A DNA stretch of 64,000 nt from positions 62,001-126,000 of the forward strand of contig NZ_AP018207.1 in assembly GCF_002367995.1 (NCBI RefSeq), given 5' to 3'. Source of the stretch: Calothrix brevissima NIES-22. Its GTDB lineage: Bacteria > Cyanobacteriota > Cyanobacteriia > Cyanobacteriales > Nostocaceae. The position numbers and the translations under genes were made by a program. The first letter of the stretch is position 1, and every line of letters starts with the position of its first letter. This document shows, piece after piece, positions 1 through 64,000 of the stretch. A model generated the notes under the pieces. The model saw nothing but the letters and a program-made list of their open reading frames with translations, had not been told where the DNA came from and searched no databases.

Positions 1-767
1 TGTTTAAAGAACTGTCGCGCCGCCTGAAAGAAAAGAACCCAATTTTGGCAGAAGCTTTCCAATTAATGGCAAGAGATGAAGCCCGCCATGCAGGTTTTCT
101 CAATAAATCAATGGCTGATTTTAATCTTTCCTTAGATTTAAGCTATCTGACCAAAAATCGTACTTATACATTTTTTCCGCCAGAGTGGATTATTTACACA
201 GTCTACCTATCGGAGAAAATTGGGTACTGGCGCTACATTTTAATGTATCGACATTTGCAGAAAAATCCTCAATATCAATTCTATCCCCTATTCCGAAAAT
301 TTGAGAGTTGGTGTCAGGATGAGAATAGACATGGAGATTTCTTTAAAGCGTTACTCAGGTCACAACCAAAATTATGGCAGAACTGGAAAGCGCGGTTATG
401 GGTGCGGTTTTTTCTGTTGACGGTGTTTGTTACCCATACAATTACAGTTTTTGAACGCGCCAGCTTTTACCAATCCATCGGTATACATCCGCGCAAGTAT
501 AATCAGCAAGTGATTCGGGAGACGAATAATACCGCTTCCCGTGCATTTCCGTTGATTTTAGATACTAATCACCCGGAATTTTTCTGGCGATTAGAACAGT
601 GTTTTGAAAATAATCAGAAATTGGCAGAGATTAATAAGAGCGATCGCTCTAACTTTGTCAAGTTCTGGTTGAAAGTACCAGCGATTACCGCAATTATCTG
701 GCATATGTTGCGGATTTATCTGGTGAAACCGATTAACGCGGAGTTGACACGGGAAACAGTTCTGTGA
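1..767 (+). CDS. acsF: Mg-protoporphyrin IX monomethyl ester (oxidative) cyclase AcsF, 3' part
   Basis: Aerobic cyclase that makes the isocyclic ring of chlorophyll from Mg-protoporphyrin monomethyl ester, using a di-iron centre. The gene is cut by the window edge: the open frame runs from base 3 with no start needed, giving about 254 residues of a protein that is usually about 350-360 long. The ferritin-like di-iron signatures DEARHAGF and DENRHGDFF are both visible, and the aromatic-rich stretch FFPPEWIIYTVYLSEKIGYW is typical of the family. Cyanobacteria often carry two paralogues (aerobic and low-oxygen forms); which one this is cannot be told from the fragment. No gene follows closely, so it is probably the last gene of its transcript. 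Confidence 0.93.
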   Translation, partial: FKELSRRLKEKNPILAEAFQLMARDEARHAGFLNKSMADFNLSLDLSYLTKNRTYTFFPPEWIIYTVYLSEKIGYWRYILMYRHLQKNPQYQFYPLFRKFESWCQDENRHGDFFKALLRSQPKLWQNWKARLWVRFFLLTVFVTHTITVFERASFYQSIGIHPRKYNQQVIRETNNTASRAFPLILDTNHPEFFWRLEQCFENNQKLAEINKSDRSNFVKFWLKVPAITAIIWHMLRIYLVKPINAELTRETVL

Positions 768-845
768 ACAAAGCAGGAAGCAGAAGAACTTTGACAATGT
801 TATTAGCGCCGTGCACCTACCGTATAATCTTTCGCAATTACTAAT

Positions 846-1020
846 TACTAGGGCGTGTTTTCAAAGTCGCCGTCACCCTACAAAGGTGCTTTTACCTCTA
901 CCAAGTCCGCCTGCGCGGACTACGAGAAGTGAGGCTTTTTAGTCCACGCAGGTAAGCTCTTTTTGTATAGCCTCAGGCTAAAGCCTGAAGGCGTTTGGGG
1001 TTTGCAAACACGCCTTAGTA
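846..1020. mobile_element. MITE-like foldback element, 20-bp terminal inverted repeats
   Basis: The left end TACTAGGGCGTGTTTTCAAA (846-865) matches the reverse complement of the right end TTTGCAAACACGCCTTAGTA (1001-1020) at 18 of 20 bases. Inside are smaller hairpins, such as cctgcgcggact pairing with agtccacgcagg, and a cctcaggct/agcctgagg-like stem. There is no coding capacity. It lies in the gap after acsF together with the hairpin at 1050-1082, and that gap (768-1155) holds nothing else recognisable. Confidence 0.7.
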
Positions 1021-1049
1021 CTCCACCACATTAATTTTGCGGGGCTGCT

Positions 1050-1082
1050 AGATCCCCGACTTCTCCAAGAAGTCGGGGATCT
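1050..1082. repeat. Perfect 15-bp hairpin, copy 1
   Basis: AGATCCCCGACTTCT (1050-1064) and its exact reverse complement (1068-1082) surround a 3-base loop. An almost identical hairpin sits at 17519-17551, so this is a dispersed palindromic repeat rather than a gene-specific terminator. Confidence 0.75.
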
Positions 1083-1155
1083 GATCACCTTCACAGATGC
1101 ACAGCCCCAAACCCTTGTTATGTTTGGTTTCTTAATTTTGAATTTTGAATTGGTA

Positions 1156-1383
1156 TTACCTTTTCACCTTTGGCTTGCTGTCCTCCTTTTTCGGCTTTTT
1201 CTCCTCTAAGCTTTTGACTTTAACTAATACTGGAATATATTGTTGAATCAACCATGTTAAAGTCTCAAGAGTTGAGTTACCTTGGTCAATGCGGGTTTTA
1301 GCTTGTAAGCCAATTAGGAATAGTTGCATTGCCAGTAACAAAGCAATAGTTTTACCGAGAATATCTTGGTGTTGGCGTTTCAT
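1156..1383 (-). CDS. small hypothetical protein with one membrane/signal helix
   Basis: 75 residues from an ATG at 1383 preceded by GAGGGG at a good distance; a longer frame from a TTG at 1398 is less likely. The N-terminal third is a hydrophobic helix (TIALLLAMQLFLIGLQA) after a short basic start, so it is either a signal peptide or an anchor. The C-terminal tail is extremely Lys/Glu-rich (EEKKPKKEDSKPKVKR). Residues 25-55 look helical. I do not recognise a family. It is divergent from the NB-ARC ATPase gene with about 150 bp between the two starts, so they may share a promoter region. Being short, it could still be a chance frame. Confidence 0.45.
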   Translation of the reverse strand: MKRQHQDILGKTIALLLAMQLFLIGLQAKTRIDQGNSTLETLTWLIQQYIPVLVKVKSLEEKKPKKEDSKPKVKR

Positions 1384-1532
1384 GTGTTTGCCCCTCAAAG
1401 AGTTGGTAGCTAAAGCATCTCTTTGGGGTAGTCTCCCTAAGCAAATACCCCAATCTTGGGGAAAATACCTTAAAATCAGGATTCAATCAGCTTGGGGTAG
1501 CCCCAAACTTTCTGGTCGATTTTGGAAATGCA

Positions 1533-4500
1533 ATGCCAAAAACTACTTACGGAGATGTAATCAAAAGGCGAGTTAAGCGTCTATTGGCGGCGTTGCTTGG
1601 TTTTGCGGCTGGGGAATTTGCGGAAGATAATTTGAATATTGAGTACGACTGGAAACAAGCAGATAGCCCTAACCCCAAGCTGACGATGAAAACAACTCTG
1701 GTAACTTTGGAGTTGTTGACGCAAAAAGACGAATATCCAGGTAAGTTAACTAAAACGCAAATCCGCGCCGCACTGCATTTACTCAAGGATTTTGTCAAAA
1801 TTCTGGAAGATAATCGGCTTCAAACTCAGGGTTCTGATGAGTGGCACTTTACATTAAAGCTATGGTCAAGGGATAAAGAAAAGAACCTGGAAAAGTTTGA
1901 TGAGGTATGGCAAAGCAACAAACCAAAGAAACCTCAACAGCTAGAAGCGAATTACCCTGAAGATGAGGATGTTGCTGTTGTACCCCAAACTCAACTGGCA
2001 ATATTTCAAGCGCCACCTTTACCTGCACACTTTGTTGAACGCCCAGAATACAGCGATGATTTAAAAACTCGCCTCCTCACAGAAGATAATCGCACTTTGG
2101 TAATTACGGCGATTCACGGTTTGGGTTCTGTGGGGAAATCGACTTTAGCCGCAGCTTTAGCAGTAGACGCAGAAATCCAAACTCGGTTTTGTGATGGGAT
2201 TTTGTGGGCTACATTAGGTCAACAGCCGGATGTGCTGTCTTTAGTTAGTGGCTGGGTGCAAGCATTAGGAGACTATAGCTTTAAACCTACCAGTGTGGAA
2301 GCAACTACTAATCATTTACGGACGCTGCTTTATGACAAAGCCGTGTTGCTGGTAGTGGATGATGCTTGGAATACACAAGATGCCCAAGCGTTTAATGTGG
2401 GTGGGGTGCGGTGTCAAGTTTTAGTCACAACTCGTGAAGCGGCAATTGCCGATGCTTTAGCAGCCAGCACCTACAGCCTGGATATCATGACACCAGATCA
2501 AGCTATGGCATTGCTGACGAAGAAATTAAGACGGGAAATTACAGGTGCAGAACTTCAGTCAGCCGAAAATTTAGCTCAAGGCGTTGGTTATCTCCCCCTA
2601 GCGTTGGAACTTGCAGCCGCCGAAGTGGCTAGTGGTACGAATTGGGATGAACTATTGGGAGATATTCGGCAAGAGGTAGCCAGATTAACCAGTTTTGACC
2701 GGCCGGAAGCCCAAGAAATTACCGATGAGGCAAGTTTAAAACGCTTGAGTTTAACGGCATCATTAAACTTAAGTGTCAAGAGAATACCTCAAGAAAAGCA
2801 GCATTTTGCTTGGTTGGGGGTGTTGCCGGAGGATGTGAACATTAATAAGATGATGGCGGCGACGCTGTGGGCAATGGATGAGCGTGATGCTGCCCAGATG
2901 TTGGAATATTTACGGAATAAAGCATTGCTATTAACAGGAGTACCCCTGGCTGATGGTACTCCTAGCTATCGATTACATGACTTATTCCATGATTTAGCTT
3001 GTAATTTGTTAACTGCTGCGCCACAGCCAAAGCAAATAGGAGATTTGCCAGGGTTAGGTTTAAATCTTGTTGATGCTCATGCTGCTTTTGTGGAGAAATA
3101 TCGGCAGAAAATCCAGAATAATTTATGGCATACCTTACCTGATGATGGTTATATTCATCAGCATTTAGTTTGGCATTTGGAAAAGGCGGGACTCTTTGAA
3201 GAGATTCACTCTTTATTGTGGGAAGAGTCGGCAACTGGCAATAATGGCTGGTTTGAAGTGCGGGAACAATTGGCACAAACAGGGGGTTACATCACAGATA
3301 TATCTCGTGCTTGGGAATTAGCTCAAAGGAATTGGACTGCATCAACATTAAGTTTGCAGTGTCGCTATGCTTTGATTACTACATCCCTGAATAGTTTGGC
3401 AGCTAATTTACCAAGAGATTTATTACTTGCTTTAGTCAAAAACAAGAAGTGGACTCCCGAACAAGGACTAGCTTACGCCCTGCAAAAACCAGAGCTAGAA
3501 GAGAAAATAGACGCGCTGGCAAAACTAGTCAATTATCTGCCACCAAATCTTCAACAATTAGCACTGCAAAAAGCACTTGCTGCTGCCAGGGCGATTCAGG
3601 ATGAGAATCATCGTGCCCAAGCCTTGAATGTCTTAGCAGACAAACTAAAAGAAGTATTACCAGAAGCACTTGCTGCTGCCAGGGCACTTGGGAATGAGAA
3701 TCATCGTGCCCAAGCCTTGAGTGCGTTAGCAGACAAACTGCCACCAGAGTTGTTAAAAGAAGCACTTGCTGCTGCCAGGACGATTCGAGATGAGAATTAT
3801 CGTGCCGATGCCTTGAGTGCGTTAGCAGACAAACTGCCGCCAGAGTTGTTAAAAGAAGCACTTGCTGCTGCCAGGACACTTGGGAATGAGTATGATCGTG
3901 CCCAAGTCTTGAGTGCGTTAGCAGATAAACTGCCACCAGAGTTGTTAAAAGAAGTATTTGCTGTTACCAGGGCGATTTGGGATGAGTATTATCGTGCCGA
4001 TGCCAGGAATGCCTTAGCAGATAAACTACCACCAGAGTTGTTGCTAGCAGCTCTTGCTGTTACCAGGGCAATTCGGGATGAGAATTATCGTGCCGATGCC
4101 TTGAGCGCCTTAGCAGATAAACTGCCACCAGAGTTGTTAAAAGAAGCCCTCACCGCCGCTAGGTTGATTCTGTATGAGGATTCTCTTACCCATGCCTTGA
4201 GTGCCTTAGCAGATAAACTGCCACCAGAGTTGTTGATAGAAGCCCTCACCGCCTCTAAGGTGGCTCGGAATGAGTATTATCGTACCAAAGCCTTGATTGC
4301 CTTAGCAGGCAAACTAAAAGAAGTATTACCAGAAGCCCTTGCTGTTGCCAGGGCGATTTGGGATGAGAATTATCGTGCCGATGCCTTGAGTGCCTTAGCA
4401 GATCAACTGCCACCAGAGTTGTTAAAAGAAGCCCTTGCTGTTGCCAGGGCGATTCGGGATGAGAATTATCGTGCCGATGCCTTGAGTGCCTTAGCAGATC

Positions 4501-6575
4501 AACTGCCACCAGATTTGTTGCCAGAAGCCCTTGCTGTTGCCAAGGCGATTCGGGATGAGAATTATCGTGCCGATGCCTTGAGTGCCTTAGCAGATCAACT
4601 GCCACCAGAGTTGTTAAAAGAAGCTGTTGCTGTTGCCAGGGCGATTGGGGATGAGTATTATCGTGTCTATGCCTTAAGTGCCTTAGCAGATCAACTGCCA
4701 GGAGTATTGCCAGAAGCCCTTGCTGTTGCCAGGGCGATTGGGAATGAGTATTATCGTGCCTATGCCTTGAGTGCCTTAGCAGATAAACTACCAGAAGTAT
4801 TACCAGAAGCCCTTGCTGTTGTCAGAGCGATTGGGAATGAGCGGAATCGTGCCGATGCTTTGAGTGCCTTAGCAGATAAACTGCCACCAGAGTTGTTAAA
4901 AGAAGCTGTTGCTGTTGCCAGGGCGATTGGGGATGAGTATTATCGTGCCTGTGCTTTGCGTGCGTTAGCAGACAACCTGCCACCAAAAGAAGCTCTTGCT
5001 ACTGCCAGGGCAATTGGGGATGAGTATTATCTTACCAAAGCCTTGAGTGCCTTAGCAGATCAACTGCCACCAGAGTTGTTAAAAGAAGCTCTTGCTGTTG
5101 CCAGGGCACTTGGGGATGAGAATGATCGTACCGATGCCTTTAATGCCTTAGCAGACAAACTGCCACCAGAGTTCTTGCCAGAAGCACTTGCTGCTGCCAG
5201 GGAAATTAGGGATGAGTATTATCTTACCAAAGCCTTGAGTGCCTTAGCAGACAAACTGCCACCAGAGTTGTTAAAAGAAGCTTTTGCTGCTGCTGTGGCG
5301 CTTGGGAATGAGCGCAATCGTGCCATAGCCTTGAGTGCCTTAGCAGACAAACTGCCACCAAATTTGTTGCCAGCAGCTTTTGCTGCTGCTGTGGCAATTG
5401 AGGATGAGTATTATCTTACCAAAGCCTTGAGAGCCTTAGCAGACAAACTGCCACCAAATTTGTTGCCAGCAGCTTTTGCTGCTGCCAGGGCGATTCAAAA
5501 TGAGTATGATCGTGCTCAGGTGTTGATGGCCTTAGCCCAGAAACTACCAGAGGTTTTGCCCGAAGCTATTGCTGCTGCCAGAGAGATTGAGGATGAAATG
5601 ACTCGTGCTGAAGTTTTGATACCTTTAGTAGAGAAACTACCGCCAGAACTACTGCCAGAAGCCCTGACTGCGGCTAGAGAAACTCAGTATAACTATTATC
5701 GTGCTGCGGTTTTGATTGCCTTAGCCCAAAGATTACCAGAACTTTTGCCCGAAGCTATTGCTACTACCGAGGCTATTGAGGATGAGTCTTGTCGTGGTCA
5801 TCGTTTAAGTGAATTAGCGGAGCAACTACCACCAGAATTATTACCAGAAGTCCTAGCGATCGCTCGGAAAATTCAGGATCATGACGAGCGCGCCCATCCT
5901 TTGATAGCTTTAGTAGAGAAACTACCAGAAGTTTTGCCAGAAGCCCTTGCTACGATTAGAGAAACTCAGCATGACTGTGATCGTGCTGCGGTTTTGATTG
6001 CCTTAGCCCAAAGACTACCAGAAGTTGTGCCAGCAGCTATTGCTGCTACTGAGGCGATTCACAATGAGTCTTCTCTTGTGCATAGTGAATTAGCCGAGAA
6101 ACTACCACCAGAATTATTACCAGAAGTCCTTACTGCTGCTAGAGAGATTCAGGATAACCGTTATCGTGCCCATGCCCTCAGTGCCTTAGCTCAAAAACTA
6201 CCACAAATTTTACCAGAAGCACTTGCTACAGCCAGGGCAATGGAGGATGATTATGATCGCGCCGATGCCCTCAGTGAGTTAGCCGACAAACTACCAGAGG
6301 TATTACCAGAAGCACTCGCGGCTGCTAGGGCAATTGATAATGAGTATTATCGCATCAATACCCTCCGTGCCTTAGCTTTCGGTCTGTCACAAATGCCATC
6401 CGCCATACTTTTTCCACTTTGGCAAGATACCCTTCATCATTTATCTGTTCGCACTCGCCCTAATTTGCTGCAGGATATCGAGGTATTGTTTCCAGTTATC
6501 TTTGCATTAGGTGGTGAAGTTGCAACGGCAGAGGTTTGGCGTGCAATTATGGATGTAGGGCGATGGTGGAAATAA
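1533..6575 (+). CDS. NB-ARC (STAND-class) ATPase with 30 C-terminal helical repeats
   Basis: 1680-residue signal-transduction ATPase. Residues 1-135 form an N-terminal domain often seen before NB-ARC in cyanobacteria (LTKTQIRAALHLLKDFVKIL); its function is unknown to me. The NB-ARC core follows: Walker A GLGSVGKST near residue 197, Walker B LLVVDDAW near 272, sensor-like VLVTTRE near 297, GLPLA-like GYLPLALEL near 353, and the MHD-like RLHDLFHDL near 479. After a linker region (about 500-680), 30 tandem repeats of 29-32 residues start at residue 681 (consensus ALAAARAIxDExYRADALSALADKLPPELLKE). They are helix-turn-helix in character, like TPR/HEAT solenoids. STAND proteins typically oligomerise when the repeat sensor binds a ligand; an immune or developmental switch role is inference. 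The start ATG has a GGA eight bases upstream. The repeats are so alike in DNA that copy number could vary or be misassembled. Confidence 0.9.
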   Translation: MPKTTYGDVIKRRVKRLLAALLGFAAGEFAEDNLNIEYDWKQADSPNPKLTMKTTLVTLELLTQKDEYPGKLTKTQIRAALHLLKDFVKILEDNRLQTQGSDEWHFTLKLWSRDKEKNLEKFDEVWQSNKPKKPQQLEANYPEDEDVAVVPQTQLAIFQAPPLPAHFVERPEYSDDLKTRLLTEDNRTLVITAIHGLGSVGKSTLAAALAVDAEIQTRFCDGILWATLGQQPDVLSLVSGWVQALGDYSFKPTSVEATTNHLRTLLYDKAVLLVVDDAWNTQDAQAFNVGGVRCQVLVTTREAAIADALAASTYSLDIMTPDQAMALLTKKLRREITGAELQSAENLAQGVGYLPLALELAAAEVASGTNWDELLGDIRQEVARLTSFDRPEAQEITDEASLKRLSLTASLNLSVKRIPQEKQHFAWLGVLPEDVNINKMMAATLWAMDERDAAQMLEYLRNKALLLTGVPLADGTPSYRLHDLFHDLACNLLTAAPQPKQIGDLPGLGLNLVDAHAAFVEKYRQKIQNNLWHTLPDDGYIHQHLVWHLEKAGLFEEIHSLLWEESATGNNGWFEVREQLAQTGGYITDISRAWELAQRNWTASTLSLQCRYALITTSLNSLAANLPRDLLLALVKNKKWTPEQGLAYALQKPELEEKIDALAKLVNYLPPNLQQLALQKALAAARAIQDENHRAQALNVLADKLKEVLPEALAAARALGNENHRAQALSALADKLPPELLKEALAAARTIRDENYRADALSALADKLPPELLKEALAAARTLGNEYDRAQVLSALADKLPPELLKEVFAVTRAIWDEYYRADARNALADKLPPELLLAALAVTRAIRDENYRADALSALADKLPPELLKEALTAARLILYEDSLTHALSALADKLPPELLIEALTASKVARNEYYRTKALIALAGKLKEVLPEALAVARAIWDENYRADALSALADQLPPELLKEALAVARAIRDENYRADALSALADQLPPDLLPEALAVAKAIRDENYRADALSALADQLPPELLKEAVAVARAIGDEYYRVYALSALADQLPGVLPEALAVARAIGNEYYRAYALSALADKLPEVLPEALAVVRAIGNERNRADALSALADKLPPELLKEAVAVARAIGDEYYRACALRALADNLPPKEALATARAIGDEYYLTKALSALADQLPPELLKEALAVARALGDENDRTDAFNALADKLPPEFLPEALAAAREIRDEYYLTKALSALADKLPPELLKEAFAAAVALGNERNRAIALSALADKLPPNLLPAAFAAAVAIEDEYYLTKALRALADKLPPNLLPAAFAAARAIQNEYDRAQVLMALAQKLPEVLPEAIAAAREIEDEMTRAEVLIPLVEKLPPELLPEALTAARETQYNYYRAAVLIALAQRLPELLPEAIATTEAIEDESCRGHRLSELAEQLPPELLPEVLAIARKIQDHDERAHPLIALVEKLPEVLPEALATIRETQHDCDRAAVLIALAQRLPEVVPAAIAATEAIHNESSLVHSELAEKLPPELLPEVLTAAREIQDNRYRAHALSALAQKLPQILPEALATARAMEDDYDRADALSELADKLPEVLPEALAAARAIDNEYYRINTLRALAFGLSQMPSAILFPLWQDTLHHLSVRTRPNLLQDIEVLFPVIFALGGEVATAEVWRAIMDVGRWWK
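3573..6395 (+). repeat. 30 tandem coding repeats (87-96 bp units) in the NB-ARC gene
   Basis: Units are in frame and 29-32 codons long. The central ones (about 3700-5500) are nearly identical at DNA level, for example three consecutive units between 4330 and 4620. The last eight or so (after about 5520) have diverged. Length differences come from PPELLKE versus EVLPE ends; one unit ends early (LPPKE). The pattern suggests recent expansion or gene conversion in the centre of the array. Confidence 0.95.
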
Positions 6576-6648
6576 TTTGTAATTTACATCTCAAAAGTAT
6601 TAAGTGCGATCGCTTCTCAACAAAATGCGATCGCCCAATTAAAGCTAG

Positions 6649-9087
6649 TTATCCCAGATTTGGCGTCATTACTTTATCTCCAAAGCTTTGACTGCCTTGC
6701 ATATACTCCTCTAAACTAAACGAATCTACTTGAATCGCATCATTACGGGCAAATTCCGCCTCACAGATAAGTTCAACATCTTTCTCGCTAATTACCCCAG
6801 CTTTCAGGGCTGTGGAAATTAACTCATCGGGTTTTAGCTGTGCTAGTTTCCCTGTATGAGTAGCATTTTTGATAGTTTTGACGATTGGTTCGGCTTGGGA
6901 TAACAAGGTAAAAGCTTTTTCCAAACGTCCTAATGCTTCATCGCTGGTGCGGGGAATATGAATACCTGCGGTGAGGCGATCGCGTATTTCTCCAGGAGTT
7001 TGTAATTTATGCGCAATTTCGCTACCCAGTTTGTCATCAGGTAAGGAACCAATCGGATTAAGTCGCCACCACCAAGTCAAGAAATTACCTAAAACTGGTA
7101 CAAATAAATTCTGGAAAATCCCCTCAAACGCTTCCTGCATCTGTGCTAAAGCATATTGCATCGCCCAATGCACAAAAGGTAAATCTTCCGCTTTTCGCCC
7201 TTCGGCTTCAAAACGGCGCAGGGTAGCAGTTGCTAAATACATCCAGGTGAGAATATCCGCAAACCTTCCTGTGAGTTTCTCCCGTCGCTTTAAGGTTCCA
7301 CCGAGGGAGAACATCGCAATATCAGTTAGTAAGGCAAAGGTAGCCGCAGCCCATTGTAATTTGCGATAATATTTAGCTGTCGCACCTGACACTGGTGAAG
7401 CTGCTAAATTCCCACGGGTAAGATAGAGAAGTTTGGCGCGGAAACCATTACGCACCGTTAACCCTAAATGATGCCAGAAAGCTTGATCAAAAGCAGTCAC
7501 ATCTGATTGACTTAGGGCTGTAATTTCCTGATAAACATAAGGATGACAGCGAATCGCCCCTTGTCCAAAAATCATCAAGGTACGGGTGAGAATATTTGCA
7601 CCTTCGACGGTAATTGATATCGGCGTTGCTGTATAAATATTTGCTAATAAATTTCTGGGGCCGCGACAAATTCCCGCACCGCCCAGAATATCCATACCAT
7701 CGTTGATGATTTTGCGGGAGATTTCCGTCAAACTGTATTTGGCGATCGCCGAAATTACCGCTGGTTGTTCGCCTTTATCTACTGCACCACAGGTATAAGT
7801 TCGCGCCGCCTCCATTAAGTAGGTTAAACCGCCAATTCTCGCTAAAGGTTCTTCTACTCCTTCAAACCGACCAATCGATAAACCAAATTGTTGCCGTACC
7901 ACAGCATGAGCGCTGGTAACTCTCGCTACTAACTTCGCCACACCCGTACAACTAGCCGGGAAGCTAATTCCCCTACCTGCGGCTAGGCTTTGCATCAACA
8001 TTTTCCAGCCATTACCAGCCTGTTCCACACCGCCGATAATTTGGTCAACAGGAATAATAACGTTATGTCCTTCTGTAGGCGAATTGTAAAAAGGCACACC
8101 CATTGGGTCATGTCGTCTACCCATAATTACGCCCGGTGTGTCGGTGGGGATTAAAACGCAGGTAATGCCAACTTCTTTACCTTTACCTAAGTAATTTTCC
8201 GGGTCGCGTAATTTAAAAGCTAGTCCTAAGAGAGTTGCGATCGCAGCTAAGGTAATATAGCGCTTCTGCCAATTCAACCGCAGATAAAGCTTCCCATCCT
8301 CACCTCTAAACACCGTTCCTTCTGACTTAATACTAGCCGCATCTGACCCCGCAGTCGGTTCTGTCAGCGCAAAACAAGGAATTTCCTCACCCCTAGCGAG
8401 ACGGGGTAGGTAATAATTTTTTTGTTCCTCTGTTCCGTAGCGGAGTAATAATTTTGCAGGGCCTAATGAGTTAGTTACGCCCACAGTTGCAACGTGAGTA
8501 AAAGAACGCGATGCTAATTTAGTCATCACATTACTGTAGGCGAAATTAGAAAATCCCAACCCGCCATACTCTTGGGGAATCATCATTCCTAAAAAGCGTT
8601 CTTGTTTGAGATAATCCCAAACTTCCGGCGGTAAATCCTTGCGGCGATAAATTTCCCAATCACTTACCATCCGACAAACTTGTTCAACGGGGCCATCAAG
8701 AAACGCTTGCAATTCTGGTGTAATTATAGGGTATGGTTCTTGATTAATTCTGTGAAAATTTGGTTTACCTGAGAAGAATTCCCCATCTACCCACACATTA
8801 CCCGCTTCAATAGCTGCGCGTTCGGTATCAGAGATTTTGGGTAATAAGTTAAAGGCTTTAATGGCTTTGATTAACGGTGATGTGATGATATTTTGGCGGA
8901 TAATTGGGATATTGAAGATGAGGGCGATCGCACCAAAAATTACCCAAGTCCAAATAGGGGCGTGAACAGTTACTAGTAATGTTGCAAAATAAAGCGACCA
9001 AACCCACAAAGGAACGCCGATATAACCAAGCAATAGTAATAGGAAAATTAGCGTTGAAACTATTATGATTGGATGAATAAGGTTCAT
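6649..9087 (-). CDS. fadE: acyl-CoA dehydrogenase, long FadE type
   Basis: Catalyses the first, FAD-dependent step of fatty-acid beta-oxidation (acyl-CoA to trans-2-enoyl-CoA). The 812-residue length and architecture match enterobacterial FadE, not the ~380-residue ordinary acyl-CoA dehydrogenases. There is an N-terminal membrane region (residues 1-65, two or three helices), then EAGNVWVDGEFFSGKPN and FLDGPVEQVCRMVSDW. The substrate/FAD region has PCFALTEPTAGSDAASI and KRYITLAAIATLLGLAFKL, followed by IVEGANILTR-like and IFGQGAIRCHPYV. The chosen ATG (9087) has GGGTGA upstream; an alternative at 9102 adds five residues. It is last in the operon and converges on the NB-ARC gene. Inference: an inner or thylakoid membrane-associated enzyme passing electrons to ETF or directly to quinone. 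Confidence 0.93.
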   Translation of the reverse strand: MNLIHPIIIVSTLIFLLLLLGYIGVPLWVWSLYFATLLVTVHAPIWTWVIFGAIALIFNIPIIRQNIITSPLIKAIKAFNLLPKISDTERAAIEAGNVWVDGEFFSGKPNFHRINQEPYPIITPELQAFLDGPVEQVCRMVSDWEIYRRKDLPPEVWDYLKQERFLGMMIPQEYGGLGFSNFAYSNVMTKLASRSFTHVATVGVTNSLGPAKLLLRYGTEEQKNYYLPRLARGEEIPCFALTEPTAGSDAASIKSEGTVFRGEDGKLYLRLNWQKRYITLAAIATLLGLAFKLRDPENYLGKGKEVGITCVLIPTDTPGVIMGRRHDPMGVPFYNSPTEGHNVIIPVDQIIGGVEQAGNGWKMLMQSLAAGRGISFPASCTGVAKLVARVTSAHAVVRQQFGLSIGRFEGVEEPLARIGGLTYLMEAARTYTCGAVDKGEQPAVISAIAKYSLTEISRKIINDGMDILGGAGICRGPRNLLANIYTATPISITVEGANILTRTLMIFGQGAIRCHPYVYQEITALSQSDVTAFDQAFWHHLGLTVRNGFRAKLLYLTRGNLAASPVSGATAKYYRKLQWAAATFALLTDIAMFSLGGTLKRREKLTGRFADILTWMYLATATLRRFEAEGRKAEDLPFVHWAMQYALAQMQEAFEGIFQNLFVPVLGNFLTWWWRLNPIGSLPDDKLGSEIAHKLQTPGEIRDRLTAGIHIPRTSDEALGRLEKAFTLLSQAEPIVKTIKNATHTGKLAQLKPDELISTALKAGVISEKDVELICEAEFARNDAIQVDSFSLEEYMQGSQSFGDKVMTPNLG

Positions 9088-9119
9088 TATGTTTTCACCC
9101 ATGTGAATAAAGGTTTTAA

Positions 9120-9233
9120 AATCTCACGCAAAGGCGCAAAGGCGCAAAGAAGAAAGCAAGAGTGTTGAAGGCAGAGTGTGAAAGATAAAAATTTATTCCT
9201 TCTGCCTTCTGCCCTCTGCCTCCTGCCTTCTTC
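9120..9233. repeat. intercistronic repeats between fadA and fadE
   Basis: The gap holds the cgcaaaggcgcaaaggcgcaaag motif (9126-9150), seen again at 52014-52037, and a ctgccttctgccctctgcc block (9200-9232). Both are common intergenic repeats of this genome; the same gap type recurs between every pair of fad genes here. Confidence 0.6.
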
Positions 9234-10415
9234 CTAAATCATCAAATTCTCAAACACCGCCGCAGCACCCATTCCACCGCCTACACACATCGTCACCAAA
9301 CCATAACGGACACTACGCCGTTTCATTTCATGGAATAAGGTAGCTGTGAGTTTCGCACCAGTACAACCGAGGGGATGTCCCAAAGCGATCGCACCACCGT
9401 TAACATTAACAATCTCTTCGTTAAGTCCGAGTTTGCGAATTACAGCCAAACTTTGAGCTGCAAAGGCTTCGTTGAGTTCGATTAAGCCGATATCATTTAA
9501 GGTAAGACCAACTTGTTTTAAAACTTTGGGAACAGCTTCCACAGGGCCGATACCCATCACATCTGGGGCGACACCTGCAACTGCATAGCCTAACATTTTA
9601 CCCATTGGATGGACATCGAGCATCCGCACCATGCGATCGCTCATCACGACTGTAGCAGCTGCACCATCGGACATTTGCGATGAATTACCGGCTGTCACCG
9701 CACCACCCATGCGAAATACAGGTTGCAATTTCATCAAGGCTTCCATACTGGTATCGGGACGCGGCCCTTCATCTACCGTAAATACCTTTTCTATTGGGCG
9801 CGGAGTTCCTTCAATATAAAGTACTTCCTGCACTGTTAGCGGTACAGTTTCCTCTGCAAACCGTCCTTGTCTAATAGCAACCACAGCCTTTTGGTGGGAA
9901 CGCAGCGCGAAAGCATCCTGTTCTTGACGAGAGATTTCGTAATGCTGCATGACATTTTCGGCGGTAATTCCCATCGTGCAGTACACCTTAGGCGTATCTA
10001 TCATCATATTTGGGTTAGGGGCTAAATAATGCCCGCCCATCGGAATCAAACTCATAGATTCCGTACCACCAGCAACAATGACTTCTGCATGTCCTGCCAT
10101 AATTGCTTGAGATGCGATCGCAATACTTTGCAATCCCGAAGCACAGAAGCGATTTACAGTCATTCCGGCGACAGAATCAGGTAAACCTGCACGTTGGGCG
10201 ATTAACCGTCCAATATTAAATCCCTGTTCTGCTTCCGGAAAAGCACAACCCATAATGACATCATCAATATATACAGGTTCTAAATCTTTAACTCGTTCAA
10301 TTGCTGCTTTCACAACCACCGCACCCATATCATCAGGACGCATATTATGTAGAGTTCCTCGTGGTGCTTTTCCTACAGGCGTGCGCACGCTACTCACTAT
10401 ATAGGCTTCTTTCAT
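9234..10415 (-). CDS. fadA: acetyl-CoA acyltransferase (3-ketoacyl-CoA thiolase)
   Basis: Last step of the beta-oxidation cycle: CoA-dependent cleavage of 3-ketoacyl-CoA. The protein is 393 residues, the normal thiolase length, when started at the ATG at 10415. That ATG follows a strong GGTGGGAG site; an upstream TTG/ATG would add 21 unconserved residues. The nucleophilic cysteine is Cys91 ([12 protein letters not shown]), and the [22 protein letters not shown] and [13 protein letters not shown] signatures carry the remaining catalytic His and Cys. It lies between fadN and fadE on the same strand. PhaA-type biosynthetic thiolases are related, but this context (fadN, fadE, acyl-CoA synthetase) argues for degradation. 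Confidence 0.93.
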
Positions 10416-10449
10416 AAATAACTCCCACCTATTTTTAAATGTGTATTTA

Positions 10450-10565
10450 ATGAACCGCCAAGCCGCCAAGAGCGCCAAGAATTTGTAGAATGTGCATAAG
10501 TCCTAAATAATTCAGAGAATTCTCTGTTTCTTCTCTTGGCGTACTTGGCGTACTTGGCGGTTCAT
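10450..10565. repeat. foldback repeat between fadN and fadA
   Basis: The left arm ATGAACCGCCAAG followed by CCGCCAAGAGCGCCAAG (10450-10480) is the inverse of the right arm (10534-10565), built from (C)TTGGCG-TAC units ending in GGCGGTTCAT. About 50 bases separate the arms. A transcript of the operon could form a long hairpin here. Related TTGGCG blocks lie at 13104-13133 and 57638-57664. Confidence 0.65.
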
Positions 10566-10618
10566 AAAAAAAAGTAATTCTCACAACTCACATAGGACTA
10601 CTATTACTCTCTCTACCC

Positions 10619-12988
10619 TTAATTCCTCAGAGGCTTCTTAGTTTTCAAAGTATGTGCAAATCTTTCTTGGGTTTTTGGTTGCTGCAACAATGGTAAAAAG
10701 GATTCTCTTTCCAATTTCGATAAATAATCCTCATCAACCAACGCAGGCGCAGTCAGTTCCCCACCAGTCATGACATACGCCAAGCGACTTGCTAAATAAT
10801 GGTCATATTCAGAAATATAACCGCCCTGCTGCATCACATAGGCCGTATGTTCCAACATCGCCCGCGCCTGACGCCCTAACACCATGATGGCGTTACGTTC
10901 TGCTGGTGGTGTGTAACCAACGTGATCTAAACACAGCACTTCCTCTTTTGCCACAGATAAAAGTCTGTCGGAATTCATCACAATCTTGGTTGTGGGCGAA
11001 AGGTAGCCTAATTCTTGTCCTTCATCAGCGCTACTGGAAACCTTCGCCATGCCAATCGTTTCAAACACTTTCCTCAGGAATGGTTGAATATCTTGCGGTG
11101 ATTCACTAGCAGCTTTGTCATTAGCCCAGGTAACCATCCGCATAATCCCACCAGCGCCAGGAATTAAACCTACGCTGAGTTCTACTAATCCGATGTAAGT
11201 TTCTGCTGCTGCTACTACATGGGGACAAGCTAAAACTAATTCACAACCTCCGCCTAGAACTCGCCCTACAATCGCTGCAACAATTGGTTTGGGGAAATAT
11301 TTAATCCGTTGCAGTAATGCTTGAAATTTGACGATTAAATCAGCAATCCCTTTACCGTTATCTGTTTGCGCCAACATGGCCATTTCTGCCAAATTCGCGC
11401 CACCAGAGAAGTTTGCACTTTCATTTCCAATCACTAAACCCCGGTAATCGCTGTTCTCGATAATATCTAAGACTTGAGCTAATCCTTCTACGACTTTTAA
11501 AGTTAGGGTATGGCCTTTGGAATGAAATTCATATAAAACGACTCCATCACCCAAGTCTAACAAAGAAGCTTCTGAATTTTCCCACAAGATATTTTTGGTA
11601 TCTTCTTTGATAGCTGGTATCAGAATTTCGTCTGTTGGCGCTTTTGGTTGTTCGCTAATACAAACAGCACAAGCATCAACTACTTTTTGTTCAGCCCAGG
11701 ATAGTCGGTCTTTACGATAGAAACTATGCACGCCATTATTATGCATCTTTTCTACCCACTCTGGCACAGATATATCACTAGCTTTCATGTCTGCTAAGAC
11801 AGTCTCAAAGCCGAGGATATCCCAAATTTCAAAGGGGCCGAGTTCCCAACCGAAACCCCAACGAATCGCCCTGTCTATATCTGCGGGTTTATCAGCTATT
11901 TCGGGAATGCGACGGGCGCTGTAACCTAAGATTTCTAAGGTGGATTGACGGAAGAATTTACCAGCACGACCAGGATCGTGGTAAAGATGAAGTAAGCGAT
12001 CGCCTAAATCGCTAATTTTCCCAATCGTCTCAATATCCCCTAAATCTAACGGTTTCGCTGCTTCATAAGCTAAAGTCGTCGGATTAATCGAGAGAATTTC
12101 CTTACTTTGCTTTTTGTAAAATCCTTGACCTGTTTTTGCACCTAACGTCCCAGTTTCTACGAGTTTCTTCATTAACGCTGGTACTCGCAAAACCTCCCGG
12201 CTTTCATCGTCAGGAATAGCTGGGTAAAGGTTCGTAGCCACATACATTAATGTATCCAAACCTACCAAGTCAGCCGTGCGGAATGTCGCTGATTTTGGTC
12301 GTCCGGCGATGACTCCTGTTAAAGTATCAATTTCTTCAATTGTATAACCTTGCTCACTCACACCCTTAATCCCCAACATCGTTGCATACATCCCGATGCG
12401 GTTGGCAATAAAGTTGGGTGTATCTTTAGCTACTACTACACCTTTACCCAGGTGTATCCTCCCAAACCATTGCATTCTTGCGAGGATTTGCGTATCAGTA
12501 TCAGGTGTAGGAATTAACTCTAATAATTTGAGATAGCGAGGAGGATTAAAAAAGTGAGTACCTAAAAACCGCTTCCGAAAAGCTTCCGAACGCCCTTGAG
12601 CAATTTGATGAATGGGTAAGCCACTAGTATTAGTAGACACCACCGCATCATCTCGAATAGTACTTTCGATTCGCGCCATCAAATCTTGTTTAATAGCGAG
12701 ATTTTCTACAACAACTTCAATTACCCAATCAACATTAGCAATGCGGTGAAAATGTTCGTCAAAATTGCCCAAAATTATGCGTCGCGCTGTTTTTTCTGTA
12801 AATAAAATTGGCGGAGATTGCTTGAGGGCTTTTTTAAAAGCTGTTTCCACAACCTCATTTTTATTGTCACCTTTAGCCGCAATATCTAATAATTGAACTG
12901 TTAAACCAGCATTCGCTAAATGGGCGGCGATTTGAGTTCCCATCACCCCCGCACCCAATACTGCGGCTGTTCGGAACGGCTTAAACAT
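10619..12988 (-). CDS. fadN: 3-hydroxyacyl-CoA dehydrogenase / enoyl-CoA hydratase (FadN type)
   Basis: Bifunctional enzyme for the middle two steps of beta-oxidation. Domain order is dehydrogenase first, hydratase last, as in the Bacillus-type FadN and opposite to the FadB type. The NAD-binding Rossmann motif is VLGAGVMGTQIAAHLANAG (residues 10-28), and the dehydrogenase motif GTHFFNPPRYLKLLELIP follows. The C-terminal crotonase-like part (about 480-690) has SANFSGGANLAEM and AIVGRVLGGGCELVLAC as oxyanion-hole and substrate segments, and VELSVGLIPGAGG at the active-site helix. At 789 residues it is the FadN length. The ATG at 12988 follows GGAAGGGTGA. It is second in the operon, after the acyl-CoA synthetase. 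Confidence 0.93.
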   Translation of the reverse strand: MFKPFRTAAVLGAGVMGTQIAAHLANAGLTVQLLDIAAKGDNKNEVVETAFKKALKQSPPILFTEKTARRIILGNFDEHFHRIANVDWVIEVVVENLAIKQDLMARIESTIRDDAVVSTNTSGLPIHQIAQGRSEAFRKRFLGTHFFNPPRYLKLLELIPTPDTDTQILARMQWFGRIHLGKGVVVAKDTPNFIANRIGMYATMLGIKGVSEQGYTIEEIDTLTGVIAGRPKSATFRTADLVGLDTLMYVATNLYPAIPDDESREVLRVPALMKKLVETGTLGAKTGQGFYKKQSKEILSINPTTLAYEAAKPLDLGDIETIGKISDLGDRLLHLYHDPGRAGKFFRQSTLEILGYSARRIPEIADKPADIDRAIRWGFGWELGPFEIWDILGFETVLADMKASDISVPEWVEKMHNNGVHSFYRKDRLSWAEQKVVDACAVCISEQPKAPTDEILIPAIKEDTKNILWENSEASLLDLGDGVVLYEFHSKGHTLTLKVVEGLAQVLDIIENSDYRGLVIGNESANFSGGANLAEMAMLAQTDNGKGIADLIVKFQALLQRIKYFPKPIVAAIVGRVLGGGCELVLACPHVVAAAETYIGLVELSVGLIPGAGGIMRMVTWANDKAASESPQDIQPFLRKVFETIGMAKVSSSADEGQELGYLSPTTKIVMNSDRLLSVAKEEVLCLDHVGYTPPAERNAIMVLGRQARAMLEHTAYVMQQGGYISEYDHYLASRLAYVMTGGELTAPALVDEDYLSKLERESFLPLLQQPKTQERFAHTLKTKKPLRN

Positions 12989-13103
12989 AAATCACCCTTC
13001 CTTCTTCGATTTTAGATTTTAGATTTTAGATTTTGGATTGGATTAATTACCTAACTCTCAAAAAATCACAGTACTCAGCCAAAAAATACTGATAAATTTC
13101 TTC

Positions 13104-13133
13104 CTTGGCGTACTTGGCGCACTTGGCGGTTCA
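13104..13133. repeat. TTGGCG repeat block
   Basis: CTTGGCGTACTTGGCGCACTTGGCGGTTCAT-type block in the gap between the synthetase gene and fadN. It is the same family as the right arm of the foldback at 10450-10565 and the block at 57638-57664. Confidence 0.6.
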
Positions 13134-13161
13134 TTTCTTAATACCCTTCCACATCTAAGTA

Positions 13162-15312
13162 TTACGAATTAAGAGACTGCGCAAACGTAGGACAAGAAAA
13201 AGTCTGATTAGCTGGACATAATTCATTTACTTGTTCTATTGTGACATTTCCTGCCTTCACTGCCCTCTTTTCTTCATAGATCGCATTAATTTCTTGAGCA
13301 AACACCTCTAAAATTTTGACCCTATTTACCTCCTGAGTTGATGTCAACATTCCATTCTCAACAGTCAGGTTAAAATTAATCAGATGGAATCGTTTTACAT
13401 TCGACCAATGCGGTAAATGACAATTCGCTTCATCGACTAACGCTTGATATAAAGCGGTAATACAAGGATGTTGCAGCAACTCTTCAGTTGATACATCAAT
13501 TCCACTAGCTATAGCCTGCTGACGCAAGTTTTCTAAATCTGGAAAAATCAGCATCGAACAAAACTTACAATCAGCGCCTACAGTCACAACATGGGCTATT
13601 AACGGAGATTTTTCCAGCTTGCTTTCTATCGGTTGAGGTGTGACATACTTCCCTGTAGAAAGTTTAAATCGGCTTTTCTTTAAACCAGTAATCTTCAGAA
13701 AACCGTCAGGGGTAAATTCTCCTAAATCGCCTGTATGTAACCAACCTTGAACATCAATTAATTGCTGAGTTGCTGTTGAATTGTTGTAATAACCTTGGGT
13801 ATTATAGGGACTTTTCGTAAGAATTTCCCCATCTTCAGCAAGAGTAACTTCTACACCTGCAATGGGTACGCCTACGGTTCCAGCACGATTAAATTGACTG
13901 CGATTACAACTGACTGCTGAACTAGTTTCTGTTAAACCATAGCCTTGTAAAATTTTTATTCCCGCAGCCGCAAATAAATTTACAATCTCTGGTTTTAAAG
14001 CTGCACCTCCGCTCAGTAGATATTTAATATTCCCACCAAAAACAGCACGCCATTGGGAAAATATAAAACTATCTGCCACTTTCAACATCAAAGCATCTTG
14101 ATGTGGTAATTTTTTGCCTAATTCATATTTTTGGGCTAATTTTACTGCCCATTTCATCATCGATTGGGATATAGGAAGATAAAGTTGTCTGGTGGAAATT
14201 GCGTTACGAGAAGACAGTAAATGCGTTTTTAAGTTTCTCCCCGTCGTAGATAATTTTAAGGTAGCTTCTCGCAGGTTAGAAAGTGCTGTTTTCGCCTCCC
14301 TAGTAGTTGGAAACCTAAAGGGTAAGAGGGTAACGCGCTGATGTGGTAAGTTTTCTTTTACTTTTTTACTCTGTTTTGAGTTTTTCTCTCCTGCTTCTAT
14401 CAGCTTGGTATAAACTTTTTCTAACAGCAAAGGAACGGTAGCAAAGATTGTCGGCTTAACTTCTTTCAGGTGTTTTAATACCTTATTGGCATTACTGAAG
14501 TAAATACTGTGCCCATAGTTAATATGACCGTAAACAAAAACACGGGCTAAAACATGAGTTAATGGTAAAAAAGAAAGAATTACCTCCTGGGAACCAAATG
14601 CTAAGTCGGGAATTCCTGTAAACATTGCGAGTGCATTTGCAGAGAGATTTTCATGGGTAAGCATTACCCCTTGCGGTTCTCCTGTAATTCCCGGAATGTA
14701 AATAATAGTTGCTAAGTCATCAGCGATGATTTTGGCTTTGAGTTCTTGTACTCTCAATTCCGAATTTTTATCTCTACCTTGAGAGCGAATTTCATTTAAT
14801 GAAAATACTTTCATCCCTATTTTATGTTGTTGATGCCAATCATCAGGCACATCAGCAACTATGATTATCTGGAGATGAGTTGTATTTTCTAAATAAGGCA
14901 GAATTTGAGACAATAATTCTAAATTAGAAATTATCAGCGCCTTTGCTTCTGTGTGCTGCAAAATGAAAATAATGTGTTCAATTGTTTGGGTTAAATCAAT
15001 TGGCACATTTACCAAACCTGTGAGTAAAGAACCCATGTCAGCAATGCAAAATTTGACATCGCTGTGCATGAGTAAAGCAATACAATCGCCTTTTTCTAGT
15101 TCCAAATCCAGCAAGCCTAACGCCAATTCCGCCGCAGCCGTGCGCAATTCGTGGTTAGATAAAGGTTGCCAGCCTGTATCTGTAAACTGGTTGAAAGCGC
15201 TGGGGTTAAAAGTGCGATCGCACGCTTCATCTAATAAAGAAAGCAAAGTTCGCCCTAAAACTACCTCTCCAGAATTAGGAGGCGCTCTATAAGTCTTATT
15301 TGTAGATAACAT
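13162..15312 (-). CDS. long-chain acyl-CoA synthetase (AMP-binding), FadD-like
   Basis: Activates fatty acids to acyl-CoA (via acyl-AMP), supplying substrate to the fad genes downstream. It is 716 residues long. Adenylation motifs: the P-loop region YIPGITGEPQGVMLTH (205-220), GYGLTETSSAVSCN, GWLHTGDLGEFTPDGFLKITG, and the C-terminal lysine motif STGKYVTPQPIESKL. The P-loop is degenerate: the usual TSGTTGxPKG has Ser to Pro, Thr to Ile and Lys to Gln changes. It resembles the cyanobacterial/plant long-chain synthetase group (also acyl-ACP synthetases, Aas), so acyl-ACP formation is an alternative. The start ATG lacks a clear ribosome site. First gene of the operon, with about 580 bp of non-coding DNA upstream. 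Confidence 0.88.
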   Translation of the reverse strand: MLSTNKTYRAPPNSGEVVLGRTLLSLLDEACDRTFNPSAFNQFTDTGWQPLSNHELRTAAAELALGLLDLELEKGDCIALLMHSDVKFCIADMGSLLTGLVNVPIDLTQTIEHIIFILQHTEAKALIISNLELLSQILPYLENTTHLQIIIVADVPDDWHQQHKIGMKVFSLNEIRSQGRDKNSELRVQELKAKIIADDLATIIYIPGITGEPQGVMLTHENLSANALAMFTGIPDLAFGSQEVILSFLPLTHVLARVFVYGHINYGHSIYFSNANKVLKHLKEVKPTIFATVPLLLEKVYTKLIEAGEKNSKQSKKVKENLPHQRVTLLPFRFPTTREAKTALSNLREATLKLSTTGRNLKTHLLSSRNAISTRQLYLPISQSMMKWAVKLAQKYELGKKLPHQDALMLKVADSFIFSQWRAVFGGNIKYLLSGGAALKPEIVNLFAAAGIKILQGYGLTETSSAVSCNRSQFNRAGTVGVPIAGVEVTLAEDGEILTKSPYNTQGYYNNSTATQQLIDVQGWLHTGDLGEFTPDGFLKITGLKKSRFKLSTGKYVTPQPIESKLEKSPLIAHVVTVGADCKFCSMLIFPDLENLRQQAIASGIDVSTEELLQHPCITALYQALVDEANCHLPHWSNVKRFHLINFNLTVENGMLTSTQEVNRVKILEVFAQEINAIYEEKRAVKAGNVTIEQVNELCPANQTFSCPTFAQSLNS

Positions 15313-15893
15313 TTGATTACAGAAGAATTTATCACTCTTCCCCTCGTTATCAGTTATCAGATGTTTTTATTAGCTATTTTCTGACAACTATGCTTTTGTT
15401 AATAAACAGGCTTAAATATCAAGCTTGATGAATAACTCATAACTCCAAAACTCCAGCGTTACTCTGTCACTGAGCCTCCGCTTGAGCTTAAATTATCAGC
15501 ACTCATCCTCACATACTCCAAGTACAAAATTTCATTAATTAGTAGTGAATCCTCTGTGTACCTTTGCGCTTACCTTTGCGCTCCTTTGCGTTTAAATTTC
15601 CACCCTCAATTAGCCAAAATCATATGCAAAGCTATACTCATCTCTTGTCTTACTTCAGCCAAATAAATGCCAGACGAGGTAATGTCTCAGATGCCGACTT
15701 TTGATACCTAACGCCTGAAAACTGCTAAATTTAACCTTTCAATTTGATTCTATTAAAGACAGAATTATCGGTTTTTAAGACATCAGGCTATTACAGAGCC
15801 ATTGCCTTAAACTCTACTTTTCTGTACTAATAATAATGTAGAACATGCTGGGGATCAACGACAACTTTTGTATCTTTTTCGCAAAGAAACACA
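15313..15893. other. non-coding stretch upstream of the fad operon
   Basis: No ORF worth reporting. It must hold the promoter of the synthetase-fadNAE operon (minus strand). It contains a short repeat of the cctttgcgctt/acctttgcgctcctttgcg kind (15560-15592), an intergenic repeat type of this genome. No operator could be assigned by eye. Confidence 0.5.
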
Positions 15894-16793
15894 TTACCTG
15901 GTGAAATTTTCCGGCTGCAAAGTAGGTATTTTTATCATACATCTAGCAGATGGATTATCTATTTCTACTTCTAAATGCTTTTCTAGCCAATTCACCAAAT
16001 CTCCTAGTACTTTGTGGTAATTAACCTCTAGGTGAAAGTCGTGATAGTCCCCAGGATATTCATAGCATTCTTTATCTGGTAAGCTGACTTTTTGGAAAAA
16101 CGCCATGCTACCTTCTGGGGGTGTAATGGAATCAGCGCTGCTATACATAATTAACAAAGGAACTTGTAATTCGCTAGCATGGCTTTCTACCCATTTTTCT
16201 GTTGCAAAAAACTCTGCCGCTAGTCTAGCAGTGCCATATTCGTGGCGTAATGGATCTTGAGTATGAATTACATTTGCACTGTGTAACTTCGAGTTTTTAT
16301 CCAGACTCACTTTCAGGCTAAAGTTAGGCCAGACTTGAGAAAGCATTCGCCCTAATGCAACTTGCAGCACCGGGAGGTTAACTTTTCCCAAAGCTGGTGC
16401 TGTTAAGACTAGCCCTTGCAAACTTTGGGGAAAGCGTAAAGCATAGTCTACTGCGATCGCAGCTCCTAAACTATGACCCCACAAAAAACACGCACAACTC
16501 GGCCCTCGTTCCTGAATTCTGGTTAAAAAGGTATGTAAATCTTCTCGTAACTCAGCCCAGGAATTAATATGTCCTCGTTGTCCAGGCGATCGCCCATGTC
16601 CCCGCAAATCAAAAGCGTAGGTAGCATAACCTCGCGGGAGTAAATGTTGTACTGCATCGACAAATAAGCCGCTATGTGCCCCAAATCCGTGGACTATGGC
16701 AATAATCGCCCGTAATTCTCCCTCTGGCTGCCAACTTTGGTAATAAAGGTTAAGCCCTCCTGCTCCCGTGAAGGTGCCTTCGATATGTGTCAT
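15894..16793 (-). CDS. alpha/beta hydrolase, monoacylglycerol lipase-like
   Basis: Serine hydrolase that probably releases free fatty acids from monoacylglycerol or a related ester. The 299-residue protein starts at the ATG at 16793 (GGTAGG upstream). It has the oxyanion-region HGFGAHS (35-41), FDLRGHGRSPGQRGH, the nucleophile elbow GHSLGAA with Ser108, Asp221 in YSSADSITPP, and His251 in PGDYHDFHLE. The motif set, including RGHGRSPGQRG, is that of bacterial and eukaryotic monoglyceride lipases. There is no signal peptide, so it acts in the cytoplasm. It lies upstream of the beta-oxidation operon on the same strand but 580 bp away, so it is probably a separate transcript. It would fit a lipid-to-acetyl-CoA route (inference). 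Confidence 0.85.
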   Translation of the reverse strand: MTHIEGTFTGAGGLNLYYQSWQPEGELRAIIAIVHGFGAHSGLFVDAVQHLLPRGYATYAFDLRGHGRSPGQRGHINSWAELREDLHTFLTRIQERGPSCACFLWGHSLGAAIAVDYALRFPQSLQGLVLTAPALGKVNLPVLQVALGRMLSQVWPNFSLKVSLDKNSKLHSANVIHTQDPLRHEYGTARLAAEFFATEKWVESHASELQVPLLIMYSSADSITPPEGSMAFFQKVSLPDKECYEYPGDYHDFHLEVNYHKVLGDLVNWLEKHLEVEIDNPSARCMIKIPTLQPENFTR

Positions 16794-16867
16794 TGCTGTA
16801 CCTACCAAATGCGTTTTTCTATGTTTTCAAAATCTATGTCTCAAGACGCAATTGGAGATTATTAGCT

Positions 16868-17008
16868 CTATAGGAATCTGATTTGATTTGGTGAAAATAT
16901 CCCTATTTGTAAGATTTTTACTGTAGATAATGCCCAAAATATCTGCTTTTAGATAGGCATTGCCCATCCTACTACGGATATTTCAAAAATCTACTATGAA
17001 TCCTATAG
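16868..17008. mobile_element. MITE-like inverted repeat starting CTATAGGA
   Basis: The left end CTATAGGAATCTGATTTGAT and the right end (reverse complement CTATAGGATTCATAGTAGAT) pair, and further in, GAAAATATCC pairs with GGATATTTCA. About 140 bp long, non-coding. A similar left half (CTATAGGAATCAGATGTGAT) lies at 18733-18752. Confidence 0.5.
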
Positions 17009-17518
17009 TTTTTCTGATTAGTAATTTTAATTATGTAGTTAACACTCAAGTGCTGACTACAAATTATGAAAAATAATCCCTCTATACTTAGTAATAACTT
17101 TGCCAATCAATAGATATTATTTCGCTTTTAAATCTGTACTCTTAGAAACTTGATAATACTATGGGGCTTGCGGTTCAACTAAGTACAAATGCTAATGCTG
17201 GTATAAACAATCTACGTTTTGAGACCTTGAATCCAAATTGATCCGGCAATTTGTCAGGCCTCAAGAGCTAAGTTTCAAAAGTCTTTGTGCATCTTTTTAT
17301 ATTGTATTAATTTTATTCCAGTCAGTTGGAAGTCTCAACAATTATTAGTGCTTACATTAGTGGTTGATTACCAAATATCTATTTAGCTGATTTTTCGACA
17401 CAATGATCAGCTTAGGCAGAAAATGACAACTTCTTAACCTAATAGTCTCGCCCTGCACCTGCATAGTTTAAATTGCGCCTATTTAAATAATGTTTGCAAC
17501 AACCTTTGCTGGGTTCTT

Positions 17519-17551
17519 AGATCCCCGACTTCTCGAAGAAGTCGGGGATCA
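17519..17551. repeat. 14/15-bp hairpin, copy 2
   Basis: Same palindrome as at 1050-1082 with a 3-base loop (CGA instead of CCA) and one terminal mismatch. The following bases GATCRCC are also shared. Confidence 0.75.
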
Positions 17552-17597
17552 GATCGCCACCCGTCCCTAAGGTGAAATCGTAGCAGCTACCAAACAA

Positions 17598-17637
17598 AAG
17601 CAGTAGGGGTTTAGCATTGCTGAAACCCCTACTGCTT
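17598..17637 (-). terminator. strong hairpin terminator of sodB
   Basis: AAGCAGTAGGGGTTT (17598-17612) pairs perfectly with AAACCCCTACTGCTT (17623-17637). Read on the minus strand it lies 50 bases after the sodB stop and is followed by TTTTGTTT, as in an intrinsic terminator. Confidence 0.85.
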
Positions 17638-17685
17638 GGTATATTTACCTAAAAATACGGGATAATTTAGCTTGGCTCTAAACTT

Positions 17686-18288
17686 TTAGGCTTTAGCTAA
17701 ATTTTCCGCAGCAAAGTCCCAGTTGACTAATTGCTCAAGGTAGTTTTTGATAAATGCAGGACGAGCATTTCTGTAGTCGATGTAGTAGGCATGTTCCCAA
17801 ACATCTAAGGTGAGAATTGCTTTTTGTCCATAGGCTAGAGGGTTCTCTGCGTTTGGTGTTTTGATTACTTTCAAAGTACCACCATCATCAATCAACCAAG
17901 CCCATCCACTACCAAACTGAGTTGCAGCAGCGTTGGAGAACTCTTCTGCAAATTTCTCGAAGCTACCAAAATCTTTATCGATTTTATCGGCTAGTGCGCC
18001 GGAAGGTTGACCGCCACCTGCTGGTTTGAGTGAGTTCCAAAAGAAGGTGTGGTTCCAAACTTGCGCTGCGTTATTAAAAATTCCTACTTTAGAAGCATCT
18101 CTAAAAGTGGCTTTGATTACTTCTTCTAGGGATTTATCCGCAAGTTCTGTACCGTCGGTAAGCTTATTGAGGTTATCTACATAAGCTTTGTGGTGTTTGC
18201 CATAGTGATACTCGAAAGTCTCAGCTTTCATGCCATACGGCTCTAGTGCATTAAAGTCGTAGGGTAGGGGGGGCTGTTGAAATGCCAT
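17686..18288 (-). CDS. sodB: iron superoxide dismutase
   Basis: Converts superoxide to hydrogen peroxide and oxygen in the cytosol, guarding photosynthetic and nitrogen-fixing metabolism. The 200 residues align end to end with FeSOD. Metal ligands: His28 (YHYGKHH), His80 (QVWNHTFFW), Asp162 and His166 (DVWEHAYYIDYRN). FGSGWAWL and the AAQ/ATQFGSGW region point to the Fe rather than the Mn subtype. There is no signal peptide. The ATG follows GAGAGGATTT. It is monocistronic, with its own hairpin terminator at 17598-17637 and a long upstream gap. Confidence 0.97.
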   Translation of the reverse strand: MAFQQPPLPYDFNALEPYGMKAETFEYHYGKHHKAYVDNLNKLTDGTELADKSLEEVIKATFRDASKVGIFNNAAQVWNHTFFWNSLKPAGGGQPSGALADKIDKDFGSFEKFAEEFSNAAATQFGSGWAWLIDDGGTLKVIKTPNAENPLAYGQKAILTLDVWEHAYYIDYRNARPAFIKNYLEQLVNWDFAAENLAKA

Positions 18289-19169
18289 TGTGTGAAATCC
18301 TCTCTGTACCGGTTTCCAGTTTACAGCTATTTACAAGCTTAGGAAATTGCAGGTTTTGTTTTGATTAGTTTCATGCTCTTCATATTGGAACATAAAACTT
18401 AACATCGTCATTCTACTACCAAAGTGAAAATTAAAACACAGGTTTTCTCAAATTAGTTAAATCCCCAGTAGGGCTGTGGGGAATTCCCAAATTGCTCGCA
18501 AAAAGTTTGTCAAGACAAAAAACCATCGTGGTTAATTTTGCACAATTGTCCAACCTTTTATGAGTCAGGGATTGATGGACGATTTTGCTGGGTGTAGAGA
18601 AAAAAATCCCAGATTCCATAAGTAGGCAGCAGCCACAAACTTTTACTAAAACAGCTATTTGCTGGGTGTGCCTGAAAATATGGGTATTTTTTTAGATGAA
18701 GATTCATTGACTGAAATGATAATAATTTATCTATAGGAATCAGATGTGATTTTGGCAGAAATTTCCCGATATATAATATGGCAATGCCTACCATGTCTTA
18801 GTTTTGGTGGGCGCTGCTATTACATTTAGCTAATTTTTGTAGTTGAAAAACTTCTAGCTCAAGTAAGAAATATACAGTAATTTCAAAATCAGTCTTTAGT
18901 TAGATGTATGAATTGCCAAATTATTTAATATTCAAATACACAAAGCTTTATTTAAAATAATTAACAATAAGTTGTTAACTGTACCTAAATATGTTATCCA
19001 ACGCAAATAGCTTGGAAACCCTTACCAATGACAAATGACAAATGACAAATGACAGCCTTTATTAGCTATCTTTAATTGCGCCGCTCTACTTAAAGTGCAA
19101 CTTTTCAGAGTGGTGAGTGGGTGCTAAATCACTCACCTCTGTACATCCACCTCAGCAATTAACAGAAAA
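18289..19169. other. gene-free stretch upstream of sodB
   Basis: Two short minus-strand frames here (62 and 78 codons) have no ribosome site or protein-like composition, so I leave them out. Contains half of the CTATAGGA element (from 18733) and copy A of a dispersed repeat (19010-19091). The sodB promoter must lie at its left end. Confidence 0.5.
19010..19091. repeat. dispersed ~80-bp repeat, copy A
   Basis: Form: GCTTGGAAACCCTTACC, then AATGACA units, then GACAGCCTTTATTAGCTATC and TTTAATTGCGCCGCTCTACT. Other copies: 38369-38440, 45911-45988, 62892-62973. Copies A and D also match for about 25 bp further upstream (ATGTTA..AACGYAAAT). Confidence 0.8.
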
Positions 19170-20783
19170 TTACAGGGATGAGGTTTGAGAGAACAGTTGT
19201 TGACAATAGCTAACGATTTTATCTGTGACTTCAGAGATGCTGAGGCCATCGGTTTGAATTTCCATCGCATCTGCGGCTTTTTGTAAGGGTGAAACTTTGC
19301 GCGTGCTATCTTTCCAGTCACGTTCAGCAATATCTCGCTCCAACTGCTCTAGACTGACTTCCGGCTGATTTTGTTTTTTAAAGTCTTGCTGTCTGCGACG
19401 GGCGCGTTCGCTGACAGAAGCGGTTAAGAAGATTTTCACTTCTGCGTCGGGGAAGACATGGGTACCAATGTCTCTACCTTCAGCGACTAAACCACCTCTT
19501 TTACCCCAGCTTTGCTGCTGTTTAACTAAGGCTTTGCGTACAGCACCTTGAGCTGCGATCGCGGATACTTTAGATGTGACTTCAATGGTGCGAATTTCTT
19601 GGGTGACATCGCTACCGTTAATCCAAACCTGAACGGGGGATTGTAAATTTTGGCTGGGAGTTAATTTAATTTCGCAAGCACTAACTAATTCTGCGATCGC
19701 GCATTCATCGTCTAGGGGAATATCTTGTTGCAGTACGAGCCATGTAACGGCACGATACATTGAACCTGTGTCTAAATACACCAGACCTAATTTATTAGCG
19801 ACTTGCCGAGCCACTGTAGATTTTCCGGCACCAGCAGGGCCATCTATGGCGATAATCGGCAGGCGATCGCACAACAAAATGTTGTCAATCAGCCTTGTAG
19901 AATCCATCCGAGCTGCGATCGCGAGCATTCCTTCCTCCTGAACTTTTACTAAAGACATCAATGTAGTTGGCTCAACCAATTCAATATATTCCACTAAGAC
20001 ATTACTGACCATTGCTACTTCTTCCTGTACTGCGGCGATCAGCTGACTGCGATCGCGCACCCCTGACTTGAAAATAGCCTCAGCCTTTTGTAAGCCACGA
20101 TATAAAACCGCAGCTTGCTGTTTTTGAGTTGCAGTCAAATATTGATTGCGAGAACTTAAGGCCAAACCAGAGGCTTCTCGCACCGTTGGACAAGCAACAA
20201 TCTCTATAGGAAAATTCAGATCGGCTACTAAGCGTTTAATAATCGCTAGTTGCTGACCATCCTTTTGCCCAAAGTAGGCTCGGTCAGGCTGCACCAAGTT
20301 GAAAAGCTTGGTCACTATCGTGGCCACACCTTGGAAGTGCCCTTGCCGAAACCCACCACACAAGCCTGTTATCATAGCAGATGGAGGGATTACTTGTGTA
20401 ACCTTAGCTTCTTGTATACTCTTCTGTGGAACTCCCATTTTTTCCGGAGTGGGCGCAAAAATTACGTCTACCCCAGCTTGTTCGCACAGTTGCATATCTA
20501 GCTCTAAAGTCCGGGGATAGCGATTAAAATCCTCATTTGGGGAAAATTGCAGTGGATTAACGAATATGCTGACAATTACTGTAGAATTTTCTTGCCTAGC
20601 TCGTTGAATCAAGCTTAAATGACCAGTGTGTAACCCTCCCATTGTCGGCACTAAACCAACAGCAGTCCGCTCCCAACTAGTCATTTCATCTAGCACTACA
20701 TCATCTAAAACCGCACAATTGTTTTCCGCGCGGCGTTGAGTTAAATAGCAGCTTAAAGCTGCAACTGTTGTCAGCAGGCGCAC
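19170..20783 (-). CDS. panC/cmk: bifunctional pantoate-beta-alanine ligase / cytidylate kinase
   Basis: Two enzymes in one chain of 537 residues, a fusion known from cyanobacteria. Residues 1-275 are PanC (pantothenate, hence CoA, synthesis), with PTMGGLHTGHLSLI holding the HIGH-type motif, YFGQKDGQQ and SSRNQYL. Residues about 305-537 are CMP/dCMP kinase, with P-loop IDGPAGAGKSTVA, LDTGSMYRAVTW, AEGRDIGTHVFPDA and RARRRQQD. The start is a GTG at 20783 preceded by AGGGG; MRLLTTVAAL is the usual beginning in this group. The N-terminal PanC part carries an insert (about residues 16-42) before PTMGG, also usual here. It stands alone with non-coding DNA on both sides. Confidence 0.95.
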   Translation of the reverse strand: MRLLTTVAALSCYLTQRRAENNCAVLDDVVLDEMTSWERTAVGLVPTMGGLHTGHLSLIQRARQENSTVIVSIFVNPLQFSPNEDFNRYPRTLELDMQLCEQAGVDVIFAPTPEKMGVPQKSIQEAKVTQVIPPSAMITGLCGGFRQGHFQGVATIVTKLFNLVQPDRAYFGQKDGQQLAIIKRLVADLNFPIEIVACPTVREASGLALSSRNQYLTATQKQQAAVLYRGLQKAEAIFKSGVRDRSQLIAAVQEEVAMVSNVLVEYIELVEPTTLMSLVKVQEEGMLAIAARMDSTRLIDNILLCDRLPIIAIDGPAGAGKSTVARQVANKLGLVYLDTGSMYRAVTWLVLQQDIPLDDECAIAELVSACEIKLTPSQNLQSPVQVWINGSDVTQEIRTIEVTSKVSAIAAQGAVRKALVKQQQSWGKRGGLVAEGRDIGTHVFPDAEVKIFLTASVSERARRRQQDFKKQNQPEVSLEQLERDIAERDWKDSTRKVSPLQKAADAMEIQTDGLSISEVTDKIVSYCQQLFSQTSSL

Positions 20784-21004
20784 AAAATACCCCTAGTTTT
20801 TCTTGTCTCTCCCCCGTTAGTTTATATCTGAAATAGGGGGCAAAGATGTTTAACTAGGGGAATTTCCGTGAGAGTTGATCAAAACTCGAGTGTAGGTAGT
20901 GAAAGGCGGTGAGGCAATTGGGTTGAATAATTGTGATGGGTAAGGAATGAAGTATAACGTAATTTCATACTTCACCCTTTAGTTACCATTTATGAAGCTG
21001 ATTG

Positions 21005-22114
21005 TTATCTTCCCAAAACCTCAATCTTCACTGGTGCAACGCCACTACCCATCATCCCTAAAACTCTCGCCGCGCCTGCTGAAAGGTCAATAACTCGACC
21101 CCGAATGTATGGCCCTCGGTCGGTAATAGACACCACGACAGAACGACCATTGCGGGTGTTAGTTACGCGAACTCTGGTACCAAAGGGTAGGCTACGGTGA
21201 GCAGCTGTCATTCCTTCTGGATGAAATCTCTTACCGCTAGCAGTGCGGCTACCAGAACCATCATATCCATACCAGGAAGCTATGCCACGCAGGGTGATTG
21301 CGCCAACACGAATGGCGGCTTGGGCAATTTGTTGTGGCTGCTTTGCTATTGATAAGGGGGAAGCAGGTAAATTGTTAATCTCGCTGATGGGGGAAGCATT
21401 ACCGATGAGTCTGCGCATCCGGTTAGCTGCTTGCAATGCATCTTGGGCGAGGTTGTTTGTAGAATCGGCTAGGCGGGTATTATCATTCAGTTCCACCAAT
21501 TCTTGACCATTGACATTGATGGTATAGCGATCGCCTTTTTGTTGGGTGTCAGCAGCTTTATTTTGGGGTTGATCGGCAAGTTTCGCTTCGCTGCTTCCTG
21601 TCCAACTCACGCTAATCTGGCTAGCGTCTAAGTTTTCCCGATACATCTGGTTAATTTTTGCTGCTATTACACCAGCTCGTTGTACCGGGTCATCTGATGT
21701 CGCAGTGATTTGGTTACCTACATCCGAAATATTACCAATGCTGGCTACCTTAGTGGCGTTGCTAGCAATAGGGGCGTACATTTGCACGCCCCCAGAATTT
21801 CCCATAACGCCGACTTTACTATCAGCACTAGCTGAAGGTAAAGAACTCAAAAAGGTAAGCACAGGTATATTGCGGATGAAAAGGGTTGCCGCTTGGCGAC
21901 CTGCTATGCTGTGAGCGTGAATTTCTGCGATCGCAGCATCAGCAGTCTGTTTCCCTGCTAGGGATTGATACTCTCCTACCTTGACAACTTCACCTGCTGC
22001 CAATTCTGGGGAAGCAATCGCAGTTCCCTTGGTAGTTTGCGTGCGACCGACTGAGGGCATCCCAAAAACAGTCAGAAACAGGGCGACAATAGTCCACAAA
22101 TGTCTTTGATTCAT
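21005..22114 (-). CDS. RlpA-like double-psi beta-barrel protein, secreted
   Basis: 369 residues. An N-terminal signal peptide (about 1-26, ending near GRTQ) sends it to the periplasm or cell wall. A long low-complexity middle (30-270) follows, then a C-terminal RlpA-like double-psi beta-barrel (about 275-369): GIASWYGYDGSGSRTASGKRF, TAAHRSLPFGTRVRVTNTRNG, VSITDRGPYIRGRVIDLS. The family includes lytic transglycosylases that act on denuded glycan strands at septa; the Asp of TDRGPY and the His of AAHRSLP are the expected active-site residues. There is no SPOR domain. In a filamentous organism a role in septum or cell-wall remodelling is plausible (inference). Confidence 0.85.
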   Translation of the reverse strand: MNQRHLWTIVALFLTVFGMPSVGRTQTTKGTAIASPELAAGEVVKVGEYQSLAGKQTADAAIAEIHAHSIAGRQAATLFIRNIPVLTFLSSLPSASADSKVGVMGNSGGVQMYAPIASNATKVASIGNISDVGNQITATSDDPVQRAGVIAAKINQMYRENLDASQISVSWTGSSEAKLADQPQNKAADTQQKGDRYTINVNGQELVELNDNTRLADSTNNLAQDALQAANRMRRLIGNASPISEINNLPASPLSIAKQPQQIAQAAIRVGAITLRGIASWYGYDGSGSRTASGKRFHPEGMTAAHRSLPFGTRVRVTNTRNGRSVVVSITDRGPYIRGRVIDLSAGAARVLGMMGSGVAPVKIEVLGR

Positions 22115-22998
22115 GCGTCCGATTTTTAAAGCGACTCTAGAACAGAAGTTTTACGGTTCGTCGGATTTTGCACCACTGAATGTGAGTAACCCTACAACTC
22201 GAACTCGTTCCGCTTTCACTTTTTTGTTCATAACTGCAACAGACTAACACGAACTTTTGAGCTTGGGGATCAGGGAATTAGCGTAAGTCTTGGTAACTTT
22301 AGCAAATTTTTGTGTCGTTTTCAAGCCTCAAACCTTTCTCAAGTGCGGATTTCAACTATGTAACGTTTTTTTTGATAAGTCATACTTTTTTTATGGAAAA
22401 TTAACATTTTTGGCGTCTCAAATTGAATTTTTGGACTGCAAATTTTACTCAAATATTGATTCTGTATGTATTTTTCTGTGCTCCTATAATCAACTAAATA
22501 AACTTTAAAGAAAAAATAACTTTAAAGTTTAGTTATTGGGAATAATTACTTAATATTAGTATTTTATTAAATCTTTACATAGCCTTTTAAGCATTCTGTA
22601 ACAAGAGTTACAGCTTTCCATTCAAAAAATAGCAGTCTCTCATTAGATATTCTGATAGTTACTTTTGTTACAAATCTTTATCTAGTAGCAACATGGCTAG
22701 CTTTAGGCATTAGTAAAATAAATTACTTTAAGTATTTGTACTTTTAAGTGATTGTAACCAAAAAATAGCAATGTGTTATTTGCTACCAAGTAAGCGGCTG
22801 TATCAACGGAAATAACACAAAACTTATTGGTCAATGGTCATTGGTCAATCGTCATTTGTCAATGGTCAATGGTCACTAGGGGCGAATTTATGCGATCGTC
22901 ATGGATATTTGAGGATATTTGTGAACCCGCCCGTACAGTTATCAGTTGTTTGAGCGACACTCAACCGTCAAGTGTCAACCGTCAACAATTTACGCATA
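22115..22998. other. gene-free AT-rich stretch before glutaminase
   Basis: No supported gene. AT-rich at 22280-22760. A tract of TGGTCAA/TGGTCAT heptamers lies at 22826-22876, the same STRR family as at 28352 and 54091. The rlpA-like gene's promoter must be near 22115-22250. Confidence 0.5.
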
Positions 22999-23142
22999 AG
23001 GGACTTTCAGAAAATAAATTATCCAATTTATTCAGATAATATTTTTATTCCTCCCCCTCTCCCCCTGCCCCCTGCCCCCTGCCCCCTGCCCCCTGCCCCC
23101 TGCCTACGCAGCGATGGGATATTTTTTGAGTTGGAAGTCCCT
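22999..23142. mobile_element. foldback element AGGGACTT..AAGTCCCT enclosing CCCCTGC repeats
   Basis: The left end AGGGACTTTCAG, followed by AAAATAAATTATCC, pairs with the right end (reverse complement AGGGACTTCCAACTCAAAAA). The centre is a tandem (CCCCTGC)n heptamer tract (about 23061-23103). Related ends occur at 29838-29875 and, interrupted by another element, at 33371-33525. Confidence 0.6.
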
Positions 23143-23192
23143 AAGCCCTATAGTTGATTGAGTATGATTTTTTAGAACCAACTGTAGGTTTC

Positions 23193-24155
23193 ATGGCAAC
23201 TCAAGGAGATTTAGAAACAGTCCTGTTACCGTTATTGGAAGTTATCAAGGACTTGCATTCCCAGTACAAGTCACTCAAGGAAGGTGCAGTAGCAAACTAC
23301 ATTCCCGAATTAGCAAAGGTAAATCCCGACTTGTTTAGCATCTGTATTGTGACTGTAGATGGTCAGATTTACGAAGTTGGGGATTTTGAACACTTATTTA
23401 CAATTCAGTCGATTTCCAAAGTGTTTGCACACGGACTGGCTCTTGAGGATCATGGAAGAGATTATGTGTTGACTAGGGTTGGGGTGGAACCAACCGGAGA
23501 TGCATTCAATGCCATTATCCTAGATGATCAGTCAAATCGACCATTAAATCCAATGGTAAATGCTGGGGCGATCGCTACTACTAGTTTAATTAAAGGTGCT
23601 GGTGCCACCGAACGCCTCAATCGCATGTTAGATATGTTTAAACGCTATATCGGTCATGATGTGTTCGTAGATATTTCTGTGTTCACCTCAGAACGCAGCA
23701 CCGGACATCGTAACCGCGCTATGGCGCATCTCATGCTGAATTTTGGCATGATTGACCAAAATATAGAAGAATCTTTGGATCTTTACTTCCAGCAATGTGC
23801 GGTGATGGTAAATTGTCGCGATTTAGCTGTAATGGCGGCGACTTTGGCGAATAAAGGTATTAACCCTATTACCCAGGAACAAGCAGTTAAGAAAACTTAT
23901 ATTAAAGATATTCTCAGCGTGATGTACACCTGCGGTATGTATAATTTTGCGGGTGAATGGGCTTATAAGGTGGGGATTCCGGCTAAAAGTGGAGTTTGTG
24001 GCGGTATTATGGCTGTTGTTCCCCAAAAAATGGGAATTGCTGTATTTTCACCTCCATTAGATAGAAGGGGTAACAGCGTCCGGGGGGTTAAGGTATGTGA
24101 AGAACTTTCCCAGAGGTTAGGGTTACATCTATTTGAATGTTCTGAGAAAGATTGA
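23193..24155 (+). CDS. glsA: glutaminase
   Basis: Hydrolyses glutamine to glutamate and ammonia; a serine-dependent beta-lactamase-like fold. Started at the ATG at 23193 (GTAGG upstream) it has 320 residues, the usual size; an in-frame TTG at 23154 would lie right at the edge of the repeat element and is unlikely. The catalytic Ser-x-x-Lys is Ser73-Ile-Ser-Lys76 ([12 protein letters not shown]). Substrate-site segments [25 protein letters not shown] and [17 protein letters not shown] are all present. It is monocistronic, followed directly by a heptamer tandem repeat. Glutaminase would counter the GS/GOGAT direction of flux; no regulatory site was assigned. Confidence 0.95.
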
Positions 24156-24164
24156 ACAGTATTT

Positions 24165-24222
24165 ACTGTTGACTGTTGACTGTTGACTGTTGACTGTTGA
24201 CTGTTGACTGTTGACTGTTGAC
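24165..24222. repeat. heptamer STRR (ACTGTTG)n, about 8 copies
   Basis: Perfect tandem heptamers start 10 bases after the glsA stop. Short tandemly repeated heptamers are a known hallmark of heterocystous cyanobacteria. Confidence 0.9.
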
Positions 24223-24317
24223 TAAATACGCGATCGCATCATTCCGCTTTTTTTAAAGTAATATTTATAACAAGTCTAAAATATCAATTTTAAATTTTAT
24301 TTAAGCGAGAAAGTACG

Positions 24318-25742
24318 ATGTCGGAAGAAAAGACTTATTTAGAGCTTTCTGAGGCGGATGGCGGTGCCCATAAATTTTATGAAGTTATTGTTAAAGATAC
24401 GCAAGTTAGCATTCGCTATGGTCGTATAGGCGACAAGGGACAAACGCAAACGAAAACTTATCCCACGCCAGATAAAGCCAAAGCTGACGCGAACAAGAAA
24501 ATCAAGGAGAAATTAGCTAAGGGTTATGAACATGCTGTGATGGGTGTGCGCCAAAAGCGTTCCGTTACCCGTCGCGCCGTTACCAGTACTGCGTCTACAG
24601 CCAAACAAGCACCAATTCTCTGGAAATTTAACTCCAATTCCGCAGCTTTTGGTATTTTTATAGATAGCGATCGCTGTTGGTTAGGTAATCAAGTAGGTCA
24701 AGTCTTTGCACTCAATCACCAAGGTAAAGTAATTAATCAATTCAAGCTACCCGATGGTGTGAAGTGTTTAGTCGCTGATGATATTTGGATTTATGCTGGC
24801 TGCGATAATGGCAATGTTTACGACCTTACAGGTAAATTACCGCGAGTCGCCTACGAAATTGACGAAAATGTGGATATTTATTGGCTAGATATCAAAAACG
24901 GTTTGTTAGGCGTTTCTGATGCTAACGGTGGTGTCACCATTATCGATCATGATGATGAGTCACAATGGACTCGTTTAAGTCAAGGCCAATATGGTTGGAT
25001 GGTACGCTGTGACGAAGTTGGTGTTTATCACGGTCATAGTCAAGGCGTGACTATGTATGATGCTCAAGAAGGGCGAGTACTTTGGCAGCAAAAAACCGGT
25101 GGTAGCATATTATTTGGTTGGCAAGAAGCATCAACCGTTTATGCAGGTGCAAGCGACCAGAAAATTTACAGCTTTAGTAAAAAAGGTGAAGCTGGCGCAG
25201 TTTATAAATGCGATGCGTCTGTTTACTCTTGTGCTACTGCGCAGGATGGGAAGTATGTATTTGCTGGTGATAGCAGTTCTTCGATTTACTGCTTCAACCA
25301 ATCAGGGGAACGTTTGTGGAAACTAGCGACTGATTGCGGTTCTGCTTTATCGATGCAGTTTTTTAATAATCGTATATATATTGTGACAACTGATGGCGCT
25401 TTAGCTTGTATTGATACGAGTGAAGCAGCGATTCAAGCCGCACAAGGGGGGACAATTCCCCAAGCTGCGATTATTAAAGCACCAACTACAGAAGGTGCTA
25501 CACCCTCATCTGTGGTGGAAACCACAACAGATACAAGCCAAGGTGTAATTGTGGAATGCTATCGGGAGGGAAGTAAACTGCGGGTGCGGGTTGTTTCCCC
25601 AGGATATAACCCCAATTGGAAAGTACAGTTTCCTAAAGATATTCGTCAAGAAGGACAGCGTTATCTCGTGCAAGAAATTCGTGAGTCAGCTAGCGGTGGA
25701 TTTTATCGGGCTTACGGTGATATTAAAAAAATCAGTTTGTAG
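24318..25742 (+). CDS. WGR-domain protein with PQQ-like beta-propeller
   Basis: 474 residues. Residues 4-80 are a WGR domain (TYLELSEADGGAHKFYEVIV, then VSIRYGRIGDKGQTQ), a fold found in PARPs and bacterial MolR-like proteins that is thought to bind nucleic acid ends. A basic linker follows (RQKRSVTRRAVTSTAS). Then comes a beta-propeller of PQQ/WD-like blades (about 95-370), with repeated (V)YAG..D..(I)YSF and GERLWKL elements. A separate C-terminal module (about 405-474, GVIVECYREGSKLRVRVV) ends the protein. No catalytic motif is seen and the function is unknown. It is monocistronic; the ATG follows GCGAGAAAG. The WGR-propeller combination without a catalytic domain suggests a scaffold or sensor (inference). 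Confidence 0.85.
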   Translation: MSEEKTYLELSEADGGAHKFYEVIVKDTQVSIRYGRIGDKGQTQTKTYPTPDKAKADANKKIKEKLAKGYEHAVMGVRQKRSVTRRAVTSTASTAKQAPILWKFNSNSAAFGIFIDSDRCWLGNQVGQVFALNHQGKVINQFKLPDGVKCLVADDIWIYAGCDNGNVYDLTGKLPRVAYEIDENVDIYWLDIKNGLLGVSDANGGVTIIDHDDESQWTRLSQGQYGWMVRCDEVGVYHGHSQGVTMYDAQEGRVLWQQKTGGSILFGWQEASTVYAGASDQKIYSFSKKGEAGAVYKCDASVYSCATAQDGKYVFAGDSSSSIYCFNQSGERLWKLATDCGSALSMQFFNNRIYIVTTDGALACIDTSEAAIQAAQGGTIPQAAIIKAPTTEGATPSSVVETTTDTSQGVIVECYREGSKLRVRVVSPGYNPNWKVQFPKDIRQEGQRYLVQEIRESASGGFYRAYGDIKKISL

Positions 25743-25837
25743 TGAGGGTGAAGTCCTGAGGACAAAATTAATGCCAATCATTTAAATATTGTTGGCGGCA
25801 TATCAATATATTCTACAGGGCAAGGCAATGCCCATAT

Positions 25838-26013
25838 GTGTCAACTTAAGCTAAAAGCTATATAGGGTACAAAAACCCTCGCCCTCATCCCCTAACCCCT
25901 TCTCCCCCAGGAGAAGGGGAATTAAATCTCTTGCTCCCCTCTCCCGGTGGGAGAGGGGTTGGGGGTGAGGGGAAAAACCTTTCTACAAAGCGGGTTTCGC
26001 GTTAAGTTGACAC
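25838..26013. mobile_element. MITE family B, copy 1 (176 bp)
   Basis: Ends in perfect 12-bp inverted repeats GTGTCAACTTAA (25838-25849) and TTAAGTTGACAC (26002-26013). The interior holds the conserved ccctcatcccctaacccctt and a tgctcccctctcc/ggagaggggt hairpin. It sits inside a longer palindrome (GGCAATGCCCATA.. / ..TATGGGCATTGCC, 25824-26027). Copies 2 and 3 are at 29623-29808 and 53309-53491 (inverted). Confidence 0.85.
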
Positions 26014-26061
26014 GTATGGGCATTGCCATGCCCCTACAATTTTCAAATTGGTATGAGATGA

Positions 26062-26772
26062 TTACAAAGATATTTCTAAAAACCACTCATAACCTGCTTT
26101 GAATAAAAGTTTAGCATCTCGTTCAATGATGCTGCCATGTGCCATAATGATGCGTTCAAAATCCCAAGTGAGAATTTGTTGTATGGAATTTTGAACTTTG
26201 ACTTTATCTTGAGTAGCAAATTTCTCTAATAATGATGGGCGTAGTTGTTTATAAGCACCTAACATTTTGGCGATGAACTTGGTTTTTGGTGTACTTTGAG
26301 CGTCAAAATGAAAAACTAGATCTGTGACAATCAAAGTTTGGCTTTTTTGATGAAAAAAGACACATTCATTCAGGGGTAAAAATCCTCTGATATCTAATGT
26401 ATTGAATCCTTGTACTAATACATAATCAACCCCATCAAGTGACTGAATTGTCTGATTACTAATGATTTGATCGATTTGTAAATCTGGGCGTTTGCGCTCC
26501 ATTCCAGATACTGCCCAAAGTCTGGCTTGAGGGTAGTAACTCTGGAATTCAGCCGCAAATAAATGATGGTATAAGTTAGGAACTACTATGTAAATTATTT
26601 CTCCCAATTGATTGAGATTGCTGATAGTTTCGTTATCTATTTGAATTGGGGAAATCACCATTAATTGATTGCGGCTGAGACGAATTACCGTCATCTTTGT
26701 TCCTACTTCTAAGCCAAAATATTTTAAGGGTTGTTCCGCTACCCATAAATCAGTCGCAATTGCTGTGAGCAT
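26062..26772 (-). CDS. DUF4336 protein (metallo-beta-lactamase-like fold, metal site eroded)
   Basis: 236 residues of the DUF4336 family, related to metallo-hydrolases of the beta-lactamase fold. Visible segments: residues 27-43 with MTVIRLSRNQLMVISPI (first strand pair), YIVVPNLYHHLFAAEFQSYYP (where MBL proteins have HxHxDH, here only NLYHH), and LIVTDLVFHFDA, then IIMAHGSII near residue 212. The Asp and His positions partly survive, so metal binding is possible but not certain. It is 13 bases downstream of the MAPEG gene on the same strand, so the two are co-transcribed. Members are often annotated only as hypothetical; substrate unknown. Confidence 0.8.
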   Translation of the reverse strand: MLTAIATDLWVAEQPLKYFGLEVGTKMTVIRLSRNQLMVISPIQIDNETISNLNQLGEIIYIVVPNLYHHLFAAEFQSYYPQARLWAVSGMERKRPDLQIDQIISNQTIQSLDGVDYVLVQGFNTLDIRGFLPLNECVFFHQKSQTLIVTDLVFHFDAQSTPKTKFIAKMLGAYKQLRPSLLEKFATQDKVKVQNSIQQILTWDFERIIMAHGSIIERDAKLLFKAGYEWFLEISL

Positions 26773-26785
26773 GATGGATAATTAA

Positions 26786-27289
26786 TCAAAATTGCTGCCA
26801 GCTGTAGTACAGACAAGCCAAACTACCTACTAGATAAACTAGCCAAGTGCCAAAAAAACCGATCGCTCTACCAGGCGAGGGGCCATAAGTTTGAATTAAT
26901 CCCCAAGCGTGAGCAATTCGGGCAATAATTAATACAGTACCGAGCATCCACAAAAGTCTTTTGTCAGCCTGCATTAGCTCTAGGGCAATGAGGAACATTA
27001 GGCTTAGGGGTACGTATTCGATAAAGTTTCCATGCGCGCGGATGGTACGCTGTAATACTCCATCTTCCGTGTTTTTGGTGACAAGAGACTGTTGGGTAAT
27101 TTTTTCGACAAACTGCGCCCAAGGATTAGGATTTGCTAAATAATTGGGTTGTGAAGCTACTTCGGCTGTAGATGCACCGTGCCAAATTCGAGTGCGGGTG
27201 CGTTCCATTGCTACGAGATATGACAACAATAAAGCAAGTAGCCCGTGACAGCCAAGGAAGAAGGTAGAAATAGGAATGAGAACCAGCAT
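26786..27289 (-). CDS. MAPEG-family membrane protein
   Basis: 167 residues with four hydrophobic helices (about 3-25, 78-98, 103-123, 138-165). The family includes membrane glutathione transferases and eicosanoid enzymes; bacterial members are presumed glutathione-linked detoxifiers. The signature is around RTIRAHGNFIEYVPLSLMFLIALEL (residues 84-108), which holds the RxxxNxxE-like residues (the exact run is split here: RAHGNF..EYVP), then ARIAHAWGLIQTYGPSPGRAIGF. It is first of a two-gene unit with the DUF4336 gene. The divergent AraC-type gene starts 139 bp away and may control the unit (inference). Confidence 0.85.
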   Translation of the reverse strand: MLVLIPISTFFLGCHGLLALLLSYLVAMERTRTRIWHGASTAEVASQPNYLANPNPWAQFVEKITQQSLVTKNTEDGVLQRTIRAHGNFIEYVPLSLMFLIALELMQADKRLLWMLGTVLIIARIAHAWGLIQTYGPSPGRAIGFFGTWLVYLVGSLACLYYSWQQF

Positions 27290-27427
27290 TGACGATTATT
27301 GCTTGCAAAGTCTTTAATTTTGACAATACCTGGCAATAATTGTGGTTGTCTTTTCAATTCTTGCGGAATCTGAAAATCTGCTTTGGCGAAAGTTTAAATT
27401 GCTGTTGTAAGTCGCTTGTCTGTACCC

Positions 27428-28381
27428 ATGAGTTTGCTTAAAGAGTTTTTGTTCAATCCCCCAGAACGGAAAATTCCCTTGGATAAGCCGCCGCTAGAAA
27501 CTCTCCCGCAGTGGGGACATTGGTTAGAAACACCAGAGATGATGGTAGCAATGATTCCACCGGGACATTTAGAAGTAAATATTCGTTCGCCGCTTAACCT
27601 TGTTGTCACAAGTTTTGGGGAAACTCAGGGAATTGCAGCTTTTAATAGCGATCGCTTACAACCTTACCATGCTTTACCAGGCGGTTTTGATATTGTGCCT
27701 AATGGCACTACTTATAGTTCCGTGGAAGATGCTGCTTGTTTTTTGGCGTTTGCCTATTCCCAATCTTTTTTGCAGCGAATTGTCAATGTTGAAGCGGAAG
27801 GACAGACAATTGAATTACAGCCTGGGCAAATTGCCAAAACTCATTGGGGGTTGAGTACCGCGATCGCTATCCAACAATTCTTTTATAATGGACAAATTGG
27901 TGGCGCTTTTTACCTAGAATCGGTAGCAACGGCAGTATTAGCACAGATTGTTTATCGTCGTTCTAACCTTTCAGAACGGTTGAAACGTCCACCAGAATTT
28001 TTAGAGCCAAGCTTGCTCAAGGTAGCTTTAGAATATATGAGAGCGCACCTTACCCAAGAACTGAGCCTCAATCAAATTGCGGCAACTGTGGGATTTAGCC
28101 CGTATCATTTCGCACGTGGGTTTAAAGTTACAACTGGATTGTCGCCTTATCAATATGTGTTACGTTGTCGTCTGGAACTTGCTCAACAGCTTTTACGCAA
28201 TTCTCAGTTATCTCTAGCATACGTAGCAGCCGAAGCCGGATTTGGTAATCAGAGTCACATGACATCTGTGTTTAAGCGAATGCTAAATATAACTCCTAAG
28301 CGTTATCAGCAGGAAGTGATGATTGAGAATAAGCTAGTACCTGTGGGGGGAAGTCAACAGTCAATAGTCAATAGTCAATAG
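27428..28381 (+). CDS. AraC-family transcriptional regulator
   Basis: 317 residues from the ATG at 27428; a TTG at 27416 is an alternative. The N-terminal part (about 1-200) is a cupin-like ligand domain without a recognised binding motif. The C-terminal 100 residues hold two helix-turn-helix motifs: LSLNQIAATVGFSPYHFARG and LAYVAAEAGFGNQSHMTSVF, ending in ITPKRYQQ. It is divergent from the MAPEG/DUF4336 pair. The last dozen residues (VGGSQQSIVNSQ) are translated from the heptamer repeat that follows, and the stop codon TAG is one of the repeat units. This looks like an array that has grown into, or captured, the end of the gene. Confidence 0.9.
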   Translation: MSLLKEFLFNPPERKIPLDKPPLETLPQWGHWLETPEMMVAMIPPGHLEVNIRSPLNLVVTSFGETQGIAAFNSDRLQPYHALPGGFDIVPNGTTYSSVEDAACFLAFAYSQSFLQRIVNVEAEGQTIELQPGQIAKTHWGLSTAIAIQQFFYNGQIGGAFYLESVATAVLAQIVYRRSNLSERLKRPPEFLEPSLLKVALEYMRAHLTQELSLNQIAATVGFSPYHFARGFKVTTGLSPYQYVLRCRLELAQQLLRNSQLSLAYVAAEAGFGNQSHMTSVFKRMLNITPKRYQQEVMIENKLVPVGGSQQSIVNSQ

Positions 28382-28483
28382 TCAATAGTCAATAGTCAAT
28401 AGTCAATAGTCAACAGTCAACAGTCAATAGTCAATAGTCAACAGTCAACAGTCAATAGTCAATAGTCAACAGTCAACAGTCAA
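28352..28483. repeat. heptamer STRR (AGTCAAT/AGTCAAC)n, about 19 copies
   Basis: Tandem heptamers alternate between AGTCAAC and AGTCAAT. The first four units are translated as the end of the AraC-type regulator. Confidence 0.92.
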
Positions 28484-28554
28484 AAGGATAATACATCAAG
28501 GCTTGTGACTGTTTGAAGGGACATCCAATTTCTTAAATACCCAATCAATTTGTA

Positions 28555-28685
28555 GTTCGTAAAGCCTTCGGCATAGCTTCGCTTAACGCGTAGCGTGTCC
28601 GAAGGACAAACGTCTCGCTCGCTGGTGTTCAAAAGCGAGCAAGACTTCGGCGTGAGCGCTCAGTCGAACGCTGCTCACACTAAGG
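28555..28685. repeat. intergenic repeat with nested short palindromes
   Basis: Contains ccttcggcatagc/gtccgaagg and cgctcgctggtgttcaaaagcgagc stems separated by cttaacgcgtagcgt. A common type of cyanobacterial intergenic repeat. The rest of 28382-28801 is STRR and AT-rich DNA. Confidence 0.5.
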
Positions 28686-28801
28686 AATTTGGGTAATTTA
28701 TTTACGCCGTGTTGTACTAGCAATTCTTTAGGTGCAAACAATAGCGATCGCTCGCCTAAAAATTTTCGCTATAGTCTAATTTTAGGGTTGAGAGTAGCGA
28801 T

Positions 28802-29149
28802 ATGAACTCAATTATGGTTATCCGCCCCTACAAATATGATGATATTTGGGTATTTGATGACGATCAGGTTGGTTTGGTTCGCGAACCTTTTGTAGCAGGT
28901 GCAGATAAAATTATCGATCGCTTAGTAGCTCATATCCCTAATGCAGAAGCTGGATTTAGTTTACTGTTTTCGGCTCGCCCATTTCCCGGTTACCAAGTGA
29001 AATTTGATTGGCGACGGGAGGAATATGGCGGTAATTGGTACTATAATGCAACTTTGGACATGGAAGGGTGGCTTTGTCCGGCTTTATTGAAATATTTTTC
29101 AGAAGCACCACCAGAATTTTACGCTCAATGTAAAGCGATCGCTCTTTAA
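28802..29149 (+). CDS. small conserved protein, DUF6717-like
   Basis: 115 residues, soluble, rich in aromatics. I recognise it as resembling the DUF6717 family of small bacterial proteins (MNSIMVIRPYKYDDIWVFDD start, then GLVREPFVAGADKIID). Trp, Asp and Arg in the middle (KFDWRREEYGGNWYYNATL) look conserved in character, and the chain ends in a charged, Cys-containing tail (AQCKAIAL). No catalytic motif and no known function. The ATG follows GGGTTGAGAG at a good distance. It stands alone between repeat-rich gaps. Confidence 0.7.
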   Translation: MNSIMVIRPYKYDDIWVFDDDQVGLVREPFVAGADKIIDRLVAHIPNAEAGFSLLFSARPFPGYQVKFDWRREEYGGNWYYNATLDMEGWLCPALLKYFSEAPPEFYAQCKAIAL

Positions 29150-29171
29150 AAAATCTTCAGATAACGCTCTA

Positions 29172-29540
29172 ACTGATTGCTTACTCAAAAAGTCCTATCG
29201 TAGATATCGCTTGATGATTTCTTTAAATTAGCTACTCATTTTTATATTTTAAGTCAACAAAAAAGCTGATTACTTTCTCATTTAAATGTTTTAAGTAAGC
29301 AAAAAGCCATTTCACTTACTTAAAAAGCCTTATCGCTTACTCAAAAAGCCTTATTGCTTTCTCATTTTAGTGTTTTCCGCAAGCAAAAAGCCATTTCACC
29401 TACTCAAAAAGCTTTATCGCTTACTAATTTCGGTGAATCGCGCACTCGTTTTAGTGTTTTCCGCAGATAAAAAGCCTTATTGCTTTCTCATTTCGGTGTT
29501 TTGCGCAAGTTTTTCGGCTGATTAGTTGCTCAAAAGGTGC
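29172..29540. repeat. A/T-tract array with ~21-bp period, copy 1
   Basis: Degenerate units such as TTACTCAAAAAGCCTTATCGC, TCATTTTAGTGTTTTCCGC and AAGCAAAAAGCCATTTCACC follow one another every 19-23 bases. The same array type is at 52832-53165, and in both places a family-B MITE follows. Not coding in a consistent frame. Confidence 0.75.
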
Positions 29541-29622
29541 AATGTTTGACGACAAACTGTATAGCAATTACATTTTCTCGTTTTTTGCGATCGCACTAGT
29601 AGGGGCGGGGTAACTCCCATTG

Positions 29623-29808
29623 GTGTCAACTTAAGCTAAAAGCTATATAGGGCGGGCGTTGTACAAATACCTCGCGCCCTCATCCCCTAACCCCTTCTCC
29701 CTCAGGGAGAAGGGGAATTGAATCTCTTGCTCCCCTCTCCCTCAGGGAGAGGGGCTGGGGGTGAGGGCGAAACCTTGTAACCAAGCGGTTTTCACATTAA
29801 GTTGACAC
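29623..29808. mobile_element. MITE family B, copy 2 (186 bp)
   Basis: GTGTCAACTTAA (29623-29634) and TTAAGTTGACAC (29797-29808) ends; the interior is homologous to copy 1 in the same orientation. Flanks again form a palindrome (GGGTAACTCCCAT / ATGGGGGTTACCC). Confidence 0.85.
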
Positions 29809-30009
29809 CTATGGGGGTTACCCTGCCCCTACAATTTGGGATAATTTATTTTTTGGAAGTCCCTAAGCGGAAATGAGCAGAGATTTCCGTAGCCGTAGGA
29901 GCGATTGTCAATCCAATGATATTTTCTTCCTCTCCCCTACCCCCTACCCCATTGACTCACAGCGCAAGAAACGGGTGGTTTTTCCGTGACTCCATCTGTA
30001 AAGTAAAAA

Positions 30010-30897
30010 ATGCGCCAGATTCCCAGAGTCGATATGATGCCTACTAATATTGTAAATGCTGAGGATAGCCAAGACTACAGTCGCATAGCTAAAGCGATCG
30101 CATTTATCCAAAAAAATCACCTTAACCAGCCAGATTTGGCAACTGTAGCCCAGCAAATCGGTTTGAGTGAATCCCATTTTCAAAGGTTATTTAGTCAATG
30201 GGCGGGTATCAGTCCCAAACGATTTTTACAATATCTAACTGTAGAATATGCTAAGGCAAAAATTAGCGAAACTAAAAGCCTTTTAGATTTAACCTTAGAT
30301 GTAGGGCTATCCAGTCCGGGAAGATTACATGATTTGTTTGTCAAATTAGAAGCCGTGTCTCCTGGTGAATTTAAAACTGGGGGAGCAGGTTTACAAATTC
30401 GTTATGGCATTCATGAGACATTATTTGGCAAATCCCTATTAGCTACAACTCCTCGCGGGATTTGTAACCTATTTTTCTGTGATGACACAGACGGGCAAAA
30501 TCCGGCAGAAATACTGCGCAAATCTTGGAAAAATGCCGAAATTATTCACGATTCCCAAACTACTCAACCTTTACACGCACAAATTTTTCATCCTTCAACT
30601 GTGAATCTGCGTCAACCATTAACTCTATTAGTTAAGGGGACTAATTTTCAGATTCAAGTTTGGCGAGCATTATTACAAGTGCCCTTTGGGGGAATGACAA
30701 CTTATCAAAATATTGCCGAATTAATCCAGCATCCAACTGCGGTGAGAGCCGTAGGTAATGCTGTGGGGAAAAATCCCATCTCTTATATTATTCCCTGCCA
30801 TCGTGTAATTCGCGAATCGGGAGAACTAGGCGGTTATCATTGGGGTGTGGTGCGGAAGGCTGCAATTTTAGGTTGGGAAGCTAGCCAGAGAATTTGA
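30010..30897 (+). CDS. Ada-like protein: AraC-type HTH fused to O6-methylguanine-DNA methyltransferase
   Basis: 295 residues. Residues 30-125 are an AraC-type DNA-binding domain (NQPDLATVAQQIGLSESHFQ, then LLDLTLDVGLSSPGRLHDLF). The C-terminal 170 residues are methyltransferase: FQIQVWRALLQVPFGGMTTY, then IPCHRVIRESGELGGYHWG with the acceptor cysteine in PCHRV. It repairs O6-alkylguanine by transferring the alkyl group to itself and may activate its own regulon. The Ada N-terminal zinc/phosphotriester domain is missing, so the classic methyl-phosphotriester switch is absent. The start is the ATG at 30010; a second Met nearby (30034) is possible. Not obviously in an operon. Confidence 0.92.
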   Translation: MRQIPRVDMMPTNIVNAEDSQDYSRIAKAIAFIQKNHLNQPDLATVAQQIGLSESHFQRLFSQWAGISPKRFLQYLTVEYAKAKISETKSLLDLTLDVGLSSPGRLHDLFVKLEAVSPGEFKTGGAGLQIRYGIHETLFGKSLLATTPRGICNLFFCDDTDGQNPAEILRKSWKNAEIIHDSQTTQPLHAQIFHPSTVNLRQPLTLLVKGTNFQIQVWRALLQVPFGGMTTYQNIAELIQHPTAVRAVGNAVGKNPISYIIPCHRVIRESGELGGYHWGVVRKAAILGWEASQRI

Positions 30898-30967
30898 GAA
30901 CCATTGAGGATTTGGGAATTATAAAGCTACTATAAGTTGCCATATTCTCCCGCATCTTGCTGAAACC

Positions 30968-33196
30968 ATGCCTTTGTGCTTTCCCAAGTTAACTAATCAA
31001 GTAACACTCCGCTTGATTCTTGTTGTTCCCTTTGTGCTACAAATTTTTGCGGCGGTGGGGTTAGTTGGCTATTTGTCATTCAAAAATGGTCAAAAAGCTG
31101 TGAATGAGCTAGCAAACCAGTTGATTGATAAAGCTGGACAGCAGGTTGATGAACGTTTAGATACTTATCTAGCCTTACCAATACAACTAAATAATATTAA
31201 TATTGATGCGATCGCCAATCAAGAAATAAATCTCAACGATGCCATCAGTAGCGGGCGTTATTTTTGGCGACAAGCCAAAGAATTTAGAAATCTTAATTAT
31301 ATTGGTTATGCCTTAACAAATGGTAAAGAAGCCGGTGCAGGGCACTGGTTAAAAGGCGTTGATTTATTATTGTATGAAAACCAGGGAAAAGGTAGAGCCT
31401 CAGATTACCTTGCAGATCGTCAAGGTAAGCCTGCGCAACTTTTACAAAGCTATGACTATAATCCCTTAACCGAGCCTTGGTATCAAGAGACAATCGCCGC
31501 CGGTAAACCAATCTGGGGTCAAATTAAAGCTGCACCAATTACGGAAGTTGCTTTAAGCGAGGTGGGAAAAGCTTTGAAGTTGCCGGATAATCCCTTAGAT
31601 GGGGGAATTAAATATTACATTGCTGTTTCAGCTGCGGCTCCAATTTACGACGCCAAGCGAAAGTTACTTGGCGTCACGAGTATCGATTTAACATTGACAA
31701 GTATTAGCGATTTTCTCCGCCAAATCCAAGTTAGTCCTTCTGGGCAGGTGTTTATTATCGAACGCAATGGTAAATTGGTCGGCAGTTCTGGTAATTATCC
31801 CATCTTATACAACAAACAGGAGCAAGTAGATCGCTATAGTATTTTTGATGCTCCCGATCGCCTGATTCAAGTTGTCGGCAAAGATTTACAAATAAAGTTT
31901 CCCACATTACAAGCAATCCAGAAAGAGCAAGATTTTAATACCTTCTTCAATAAACAAAAGCAATTTGTACAAATCAAACCTTGGCGAGATAAATACGGTT
32001 TAGATTGGCTAGTGGTGGTGGTTGTACCGGAATCTGATTTTATGTCACAAATCAACGCCAACAATCACACAACTATGCTGCTGTGTATTGTGGCTTTGAT
32101 GGTAGCCATTGTTTTAGGAATGTATACTTCTCAATGGATTACCCAGCCGATTTTACGCTTGAGTCAAGCCGCTAGAGCGATCGCTAATGGTAAACTCGAT
32201 CAAGCTGTCCCCGGTTCCAAAGTCCAAGAATTGAATAATTTGGCGCAGACATTCAACTACATGGCGCAGCAATTGTACGAATCATTTTTGAATTTAGCTC
32301 AAACTAATGAACAATTAGAACAACGAGTAGAAGAACGCACCGCCGAACTCAAAAATACTCTCCAAGAATTGCAGCAAACCCAAGCGCGGATGATTCAATC
32401 AGAAAAAATGTCTAGTTTGGGACAAATGGTGGCGGGAGTTGCCCATGAAATTAATAATCCGGTTAATTTTATTCATGGTAATGTCAAGTTTCTCAGTGAA
32501 TATACAGAAGAGTTATTAGAGTTAGTGCAACTATATCAAACAGAATATCCCGATGCTACGGCTGCGATTCAAGAGAAAATTAGCGATATTGATTTAGACT
32601 TTCTCAGCGAAGACTTGCGGAAATTACTCGCATCCATGCAAATCGGCACCGAACGCATTCGCGAAATTGTCAAATCACTGCGCAATTTCTCCCGCTTGGA
32701 TGAAGCCGAAATTAAGGAAGTAGATATCCATGAAGGCATTGAAAGTACATTGTTAATTTTACAACATCGCCTCAAACCTACAGATGATGCTGCTGCGATC
32801 GCTATTATTCGCGAATATGGTAACTTACCCATAGTCGAGTGTTATCCTGGACAACTCAACCAAGCTTTGCTGAATATCTTCGCCAACGCCATCGATGCGC
32901 TAGAAGATATTCACCATCGTTCCCGACAAATTACCATCCGCACCACAGTTATTGATACTCAGTTTGTGCAAATTGCGATCGCAGATAATGGAACAGGAAT
33001 GACAGAAGACATCCGCCAACGCATTTTTGACCCTTTCTTTACCACCAAACCAGTAGGAAAAGGTACAGGTATGGGGATGTCAATCAGCTATCAAATCATC
33101 ACCCAAACCCATCACGGCAAATTAGACTGTGATTCTACTCCAAATGTCGGTACAGAATTCCTGATTCAGATACCTTTGCGACAGATGGATCTGTAG
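30968..33196 (+). CDS. sensor histidine kinase with extracytoplasmic Cache domain
   Basis: 742-residue membrane sensor. First helix about 15-40 (LILVVPFVLQIFAAVGLVGYL), then a large periplasmic dCache-type sensor (45-350), second helix about 362-385 (TMLLCIVALMVAIVLGM), HAMP (386-440) and coiled coil (445-485). The kinase core has phospho-acceptor His493 (GVAHEINNPVNFIHGN). The ATPase has N-box NIFANAIDAL, G1 DNGTGM, F-box and G2 GTGMGMSISYQI. HExNNPVNFI kinases of this kind are frequent in cyanobacteria. No cognate regulator lies next to it on the same strand; the hybrid-kinase pair converges from the right. Followed by a weak hairpin (33280-33308). Confidence 0.92.
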   Translation: MPLCFPKLTNQVTLRLILVVPFVLQIFAAVGLVGYLSFKNGQKAVNELANQLIDKAGQQVDERLDTYLALPIQLNNINIDAIANQEINLNDAISSGRYFWRQAKEFRNLNYIGYALTNGKEAGAGHWLKGVDLLLYENQGKGRASDYLADRQGKPAQLLQSYDYNPLTEPWYQETIAAGKPIWGQIKAAPITEVALSEVGKALKLPDNPLDGGIKYYIAVSAAAPIYDAKRKLLGVTSIDLTLTSISDFLRQIQVSPSGQVFIIERNGKLVGSSGNYPILYNKQEQVDRYSIFDAPDRLIQVVGKDLQIKFPTLQAIQKEQDFNTFFNKQKQFVQIKPWRDKYGLDWLVVVVVPESDFMSQINANNHTTMLLCIVALMVAIVLGMYTSQWITQPILRLSQAARAIANGKLDQAVPGSKVQELNNLAQTFNYMAQQLYESFLNLAQTNEQLEQRVEERTAELKNTLQELQQTQARMIQSEKMSSLGQMVAGVAHEINNPVNFIHGNVKFLSEYTEELLELVQLYQTEYPDATAAIQEKISDIDLDFLSEDLRKLLASMQIGTERIREIVKSLRNFSRLDEAEIKEVDIHEGIESTLLILQHRLKPTDDAAAIAIIREYGNLPIVECYPGQLNQALLNIFANAIDALEDIHHRSRQITIRTTVIDTQFVQIAIADNGTGMTEDIRQRIFDPFFTTKPVGKGTGMGMSISYQIITQTHHGKLDCDSTPNVGTEFLIQIPLRQMDL

Positions 33197-33279
33197 ATAT
33201 AGCTGTTGACTGTTGACAGTTGACTGCGCCGCACTGAGCTTGCCGAAGTGTTGACTGTTGACAGACTCATCGCCAAATA

Positions 33280-33308
33280 AAATCCCTCAGAGGAGGACTG
33301 AGGGATTT
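33280..33308 (+). terminator. hairpin after the Cache histidine kinase
   Basis: AAATCCCTCAG (33280-33290) pairs with CTGAGGGATTT (33298-33308) over a 7-base loop. It is 84 bases after the stop, with no clear U-run; it may be a terminator or simply another palindrome. Confidence 0.45.
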
Positions 33309-33391
33309 ACCAGGAACGCGTATTGAGAACAATATACAATACAATTGTACTATACATGGGAATTTTAGTTAAGGACTTCCAGAAAATCAGA

Positions 33392-33500
33392 ACTTACGCA
33401 CTCAGATCCCCCAACCCCCTTAAAAAGGGGGCTGAAGAATTTCCCCCCTTTTTCAAGGGGGGTTAGGGGGGATCTGGATTTCAGGCTTCAATGCGTAAGT
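33392..33500. mobile_element. palindromic element ACTTACGCA..TGCGTAAGT (109 bp)
   Basis: ACTTACGCA at 33392-33400 and TGCGTAAGT at 33492-33500, with ATCCCCC..GGGGGAT and CCCCCTTAAAAAGGGGG-type stems inside. Its flanks read as one interrupted copy of the AGGGACTT element (see 22999-23142), so it looks inserted into that element. Confidence 0.6.
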
Positions 33501-33577
33501 CCTAAAAATAAATTATCCAATTTCCGAGAGAAGATATTCTTATTTTTCCCCCTGCTCCCTGCCCCCTGCCCCTCTGC

Positions 33578-34726
33578 CTACACAGTGGAGGGTGAATTAG
33601 AGGTAAAAATTCTTTGTGCGGGGATGACGACGGTAAAAGTTGTACCGACGCCCACAGTACTATTAACGGAGATTTGTCCGCCATGTGCATCAACACATTT
33701 TTTGGTGATTGATAATCCTAATCCCGTTCCAGGAATTTTGTTGACGTTAACTCCGCGATGAAAGGGAGTGAATAGTTTAGCTTGATCTTGCTCTGTCAGT
33801 CCAATACCTTGGTCGTGAATCTGGAATTGAATGCAATCTGGCTCACAGTGTAATGTAAAGGTGACTTTGCTGGCTCCTGGAGAATATTTCAGGGCATTTT
33901 CTAGCAAATTTGTCAAGATATGTTGCAATAAGCTGGCATCTAGCTCATAAAAAAGATTGGCTGTGGTGTCGCATTCGGAAACAGTAAACACTAATCTCTC
34001 TTGGGTTGGAGAACGGGATTGTAAATCTTCTACCAAGTAGGAGCAAAAATGATAAATATTCAGTGGTGTTGGTTGACAGTGAAATTGTTCTTGTTCTACT
34101 TGTCCGAGAACTAACACATCTGTAATCAGTTGCGCCATGTGCTTGATGGTTATTTTTCCCCGTTCGATATGGGCTTGTCGCTTTTCGGGGGTGAGTATAT
34201 CTGGTTGTTCCAAAAGTTCTAATGTGAGGAGGAGGGAACTTAAGGGATTGCGGAATTCATGGGAAACGATGGAAACAAATTGAGATTTTAGCTCGTTAAG
34301 CTGTTTTTCTTTTTTTAATGCTTGTCTAGTAGCTTGTTCGGCAAAATGGTTAGCTAAAGCTACTTGAATTGCAATAATTAAATCTTGTTCTTCAAAGGGT
34401 TTAACAATGTACCCATAGGGATGGGTGGCGATCGCTTGTGTTAATGTAGCTTCATCAGCATGGGCAGTCAAAAAAATCACGGGTATGTGAAACTGTTGGC
34501 GAATTTGATCTGCTGCTTCAATACCGCTTTTATCGCCTTGCAGGTAAATATCCATCAACACTAAATCGGGTTTTGTGGTTGCAACCAGTTCTAAAGCTTT
34601 GGCGGCAGAGTTAGCAGTGCCACATACGCTATAGCCTAATTTGTGAAGATGTTGTTTGATATCTAAAGCAATCACCCACTCATCTTCGACAATCAAAATA
34701 GTTGGCAAAGAAGAAACTTGCGGCAT
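33578..34726 (-). CDS. response regulator-histidine kinase hybrid (REC-HisKA-HATPase)
   Basis: 382 residues, cytosolic. N-terminal receiver domain (8-125) with phospho-acceptor Asp59 (DLVLMDIYL) and Lys109 (YIVKPF). A short linker helix, then HisKA with His156 (VSIVSHEFRNPLSSLL), and HATPase with N-box NLLENALKYS, G1 DQGIGLT and G2 GTGLGLSITKK. Receiver-first hybrids usually receive phosphate from an upstream kinase and relay onward. The gene begins 6 bases after the stop of the big multi-PAS kinase, so the two are co-transcribed and likely form one relay. Its C-terminal residues (SNSPSTV) run into the repeat at 33520-33580. Confidence 0.9.
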   Translation of the reverse strand: MPQVSSLPTILIVEDEWVIALDIKQHLHKLGYSVCGTANSAAKALELVATTKPDLVLMDIYLQGDKSGIEAADQIRQQFHIPVIFLTAHADEATLTQAIATHPYGYIVKPFEEQDLIIAIQVALANHFAEQATRQALKKEKQLNELKSQFVSIVSHEFRNPLSSLLLTLELLEQPDILTPEKRQAHIERGKITIKHMAQLITDVLVLGQVEQEQFHCQPTPLNIYHFCSYLVEDLQSRSPTQERLVFTVSECDTTANLFYELDASLLQHILTNLLENALKYSPGASKVTFTLHCEPDCIQFQIHDQGIGLTEQDQAKLFTPFHRGVNVNKIPGTGLGLSITKKCVDAHGGQISVNSTVGVGTTFTVVIPAQRIFTSNSPSTV

Positions 34727-34732
34727 GATACA

Positions 34733-37700
34733 TTAAACCCTTCTGTGCAAGATAATTGTAAACTGACTGCCTCCTTGTCTATCTACTTGTACTTTACCTC
34801 CTAGCTGTTCTGTTAACCCATATATAAGTTGCATTCCTAGGGAAGTTGTATGTGCTGGATCGATGTGCGCAGGTACTCCGATTCCATTATCTTTGACAAC
34901 TAAACAATAATGTTTGGAATCGTCGAGCCAAAATTGCAAAGTGATTTCGCCGGCTTGTTGGGGAAAGGCATATTTCAAGGCGTTAGATACTAACTCATTG
35001 ATGATTAAGCCGCAGGTTACAGCTGTATCTAGGTCGAGTTCCACATCGGACACATCCAGGGAAATACGGATAGATGCTTTATTAGACGTATAAGAACGGA
35101 CTATATCTTTAACGAGTTTTTCTACATAGGAGGCGAAGTTAAGCCGGGCTAGATTTTCCGAACGATAGAGGCGTTCGTGAATCAATGCCATTGTTTTGAC
35201 TCGCCGTTGGCTTTCAGTCAATAATTTGAGGACGGTAGGATCGTCAATGGTACTGGCTTGCAGGTTTAACAAACTAGAAACCATTTGCATATTGTTTTTT
35301 ACCCGGTGATACACCTCGCGCAATAAAACTTCCTTTTCTTTGAGAGAGGCGCGGATTTGTTCTTCTATTTGCTGACGTTCTTGGAGTTCAATTTGTAGTT
35401 GTTGATACAGCCCCGATTGCTGGATGGCGATCGCTAATTGGTTGGCTATATGTTGCAATAGTTCCATCTCCCAAGGCAACCAATGGCGCGGCGCGGAATT
35501 TTGATACACTGCTAACAAACCCCAAAGATGATCTCCCGAAAAAATCGGCGCGATCGCGTAAGCTCTGGCTTGAAACTGTTCTAAAAGGGCAATATGACAA
35601 TCTTGATGCCCAATTGTATAAATATCTGCCACAGCAAAGCTTTCGTGATTTTTGTACCGTCCTCCTTGAGTTTCTTGCAGATAAGTATCTACCCAGACTT
35701 TTTGGATATTGGGTTGCACTAGTTCCAGCCAACCGGGGGTAACTGATTCAACAATAAAATGTCCGCTCCAATCGGGATTAAATTGATAAACCGCTACCCT
35801 GTCAGCTTGTAATGTCTGCCTCACTTCTGTAACTGCGGTGGTGAGGATAGCATCTAAATTTAAAGATTGGCGGATTTCTTGGGTAATCAGCCTTAGTATC
35901 TGCTCTTGTCTGGCTTGGTGGCGGAAGATTTCTTCTGAGCGTTTGCGATTAGTGATATCCATCGCAATTCCTACTAAGCGAATCGCTTTTCCTTCTGCGT
36001 TGAGAACACAAGCACCTCTGGCGTATAACCAACAGCCTGCTGGCTGTAGCAGTCGATATTCTACTTCAAAGGTTGCACCTTGTTGAATTGCTTGCTGGGT
36101 TTTTTGTATTACATAGTCGCGATCTTCCGGATGGACGCAACTTAAAAACAACTCAAAGGTGGGATAAGGACTGATTTCTCTGCCATTTTCATCGAGAACC
36201 CGTCCTTGCGCATCGGTTTTAAAGCCAAATAGCTCATATTCTTCCGGCGACCACCGAACGACTTTTGTTTGTGGGTTTAATTCCCAAGTGCCCATTTTGG
36301 CAGCCGAGAGAGCCATTTGCAATTGGGAAGTACGCTCTTGCACGCGCTGTTCTAGTTCTTGGTTGAGTTGTTGTAAAGCTGCATCGGCGCGTTGGCGATC
36401 GCGTAGTTCTTGCTGTGCTTGTTGATAAAGTTGTGCTTGCTGAATCGCGATCGCTAATTGATCGGCTACTTTAGTGGCTAATTCTATCTCTTCCTGTTTC
36501 CAAGGAGCTTCCGCAATGGGTTTTGACAGCGATAAGCTACCCCAAATTTTCCCGTTAACGACGATAGGTGTTAACAACCAAGCCGGGGGAAGAGACTGGG
36601 AAATTTTCTGGTTAATTGGATCTGTAATGCTCTCAATAGTATTTACCTGCACTACCTGGAGTTGTTTGAGTTGTGCCGCATAGGGATTCCCAATATCGGG
36701 AATTTCTAAACCTGTCGTATCTACAAGGGATGTATCTTGGCGGTGAGTCGCCAGAACTTGCCAACATGCACGTTCTGGAAAGTACTGGACAATTGTCGTC
36801 CGATTAAGTCCCAATAATTCGGTGACTTCAGCTATGGTCGTAGAAAAGATGGTTGTTAAATCTAGAGAACTGCAAATACGTTGGACTACGCGGTTTAAAG
36901 TTTGCGCTTGCTGTGCTTTTTGCTGTAAGGCAATTTGATCTGCTTTGCGTTCCGTCACATCCCGCGAAATACACAGTATTGACTTAATGACATTTTCGTG
37001 CGTTAACTCCGGCGCGATCGCCATTTCAAAATAACGTATGGCATAAAGTGTGGGCGTTGCAAATTCAATTATCTGCTTTTGCCCTGTGGTTAATAATGTG
37101 TGTACAGCAGCTTCCCAGATATTAACCATTGTTTCTGGCATACCCATTTCGCGACAGGTGCGACCTAAAAACACTTCTGGGGGAATGCCGGTGATTTTTG
37201 TCAGGGCTGGACTAGTATAAAGGTGGCGCAGTTGTGTATCAAAGCGTTCGATAATATCCGGGGAATTTTCCACCAAGGTTTGATAAAGCTGTTGCGATTC
37301 TTGCAGCGCCGTTTCCGCAGCTTTGCGCGCCGAAATATCCGTGACGAAACCTTCTAAATATAAAAGCTCACCATCGTCAGAAAATATACCTCTGCCCCGT
37401 TCCCAAACCCATTTTTCCGTGCCCGATTTGGTGATAATGCGAAACTCAAATTCATAGGGTTGCTGCTGGGAAACGGCTTTCTGAATCGATTTCCAGACGC
37501 GATCGCGGTCATCGGGGTGAATTTCTCGACCACAGTAAATTGTGCGTTCGATTAAGTATTCTTCCCAGGAATACCCGGTAATTTTCACTACTCCTTCGCT
37601 GATAAATTCTGGGGTATAATTGCGATCGTTGGCTACCCGGTAGACATAACCAGGAAGATTGCTAATTAAAGTAGATAAACGCCGTTGGCTTTTTTTTAAA

Positions 37701-38113
37701 GCTTGAGCGGTTTGATAATGAGTTGGCGTAGTTTGCCAAACAGTAATCACAGCTTGCACCAATTGAGAGAGATTTGCCGGTGACTTGATGACATAATCAT
37801 CTAACCCTGCTTTCATCGCCGTCACAGCAATTTCTTCACTACCGGAATTTGTGAACATAATCACGGGACAATCGCTCATCTGTGCTTTGAGATGCTGCAA
37901 AATATCCAGTCCGGTTGTCCAAGGTAATTGATAATCGGTAATTACTAAATCAAAGTTAGCAGATGCGATCGCCTGAGCTAACTCATCACCATTGACAATT
38001 TCTGCAATGTCAACTTCTGGGAAGGCTTGAGATAGTGCTTGGATGGTAAGAGCGCGATCGACAGAGTTAACATCGATTAGCAGAATTTTTTGTAACAGCT
38101 GCTCTCGGCTCAT
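34733..38113 (-). CDS. multi-sensor hybrid kinase REC-PAS-PAS-GAF-PAS-GAF-HisKA_2-HATPase
   Basis: 1126-residue soluble sensor. Receiver 8-125 (Asp60 in DLVITDYQLP); PAS/PAC about 140-265 and 275-395; GAF about 405-555 (CSSLDLTTIFSTTIAEVTEL); coiled coil 560-605; PAS about 610-735; GAF about 740-905. The kinase is of the HisKA_2 type, with His936 in LREVYHRVKNNMQMVSSLL, then LIINELVSNALKYAFP and DNGIGVPAHID. HRxKNN-type kinases often act on stand-alone or divergent receivers. The GAF domains lack the PAS-GAF-PHY layout and the DIP-type chromophore Cys of phytochromes, so light sensing cannot be claimed. The ATG follows AGCGGAAG. First of a two-gene operon. Confidence 0.92.
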   Translation of the reverse strand: MSREQLLQKILLIDVNSVDRALTIQALSQAFPEVDIAEIVNGDELAQAIASANFDLVITDYQLPWTTGLDILQHLKAQMSDCPVIMFTNSGSEEIAVTAMKAGLDDYVIKSPANLSQLVQAVITVWQTTPTHYQTAQALKKSQRRLSTLISNLPGYVYRVANDRNYTPEFISEGVVKITGYSWEEYLIERTIYCGREIHPDDRDRVWKSIQKAVSQQQPYEFEFRIITKSGTEKWVWERGRGIFSDDGELLYLEGFVTDISARKAAETALQESQQLYQTLVENSPDIIERFDTQLRHLYTSPALTKITGIPPEVFLGRTCREMGMPETMVNIWEAAVHTLLTTGQKQIIEFATPTLYAIRYFEMAIAPELTHENVIKSILCISRDVTERKADQIALQQKAQQAQTLNRVVQRICSSLDLTTIFSTTIAEVTELLGLNRTTIVQYFPERACWQVLATHRQDTSLVDTTGLEIPDIGNPYAAQLKQLQVVQVNTIESITDPINQKISQSLPPAWLLTPIVVNGKIWGSLSLSKPIAEAPWKQEEIELATKVADQLAIAIQQAQLYQQAQQELRDRQRADAALQQLNQELEQRVQERTSQLQMALSAAKMGTWELNPQTKVVRWSPEEYELFGFKTDAQGRVLDENGREISPYPTFELFLSCVHPEDRDYVIQKTQQAIQQGATFEVEYRLLQPAGCWLYARGACVLNAEGKAIRLVGIAMDITNRKRSEEIFRHQARQEQILRLITQEIRQSLNLDAILTTAVTEVRQTLQADRVAVYQFNPDWSGHFIVESVTPGWLELVQPNIQKVWVDTYLQETQGGRYKNHESFAVADIYTIGHQDCHIALLEQFQARAYAIAPIFSGDHLWGLLAVYQNSAPRHWLPWEMELLQHIANQLAIAIQQSGLYQQLQIELQERQQIEEQIRASLKEKEVLLREVYHRVKNNMQMVSSLLNLQASTIDDPTVLKLLTESQRRVKTMALIHERLYRSENLARLNFASYVEKLVKDIVRSYTSNKASIRISLDVSDVELDLDTAVTCGLIINELVSNALKYAFPQQAGEITLQFWLDDSKHYCLVVKDNGIGVPAHIDPAHTTSLGMQLIYGLTEQLGGKVQVDRQGGSQFTIILHRRV

Positions 38114-38368
38114 GAACTTCCGCTTCCACTGGGTTGAACGAAGAAATATATTTTGATGTTAATCTTAAGCTTTTACCGCCTTGCTTGGCGATCGCGCTTA
38201 GGGACTTCTAACCCAGAAAATATACTATCACTGTGTATGGCAATGCCATCGGCACGAAATATCGAATCCGGCTAACTTATGTGCCATCTTCCCAAACCAA
38301 TCACACCGACAATAGGAGATCTGCTCATATTTGCGTCAAGCCGGGGAACTCTTCCAACACAGTAGCTC

Positions 38369-38440
38369 ACAAATGACTAATGACAAATGACAAATAACTA
38401 ATGACAGCCTTTGCCAGTTATATTTAATTACGCCAACTTA
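38369..38440. repeat. dispersed ~80-bp repeat, copy B
   Basis: AAATGACTAATGACAAATGA, then CTAATGACAGCCTTTGCCAG and TTATATTTAATTACGCCAAC; aligned with the copies at 19010, 45911 and 62892. Its left end is shorter than in copies A and D. Confidence 0.75.
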
Positions 38441-38490
38441 CATCTGTGACCAATCATAATTATTTTTTGAGACTTAATATTTATCAAGAA

Positions 38491-38674
38491 AGGCAGAGGG
38501 CAGGAGGCAGAAGGCAGAAGGGAATTCTGATTCCTGCCCTCTGCCACGACCGAAGGGAGTAAGGGTTTAAGACCCCCACCAAATTGAAAATTTGGTGGCT
38601 CTTGTTTAGGAGGGGTCAGAATCCCCTTCTAAACAAAACCTTCTGCCCTCTGCCCTCTGCCTTCTGCCTTCTTC
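38491..38674. repeat. nested foldback of GGCAGAGGGCAGG-type repeats
   Basis: The outer arms are AGGCAGAGGGCAGGAGGCAG and, at 38641-38672, its inverse family (ctgccctctgccttctgcc). Inside are a perfect CCACCAAATT/AATTTGGTGG hairpin (38576-38598) and a TTGTTTAGGAGGGG/CCCCTTCTAAACAA hairpin (about 38603-38637). Multiple palindromic elements appear stacked in one place. Confidence 0.55.
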
Positions 38675-39112
38675 AATTTATAAATTAGCCCTCAGTGAAT
38701 TATTCAAGGCTAAAGAAATCTTACAGCCGCCTACTCTTGATTAACGTTGGTAAACACCCAACATTGAGATGAAGGCAAATGATAATATCTAATTATAGTT
38801 AACCCCTCCTGCTAAAATCCCTCACCTGGAAGAGGTTTTGATTGCTTTGACAAGCGATCGCCTGTTTGGATTAACTTTTTGATCCTCCGGTTGGATGATG
38901 TCTTCAAAAAAATTAAATATTTTTTGCCTTGTATAGTTTTATGCTGTTCTGCTATACAGAGGCAAGTTGTTACTGAGGGGTGGAGGTGCTTAACTAAAGT
39001 AGGCGATCGCAATCTGTCTGCTGATGAGTTGATTCAGTAGTCAGTATTAGTTTTTTTTGGGTGTATTTATTCGTGTAAGTATAAATTTTTATTCGCATAA
39101 GTGAGTCAAGCT

Positions 39113-40249
39113 ATGAAAACAGGCTTTTCTCCCCAGCATACAGAACAGGATTTGGATGATTTAAATTCATTCAATATTCAAAGTTTTTGTCAGCTGCAAT
39201 CTGAGCAATTAATTAGTCACTATCCTATTATATTTGCGCGGATTGTCTATCATGATTGTCTGAGAAAAAATCATCAAGAAGTTATTAGTTATGCACCAAA
39301 TCAATTGCCATTTTCTGCTAAAGAATTAACTTATCTTCGTTCAGAAAGTTGGCTGAATAATTATCCAGCAGTATTTGAGGTACAAGCTAGTAACTTGCCT
39401 AATCTTGCCACTTTTGCTTATATTTGCCCCATAGGTTATAGAAATCAAAAACCAGAATATATTCAGATAATTACAAAAGAAGCACTTGCATTAGAGCAGG
39501 AACAGCAATTACAGCAATCGGCAATGTTACTGAGTAAGTATGCCAGCATATATCTGATATATGGCAGACAAAAAACCGAAATCCAATTACTAGAAGAGTT
39601 AATCCATAAAATTGGGCATCAATTGCGGAATTCTTTAGCAATGATTGGACTTTATGCCCACAATTTATACTTGGGTTTATCCGGGAATAAATGCCAAGAA
39701 CAAGCTACAATAATTCGCGAAGGTATAGAAGATTTAGATACTAATTTAAGTCAATTAATAGATTGCGGTCAAGGGGCAAAATTAAGAAAATCATCTCAAG
39801 ATTTAAGAACTTTAGTTCTAGAAAGTATCAAAGGATTAGAACCGTTAATTCAACAAAAACAAATCAACATTAATATTCCCACCACATCTACCAATCTCCT
39901 CATAGACCGCTTACAAATGAAGCAGGTTTTTGATAATCTTTTAAGTAATGCAGTTTACTTTAGTCCGCATTCTGCAACGGTAACTTGTAGCTGGCAGATT
40001 TTTCAAGAGGAAATTTTAATTAAAATTAGCGATCGCGGGACGGGATTATCACCAGAAGATATTCAAAAAATATTTACGCCTTTTTATTCTCGGCGTCCTG
40101 GAGGTACAGGATTAGGTTTAACTATTGCCAGAAAAATTATTTTAGACCATCGCGGAAACCTATGGGCACAAAGTGTAGCAGAAGGTGGTGCGCAATTTTG
40201 TGTAGTTTTACCTCGACTGAAAATGTCTAGGAGTCTGGAAGATGGTTAA
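39113..40249 (+). CDS. sensor histidine kinase
   Basis: 378 residues from the ATG at 39113; a GTG at 39101 in frame is an alternative. No transmembrane helix. N-terminal 150 residues are an unassigned sensory region (GAF-like size, no clear motif). The HisKA-like segment carries His169 (LIHKIGHQLRNSLAMIGLYA), unusual in having Gln-Leu in place of Glu-Ile/Leu/Phe after the His. HATPase has N-box DNLLSNAVYFSP, G1 DRGTGLS and G2 GTGLGLTIARK. The 3' end overlaps the next gene by 8 bases, so kinase and LuxR-type regulator are translated together and should form a pair. Confidence 0.9.
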   Translation: MKTGFSPQHTEQDLDDLNSFNIQSFCQLQSEQLISHYPIIFARIVYHDCLRKNHQEVISYAPNQLPFSAKELTYLRSESWLNNYPAVFEVQASNLPNLATFAYICPIGYRNQKPEYIQIITKEALALEQEQQLQQSAMLLSKYASIYLIYGRQKTEIQLLEELIHKIGHQLRNSLAMIGLYAHNLYLGLSGNKCQEQATIIREGIEDLDTNLSQLIDCGQGAKLRKSSQDLRTLVLESIKGLEPLIQQKQININIPTTSTNLLIDRLQMKQVFDNLLSNAVYFSPHSATVTCSWQIFQEEILIKISDRGTGLSPEDIQKIFTPFYSRRPGGTGLGLTIARKIILDHRGNLWAQSVAEGGAQFCVVLPRLKMSRSLEDG

Positions 40250-40925
40250 TAGTAATAGTCACAAACTTACTGTTCTGCTCGTAGATGATGAAGAACGTTT
40301 TCGTCAAGGTATACGTACTCTGTTGAATTTTTATAGTATTAGTGCAGCCTTACCAATAGAAGTGGTAGGTGAAGCTGATTCTGTAGAGCAGGTGTTAAAA
40401 TTCACGCTGAAAAATTCACCAGATTTAATCTTACTAGATTTACAATTAAGTGGTAGTGATGGCATTACTGTTTTACTCAGGCTGAAAGAATCTGGTTACA
40501 GTGGTAAAGTTTTAGTATTATCAGCACATCAAGAAGATGATTGGATTTTTCGCGCTATGCAAGCGGGTGCTGCTGGTTACGTGTTTAAAAATCGCTTGGC
40601 TACCCAATTAGGTGACGCTATTAATACGGTGATGCAATCGGAGATTTACTTACCTTCAGAAGTTGCTAGCCGATTTTTCCGGTTTTTTCAAGCTTACTCA
40701 GATTCGGCTTTAAGAGCTTGCCATCAGTTACACTTAACAGAAAGAGAACAAGAAGTTTTATACTGGTTAACTCAAGGTGCTTCTAATGAAGAGATTGCTA
40801 AACATTTATATGTGACAGTTGCTACAGTTAAAGCCCATCTTACGAGTATTTTTGATAAGTTAAAAGTTACTAGTCGAACTCAAGCTATTGTAGCGGCGTT
40901 GAAGTTAGGGTTAGTAAAAGCGTGA
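40242..40925 (+). CDS. LuxR/NarL-family response regulator
   Basis: 227 residues. Receiver domain 8-130 with Asp66 (DLILLDLQLSGSDG), Thr/Ser-type switch SAHQED and the Lys of VFKNRL. C-terminal LuxR helix-turn-helix about 160-225 (LTEREQEVLYWLTQGASNEE, then VTVATVKAHLTSIFDKL). A DNA-binding output for the kinase whose gene it overlaps by 8 bases; its ATG has GGAAG inside the kinase 3' end. Targets are unknown. The CIS-associated genes begin 160 bp downstream beyond a tandem repeat, so this pair could be their regulator, but nothing in the sequence proves it. Confidence 0.93.
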   Translation: MVNSNSHKLTVLLVDDEERFRQGIRTLLNFYSISAALPIEVVGEADSVEQVLKFTLKNSPDLILLDLQLSGSDGITVLLRLKESGYSGKVLVLSAHQEDDWIFRAMQAGAAGYVFKNRLATQLGDAINTVMQSEIYLPSEVASRFFRFFQAYSDSALRACHQLHLTEREQEVLYWLTQGASNEEIAKHLYVTVATVKAHLTSIFDKLKVTSRTQAIVAALKLGLVKA

Positions 40926-40976
40926 TTTGTCAGTTGTCAGAGACAGAGACGCGATGAACCCTTGTCTGTACAATTA

Positions 40977-41063
40977 TCCTCCTTGTCCCCCTTGTCTTCC
41001 TTGTCTTCCTTGTCCCCCTAGCCCCTAGCCCCTAGCCCCTAGCCCCTAGCCCCTAGCCCCTAT
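40977..41063. repeat. STRR tract: CCTTGTCCC nonamers and (CCCCTAG)n
   Basis: CCTTGTCTT/CCTTGTCCC nonamers pass into about 8 tandem CCCCTAG heptamers. It is immediately upstream of the pseudokinase gene start, where no ribosome site is visible. Confidence 0.9.
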
Positions 41064-41085
41064 TTTCCCTCTTGCTTCCAACCTT

Positions 41086-43206
41086 ATGCCTGCGGAATAT
41101 TATCAAGAATATCCTTGTTCGTACAATGCTCCTTTAAATTGCGATCGCCCTTTTCAAACTGCGCAGGAAATCAAAGGTGCTAAATTTTGTTTAGAATGCG
41201 GTTTTCCGGCGACTTTACCCGAAGAAGCTGTCATTAAGGGAAATCGGGATAATTACCAGGTAGGTAATTTTTTGGGAACGCGGGGAAATGGGCGATTATA
41301 TACAGGAATTCAACTTCAGGATCGCCAACCTGTAATTATTAAAGAATACCTCCTCCCCAGCCGTTGTTTTAACGAACAAGAAACTCGCGAACGCAAGGAC
41401 ACTTTTAAGCGGGTGGGAGGGGTAACGTTAGCAGATAGCAGAACACAAAATTTTCGTCTTGTCAATACCTGGGAAGCGATCGCGGATGAAAAAGGCGAAC
41501 GCTGCTATTTAATTACCAAAGGTACAGAAACCGCCCAAACTTTACGTCAGTATATTACCCAAAATGGGGCAATGACAGCCCTACAAGTGCGCGAATTACT
41601 CAATCAAGCTCTGCAAACATTAGAATTTTTACATAGTCAAAAACTGCGGTTTCCTTCCAATCAAGTGCAGCAAGGATTAGCACATGGTAACCTGAGTTTA
41701 GATAGCATCTTAATTCAACTAGAAAATAATCAACCATATATCTATTTTGACGATTTAGCTATTTGGGAAAATGTCTTTATTCCTCCCGCTAAAACCCAAC
41801 CTGCACCTTGCAAGCGAGAACAAGATTTAGAAGCATTAGGATTAGTGGCGTTTTATTTATGGGTAGGAAGAACGACAACTTATTCTAATGAACCACTCAA
41901 CCCAAGAGACAACGATCATTGGCCCAATACAGACGATCGTTTAAAAAAGTTTATTTACCGCCTATTGCGACTCGAAAATCCCTTCGCAAGTGCGGAAGCG
42001 GCGCGTCAAGCGTTACTCCAACTTCCCCCAGAAAATCAAGTTAATAATTTATCGCCATTATCAGCATCAGAAGATAAAGAAAAAGATTTTCGCAAAAAAT
42101 TAATTTGGCTGTTAATCTTTGTTTTATTATTACTAGGCGGGGGAATTTGGTATTATTTATCCCATCGTCAACCAACAGAAGATAACAGCAAATATGCAGC
42201 TTGGCTGGGACTGGTGCGCAGATTTTCGGAAGTCAATAATGTACCTTCAGGAAAATTCACTTATACGGGTGAAAGAGATGGAACCTGGAGTTTTATTCTC
42301 AAGCAACAAATTGAAGATCAGACCCTGGAAAAATGGTTAACAAATCCCAAACCAGAAGTTAAAGCCGAATTTAACTATCAACCAGTTACCTCTAAAGATT
42401 TAGATAATATTAATCAATCTTTAGAAGCAGTATCGAGTGGAGCGCAAAGTTTTGCAATTACTAGTGTAGTTGATAAAATCACAGATACATTAGAGAAACA
42501 AGTTTTTGCGAATGATGGGTTACTTGTATATGTAGCATTTAATAAAAAAGATTCTAATTTAGCCAATGCTTTAGGCGGAAAAATTACCCTAGAGCAATTA
42601 CGCCAAATTTATACGGGTAAAATTACCAATTGGCAACAAGTTAATCCTAAATTGCCGAATTTACCAATTAAACCATACGCACCGACTGAACCGGAAGCGA
42701 TATATCAATTTCAAAAATTAGTTTTGCAAAACAATCCTCAAGATATAGCTTTTTTTAAAAATATTGAAAGACTAGATACAACCAAAACGCAAAACACCAT
42801 CCGCAGTGAAATTCTGGAGGGTAAACAAACTGGGATTATTGGTTTTGGGATTTTAACTAAAACTTGGGCCCAGTGTGCGGGTTATCCTTTAGCAATAGCT
42901 GATAGTAATAATAATGCTAGTCAACCCCTATTTCAAAGACGCGATCGCCGTCCCATTAACCCTGCTGATAACTTATGTCAGCATGATGACTATTTTTTTG
43001 ATGTCAAGGCTTTTCAAAGCTATCCTTTAAGATACCCTATATTTGTGGTCTACCCTAAAGACAAAAGTCGTCAACCACCGGGGTCTACATTTGCTGAGAT
43101 ACTAACTACTCGTCAGGGCCAGTGTTTACTTAGTAAAGTAGGTCTTGTCGCTTTACAAAATATACCTGATGATATAAAGTCCTATGCCTGCAAATCGGTG
43201 CCCTAA
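41086..43206 (+). CDS. pseudokinase-like domain, membrane helix, PstS-like binding domain fusion
   Basis: 706 residues. N-terminal zinc-ribbon-like Cys pairs (about 10-45: CDRPFQTAQ.., KFCLECGFP). A Ser/Thr-kinase fold lies at about 57-315, with FLGTRGNGRLYTGI (glycine loop), the VIIKEYLL lysine and LEFLHSQ. The catalytic loop reads HGNLSLDSIL instead of HRDLKPxN, and the DFG region reads FDDLAIWEN. So it lacks the catalytic Asp of HRD and is probably inactive or atypical. One membrane helix (about 343-363, LIWLLIFVLLLLGGGIWYYL) leads to a periplasm- or lumen-facing PBP-like domain (about 380-706; QIYTGKITNWQQV is the PstS-type signature). It overlaps the FHA gene by 23 bases. It may couple an external or lumenal signal to the injection system downstream (inference). 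Confidence 0.85.
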   Translation: MPAEYYQEYPCSYNAPLNCDRPFQTAQEIKGAKFCLECGFPATLPEEAVIKGNRDNYQVGNFLGTRGNGRLYTGIQLQDRQPVIIKEYLLPSRCFNEQETRERKDTFKRVGGVTLADSRTQNFRLVNTWEAIADEKGERCYLITKGTETAQTLRQYITQNGAMTALQVRELLNQALQTLEFLHSQKLRFPSNQVQQGLAHGNLSLDSILIQLENNQPYIYFDDLAIWENVFIPPAKTQPAPCKREQDLEALGLVAFYLWVGRTTTYSNEPLNPRDNDHWPNTDDRLKKFIYRLLRLENPFASAEAARQALLQLPPENQVNNLSPLSASEDKEKDFRKKLIWLLIFVLLLLGGGIWYYLSHRQPTEDNSKYAAWLGLVRRFSEVNNVPSGKFTYTGERDGTWSFILKQQIEDQTLEKWLTNPKPEVKAEFNYQPVTSKDLDNINQSLEAVSSGAQSFAITSVVDKITDTLEKQVFANDGLLVYVAFNKKDSNLANALGGKITLEQLRQIYTGKITNWQQVNPKLPNLPIKPYAPTEPEAIYQFQKLVLQNNPQDIAFFKNIERLDTTKTQNTIRSEILEGKQTGIIGFGILTKTWAQCAGYPLAIADSNNNASQPLFQRRDRRPINPADNLCQHDDYFFDVKAFQSYPLRYPIFVVYPKDKSRQPPGSTFAEILTTRQGQCLLSKVGLVALQNIPDDIKSYACKSVP

Positions 43207-43924
43207 TCCTAGTTGTGAATATTTTAACCGGGCTTTGCCCAATAACGCCAAGGTTTGCCCTTGGTGTTCAACTCCCTTGGGGAATGTAGTTTCACCTACA
43301 CCAACCAAACAAGTTTCGCCACAACCAACACAACCCCAGCCAACACCATCACCAATTCCCCAACCACATCCACCGCATCCAATTCCTCAACAACAAATTC
43401 CCCAGCAGCCAATTCCTCAGCAGCCAATTCCCCAGCAACAAATTCCCCAGCAGCCAATTCCACCGCAACCAAGTTCTCGACCTGGGGTAAATCAACCTAC
43501 TTATCAACCGCCAGCTGATTATGCTACAGAATATCAGCAACGAGCTAATCCATATATTCCACCTGTACAGCCGGGTTATCCCCCACCACCAAGGCTACCA
43601 GTTCTCAAGCTAATTCACAGCACGGGTAGAGAATTTATCTGGTCGGGAGAAGCTGGTTTTATCGGTCGTCGCAGTCAAAGTATGACAGTTCCCCCAGAAA
43701 TTGACTTAACAGGGATTCCCAACGAGGGAATAGTATCTCGTCGCCATGCGCGCGTCTATTGGGACTGGTCGCAAAATGCTTATATGATTGTTGATATGAG
43801 TACGAATGGTATCTATTTAAACAGCACTCCTTTAAATCCTGGCGTGCAATATCGTTTACTCAATGGCGATTCTGTGCAGTTTGGGCAGGATAATCTCGTG
43901 AGATTTACGGCGTATATTATGTAG
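43184..43924 (+). CDS. FHA-domain protein with N-terminal zinc ribbon
   Basis: 246 residues. Residues 5-30 form a zinc ribbon (CPNPSCEYF, then VCPWCSTPL). A long Pro/Gln-rich low-complexity linker follows (about 35-135) with tandem PQQPI units. The FHA domain is C-terminal (about 150-240): EAGFIGRRS, VSRRHARVYW and DMSTNGIYLNSTPLNPG, so the Arg and Ser-x-x-His phosphopeptide-binding residues are kept. FHA domains read phosphothreonine. It is translated with the pseudokinase-PBP gene (23-bp overlap). Kinase/FHA pairs control type VI secretion in other bacteria; a similar role for the neighbouring contractile system is inference. Confidence 0.88.
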   Translation: MPANRCPNPSCEYFNRALPNNAKVCPWCSTPLGNVVSPTPTKQVSPQPTQPQPTPSPIPQPHPPHPIPQQQIPQQPIPQQPIPQQQIPQQPIPPQPSSRPGVNQPTYQPPADYATEYQQRANPYIPPVQPGYPPPPRLPVLKLIHSTGREFIWSGEAGFIGRRSQSMTVPPEIDLTGIPNEGIVSRRHARVYWDWSQNAYMIVDMSTNGIYLNSTPLNPGVQYRLLNGDSVQFGQDNLVRFTAYIM

Positions 43925-43993
43925 CAATAATCACTTTGCTTGTTGGCAAATAAATTCCCATCCTTCGTAGATATTACGGGGGATTTTTTTGTT

Positions 43994-44056
43994 AGTCAAT
44001 GGTCAATAGTCAACAGTCAACAGTCAACCGTCAACAGTCAACCGTCAACAGTCAAC
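43994..44056. repeat. heptamer STRR (AGTCAAC/CGTCAAC)n
   Basis: About nine tandem heptamers, beginning with AGTCAATGGTCAAT. They end 5 bases before the DUF4157 stop codon on the other strand, so they lie directly behind that gene. Confidence 0.9.
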
Positions 44057-44060
44057 AATT

Positions 44061-44873
44061 TCAATGATTTTGCTGAACAACGTGGGTTAATTCGTGCGCC
44101 AGTAATTCTTGACCTGATTGGCTTCCTGGTTTATATTCACCTTGACGGAAGAAAATATCTTGTCCGGTGGTGAAGGCGCGTGCTTGAATTGATTTGTTCA
44201 TTTGGTCGGAGTTAGAATCGTTGTGGATTTTAACACTACTGAAATCATAACCAAATGCTTGCTCCATCGGTTGTCGGACATCATCGCCAAGGTTTTGTCC
44301 GCTTCCGCGCGCTTGTTGAATAGAACTTTCTAGATTGGATGAGGTTTCAATTCCATTTCCACTAGATTTTGCTTGCACTTGTCCTTCATCTTCTTCTGGC
44401 GTGTCTTCCCGTTGTAGGGAAATGATAGAATTTGTCAGAGATTTTGCTTGTACTTGCTCTTCATCTTCTTCTGGCATTTCTTCCCGTTGCACTAGGGGAG
44501 TGATAGAATTTGCTAAAGATTTTGCTTGCACTTGCTCTTCATCTTCTTGTGGCATTGCTTCCCGTTGAATCGACTGCTGATTTGCAGGTTGACTCATATT
44601 TTGCATTACCTGCTGTGCAACTCTATCTGCTTCCTGTTCGTACATATCGTTAGGCTGGCTGACTGTCAGTTTAGCTTGAGGACGCAGGGAAATGCGGCTA
44701 ATATCATGGGTTAATGGTTGACTTTGGCGTTGTACCTGAGTCAAGGTTTGAGAAGAAGTGTCAGCAGATTGAGAACCAAAGCCGCGTTTTGGTTGCCTGA
44801 GTGTAGGTATGGAAATGGGTGGAATAGCTGTATTATTAGTCTTCTGACGCTGGGCTAATATCCGTTCTTTCAT
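44061..44873 (-). CDS. DUF4157 protein (HExxH), injection-system associated
   Basis: 270 residues, with a strong AGGAGAAA site before the ATG. N-terminal 90 residues are polar and disordered. Then come three related ~22-residue acidic units (QREAMPQEDEEQVQAKSLA and variants, about 100-170). The DUF4157 domain (about 185-270) carries the family signatures MEQAFGYDFSSVKIHND and AFTTGQDIFFRQGEY, and ends with HELTH (260-264), the HExxH metal motif. DUF4157 is typical of proteins linked to extracellular contractile injection systems, where it is often the N-terminal part of cargo. Here nothing follows it: the protein stops six residues after HELTH and an STRR array begins. It may be a stand-alone carrier, or a cargo gene truncated at the repeat. 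Confidence 0.85.
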   Translation of the reverse strand: MKERILAQRQKTNNTAIPPISIPTLRQPKRGFGSQSADTSSQTLTQVQRQSQPLTHDISRISLRPQAKLTVSQPNDMYEQEADRVAQQVMQNMSQPANQQSIQREAMPQEDEEQVQAKSLANSITPLVQREEMPEEDEEQVQAKSLTNSIISLQREDTPEEDEGQVQAKSSGNGIETSSNLESSIQQARGSGQNLGDDVRQPMEQAFGYDFSSVKIHNDSNSDQMNKSIQARAFTTGQDIFFRQGEYKPGSQSGQELLAHELTHVVQQNH

Positions 44874-45064
44874 AAATTTTCTCCTAGTGCCCGAGCAGCA
44901 AGCAAATTTTTTACCAATATGAATATCTAGGATACTGCGATCGCATTTCTCAAACTATTCTGCCAAAGTCTAATTTGGTGTAACTCAAGTTCGACTTTTG
45001 GCTAATGTTGATTCTGCGGCAGTACCTTTAGCCTTGATTTTAGGATATATTTTTGATTTTTAGT

Positions 45065-45304
45065 ATGGATTCCCAAGACAAGCAAACTTTTTTTACACCT
45101 GTTGGCGAGGTTGGGGGTTCTGTTGCTTATGGGGGTGTACCTATCACCTCTAACGGCAAACAGGCGGCTAAAGCGGCTGATAAGTATCTTAAAGATTCAT
45201 TGCTGTTAAATAAGCTGACGGATCGCGTGTATGAACTTTTACTGACAGACTTGCGTTGTCAACAGGAAAGATTTAGTAACTATACTCATCAAAGGTGGTT
45301 GTAA
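45065..45304 (+). CDS. small protein at the head of the CIS structural operon
   Basis: 79 residues from the ATG at 45065 (a TTG-started longer frame adds four). No family recognised. N-terminal 35 residues are polar and Gly-rich (FFTPVGEVGGSVAYGGVPIT). The rest is helical (AADKYLKDSLLLNKLTDRVYELLLTDLRC). Its TAA shares an A with the ATG of the tube gene (TAATG), which points to coupled translation and hence to a real gene. The C-terminal helix (LTDRVYELLLTDLRCQQER) resembles short helices in baseplate/tube-adjacent proteins, but this is an impression only. Confidence 0.6.
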   Translation: MDSQDKQTFFTPVGEVGGSVAYGGVPITSNGKQAAKAADKYLKDSLLLNKLTDRVYELLLTDLRCQQERFSNYTHQRWL

Positions 45305-45825
45305 TGCCTGAAGGTAATAATAACGGCAATATTACTCACGAATTAAAGTATGTCACTACCAATCACTTCTATTTAGAAATAGATAGTACGATTGCTGCGT
45401 CTTTTACAGAATGCTCTGGTTTAAGTTTACAAATCAAGAAAAATGTTTTTATGGAAGGAGGTGTCAACGATCAGCAAAGAATTTATTTAGGACATGCTGA
45501 ATTTTCTGATGTTACTTTAAAACGTGGAATTACCGATAACCCTGGTTTTTGGAACTGGATTAATGCCATGTTTGATGAAAATTCTACGAAGCGGCGTAAT
45601 GTCAATATTCTAGTTTTTAATCAAGCTGGTGAAACTATGATGAGTTGGACTTTAATTGGCGCAATTCCCATTGCTTGGAAAACCCCAAATTTACAAGCAG
45701 ACGGTAATGCAGTTGCGATAGAAGAATTAACTTTAGCTTATGAAGGTTTGCAATTAGGTAAATCTAATGGCGGCGGTAATCCCCAAACCAGGGAGAAAAA
45801 ATCAGGATTTTTCTTGTCTAATTAA
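45304..45825 (+). CDS. CIS inner tube protein (gp19/Hcp-like)
   Basis: Forms the hexameric rings of the inner tube of a phage-tail-like contractile injection system. 173 residues, started at the ATG at 45304; an upstream GTG would add three. The tail-tube signatures are clear: HFYLEIDSTIAASFTECSGL near residue 20, VFMEGGVNDQQRIYLGHAEF, VTLKRGITDNPGFWNW, and a C-terminal AVAIEELTLAYEGLQL. It is translationally coupled to the small gene before it. In known systems the sheath gene sits next to the tube gene; here the next gene is the large repeat protein instead, and no sheath is seen in the window. Confidence 0.93.
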   Translation: MPEGNNNGNITHELKYVTTNHFYLEIDSTIAASFTECSGLSLQIKKNVFMEGGVNDQQRIYLGHAEFSDVTLKRGITDNPGFWNWINAMFDENSTKRRNVNILVFNQAGETMMSWTLIGAIPIAWKTPNLQADGNAVAIEELTLAYEGLQLGKSNGGGNPQTREKKSGFFLSN

Positions 45826-45910
45826 TTGGCAATTTTTTCTGTGAAAATCATGCAAATCATTATTAAGTAATTCTGTAATCTTATACAACTATATTAAACA
45901 ATATCAATAA

Positions 45911-45988
45911 TCTTGAAACTCTTACCAATGACTAATGACAAATGACTAATGACAGCCCTTCTCAGCTATCTTTAAATACACCGCTATC
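45911..45988 (+). repeat. dispersed ~80-bp repeat, copy C (supplies the start of the next CDS)
   Basis: TCTTGAAACTCTTACC, then AATGACTAATGACAAATGAC, then AGCCCTTCTCAGCTATCTTT and AAATACACCGCT; aligns with copies A, B and D. The ATG at 45942 and the first 16 codons (MTNDSPSQLSLNTPLS) lie in the repeat. Confidence 0.8.
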
Positions 45989-48900
45989 CTTAGGAAATAG
46001 AATAGCATTAATTGGTCTTGGGGTAAGAAAGCCTTTAGGTCAAAAGCATAGCCTTTTATCGCGGAAAGAATCTAGTTCTCTGCATGGACAAAGCAGTGCA
46101 ATTAAGCCTATAGGAAATCATTTACCATTAGTCACAGCTTCACAATTTTTACTATCTCCAGAAAATCCCACTTTCAGCGAACCGATAATAGATAATCTTG
46201 CTGAACCGGATGATATTAATAGTGGGGTTAATACTGGGGTTACTTTTATTGATTTTGATCGTGCTGATGTCAATGAAGAGATTAGCAATGATTTAGATAT
46301 TCAAAATATAGATAATTATCCGTCAGACTTAAATCATCAAGCTCAGTCTAAGGCTAAAAAATCTCAAAAAAGTTCTAGTAAGCAAGAAAAATCAAAAGCT
46401 AAATCTAAAAATACAAATAAAGCTAAATCATCTGTTAAGGATAAAGGTAACAAGCAGGATCAGCAATTTAACTTGAGTGCAGTAGATGATGCTGCAAGTA
46501 CAGCTATAAATTTAGAAAATAATCAAGCACCTAAATTCACAGATAATAAGAATGATAGAGATACAGCCAGCACAATTCCCAATACGATATTTTTAGATTC
46601 GCCTTTAGGAGAAAATTTAATTGCTGAGGAAACACCAGGATTTACTGATGCTGCGGCTAGTAATGTAATTGGTGAATCAAGAGTCATATTTCATGATGAA
46701 AATATAGCGGAGAATCTGACGCGATCGCCAGAACATACAACCTCGCAAACTCCCATAAATCAAGGATTTCCGACTACAGTAACAGAAAATAATATTGAAA
46801 AAGCTGTTGAAAATACAGTCTCGTCGGATATTTATATTCGCCAGATTCCCCAACAGCAAGAGGCTGATAATTCTGCCAAGTTTATCGCAAACAAATCAGT
46901 AAATAGGGAAGAAGCAGTTGTAATTGAGAGAAAATTAGACGCGGATAATATAATTCCCGAACAGCCAATAGTTGCTTCACAAACGGTTGATATATCAGAA
47001 AATGTAATTGCAGGAAAATCTGATAGTTCTAGCAATATACCTGTTGAGTTAACACCAACTCCACCTGTCATCTTCAATCCGGTGGAAGTAACGGAGGAAC
47101 AAACAGACACAGAAACAGGGAAAGTTGTAATTCATCGGGAATTTGACACAGATAATATTATTGCAAACCAACCGATAGTTACTTCCCAAGCGGTAAATTT
47201 AAATGTCTCAGAAAATGCGATCGCACAAAAATTAGAAAATCCCAATATACCTGTTGATTTAACTCCCACTCCACCTGTAATCTTCAATCCGGTGGAAGTA
47301 ACGGAGGAAGCAATAGACAAAGATAATATCATTCCTAATCAACCAACAGTTGCTTCCCAAGCTGTGAATTTGGATGTAAGAGAAAATGCGATCGCACAAA
47401 AATCAGAAAATCCTCATGTACCTGTAGAGTTTACTCCTACTCCACCTGTAATTGCAGATAATCTTGTAAATTTGGATGTAAGAGAAAATGCGATCGCGCA
47501 AAAATCAGCAAATCCCAATATACCTGTTGATTTAACTCCCACTCCACCTGTAATCTTCAATCCAGTGGAAGTAACGGAGGAAGCAATAGACAAAGATAAT
47601 ATCATTCCTAATCAACCAACAGTTGCTTCCCAAGCTGTGAATGTGGATGTAAGAGAAAATGCGATCGCCAAAAAATCAGAAAATCCCAATATACCTGTTG
47701 AGTTTACACCAACTCCACCTGTAATTGCAGATAATCTTGTAAATTTGGATGTAAGAGAAAATGCGATCGCACAAAAATTAGAAAATCCCAATATACCTGT
47801 TGATTTAACTCCCACTCCACCTGTAATCTTCAATCCGGTGGAAGTAACGGAGGAAGCAATAGACAAAGATAATATCATTCCTAATCAACCAACAGTTGCT
47901 TCCCAAGCTGTGAATGTGGATGTAAGAGAAAATGCGATCGCACAAAAATCAGAAAATCCCAATATACCTGTTGAGTTTACACCAACTCCACCTGTAATTG
48001 CAGATAATCTTGTAAATTTGGATGTAAGAGAAAATGCGATCGCGCAAAAATCAGCAAATCCCAATATACCTGTTGATTTAACTCCCACTCCACCTGTAAT
48101 CTTCAATCCGGTGGAAGTAACGGAAGAACCAACAGACACCGATAATATCATTCCCAATCAACCAACAGTTACTTCCCAAGCTGTGAATTTGGATGTTTCA
48201 GAAAATGCGATCGCGCAAACCACAGAAAATCCCAATATACCTGTAATTGCAGATAATCTTGTAAATTTGGATGTAAGAGAAAATGCGATCGCACAAAAAT
48301 TAGAAAATCCCAATATACCTGTTGAGTTTACACCAACTCCACCTGTAATCTTCAATCCGGTGGAAGTCATAGAGCAACCAACAGACACCGATAATATCAT
48401 TCCCAACCAATCAACAGTTACTTCCCAAGCGGTGAATTTGGATGTGTCAGAAAATGCGATCGCGCAAACCACAGAAAATCCCAATATACCCGTCGAGTTA
48501 ACTCCCACACCACCCGCTTCCCAAACGCTAAATTTGTCAGATGCGCCAGTCAGTCAGGTTTCAGCGTTAGATAATAGCCAAGTCAACACAGATATTCCCA
48601 CTGGTGTGACTCCGCCTATTTTACGTGATAATACAGAAATAGATTTAAATACAGCATCTAAATTTACTAAATTTACTTTTACCGAAAATCAGACACCAAA
48701 CCTAGATAATATACCAGCGCCTCAAGGTTACGCCACAGGGGGACAAGTAACGCATTCCTCAGTAGAGAAGCCACATATAGCATCTTCGGATACTGTACCT
48801 GCTATGCTCACACCAGGGGAGTTTGTCGTTAACGCTAATGATGCTCAAAAAAATCTTCACATACTCCGGCATATTAATACAGGTGGTGCAGCAGAAGATA

Positions 48901-49544
48901 TAATTCTTCCCAGTTTAGAAATACCTACTCCAGAAAATCCGACTAAAGTCGATTCTTTTCCCGACACTTCATTACAGCGTCATCCTGCTGACTTGGGAAC
49001 AGAAATTAGTCAACAAAGGTTGTCTCCACATCATTCTTTGCAGTCGAATCATGTAAATCGTCAAGCTACAACAGCAAATTCAGCCTCACCGCATTACTCT
49101 CTACCAACATTAATTTTCCGCAAACCAAGCGTTGATAGTAACACAGCTTATGAGACTCCTAACCAATGGTCAACTGTAGAAGAATTGCTGAATGGAAGTA
49201 ACGATCCATTTACATTTTTTAACTTAAATAATGAAGGAGAATCTAATTGGCAAAATTCTTCAGATTCTCAAAGTTCTCAATCATCATCAACATCACCACA
49301 GGTATTTACTAAACGCCTATCTCCCCAAGGCTTTGCTAATGGTGGTGAAGTTACAGCACCGGATATCGCTACAAATATACCACCAGTTACTGAAACAATC
49401 CAAAATCCATCCGCAGCTAATCCTGAAGCTGATGAATCTGCAAATTTAGAAGCTTTAGCCTATGAAATATATAACAGATTGCGACAAAAAATAGAAGTTG
49501 AGCGAGAACGTCAAGGTATCTATTTAGGACGTTTACCTTGGTAA
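45942..49544 (+). CDS. large repeat-rich CIS protein, tape-measure-like C-terminus
   Basis: 1200 residues. Residues 1-16 come from a dispersed repeat. A Lys/Ser-rich low-complexity segment follows (about 125-170, KSKAKSKNTNKAKS). Residues about 410-860 are tandem units of alternating 57 and 34 residues (VNLDVRENAIAQK..ENPNIPV; TPTPPVI). The C-terminal third holds the tape-measure-type motif APQGYATGGQVTHSS and SDTVPAMLTPGEFVVNA, a second GFANGGEVTAP, and ends in a helical AYEIYNRLRQKIEVERERQG with YLGRLPW. Those ends occur in phage tail and injection-system proteins, and the position after the tube gene fits. A tail-length or scaffold function is inference; the repeats have no long coiled coil as classic tape measures do. 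The stop overlaps the frame upstream of the next gene. Confidence 0.75.
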   Translation: MTNDSPSQLSLNTPLSLGNRIALIGLGVRKPLGQKHSLLSRKESSSLHGQSSAIKPIGNHLPLVTASQFLLSPENPTFSEPIIDNLAEPDDINSGVNTGVTFIDFDRADVNEEISNDLDIQNIDNYPSDLNHQAQSKAKKSQKSSSKQEKSKAKSKNTNKAKSSVKDKGNKQDQQFNLSAVDDAASTAINLENNQAPKFTDNKNDRDTASTIPNTIFLDSPLGENLIAEETPGFTDAAASNVIGESRVIFHDENIAENLTRSPEHTTSQTPINQGFPTTVTENNIEKAVENTVSSDIYIRQIPQQQEADNSAKFIANKSVNREEAVVIERKLDADNIIPEQPIVASQTVDISENVIAGKSDSSSNIPVELTPTPPVIFNPVEVTEEQTDTETGKVVIHREFDTDNIIANQPIVTSQAVNLNVSENAIAQKLENPNIPVDLTPTPPVIFNPVEVTEEAIDKDNIIPNQPTVASQAVNLDVRENAIAQKSENPHVPVEFTPTPPVIADNLVNLDVRENAIAQKSANPNIPVDLTPTPPVIFNPVEVTEEAIDKDNIIPNQPTVASQAVNVDVRENAIAKKSENPNIPVEFTPTPPVIADNLVNLDVRENAIAQKLENPNIPVDLTPTPPVIFNPVEVTEEAIDKDNIIPNQPTVASQAVNVDVRENAIAQKSENPNIPVEFTPTPPVIADNLVNLDVRENAIAQKSANPNIPVDLTPTPPVIFNPVEVTEEPTDTDNIIPNQPTVTSQAVNLDVSENAIAQTTENPNIPVIADNLVNLDVRENAIAQKLENPNIPVEFTPTPPVIFNPVEVIEQPTDTDNIIPNQSTVTSQAVNLDVSENAIAQTTENPNIPVELTPTPPASQTLNLSDAPVSQVSALDNSQVNTDIPTGVTPPILRDNTEIDLNTASKFTKFTFTENQTPNLDNIPAPQGYATGGQVTHSSVEKPHIASSDTVPAMLTPGEFVVNANDAQKNLHILRHINTGGAAEDIILPSLEIPTPENPTKVDSFPDTSLQRHPADLGTEISQQRLSPHHSLQSNHVNRQATTANSASPHYSLPTLIFRKPSVDSNTAYETPNQWSTVEELLNGSNDPFTFFNLNNEGESNWQNSSDSQSSQSSSTSPQVFTKRLSPQGFANGGEVTAPDIATNIPPVTETIQNPSAANPEADESANLEALAYEIYNRLRQKIEVERERQGIYLGRLPW
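47180..48530 (+). repeat. coding super-repeat, 273 bp (171 + 102), each unit with one HIP1 octamer
   Basis: GCGATCGC occurs at 47217, 47388, 47490, 47661, 47763, 47934, 48036, 48207, 48285 and 48456. The spacings are 171, 102, 171, 102, 171, 102, 171, 78 and 171. Every copy is read in the same frame as ENAIA. The units are nearly identical in DNA. Confidence 0.95.
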
Positions 49545-49585
49545 ATTTTATCTCAAAGTCACCCCAAAGAAGGAGAAAAATTCAA

Positions 49586-50137
49586 ATGGCTAATCAATCA
49601 ATTTTTATTCCCACAAAACGCAATCCCCAACTGCAAAAAGCTAAACTTGTGGGTTATAACGGCGAAGCGCCAGATATAGAAGTAATGTTTAATCCTACAG
49701 AAATTAGTTTTGCACGTACTGTTAGCTGGAAAAGCGATCCAGGTAATAGAGGTACCACGTTGTTACCTAAAGTTAACTTTTCTGGTGTCGAGCCTTATAA
49801 ATTTACATTAAAACAATTACTTTTCGATACTTATGAAACTAAAAAATCGGTAATAGATGAATACATTAATATTATCAAAAAAGGAGTAGAAACTATTGAA
49901 GGAAATCCCGATAAACGTCCGCCAGTATACATTTTTACCTGGGGAACCGAATATTTTTACTGTGTAATTACTAGCCTAACCTACAATTTAACCATGTTTC
50001 TCACCGATGGCACACCAGTCAGAGCAATGGTAGATATCGCCTTACAAGAAGTAGATAAAAACAACCTCCCCGGTAACAGAGAATCAGCCTCCACTGGCTC
50101 AAATCGTCAACCAGATTCCCGCCTGGGTAGTAATTAA
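49586..50137 (+). CDS. CIS tube-associated protein (Afp7-like)
   Basis: 183 residues from the ATG at 49586, which has a textbook AGGAG nine bases upstream; the frame opening at 49538 would add 16 unlikely residues. Family signatures: KLVGYNGEAPDIEVMFNPTE near residue 20, ISFARTVSWKSD, KFTLKQLLFDTYE, and YIFTWGTEYFYCVITSLTYN. This matches the CIS tube-initiation (Afp7/gp53-like) proteins that join the tube to the spike. LysM, present in many relatives, is not visible at the C-terminus, which is short and polar. It precedes the spike gene in the expected order. Confidence 0.85.
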   Translation: MANQSIFIPTKRNPQLQKAKLVGYNGEAPDIEVMFNPTEISFARTVSWKSDPGNRGTTLLPKVNFSGVEPYKFTLKQLLFDTYETKKSVIDEYINIIKKGVETIEGNPDKRPPVYIFTWGTEYFYCVITSLTYNLTMFLTDGTPVRAMVDIALQEVDKNNLPGNRESASTGSNRQPDSRLGSN

Positions 50138-50250
50138 TCTAACTTCATAATATTTATATTTTAATAATTAAAAAAACATAAATCTTCCCCTGCCCCATTC
50201 CCCATACTTCGGCTTCTCTCAGTACAAGTGCCCCATGCCCAATACCTATT

Positions 50251-51990
50251 ATGCCTGATCCAACTCTATATTTAAGCCAACCAAAAATAGAATTAGGAGG
50301 ACAAGCAGCTTCTCCTGAATTAATGAAAGATTTATTACAAATAACTGTAGAAGAAAGTTTACATTTACCAGCGATGTTTACCCTGGTTGTGCATAATAGT
50401 TATATGCCCACGGTTGACCGTGCAGAATATAAGCCTTGGCGACATGAAAATCTCTTTGAAATTGGTAAAAAAATTAAAATAGGTTTTACTTCTAGTACGA
50501 CGCAAGACGGCAATTTTCAGAAAAAATTAGATGATTATTTAATTGAAGCGGAAATTACAGCAATGGAAGTTCACTTCAATGAAAAATCAGAAGCCCACAT
50601 GATTATACGCGGTTACGATCTTTCTCATCGTCTCCATAGAGGTCGTTATAATCGCTCATTTTTAAATAAAACTGATAGCGATATCGTTAAAGACATAGCT
50701 TCCGAAGCGGGAATAACAATTGGTAAAATAGACCCCAGTGGAGAAGTTCATGAATATGTCTTTCAAGAAAACCAAACTAATATGGAATTCTTGCGAGAAA
50801 GGGCGGCGCGGATTGGTTTTGAGTTATTTATTCAGAATAATAAATTATATTTTCGCAAACCAGAAAGCCAGGAATCAATAAAACTAAAATGGCTGGTTGA
50901 TATTAGTAAATTTAGTACCCGCGTTACCAGCGCCGAACAGGTGAGTGCTGTAGAAGTGCGCGGTTGGGACTATACTCAGAAAAAAGCGATCGCATCTACA
51001 GCCCAAGCAGAGAAGGTAATAACGGAGACAGGCAATAACAAAGGTAGCAGTAGTAGTACTAAGTTCGCCAACTTAAAAGCGCCGAAAATGACAGTAGTCG
51101 ATCAACCCATTGCTACCCCTAACCAAGCTCAAAAAATGGCGCAAGCTTTGTGTGATGAACTCGGCGGAGAATTTGTCTACGCAGATGCAAAAGCTGTAGG
51201 TAATCCTAAAGTTAGGCCGGGAAAAATAATTGAACTCGAAGGTTTGGGTAAACGCTACAGTGGTAAATATTATGTCACCGAAACTCGGCATTTCTACACC
51301 CAGCGCATTTACACCACAGAATTTAGCATCCGGGGATTGCGGGCTGGTAACTTATTTACCACTCTTTCCACCCAAACCCGTCTTCAACCCGGACAAACCT
51401 TTTTAGTCGGAATTGTTACCGATAACAAAGATCCCAAGGGATTGGGGAGAATTAAAGTTAAATTCCCCACCCTTACAGAAGAACATGCTAGCAACTGGGC
51501 GCGAGTTGTAGCTGCGGGCGCAGCCAATCAACGGGGGTTTGATTGTTTACCAGAAATCAACGATGAGGTGGTAGTTGGGTTTGAACATGGTGATATTCAT
51601 CGCCCCTATATACTAGGTGGCGTTTGGAATGGTAAAGACGCGCCACCAGAAGGAGTGAATGATACAGTTGTTGGCGGTAAAGTTAGATTACGCACCATCA
51701 AAACCCGTACAGGACACATTTTACAATTTATCGAAGAAGCTCAAGGAAGTAGTAAAGCCGGCATCAGACTCCAAACCAAAGGCGGTCATAAAATTTATCT
51801 TAACGATAGCGATCGCTGTATTGAAATTCAAACCAACGGTGGTCATAAAATAAAAATGGACGATATGGGCAGAGCGAAAATCACCGTAGAATCCACAGGC
51901 GACTTGTCATTAAATGCACCAAGTGGCAATATCGATATTAGCGCTGGGATGAATGTAACCGTTAAAGGTACGTTGATTAGGTTGAATTAA
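50251..51990 (+). CDS. spike protein, VgrG-like (gp27/gp5 fusion)
   Basis: Trimeric central spike at the tip of the tube. 579 residues. Residues about 1-360 resemble the phage late-control/gp27-like base (EYKPWRHENLFEIGKKIKIG, then YNRSFLNKTDSDIVKDIASE). Residues about 375-465 are the gp5-type OB-fold (TFLVGIVTDNKDPKGLGRI, VKFPTLTEEHASNWARVV, HRPYILGGVWNGKD). The C-terminal tail (about 490-579) is a Gly/Asn-rich beta-helix (GGHKIYLNDSDRCIEIQTNG, then ISAGMNVTVKGT). Following it, the PAAR gene would cap this helix. No fused effector domain is visible. The ATG at 50251 sits after a short repeat-rich gap (50138-50250). Confidence 0.92.
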   Translation: MPDPTLYLSQPKIELGGQAASPELMKDLLQITVEESLHLPAMFTLVVHNSYMPTVDRAEYKPWRHENLFEIGKKIKIGFTSSTTQDGNFQKKLDDYLIEAEITAMEVHFNEKSEAHMIIRGYDLSHRLHRGRYNRSFLNKTDSDIVKDIASEAGITIGKIDPSGEVHEYVFQENQTNMEFLRERAARIGFELFIQNNKLYFRKPESQESIKLKWLVDISKFSTRVTSAEQVSAVEVRGWDYTQKKAIASTAQAEKVITETGNNKGSSSSTKFANLKAPKMTVVDQPIATPNQAQKMAQALCDELGGEFVYADAKAVGNPKVRPGKIIELEGLGKRYSGKYYVTETRHFYTQRIYTTEFSIRGLRAGNLFTTLSTQTRLQPGQTFLVGIVTDNKDPKGLGRIKVKFPTLTEEHASNWARVVAAGAANQRGFDCLPEINDEVVVGFEHGDIHRPYILGGVWNGKDAPPEGVNDTVVGGKVRLRTIKTRTGHILQFIEEAQGSSKAGIRLQTKGGHKIYLNDSDRCIEIQTNGGHKIKMDDMGRAKITVESTGDLSLNAPSGNIDISAGMNVTVKGTLIRLN

Positions 51991-52153
51991 TATTTGTATA
52001 TTTTTATCTCACGCAAAGGCGCAAAGGCGCAAAGAATTTATTATCCCAGCTAGTAGGTTGGGTTGAGGAACGAAACCCAACATTTCCGGAGTTTTGTGGG
52101 ATTTACCCAAGTAAGTCTAACCTACAATTTTTCTTAACTAAACTGAATGGATT

Positions 52154-52666
52154 ATGCCAGGAAAACCAGCAGCAAGAATTACAGATTCTGTAGCCCATCC
52201 CTTACCGCCAGTTTTGACACCGGGGCCTGGTAGTAAAGATGTGTTAATTGGCAATTTACCAGCTTGGCGAGGAATACCAGCTGCGGCGGTTCCGGCTTTG
52301 CAATCTGCAAAACAAGCAGCCGATGTAGCGATTCAAGCAGCTGAAGCAGCGACGGCGGCAGCAGCCGGAACGCCAGGGGCACCAGCCGCCTATGCATCTG
52401 AACAAGCTCTGAAAACATCATTAGGGGCGAGTATGGGTAGTATGATTTCTGCTGCGGCTGCATCTGCTATTCCTGGCGCAGATATTCATCAATGTACTAC
52501 ACCCTTACCCCTACCTCCCCACGGCCCTGGCGTAGTCATTGACGGCAGTCAGACAGTATTAATTAACGGACTACCCGCTTGTCGTCTGGGTGACACTGTT
52601 TTAGAAGCATTAGGCCCGCCCAATAAGATTACCAAAGGTGAAATGACCGTTTTAATTGGGGGTTGA
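52154..52666 (+). CDS. PAAR-domain spike-tip protein
   Basis: Sharpens the tip of the VgrG-like spike. 170 residues. The PAAR core is split: MPGKPAARITDSVAHPLPPV at the start with DVLIGNLPAWRG, and the metal-site half at the end (IHQCTTPLPLPPHGPGVVID, LINGLPACRLGDTVLEA, MTVLIGG). The middle (about 50-105) is an Ala-rich helical insert, usual in this PAAR class. His and Cys positions that could bind zinc (IHQC..PLPLPPH, PACRLGD) are kept. It directly follows the spike gene after a 163-bp gap holding the cgcaaaggcg repeat. Confidence 0.92.
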   Translation: MPGKPAARITDSVAHPLPPVLTPGPGSKDVLIGNLPAWRGIPAAAVPALQSAKQAADVAIQAAEAATAAAAGTPGAPAAYASEQALKTSLGASMGSMISAAAASAIPGADIHQCTTPLPLPPHGPGVVIDGSQTVLINGLPACRLGDTVLEALGPPNKITKGEMTVLIGG

Positions 52667-52684
52667 TGGAAGAAAGGCAGAGGG

Positions 52685-52800
52685 CAGTCTTGATGAAACA
52701 AATTTCATCGCCATGTATGAAAGGGGGAAGGGGGACAAGGAAGACAAGGGGGACAAGGAGGACAAGGGAAATAACCAATGCCCCATGCCCAATGCCCAAT
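52685..52800. repeat. STRR tract: (GGGGACAAG)n then CCCAATGC repeats
   Basis: Nonamers of the GGGGACAAG/GAAGACAAG/GAGGACAAG kind (about 52730-52770) followed by CCCATGCCCAATGCCCAATGCC (52782-52803). No gene in this strip. Confidence 0.8.
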
Positions 52801-52831
52801 GCCCTTTATCATTTACACATATTCAGGACTC

Positions 52832-53165
52832 ATTTTTATATTTTGTGTAAACAAAAAAGGCGATCGCTTTCTCGTTTATCGAAATCAAGTACTCATTTTC
52901 CTGTTTTAAGTAAGCAAAAAGCCATTTCACCTTCTCATTAAGCCTTTTCGCCTACTCATTATTGTGTTTTCCGCAAGTAAAATACCATTTCACCAACTCA
53001 AAAAGCCTTATCGCTTACTCGTTTCGGTAAATCACGCACTCATTTTGGTGTTTTCCGCAGGTAAAATACTATTTCACCTACCCATTTCGGTAAATCGCGC
53101 ACCCATTTTAGTGTTTTCCGCAGATAAAAAGGTATATCACTTGCTCAAAAATTGCCATGTTTGAC
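52832..53165. repeat. A/T-tract array with ~21-bp period, copy 2
   Basis: Homologous to the array at 29172-29540: ATTTTTATATTTTGTGTAAAC, TAAGTAAGCAAAAAGCCATT, GTGTTTTCCGCAAGTAAAAT and TCGGTAAATCGCGCAC units. The right edge (TTGCTCAAAAATTGCCATGT, then TTGACAA) matches the right edge of copy 1. Confidence 0.75.
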
Positions 53166-53308
53166 AATAAGCGGCTGTCTAGCTACCCTTTGTTGTTTTT
53201 GGCAATGCCGAAAGCAGGCTACGCCTACCCATTTGTTCTCAAAACAAATTGGGTAATTTAAAAACACTAATACATCATAGATTTCACTTCAGGGCATAGC
53301 ACCCACCT

Positions 53309-53491
53309 GTGTCAACTTAAGGCGAAACCCGCTTGGCGACAAAGTTCTGCCCTCACCCCCAGCCCCTCTCCCACAGGAGAGGGGAGCAAGAGATTTAATT
53401 CCCCTTGGACTGGGGGAGAAGGGGTGAGGGGATGAGGGCGAGGGTTTTTGTACAACACGCACCGTATATAGCTTTTAGCTTAAGTTGACAC
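53309..53491. mobile_element. MITE family B, copy 3 (183 bp, inverted)
   Basis: GTGTCAACTTAA (53309-53320) and TTAAGTTGACAC (53480-53491). Orientation is opposite to copies 1 and 2. The 11-bp sequence GCATAGCACCC occurs on both sides (53294-53304 and 53496-53506), a likely target-site duplication. The rest of 52801-53672 is the A/T array and STRRs (53510-53590). Confidence 0.88.
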
Positions 53492-53672
53492 CAATGCATA
53501 GCACCCCGCCCCTTCCTTGTCCCCCTTCCCTTGTCCTCCTTGTCCCCCTTCCCTTGTCCCCCTGCCCCCTGCCCCTACTCCCCCCTATCCTCATCTCGAC
53601 CTTTGGCGAATAGGCTTAAATCTGCCATACCGATATCTTTGAAAGTATAGATATCACTGCCATATAGCAACT

Positions 53673-54086
53673 ATGGTTTATGGTCAACCACGAGACGATT
53701 TAGGAAATGGTTGGGCTTTTCCTTTGCGCTTGAATTTGCAAGGAGGGATACAACTCACCAGCGAAGAAGAAAAAGTTAAAGAATCCATTTGGATTATTCT
53801 CCGCACTGGCGTAGGCGAAAGAGTTTATCGCCCTAATTTTGGTTCGCGTTTATCGGAATTAGCATTTGCACCGATGAACAACGACACTCTAATCCAAATT
53901 CGCATGTATGTTTTAGAAGCCTTAGAAGTTTGGGAACCCCGCATTACCGTCGATCGCGTCATCACCGAACCCGATCCGGTGCGCGGTCGAGTAAACATCA
54001 ATATTATTTATCGACTTAAAGACAATCCTGATATTAACAACTTTGTTTATCCATTTTATTTATTACCCCCTAACGAAGAAGAATAA
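53673..54086 (+). CDS. baseplate wedge protein, GPW/gp25 family
   Basis: 137 residues; a lysozyme-like gp25 fold that joins sheath and baseplate in contractile systems. Signatures: FPLRLNLQGGIQLTSEEEKV, ESIWIILRTGVGERVYRPNF (the conserved ILRTxxGER..RPxFG block) and MYVLEALEVWEPRITV. The complete family length is present. Separated from the PAAR gene by 1 kb of repeats and a MITE, so the structural genes may now be two transcripts. Since gp25 proteins bind the sheath, its presence argues that a sheath exists somewhere in the genome. Confidence 0.94.
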   Translation: MVYGQPRDDLGNGWAFPLRLNLQGGIQLTSEEEKVKESIWIILRTGVGERVYRPNFGSRLSELAFAPMNNDTLIQIRMYVLEALEVWEPRITVDRVITEPDPVRGRVNINIIYRLKDNPDINNFVYPFYLLPPNEEE

Positions 54087-54090
54087 TTAG

Positions 54091-54220
54091 TCATTGGTCA
54101 TTTGTCATTGGTCAATAGTCAATAGTCAATAGTCAATAGTCAATGGTCATTTATCCCCCTTGTCCTCCTTGTCCCCCTTGTCCTCCTTGTCCTCCTTGTC
54201 CCCTTCCTAGCCCCTAGCCC
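54091..54220. repeat. STRR tract between gp25 and baseplate J genes
   Basis: Heptamers AGTCAAT/TGGTCAT (54091-54150) pass into nonamers CCTTGTCCC/CCTTGTCCT (54156-54203) and CCCCTAG. They end directly before the next start codon. Confidence 0.9.
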
Positions 54221-54223
54221 CGC

Positions 54224-56416
54224 ATGAAATTCGATTTTTTACCACAATTACCATCTTCCAATTTAGACGATCGCACTTTTGACGATCTGGTGGAAGAATG
54301 TATGATGCGTATCCCCCGCTACTGTCCTGAATGGACAGATCATAACCTCAGCGATCCGGGAATCACGCTAATTGAATTATTTTCTTGGTTAACTGACCAA
54401 ATGTTACTCCGGTTTAACCAAGTACCAAGAAAAAATTATGTTGCTTTTTTAGAATTATTGGGGATTCGCCTGCAACCCCCCGCACCAGCCCATACTGAAT
54501 TAACTTTTTATTTAAGTTCTGATTTACCTGAAACTTATACAATCCCTACAGGCACGGAAGTTTCCACAATTCGCACGGAAACTACACCGGCAATTACTTT
54601 TAGTACAGATTCGCCTTTAATTATTGGTAAACCCCGATTACAGCATTTTCTCACCGCCCAAACTGTAGAAGATATTCCCCAATCTCTGCGGGAACGTCTC
54701 TCAAATGTTTGGACTCGTCAGTCTAATGGTTTCTGGACTGGGGGAGAACAAGCTGTATTTAGCGAACAACCCCAAGCGGGAAATTGCTTTTATTTGGTAA
54801 TTAATTCCGATGATTCTTTAGATGGTAACGTCATCGAAGTTACTATCCAAGGGGCAGCAGCAACACCTACAGGCATTGACCCCAATCATCCCCCCCGCAC
54901 ATGGGAAGCTTGGGACGGACAAGATTGGCAACCTGTGTTAATGAAAGAATCGGACGACCAAACCAGGGGATTTAGTTTTTACGAAATTAACCAGCAAGGA
55001 GGAAACCCCGCCCAAGGTGCAGATGTGCGCTTGCATTTACCGCAATCTTGGCCTGTAACTACCTTTACTGCATACCGAGGTCGTTGGCTGCGTTGTAGCT
55101 ATACTAGCCCAGAAGAAAGTCAAGAAGGTTACAGCCGTCCGCCGAAAATTACAGGGTTAGCGGTGCGGTCAATTGGCGGTACAGTGAGGGCGAGTCACAG
55201 TACTTTACTGCAAGAGGAACGTTTAGGAATTAGTAACGGTACCCCCGGACAAACTTTTCAATTACAAGCACCGCCAGTTTTAGCCCGCCGGGAAGACGAG
55301 TATATTATTGTCACGCCTCCTGGGGGTTTACCGCAAACTTGGAATGAGGTGAGAGATTTTGCCGATTCTACACCCCAAGACCGTCATTATGTGATTGATT
55401 CCCTTACTGGTTCGGTGCAATTTGGCCCTTTGATTCGCGAACCGGGACAAATTCAACGCCAGACAAAAGTGCGATCGCGGATTCAACAACCAAGACCAGA
55501 TGAAACCATAGCCCAACCAAGTGACATTGAAAACGCCCTTGAGCATCAATACGGAGCCGTTCCCCCCAAGGGTGCGGAAATTAGAATTCTCGCTTACCGT
55601 ACAGGGGGAGGCAAAGAAGGTAACGTACAAGTAGGTTCGCTCCAGTTTCTCAAGTCGGCTGTCCCCTACGTAACCAGTGTCACAAATTACAAACCCGCCA
55701 TTAACGGTGCAGATGCCGAATCTTTAGAACAGGCGGTAATTAAAGCACCAAGAATTTTGCGAACACGCGATCGCGCCGTCACAGCCGAAGACTTTGAAAT
55801 ATTAACTCAACAAGCCGGTGCAGGTGCGATCGCCCGCGTCCGTTGTTTACCCGCCCTTGCTAATACCCAAGCAGGTACAGTCAGTTTACTCGTAGTCCCC
55901 CAAGCCAATACAGATAACCTAATTGAAGGTATCGCACCCGCACAATTTGCCCTCAGCCCCGCCCTGCAAGACCAAATATTACAATACTTAGATGATAGAA
56001 AGTTATTAGGAGTACAAATTAGACTCTTAGAACCAGACTATGTTGGCGTCTCCGTACAAACAGAAGTTATCCTCGAACCCGCTTACGAAAACCCCTTAGC
56101 CAGAGCCGAAATCCAGCGCAACTTAAAAATCGCTCTGTATAAATATTTAAATCCCCTCACCGGAGGTACTGAAGGTAAAGGCTGGCCGTTTGGGCGACCA
56201 GTTTATCCCTCAGACATCATTGCCTTAATGCAACAAACCCCAGGCGTGCGTTATTTAGGCCCAGTCCTGCTATTTCCCATCCGCAAACAAGGGGACACCT
56301 GGAGAAGACAACCATCACCAGAACAAATCATCGATCCAGGAACCCAAGGCTTAATTTGTTCTTGGTTTGACGCTAACCTGCGTTCCAGTCATGACATCCA
56401 AATTAGTACTCGCTAA
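54224..56416 (+). CDS. baseplate protein J-like (Afp11/gp6)
   Basis: 730 residues; builds the wedge ring of the baseplate. N-terminal signature: LVEECMMRIPRYCPEWTDHN, LSDPGITLIELFSWLTDQML, then YVAFLELLGIRLQPPAPA. Middle and C-terminal baseplate-J block: ALEHQYGAVPPKGAEIRILA near 430, RTGGGKEGNVQVGSL, then APRILRTRDRAVTAEDFE near 510 and QAGAGAIARVRCL. The C-terminal 150 residues have NPLTGGTEGKGWPFGRPVYP and DIIALMQQTPGVRYLG, all typical. The tail protein I gene follows 11 bases later, so they form one operon. Upstream, tandem repeats run right up to the start with no visible ribosome site. Confidence 0.94.
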   Translation: MKFDFLPQLPSSNLDDRTFDDLVEECMMRIPRYCPEWTDHNLSDPGITLIELFSWLTDQMLLRFNQVPRKNYVAFLELLGIRLQPPAPAHTELTFYLSSDLPETYTIPTGTEVSTIRTETTPAITFSTDSPLIIGKPRLQHFLTAQTVEDIPQSLRERLSNVWTRQSNGFWTGGEQAVFSEQPQAGNCFYLVINSDDSLDGNVIEVTIQGAAATPTGIDPNHPPRTWEAWDGQDWQPVLMKESDDQTRGFSFYEINQQGGNPAQGADVRLHLPQSWPVTTFTAYRGRWLRCSYTSPEESQEGYSRPPKITGLAVRSIGGTVRASHSTLLQEERLGISNGTPGQTFQLQAPPVLARREDEYIIVTPPGGLPQTWNEVRDFADSTPQDRHYVIDSLTGSVQFGPLIREPGQIQRQTKVRSRIQQPRPDETIAQPSDIENALEHQYGAVPPKGAEIRILAYRTGGGKEGNVQVGSLQFLKSAVPYVTSVTNYKPAINGADAESLEQAVIKAPRILRTRDRAVTAEDFEILTQQAGAGAIARVRCLPALANTQAGTVSLLVVPQANTDNLIEGIAPAQFALSPALQDQILQYLDDRKLLGVQIRLLEPDYVGVSVQTEVILEPAYENPLARAEIQRNLKIALYKYLNPLTGGTEGKGWPFGRPVYPSDIIALMQQTPGVRYLGPVLLFPIRKQGDTWRRQPSPEQIIDPGTQGLICSWFDANLRSSHDIQISTR

Positions 56417-56427
56417 AACAAAAGCTT

Positions 56428-57459
56428 ATGGTTCAAAGCCGACATAGCCCAGCCGTAGAAATTCAACTCACCCCCATGCAAATACCCGAAGCCGTACCTG
56501 GGGCGGGTTTATCATTTGCAGGGCCAGAAGGTATGAATGCAACAGCATATAACTTGCTTTTGCATCCCGGACAACCCAGCGAGATGATTGTCCATATCAA
56601 AAACTTAGAAGACCGCCCCTTAAGGCTAAGTTTAAAAGTAGAAGGAGAATTTCCCTCCCAGTGGTGCCAAATTGGTACAGAAGGGAGAGAAATTCCCCCA
56701 GGCGCACAGATGGATGCAGTATTATATTTCACTGTTCCCGCCACTTTTTTTGAAGACCAAGAAGCAATTTCCCCAGGGAAAAAAGACAAATTAATACTTA
56801 ACTTTCACTGTTTAGTAGTAGTTAATATCGACCAAGGTACAGAACGAGAACAAATTCAACACAGCGAAATATTTAATTTATATATTCGCCCCTACAGTTT
56901 CTACATGGAATTTCTGCCCGTTCTCTATCGCGAAATTGACTTTATTGGGCGCTTCATCAAAATATTTGAACAAGCTTATCAACCAGCAGTTGATAGCTTT
57001 AACATCATGTGGGCAAACATCGACCCCTTAACAGCACCAAAAGCCTTACTTCCATTCTTAGCCCATTGGGTAGCTTGGCAAGTAGATTCTGTCTGGGATC
57101 TCAATCAACAACGTCGTTTAATTCGTCGTGCAGTTGAAATTTATCGTTGGCGAGGAACCCGCAAAGGATTGCGTCTTTACCTCCACCTTTACACAGGTTT
57201 ACCCCTAGACGAAGATATCCCCAACGAACGCGATAAACATATTAGTATTACAGAACCATTTGGCCCCAGCTTCATCTTAGGTGATGCCCACATCGGCAGC
57301 GCCGTCTTAGCAGGTGGACAAGCATATCATTTCGTAGTTCACTTACGCAAAACCCGCTCAAATCAACTCATCAACGAACAATTAATCAGAACAATCATCG
57401 AACAAGAAAAACCTGCATTCTGCGCCTATGAACTATTCATTGAAAACCAAAATCCTTAA
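56428..57459 (+). CDS. phage tail protein I-like baseplate protein (Afp12)
   Basis: 343 residues. N-terminal half (about 1-150) is a beta-rich domain of the Afp12 type (LLLHPGQPSEMIVHIKNLED, then CQIGTEGREIPPGAQMDAVL). The C-terminal half is tail protein I: FYMEFLPVLYREIDFIGRFI, VDSFNIMWANIDPLTAPKAL, LPFLAHWVAWQV, and RRLIRRAVEIYRWRGTRKGL. Works next to baseplate J in attaching the peripheral baseplate. 11 bases after the baseplate J stop; no fibre gene of phage type follows. Confidence 0.93.
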   Translation: MVQSRHSPAVEIQLTPMQIPEAVPGAGLSFAGPEGMNATAYNLLLHPGQPSEMIVHIKNLEDRPLRLSLKVEGEFPSQWCQIGTEGREIPPGAQMDAVLYFTVPATFFEDQEAISPGKKDKLILNFHCLVVVNIDQGTEREQIQHSEIFNLYIRPYSFYMEFLPVLYREIDFIGRFIKIFEQAYQPAVDSFNIMWANIDPLTAPKALLPFLAHWVAWQVDSVWDLNQQRRLIRRAVEIYRWRGTRKGLRLYLHLYTGLPLDEDIPNERDKHISITEPFGPSFILGDAHIGSAVLAGGQAYHFVVHLRKTRSNQLINEQLIRTIIEQEKPAFCAYELFIENQNP

Positions 57460-57765
57460 AATGTAAATTACACCATAAAACTCTCATTACTCTCATTCCT
57501 CTGTGTTCTCTGCGTCCTCTGCGGTTAAAATTTTCATAATATTTGGGTAAAGACAATAAAATAACAATGTAAATATTTCTTTTATTGTAATACCAATTTT
57601 CTGTAAATTTGCACTTAATACTTGCCTCTTTTCTCTTGGCGTACTTGGCGTCTTGGCGGTTCATTAAATAAATATTAAGTACATCATCATAGCGAATTGC
57701 TATAAACAATACCCAATCACCAGTATTCATCAATTTAATTGCACAATCCAAAATCCAAAATTGAC
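57460..57765. other. non-coding strip with TTGGCG repeat
   Basis: Holds ctctgcgtcctctgcggtta (57507-57527) and the CTTGGCGTACTTGGCGTCTTGGCGGTTCAT-type block (57638-57664), the same repeat as in the fad operon gaps. No gene found. Confidence 0.5.
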
Positions 57766-58965
57766 ATGACACACCCATTCCCCCCACCAACCATCAAATC
57801 CTTTGAACGCCTACAAGCCTCCGATGGGCTATTAATAAATGCCGAACGCTGGAGTAAAGCCCATGAATACCACCGACTGCGACAAAACACCCACTATCAA
57901 TGCTTAAACCAACCCGGAATAGTCTGCGGTTTAGGCGTGCGAGTCATTCCTGCACCCCGCCAAGTAGAAGCAAAATATCGAGATGGACGCTGGGTACAAA
58001 TTCAACCAGGAATCGCCATCGATGTAGCCGGAAACTTAATTGTAGTCCCCAAAGCTTACGACTTTCCGATTGATTTAGAAGTAGTTAGTAGCGAACCAAT
58101 TACAATTTACTTAGTCGTCAGTTACGTAGATCCAGACGAACTCAGACGCGGACAATCACGAGATATTGTCCAAGAAACATATCGCATCGATCAAAAAAAT
58201 TCCACCCTAGAAACTCACGAAATCGAACTTTGTCGCATCCTCTTACAACCAGGACAAAACACCATTACTCAACCTGCTGATGTCTTCTTTCCTGGTTACC
58301 AAAACATTGATTTACGCTATCGCCGCCACGCCCAAGCAAGACCACAAACAAATATTGCGATCGCGCAAGTAAATCATAGCGATTCTGAATGCGCCCGTAA
58401 CTTTTTCAACCTTGCTTATTTACTCCAATCCATCGAACATCTCTACCCATCCTTACGGGGAATTGATGAACCAGGACAAGTATCTTTAGGCGAAAATATT
58501 CAAGACTACGACTTACTTTATTTAACAGGACAGGAAGCACTATCTTTTAACAGTATTGAATTTGAATCACTGAAAAATTATTTAAATTTTGGTGGCATAC
58601 TTTTAGTAGATGCACCGCAAAATGCTAATGCCCTAATTGATAGTACCCACGCCTTAGCCCAGCAACTAGAAAATCCCTTAAAACCTTTAGAAGAACTACA
58701 AAGAAGTCATCCTTTACGCACCAAACCCTTCTTATTTGCCGCCTTACCCAATGTCAATCAAAACTTCATTCGCCTGTTAATTGGTGGCGGAATCATATTA
58801 GTCATTGGTGATTTAGCCAGCGCTTGGGGATTAGATAGAGAATTGAATTTACCCAGAGTAGCTATTAGAACCGCCCAAGAATTCGGTATTAATATTCTGC
58901 ACTATGCTTGGAGAAGGCGACAGTATATTGGCTTACAGCAAGAAGATAACACAGGTAAATGGTAG
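57766..58965 (+). CDS. CIS-locus protein with DUF4159-like C-terminus
   Basis: 399 residues from the ATG at 57766; a TTG-started frame would add nine. The N-terminal domain (about 1-130) contains the run FERLQASDGLLINAERWSKA, then HRLRQNTHYQCLNQPGIVCG; this opening is seen in proteins of cyanobacterial contractile-system loci. A beta-rich stretch follows (IQPGIAIDVAGNLIVVPKAY). Residues about 210-385 resemble DUF4159 (LGENIQDYDLLYLTGQEALS, then LKNYLNFGGILLVDAPQN). That domain is seen alone in planctomycete and other proteins of unknown function. No catalytic motif seen. It is the last gene of the CIS block; peripheral baseplate or fibre-like role is inference. Confidence 0.75.
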   Translation: MTHPFPPPTIKSFERLQASDGLLINAERWSKAHEYHRLRQNTHYQCLNQPGIVCGLGVRVIPAPRQVEAKYRDGRWVQIQPGIAIDVAGNLIVVPKAYDFPIDLEVVSSEPITIYLVVSYVDPDELRRGQSRDIVQETYRIDQKNSTLETHEIELCRILLQPGQNTITQPADVFFPGYQNIDLRYRRHAQARPQTNIAIAQVNHSDSECARNFFNLAYLLQSIEHLYPSLRGIDEPGQVSLGENIQDYDLLYLTGQEALSFNSIEFESLKNYLNFGGILLVDAPQNANALIDSTHALAQQLENPLKPLEELQRSHPLRTKPFLFAALPNVNQNFIRLLIGGGIILVIGDLASAWGLDRELNLPRVAIRTAQEFGINILHYAWRRRQYIGLQQEDNTGKW

Positions 58966-58967
58966 AA

Positions 58968-59075
58968 GGGACAAGGAAGACAAGGGAGACAAGGGAGACA
59001 AGGAGGACAAGGAGGACAAGGGGGACAAGGGGGACAAATGACTATTGACCATTGACCATTGACTATTGACAACTA
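58968..59075. repeat. STRR tract: (GGAGACAAG)n and (TTGACCA)n
   Basis: Nonamers GAAGACAAG/GGAGACAAG/GGGGACAAG (58970-59036) followed by TGACTATTGACCATTGACCA heptamers (59038-59075), at the end of the CIS block. Confidence 0.9.
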
Positions 59076-59624
59076 ACCATTAATAATTTTGTCTACAGCC
59101 ACAGAAATATCTGGGAATGCAAGTGGTTGAATAGTTCCTGTAGTCAATGTTTGTTTGCTTGCATATTCCCCATCTAAAATATCGCGAAATACAACTAGAT
59201 GTAATTTCTTCAAATTGACAACCCAATATTCTAAAATTCCTGCTTCGGCATAGATTTTACTTTTTTCCTCTAAATCTTTTTCTAAACTGGAGTTAGCATA
59301 TTCAATTACCCAAAAAATATTTTCTGGATAGGGATGATGTTCTCTATACTCGCGTCCCAAACGTTGAACAATTGCAATATCTGGTTCTGGTTCCGAGTTG
59401 TTGGGTAAGGTGATAGGCTTGGCTTCACGTAATGTCGCCTGCTTACCTAATAACTCAGCTAAATACTCGCCAGCTTCATCACTAGAATAAGCATGAGGTT
59501 CTCCTTCCGGCGACATTTCGACAATTTCTCCTTTAAGTAACTCAACCCTGCGAGAACTCAAAATACCAGCCTCAATCATGCGGTGATATTCTTCCAGCGT
59601 CCACTTAGCAAGGATCGTAGCCAT
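59073..59624 (-). CDS. Uma2-family PD-(D/E)XK nuclease-like protein
   Basis: 183 residues, one of the many Uma2 paralogues of cyanobacteria. Motifs: SRRVELLKGEIVEMSPEGEP (first conserved Glu), SEPEPDIAIVQRLG (Asp), and VIEYANSSLEKDLEEKSKIYAEAG followed by EYWVVNL (Glu-x-Lys part of the PD-(D/E)XK core; split in this text after 20 residues: VIEYANSSLEKD, LEEKSKIYAEAG). The complete family length is present. The role of the family is not established; nuclease activity is predicted from fold only. Standing alone; the start ATG lies next to a HIP1 site (gcgatcgc, about 59626-59633). Confidence 0.85.
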   Translation of the reverse strand: MATILAKWTLEEYHRMIEAGILSSRRVELLKGEIVEMSPEGEPHAYSSDEAGEYLAELLGKQATLREAKPITLPNNSEPEPDIAIVQRLGREYREHHPYPENIFWVIEYANSSLEKDLEEKSKIYAEAGILEYWVVNLKKLHLVVFRDILDGEYASKQTLTTGTIQPLAFPDISVAVDKIING

Positions 59625-59664
59625 AGCGATCGCATCCTCTCAATTATGCTTTTATTTTTCCATA

Positions 59665-60390
59665 TTAATTGACAAATTGTCTATTAATATAAGCATTTTC
59701 AGTCAACAAAGGTACGCAATTACTAATATTAAAAGCTGCTGCTAATTCCACATCTAACTCATAACCTTTAGCAATTAACTCTTTCCCAGAACTAGATTTT
59801 TTCAAGTATCCTAACAAATCATTCCTAAAAGTCTGAAATACTGCTAAAGCACTTTCAGCCTCTGGAGAGAAACTACCATTTAAAAAACTCAAAATTGCTC
59901 CTACACCAATTAAATCTTCAAAAGCTGGTCTTAACGTACCATCCTCCCACTTTTCCCCAGCAGGAATTACAGCAATTTTAGATCCATATTGCTGCGCAAA
60001 TTTTGCCACTGCTTCACAATTTCGTAAACAACCAGCTATTGTTGGTGTTTTACCTGTGAGTAATGTGAGAGTCGAACCATTAGGAGAAGGTATAACTAAC
60101 TTAGTTCCTATCGGAATTTTAGTTAAAGATGCAGGAGAAAGAGAATAACCTGTTTGTGAAAACCTACCTTTTGCTAATTTCGCATTAACAGACTTAGCAT
60201 AATTAATTGCGGAATCATCTCTCCATTGATAGGGATATATAATTGCGCCATTGTTAGTAGCAATTTCTGTCGCAGTCGAAAAAGATAGTACATCGACAAT
60301 GATAATTACATCACTAATAGGTGCAAGTTGAGTAACACCTTGTACACCCCACTCGCAACGTAAATCAAATTCTGCTTGATCGTAAATCAT
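59665..60390 (-). CDS. 2-phosphosulfolactate phosphatase family protein (ComB-like)
   Basis: 241 residues, of the ComB family that in methanogens makes sulfolactate for coenzyme M. Signatures: FDLRCEWGVQGVTQLAPISD, VIIIVDVLSFSTATEIATNN, LVIPSPNGSTLTLLT, AGCLRNCEAVAKFA, and VIPAGEKWEDGTLRPAFEDL (Asp/Glu cluster expected to bind Mg). Cyanobacteria have no coenzyme M, so the real substrate is unknown; homologues are widespread in them. On the same strand as the Uma2 gene (40 bp apart) but with AT-rich DNA between, so a joint transcript is possible. Confidence 0.88.
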   Translation of the reverse strand: MIYDQAEFDLRCEWGVQGVTQLAPISDVIIIVDVLSFSTATEIATNNGAIIYPYQWRDDSAINYAKSVNAKLAKGRFSQTGYSLSPASLTKIPIGTKLVIPSPNGSTLTLLTGKTPTIAGCLRNCEAVAKFAQQYGSKIAVIPAGEKWEDGTLRPAFEDLIGVGAILSFLNGSFSPEAESALAVFQTFRNDLLGYLKKSSSGKELIAKGYELDVELAAAFNISNCVPLLTENAYINRQFVN

Positions 60391-60588
60391 TTTTTTGAAA
60401 TCAGTTAATACATAAATATAGAGGATTTATTGTCGCGTAGCGCACCGACACAATATTAATATCTCCATTATTAATATGTGCTTTTTGCGCCATTTATAGG
60501 AGTGGTAAATGAATATATATTTACCACCATTAAATTGTTAAACCCCTATGATAATGGCTATCGACAATTTAAGAGTCTTCGGAATGCT

Positions 60589-61056
60589 ATGGTAAAAAAG
60601 GTATTAGCAGATTTAAATAATTATTTTCAGCGAGATAAGATTGTGCGCAATCTGGAATTTTTTCAAGATTTCATAATTGTGTTTCTCTGCTTAGGCTTAT
60701 TTTGCGTCATGCTGATTCGCCTAGTAGATATGTTCTCTTCTTTTGTCCGTCCCTTAGATTTAAGACAAGTAACATCTGATATCCTCTTTATTTTAATTCT
60801 CGTCGAACTCTTCCGCCTTTTAATTGACTATATAGAAGCACAGAGTATATCTGTAGCAGCCGCAGTAGAAATTACAATTGTTTCTGCTTTAAGAGAAGTA
60901 ATTTTACGCGGTGTACTAGAAATTCCCCGCGATCAACTTTTGAGTATTGCTGTATTTTTACTAGTTTTAGCAGGAATTTTTATAGCTTTACCACGCATGT
61001 CTAGATTGTTTGAACACGCAAGAATTTCTCATCCAGAAACCACAGAATCCAATTAA
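60589..61056 (+). CDS. PsiE-family membrane protein
   Basis: 155 residues from the ATG at 60589; the open frame extends up to a GTG at 60478 but that part looks non-conserved. Four membrane helices: about 25-50 (FFQDFIIVFLCLGLFCVMLI), 65-85, 100-120 and 130-150 (LLSIAVFLLVLAGIFIAL). Conserved PsiE-like features: a first helix of this kind and a polar ELFRLLIDYIEAQSI, then EITIVSALREVILRGVLEIP. In E. coli psiE responds to phosphate starvation; function unknown. Convergent with the MFS gene, with a shared hairpin terminator. Confidence 0.8.
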   Translation: MVKKVLADLNNYFQRDKIVRNLEFFQDFIIVFLCLGLFCVMLIRLVDMFSSFVRPLDLRQVTSDILFILILVELFRLLIDYIEAQSISVAAAVEITIVSALREVILRGVLEIPRDQLLSIAVFLLVLAGIFIALPRMSRLFEHARISHPETTESN

Positions 61057-61071
61057 AAATTTAGGATTCTT

Positions 61072-61097
61072 ATACCCCTAAAGAAACTTAGGGGTAT
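61072..61097. terminator. bidirectional hairpin terminator
   Basis: ATACCCCTAA (61072-61081) pairs with TTAGGGGTAT (61088-61097) over a 6-base loop. It lies between the convergent PsiE-like (ends 61056) and MFS (ends 61104) genes, so it can serve both. Confidence 0.8.
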
Positions 61098-61103
61098 GAC
61101 TGA

Positions 61104-62417
61104 TTAATTTGATGTAGATATTAACCCAGTTTGCTTATAAATAGGGCATACTATTTTTTTAATCTCTGGTAGCTTTCTCGCAAAATATAACGCGCTCAGA
61201 GAACAACAAACACCTCCAAATAATAAAGCATTTGCTACACCAATGTGACCTGCCAAACCTCCAAAAAATAAATTACCAAAAGGTAATATCCCTAAAAATC
61301 CTGTTGTGAATATACTTGTAACTCTACCTCGTTTATTTTCATCAACAATGATTAACTGAATAAAATTGCTAATAGCAATTAAACTCAAAGTATTAGTCAT
61401 ACCAACAATAAAAATTAAGATCAGGCAAAGTTCTAAACTAGCAGAACGCGAAAAGAATATCAGACTTAAACCTAAAATCAAAGTAGAGTTAGCCACAACT
61501 TTCTCTAAGCCAGTAACTTTCCTTCTGAGTATTAAAAACAGTCCAGCAACTATCGAACCCAATGCTGAAGCTGTCATAATATAGCCCATAGTTTCAGCAC
61601 TACCATTTAAAATATCAGTTGTGAAAATGGGCATCAAGTTAACATAAGTCATAATCATAAAACAAATCATGACTTGCATCATTAATACATATTTAATAGG
61701 TAAAAATTCATAAGTATATACAAAACCCTCTTTTAAATTCTGCCAAATATGCGGTTTTTTACTGGAGTCTTTGTTACCAAATGACTTAATTCGCACAGTT
61801 AAAATTGCGGAAATAAATGGAAAATAACTAATGCTATCTACCAAAAAGCATGATGCTGCGCCTACTTTCGCTAGTAATAATCCACCAACCATAGGACTGA
61901 CAAATTTAGCAGTATTAATTAAGAAAGAATGAATGGAAATTGCGCTATAGGTATCGGCTTTATTATCGACAATTCGGGGGATAGCTATTAACCGTGCCGG
62001 TAAATCAAAAGCTTTGACAATTCCTTGGAGTATCCCAATTACCAAAATCCAAATAAAGTTAATTTCCCCAGTCAGACTCAAATAAGTTAACGAACCGGAT
62101 AAAATAATAGATACTAGCTGAGTAGCGAGTAAAACATATCTGAGGTTCCAACGATCTAATAAAACTCCTACTATAGGTGTCAGTACTAAGCCTGTTGCTT
62201 GATTGGTAAATCCAGCAATACCCACTAATACTGCTGAATTAGTTAGTTGATAAACCATCCATACTAAAGCAAATTGTGTCATCCAAGAACCAAAAAAAGA
62301 TACACTTTCTCCGATGACAAAACAGCAAACATTTGCAGATTTCAGCGCTGGGGGAATCTGAAAAAAACCAAACTTTAGTTTGTGTTTTTCAGAATTTGCT
62401 TGATGAATTTGCGCCAT
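61104..62417 (-). CDS. MFS transporter, drug/siderophore-efflux type
   Basis: 437 residues from the ATG at 62417 (AAAGGAAAAATTC upstream); the longer frame adds ten. Twelve hydrophobic segments, MFS_3-like layout. Motif A type loop after helix 2: PIVGVLLDRWNLRYVLLATQ. Other typical parts: SWMTQFALVWMVYQLTNSAV (helix 1) and FDLPARLIAIPRIVDNKADT in the first half; DENKRGRVTSIFTTGFLG (loop) in the second. Relatives export siderophores, macrolides or other small molecules; the substrate here is unknown. Monocistronic. Confidence 0.88.
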   Translation of the reverse strand: MAQIHQANSEKHKLKFGFFQIPPALKSANVCCFVIGESVSFFGSWMTQFALVWMVYQLTNSAVLVGIAGFTNQATGLVLTPIVGVLLDRWNLRYVLLATQLVSIILSGSLTYLSLTGEINFIWILVIGILQGIVKAFDLPARLIAIPRIVDNKADTYSAISIHSFLINTAKFVSPMVGGLLLAKVGAASCFLVDSISYFPFISAILTVRIKSFGNKDSSKKPHIWQNLKEGFVYTYEFLPIKYVLMMQVMICFMIMTYVNLMPIFTTDILNGSAETMGYIMTASALGSIVAGLFLILRRKVTGLEKVVANSTLILGLSLIFFSRSASLELCLILIFIVGMTNTLSLIAISNFIQLIIVDENKRGRVTSIFTTGFLGILPFGNLFFGGLAGHIGVANALLFGGVCCSLSALYFARKLPEIKKIVCPIYKQTGLISTSN

Positions 62418-63456
62418 GAATTTTTCCTTTTTTGAAGATAGATACAACCCTTTATGTCAGCACAATGGCTGACGTAAATTAATTAGCAATACTTTTAGAT
62501 AAACTGAAATTTAGCTCAACATAAATTTAGGATGCTTAGTATTTGATGATAAAAAACTGACACAAGCAATAACTGGCTAGAGTTAAAGATCGTGCCACTA
62601 AACTACGTTAATTTGGTAGATATGCCGTAGTATTATATCGGATCTCTGAGGAAAATCTCAACTAAGACTAACTATTGTTTTTTGTTAAAAGCGATCGCAG
62701 TAGCTGAGAAACTGTAAAGTCACTAGTACAAGCTAGATACTACACCGAAAATCCGCGATCGCAATTCTTGGGGAAGAGTACCAAAATCACCCCACATACC
62801 AAGATTGCGCTAGTTCAACTGATGCTTGCAGGATAATTGCTTGTAAGTAAGTCGGTGGAAAAAAACCAAACTATGTTAAGAAACGTAAATTGGCTTGAAA
62901 CCTTTACCAATGACAAATGACTAATGACTAATGACAGCCCTTGCCAGTTATGTTTAATTGCACCGCCCTACTTATATAAATTTTAGACAATTGCTGGCTC
63001 CAATCAGGATTTATTGCTTACGGTAGACAATAAATCTTCATAGCCAACTCTCTTGGCGGAGTGAAAATAATTTTTGATTAGTTATATGTATTATAAGGCT
63101 TTTAACTTAATTGCCTCTGCTAAATAGACAAATCTGCGTTTGCATAATTTGAGATTTATCCCTGATTTACCAACATGTATTGAGGGGAGATTTTCCACTT
63201 GAACGAATATCTAATTGGAGAAAATGAAAAATTCAGTATTTTTAGGGTGTGTTAGATGTTGCATGTAAGTTAACATCGCAATATTGTGGAGCATTACAAC
63301 AGTAATAATCCACCCCATGATATGTATAAAAATCCAATAGGAATGTAATAATAATTTTTCTTTAATTAGCGAAGACTGACACATTTTATTTCCCGTATTA
63401 GTCAATACAAAAATATCTGTTTAACAATTATATAAATATAACCGAGAACAATTTAT
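62418..63456. other. gene-free stretch with dispersed repeat copy D
   Basis: No supported gene; a 64-codon minus frame (63211-63405) with a hydrophobic middle is too weak to call. Several HIP1 sites and the dispersed repeat at 62892-62973. The upstream part must hold the MFS gene's promoter. Confidence 0.5.
62892..62973. repeat. dispersed ~80-bp repeat, copy D
   Basis: GGCTTGAAACCTTTACC, then AATGACAAATGACTAATGAC, then AGCCCTTGCCAGTTATGTTT and AATTGCACCGCCCTACTT. It is the closest to copy A over its whole length and upstream. Confidence 0.8.
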
Positions 63457-63843
63457 ATGCAATTTAGAGAAGTATGGCATAAGTCCCCAGATCTAGATAT
63501 ATTCTCCGAGCAAAGTCCCTTTAACAAGGTTCAAACTCAACCTGTAAAAACTGATAATTTTGGATTAAATGATGCATTAATAGCCCAGTCAGGAAGTTTT
63601 CTGGCTTTTATAGTTTTTTGGGGTGGAATCTTCATAATTTGCACAAAAAAACTCAAGTTATTATCTGAGAATAAGCTGGCTGAACCAATGAATGATTGTG
63701 CTAACTTACCCTGTATAAAATGCCATTACTTTGCGAGAAATCACTATTTGAAATGCGCTGTACAGCCTGGAATAGCGTTGACTAAAGAAGCAAATAATTG
63801 TGCTGATTATCATCCCAAGAAGGAAATGTCAGCTAATGATTAA
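63457..63843 (+). CDS. small membrane protein with Cys-rich C-terminal tail
   Basis: 128 residues. Polar N-terminal 40 residues, one membrane helix (about 48-66, FLAFIVFWGGIFIICTK), then a soluble tail with spaced cysteines: CANLPCIKCHYFARNHYLKC and later NCADYH. Five Cys and two His in about 40 residues suggest metal or disulfide binding. I do not recognise a named family; small proteins of this appearance occur in cyanobacteria. The ATG has no clear ribosome site; followed by a strong hairpin (63868-63923). Confidence 0.65.
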   Translation: MQFREVWHKSPDLDIFSEQSPFNKVQTQPVKTDNFGLNDALIAQSGSFLAFIVFWGGIFIICTKKLKLLSENKLAEPMNDCANLPCIKCHYFARNHYLKCAVQPGIALTKEANNCADYHPKKEMSAND

Positions 63844-63867
63844 GAATTAGCGCTAAATTTTGATGAA

Positions 63868-63923
63868 TTTGTAGTCAGAATTTTAGTAATCCTGTAATTC
63901 ATCACTAAAACCCTGACTACAAA
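63868..63923 (+). terminator. long hairpin after the Cys-rich small protein gene
   Basis: TTTGTAGTCAG (63868-63878) pairs with CTGACTACAAA (63913-63923), and inside it TTTTAGT (63881-63887) pairs with ACTAAAA (63904-63910). It is 25 bases after the stop; a terminator or another foldback repeat. Confidence 0.6.
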
Positions 63924-64000
63924 ATTATTCTAGGACAAAACGACGTAACTAAAGCTACCATTTCAAACAGTCACAAGCCTTGATTTATTAACTTGTTGAC

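Follow-up and report, generated by a model that had tools for sequence, protein, structure and literature searches.

Whether a cyanobacterium can degrade fatty acids through beta-oxidation is the question raised by a group of genes in Calothrix brevissima NIES-22. The cyanobacterial pathway has been called incomplete (PMC11546870), and the absence of beta-oxidation has also been stated in print for Synechocystis. The initial annotation of the present locus claimed that four same-strand genes together cover the whole route from free fatty acid to acetyl-CoA in a group of organisms described as lacking the pathway, and that the pathway looks functional. This description of cyanobacteria is still in print, but beta-oxidation genes had already been reported in 2019 for Chlorogloeopsis fritschii PCC 9212 (Ho and Bryant 2019, PMC6424891). 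In the present study, the window, i.e. the whole stretch of 64,000 nucleotides that was analyzed (bases 62001-126000 within an 8.53 Mb contig), was found to contain four long minus-strand open reading frames at exactly the coordinates below (the listed FadA frame extending to 10478), and the family matches confirmed an ACS-like ligase, FadN, FadA and FadE, transcribed in this order. A fifth, conserved gene, which lies outside the segment initially annotated, is likely the first gene of the cluster:

6649-9102, minus strand: FadE, acyl-CoA dehydrogenase with ACDH_C (NF007000, 1058.7 bits, cut-off 600; PF09317, PF02770, PF00441)
9234-10415, minus strand: FadA, 3-ketoacyl-CoA thiolase, 393 aa (TIGR01930, PF00108, PF02803)
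10619-12988, minus strand: FadN, 3-hydroxyacyl-CoA dehydrogenase and enoyl-CoA hydratase, 789 aa (PF02737, PF00725, PF00378)
13162-15312, minus strand: ACS-like (ANL) protein, 716 aa (PF00501, 193 bits; PF23562)
15894-16808, minus strand: alpha/beta hydrolase, Hydrolase_4, lipase or monoacylglycerol-lipase-like (PF12146, 211.8 bits)

First, the cluster is chromosomal, its reading frames are open, and the assembly (9.26 Mb) has a completeness of 100 and a contamination of 0.4. The GC content of 6649-16808 is 42.3%, compared with 41.4% in the whole window, and the HIP1 density is 1.08 per kb, compared with 1.13 per kb in the rest. Because both values match the surroundings, the worry raised initially, that a contaminating contig of different composition and HIP1 density had been read, falls. 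Assembly contamination, for which nothing was found in favour and against which the location inside the 8.53 Mb contig and the close relatives of the cluster in Tolypothrix, Nostoc and Fischerella also speak, can practically be dismissed. The intergenic gaps in the cluster range from 73 to 581 bases, and co-transcription is putative; scans for promoters (28 versus 25.8 in shuffles) and terminators (9 versus 10.7) revealed nothing above the shuffled sequences. A common short repeated unit, CGCCAAGTACGCCAAG-like, was spotted by reading in the intergenic stretches 10479-10618 and 12989-13161. On the plus strand at 1533-6575, adjoining the cluster, a 1680-aa protein with matches to Effector-associated domain 4, NB-ARC and APAF1_C, and a weak IS4-transposase-N match near the C-terminus, looks from these domains like a STAND-type conflict protein. 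The window also contains a plus-strand frame at 45-767 with a Rubrerythrin (ferritin-like) match, which presumably resembles the end of Mg-protoporphyrin cyclase.

Second, the three core enzymes retain the catalytic residues that were examined. FadA scores 459.3 bits with TIGR01930 (cut-off 240.55) and is the sole long Thiolase_N match in the genome among the matches listed, the nine others covering 38 to 111 of 260 positions. The ATG at 10415 is the more likely FadA start, since 41 of the 45 relatives have a methionine aligned at this position, and seven have an in-frame stop just upstream of it. FadN reaches 660.4 bits with the Staph_FadB model, below the "exception" cut-off of 999. The thiolase residues Cys112, His368 and Cys398 are kept in 46/46 rows, and FadE Glu500 in 43 of 45, the two remaining rows being cut off; in FadN, the nucleotide-loop glycines (GxGxxG), His145, Glu583 and Glu603 are each present in 48/49 rows and the HAD Glu157 in 45/46, the exceptions being gaps in the cut loci L068 and L069. 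We take FadE Glu500 to be the catalytic glutamate, and FadN His145 and Glu157 (dehydrogenase), Glu583 and Glu603 (hydratase) and the thiolase Cys, His and Cys to be the catalytic residues. Thus, the signatures that had been quoted as intact (the thiolase Cys, the FadN NAD loop and oxyanion segments, and FadE) are indeed present and, moreover, conserved. Among the solved structures listed as nearest to FadE by sequence, i.e. ACAD9 and VLCAD, none covers the C-terminal domain past residue 631; the predicted structure of FadE is poor (mean pLDDT 46.8), and no conclusion was drawn from this model.

Third, the cluster is patchily distributed, and its order is conserved. The comparison comprised 48 loci, of which 20 (19 from a scan of named genome contigs and one Acaryochloris plasmid) formed a smaller set and 28 were further loci. 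All four genes are found on one strand and in identical order in 42 of them; four of the six exceptions (L023, L048, L068 and L069) are incomplete clusters cut by contig ends, and at L045 FadE is elsewhere in the genome (L070). At L070 (2989-5439, genome G174), FadE stands alone, approximately 2.7 Mb from fadN and fadA. Of the 291 genomes searched in the order, 26 have a FadN match with an identity of 54% or more, and 17 further genomes have a match of only about 30% identity, over the dehydrogenase part. FadE (PF09317) was detected in 25 of the 291 genomes, every one of which belongs to the 26; the single member of the 26 with FadN but no FadE is G193. At the lone FadN locus of this genome (L065), FadN is 53% identical, and no homologues of the ligase, FadA or FadE were found in the 15.5 kb fetched. 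In the phylum sample, strong FadN matches were observed in 7 of 292 genomes, those of G327 and G331 being only 42-45% identical. Taken together, the protein families, the gene order, the co-occurrence of FadN with FadE and the conserved catalytic residues support the prediction of a beta-oxidation cluster in a cyanobacterium.

Phylogenetic analysis, which had been suggested as a check and was run for FadN among the four proteins, placed the cyanobacterial sequences in an old monophyletic clade. The sister of this clade (support 100/99) is L025, from a metagenome-assembled genome of the Great Salt Lake labelled Bacteroidetes by its record; since several outgroup and deep rows are on long branches, this placement is likely but not certain. 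A contig labelled Gracilibacteria (L017) clusters with Hydrococcus within the cyanobacterial part of the tree and is therefore probably mis-binned. In Acaryochloris sp. "Moss Beach", the cluster is on the 277 kb plasmid pMB02 (L044, 9920-14386), and its ligase and FadN are each split over two reading frames, so that this copy may be decaying or mis-sequenced. These frame breaks, the occurrence in only 26/291 genomes and an approximately twofold faster evolution of the ligase might be expected of a functionless passenger that was acquired recently or is decaying. This explanation is nevertheless very improbable, as each of the five genes has a dN/dS well under 1, the order and joint presence of the genes are conserved, and the cyanobacterial FadN clade is old and monophyletic. 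The dN/dS values, obtained pairwise by a simple counting method with six near relatives (all dS up to 0.93, farther relatives being saturated), are 0.05-0.10 for FadN, FadA and FadE and 0.15-0.20 for the ligase, which indicates purifying selection on the latter as well.

The first step of the pathway is where the claim of completeness becomes doubtful. The residues of the ligase were scored on one MAFFT alignment of 46 distinct cyanobacterial orthologs and seven comparison ligases, i.e. the L025 ligase and six references (the Aas of the same genome, two further ligases of the same genome and three from plasmids), with indices corresponding to positions described in PMC6122825. The following features were observed in the window protein:

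14668-14700, minus strand: altered P-loop, residues 205-215, YIPGITGEPQG (YTSGTTGKPKG in the Aas of the same genome)
14524-14526, minus strand: His263, gained (46/46 orthologs, 0/7 comparison ligases)
14509-14511, minus strand: His268, gained (46/46 orthologs, 0/7 comparison ligases)
13681-13683, minus strand: Leu544, replacing the linker arginine (index 639 of PMC6122825; residue table, 46 orthologs)
13330-13332, minus strand: Glu661, replacing the A10 lysine (index 740; residue table, 46 orthologs)

The L025 ligase and all references keep Thr322, Gly324, Lys330, Glu490, Gly573, Asp624, Arg639 and Lys740. In the cyanobacterial orthologs, Arg639 is absent throughout (0/46, compared with L025 and 6/6 references), Ser/Thr323 is likewise found in none of the 46 and Thr322 in a single one; the P-loop Lys330 is present in 15 and Lys740 (A10) in 11, the window protein and 34 others being without the latter. 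Gly573 is kept in 36/46, and Asp624 (46/46) and Glu490 (42/46) are both present in the window protein. The P-loop of this protein departs from the pattern [TS]SG[TS]TGxPKG, and the P-loop positions vary even among close relatives. In an HMMER alignment with carboxylic acid reductase, too, Leu544 and Glu661 stand opposite Arg and Lys. Both Arg639 and Lys740 belong to a set of five residues reported as invariant in 374 adenylate-forming sequences (PMC6122825); thus, the window ligase is without two of the five. In FadD13, replacement of the Lys740 equivalent by Ala abolished 96.3% of activity, and replacement of the Lys330 equivalent by Ala resulted in a 63.5% loss together with a raised Km for ATP (PMC2793005). 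The predicted structure of the ligase is also poor (mean pLDDT 56.7), and no conclusion was drawn from it. A C-terminal CPx[FY]AxSL-like tail was observed on 31 of the 46 orthologs.

Lost motif residues alone are no proof of lost ligase activity, and an ordinary complete beta-oxidation, in which ATP-dependent acyl-CoA formation by the protein persists in spite of the changed motifs, deserves consideration. Wherever a locus extends far enough to include the ligase together with FadN (46 loci), the ligase gene adjoins fadN. The protein is under purifying selection, its A5, A7 and KLSTGKY segments are conserved, and the A10 and P-loop lysines persist in 11/46 and 15/46, respectively. Despite these observations, the complete loss of Arg639 and Ser/Thr323, the loss of Thr322 in 45/46, the variability of the P-loop among close relatives and the missing A10 lysine in the window protein and 34 orthologs render this explanation possible but rather unlikely. 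From the residues lost, we infer that the ACS-like protein has probably ceased to act as an acyl-CoA ligase of the ordinary, ATP-dependent type. Hence, of the claim that every step from free fatty acid onward is encoded, the part concerning FadE, FadN and FadA is supported, and the part concerning the first step is not supported, because the ligase is without residues that its family keeps; for the same reason, the claim that the pathway looks functional is unsupported at this step, although the residues of the three core enzymes are kept.

Concerning the origin of the altered ligase, the simplest history suggested by the sequences is a single event near the base of the cyanobacterial clade, because the L025 ligase, whose FadN is the sister of that clade, has standard motifs: YTSGTTGRPKG, DRKKD and TLKVKR are kept, and the two histidines of the cyanobacterial orthologs are missing. 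The L025 locus contains a ligase, fadN, a thiolase and a fadE cut by the contig end; a frame labelled TetR-like by reading precedes its ligase, and its neighbours include frames unlike the cyanobacterial ones. The idea that the ligase is a mere duplicate of Aas was rejected, the window protein being 29% identical to the Aas of its own genome and 47% to the L025 ligase; Aas belongs to the same ANL superfamily, but its motifs are intact, and judged by sequence it is not a recent parent of the window ligase. No description of the altered ligase was found in the literature searched, whose coverage leaves out most subscription journals. A speculative suggestion, to which we attach little probability, is that the enzyme has been re-purposed to transfer acyl groups to CoA without ATP-dependent activation, via the invariant His263 and His268. 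ATP activation would then have been given up when the module settled in cyanobacteria, the acyl source perhaps being acyl-ACP (Aas) or a hydrolase-bound acyl group; this elaboration is equally doubtful.

An alternative supply of acyl-CoA in trans is a live possibility in Calothrix brevissima NIES-22 on the basis of its gene content. The genome encodes an intact Aas-like protein (one Aas copy, 658 aa, L071) as well as a PRK08162 ligase that is likewise intact and scores above the cut-off (702.7 bits, L042). As a general source of acyl-CoA, the stand-alone PRK08162 ligase was rejected, since just 4 of 22 selected operon genomes reach the cut-off.

The second departure from a conventional pathway concerns the electrons released by FadE. 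ETF (PF01012) was found in none of the 291 genomes of the order, whereas 10 of 14 control genomes were positive, and no match was obtained in three operon genomes of other orders (G421, G335 and G415). The search is able to find ETF in the phylum, because G331, a distant member with 9% contamination, was matched by both subunits. ETF-quinone oxidoreductase (PF05187) is absent from the own genome, a weak test given that just 3 of 14 controls were positive. Given that ETF was not detected in any of the 291 genomes, the electrons of FadE probably go to a different acceptor, which further qualifies the claim of a functional pathway to the extent that the usual ETF is not the acceptor. In E. coli, the acceptor of FadE is stated to be unsettled and direct quinone reduction to be possible, and the parts of these two sources that treat the question contain no demonstration of direct quinone reduction for any FadE (PMC11495604, PMC9329746). 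The N-terminus of FadE (residues 1-75) is strongly hydrophobic by hydropathy.

The fadNAE-type clusters of Bacillota (the Priestia megaterium plasmid L087 and Paenibacillus L088) have a like order of fadN, thiolase and acyl-CoA dehydrogenase, and their FadN is 42-44% identical to that of the window; however, they encode a short ETF-type dehydrogenase (approximately 594 aa) in contrast to the window FadE with ACDH_C, and in Paenibacillus ETF genes are located beside the cluster. The window FadE resembles the E. coli FadE/PRK09463 family, with 47-48% identity over 93% of its length and ACDH_C in both, although E. coli is described as having ETF homologues, whereas none were found in the cyanobacterial genomes searched.

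The hydrolase provides a possible link to lipid turnover. A Hydrolase_4 homologue is located upstream of the ligase, on the strand of the cluster, in 22 of 48 loci and just 3' of FadE in five, thus adjoining the cluster in 27/48; no homologue was found in the remaining 21 stretches, some of which are short, and in the smaller set 17 of 20 loci have one. The occurrence of the gene in two positions relative to the operon makes a functional link more likely than shared neighbourhood ancestry. The iron superoxide dismutase encoded upstream of the hydrolase (17686-18288, minus strand) was rejected as a partner, as no homologue was found at the 20 related loci searched.

The fate of acetyl-CoA bears on a further explanation, that, instead of bulk degradation, the cluster carries out a specialised task, e.g. 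the shortening of chains or the remodelling of lipids, or runs in the synthetic direction. Canonical isocitrate lyase in the own genome is represented by a partial match only (positions 150-246 of 526), so that a net synthesis of sugar from acetyl-CoA through the usual glyoxylate shunt would not be possible, and the genome is rich in PKS/NRPS-like frames. PF00463 matches were observed in 77 of 291 genomes; among the matches listed, only G244, which has no FadN, covers both halves of the profile, and the others are partial. The shunt may nevertheless proceed through a non-standard enzyme, which is kept in play because C. fritschii is said to use the glyoxylate shunt (PMC11546870). The FadE-type dehydrogenase and the thiolase match degradative families, the neighbour is lipase-like, and the far-red induction described below was interpreted as degradation by its authors (PMC6424891); a specialised or synthetic role thus appears improbable.

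In C. fritschii PCC 9212, exposure to far-red light for 48 h raised the expression of four consecutive beta-oxidation genes (UYEDRAFT_05553 to 05556) approximately 10-fold; in rfpBC mutants, the increase was 15- to 70-fold (PMC6424891). We infer that these genes are the present cluster from their count, consecutiveness and species, the likeness being one of description and not of sequence; the cluster of the window is found in C. fritschii PCC 6912, a sister strain (L013). The relevant passages of PMC6424891 do not treat ligase motifs, ETF or the hydrolase, unlike the present analysis. In PCC 6912, fatty-acid degradation genes were also up-regulated, and the authors preferred recycling through Aas, citing the seeming absence of canonical beta-oxidation in cyanobacteria (PMC10830646); the results obtained herein argue for reopening that interpretation. 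The existence of the operon is thus already in print; what the present study adds, as far as the literature searched shows, is how widely the genes occur, the neighbouring hydrolase, the lack of ETF matches and the changes in the ligase.

Considering these results together, we regard it as on balance probable, from sequence comparison, that the locus is a genuine, selected and patchily distributed degradation module in which the electrons of FadE do not go to ETF and the ligase is no longer ordinary. In such a module, the lipase-like hydrolase would release acyl chains, and acyl-CoA would be supplied by another ligase or by an altered reaction of the ACS-like protein, because the latter has lost the arginine, the P-loop and (here) the lysine for adenylation. 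As their families and conserved residues suggest, FadE would then desaturate the acyl-CoA, FadN would hydrate and subsequently oxidise the product, and FadA would split off acetyl-CoA. The most likely route for the electrons would be straight from a membrane-associated FadE into the quinone pool, or in part to oxygen. As the up-regulation of the Chlorogloeopsis genes in far-red light suggests, the module likely serves to regain carbon and reductant from the lipids of membranes under light or energy stress.

The textbook-level statement that cyanobacteria lack beta-oxidation would need a lineage-specific correction, which is relevant to strains engineered for fatty acid secretion. A lineage with FadE in which no ETF was found also offers a natural test of where FadE electrons go, the question raised in E. 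coli. Moreover, a ligase that is under selection although it is without some residues kept elsewhere in its superfamily, and that has two new invariant histidines, points to a novel reaction or partner; if the re-purposing suggested above were true, it would join acyl-ACP recycling, as found in cyanobacteria, with a beta-oxidation that is based on CoA and independent of ETF.
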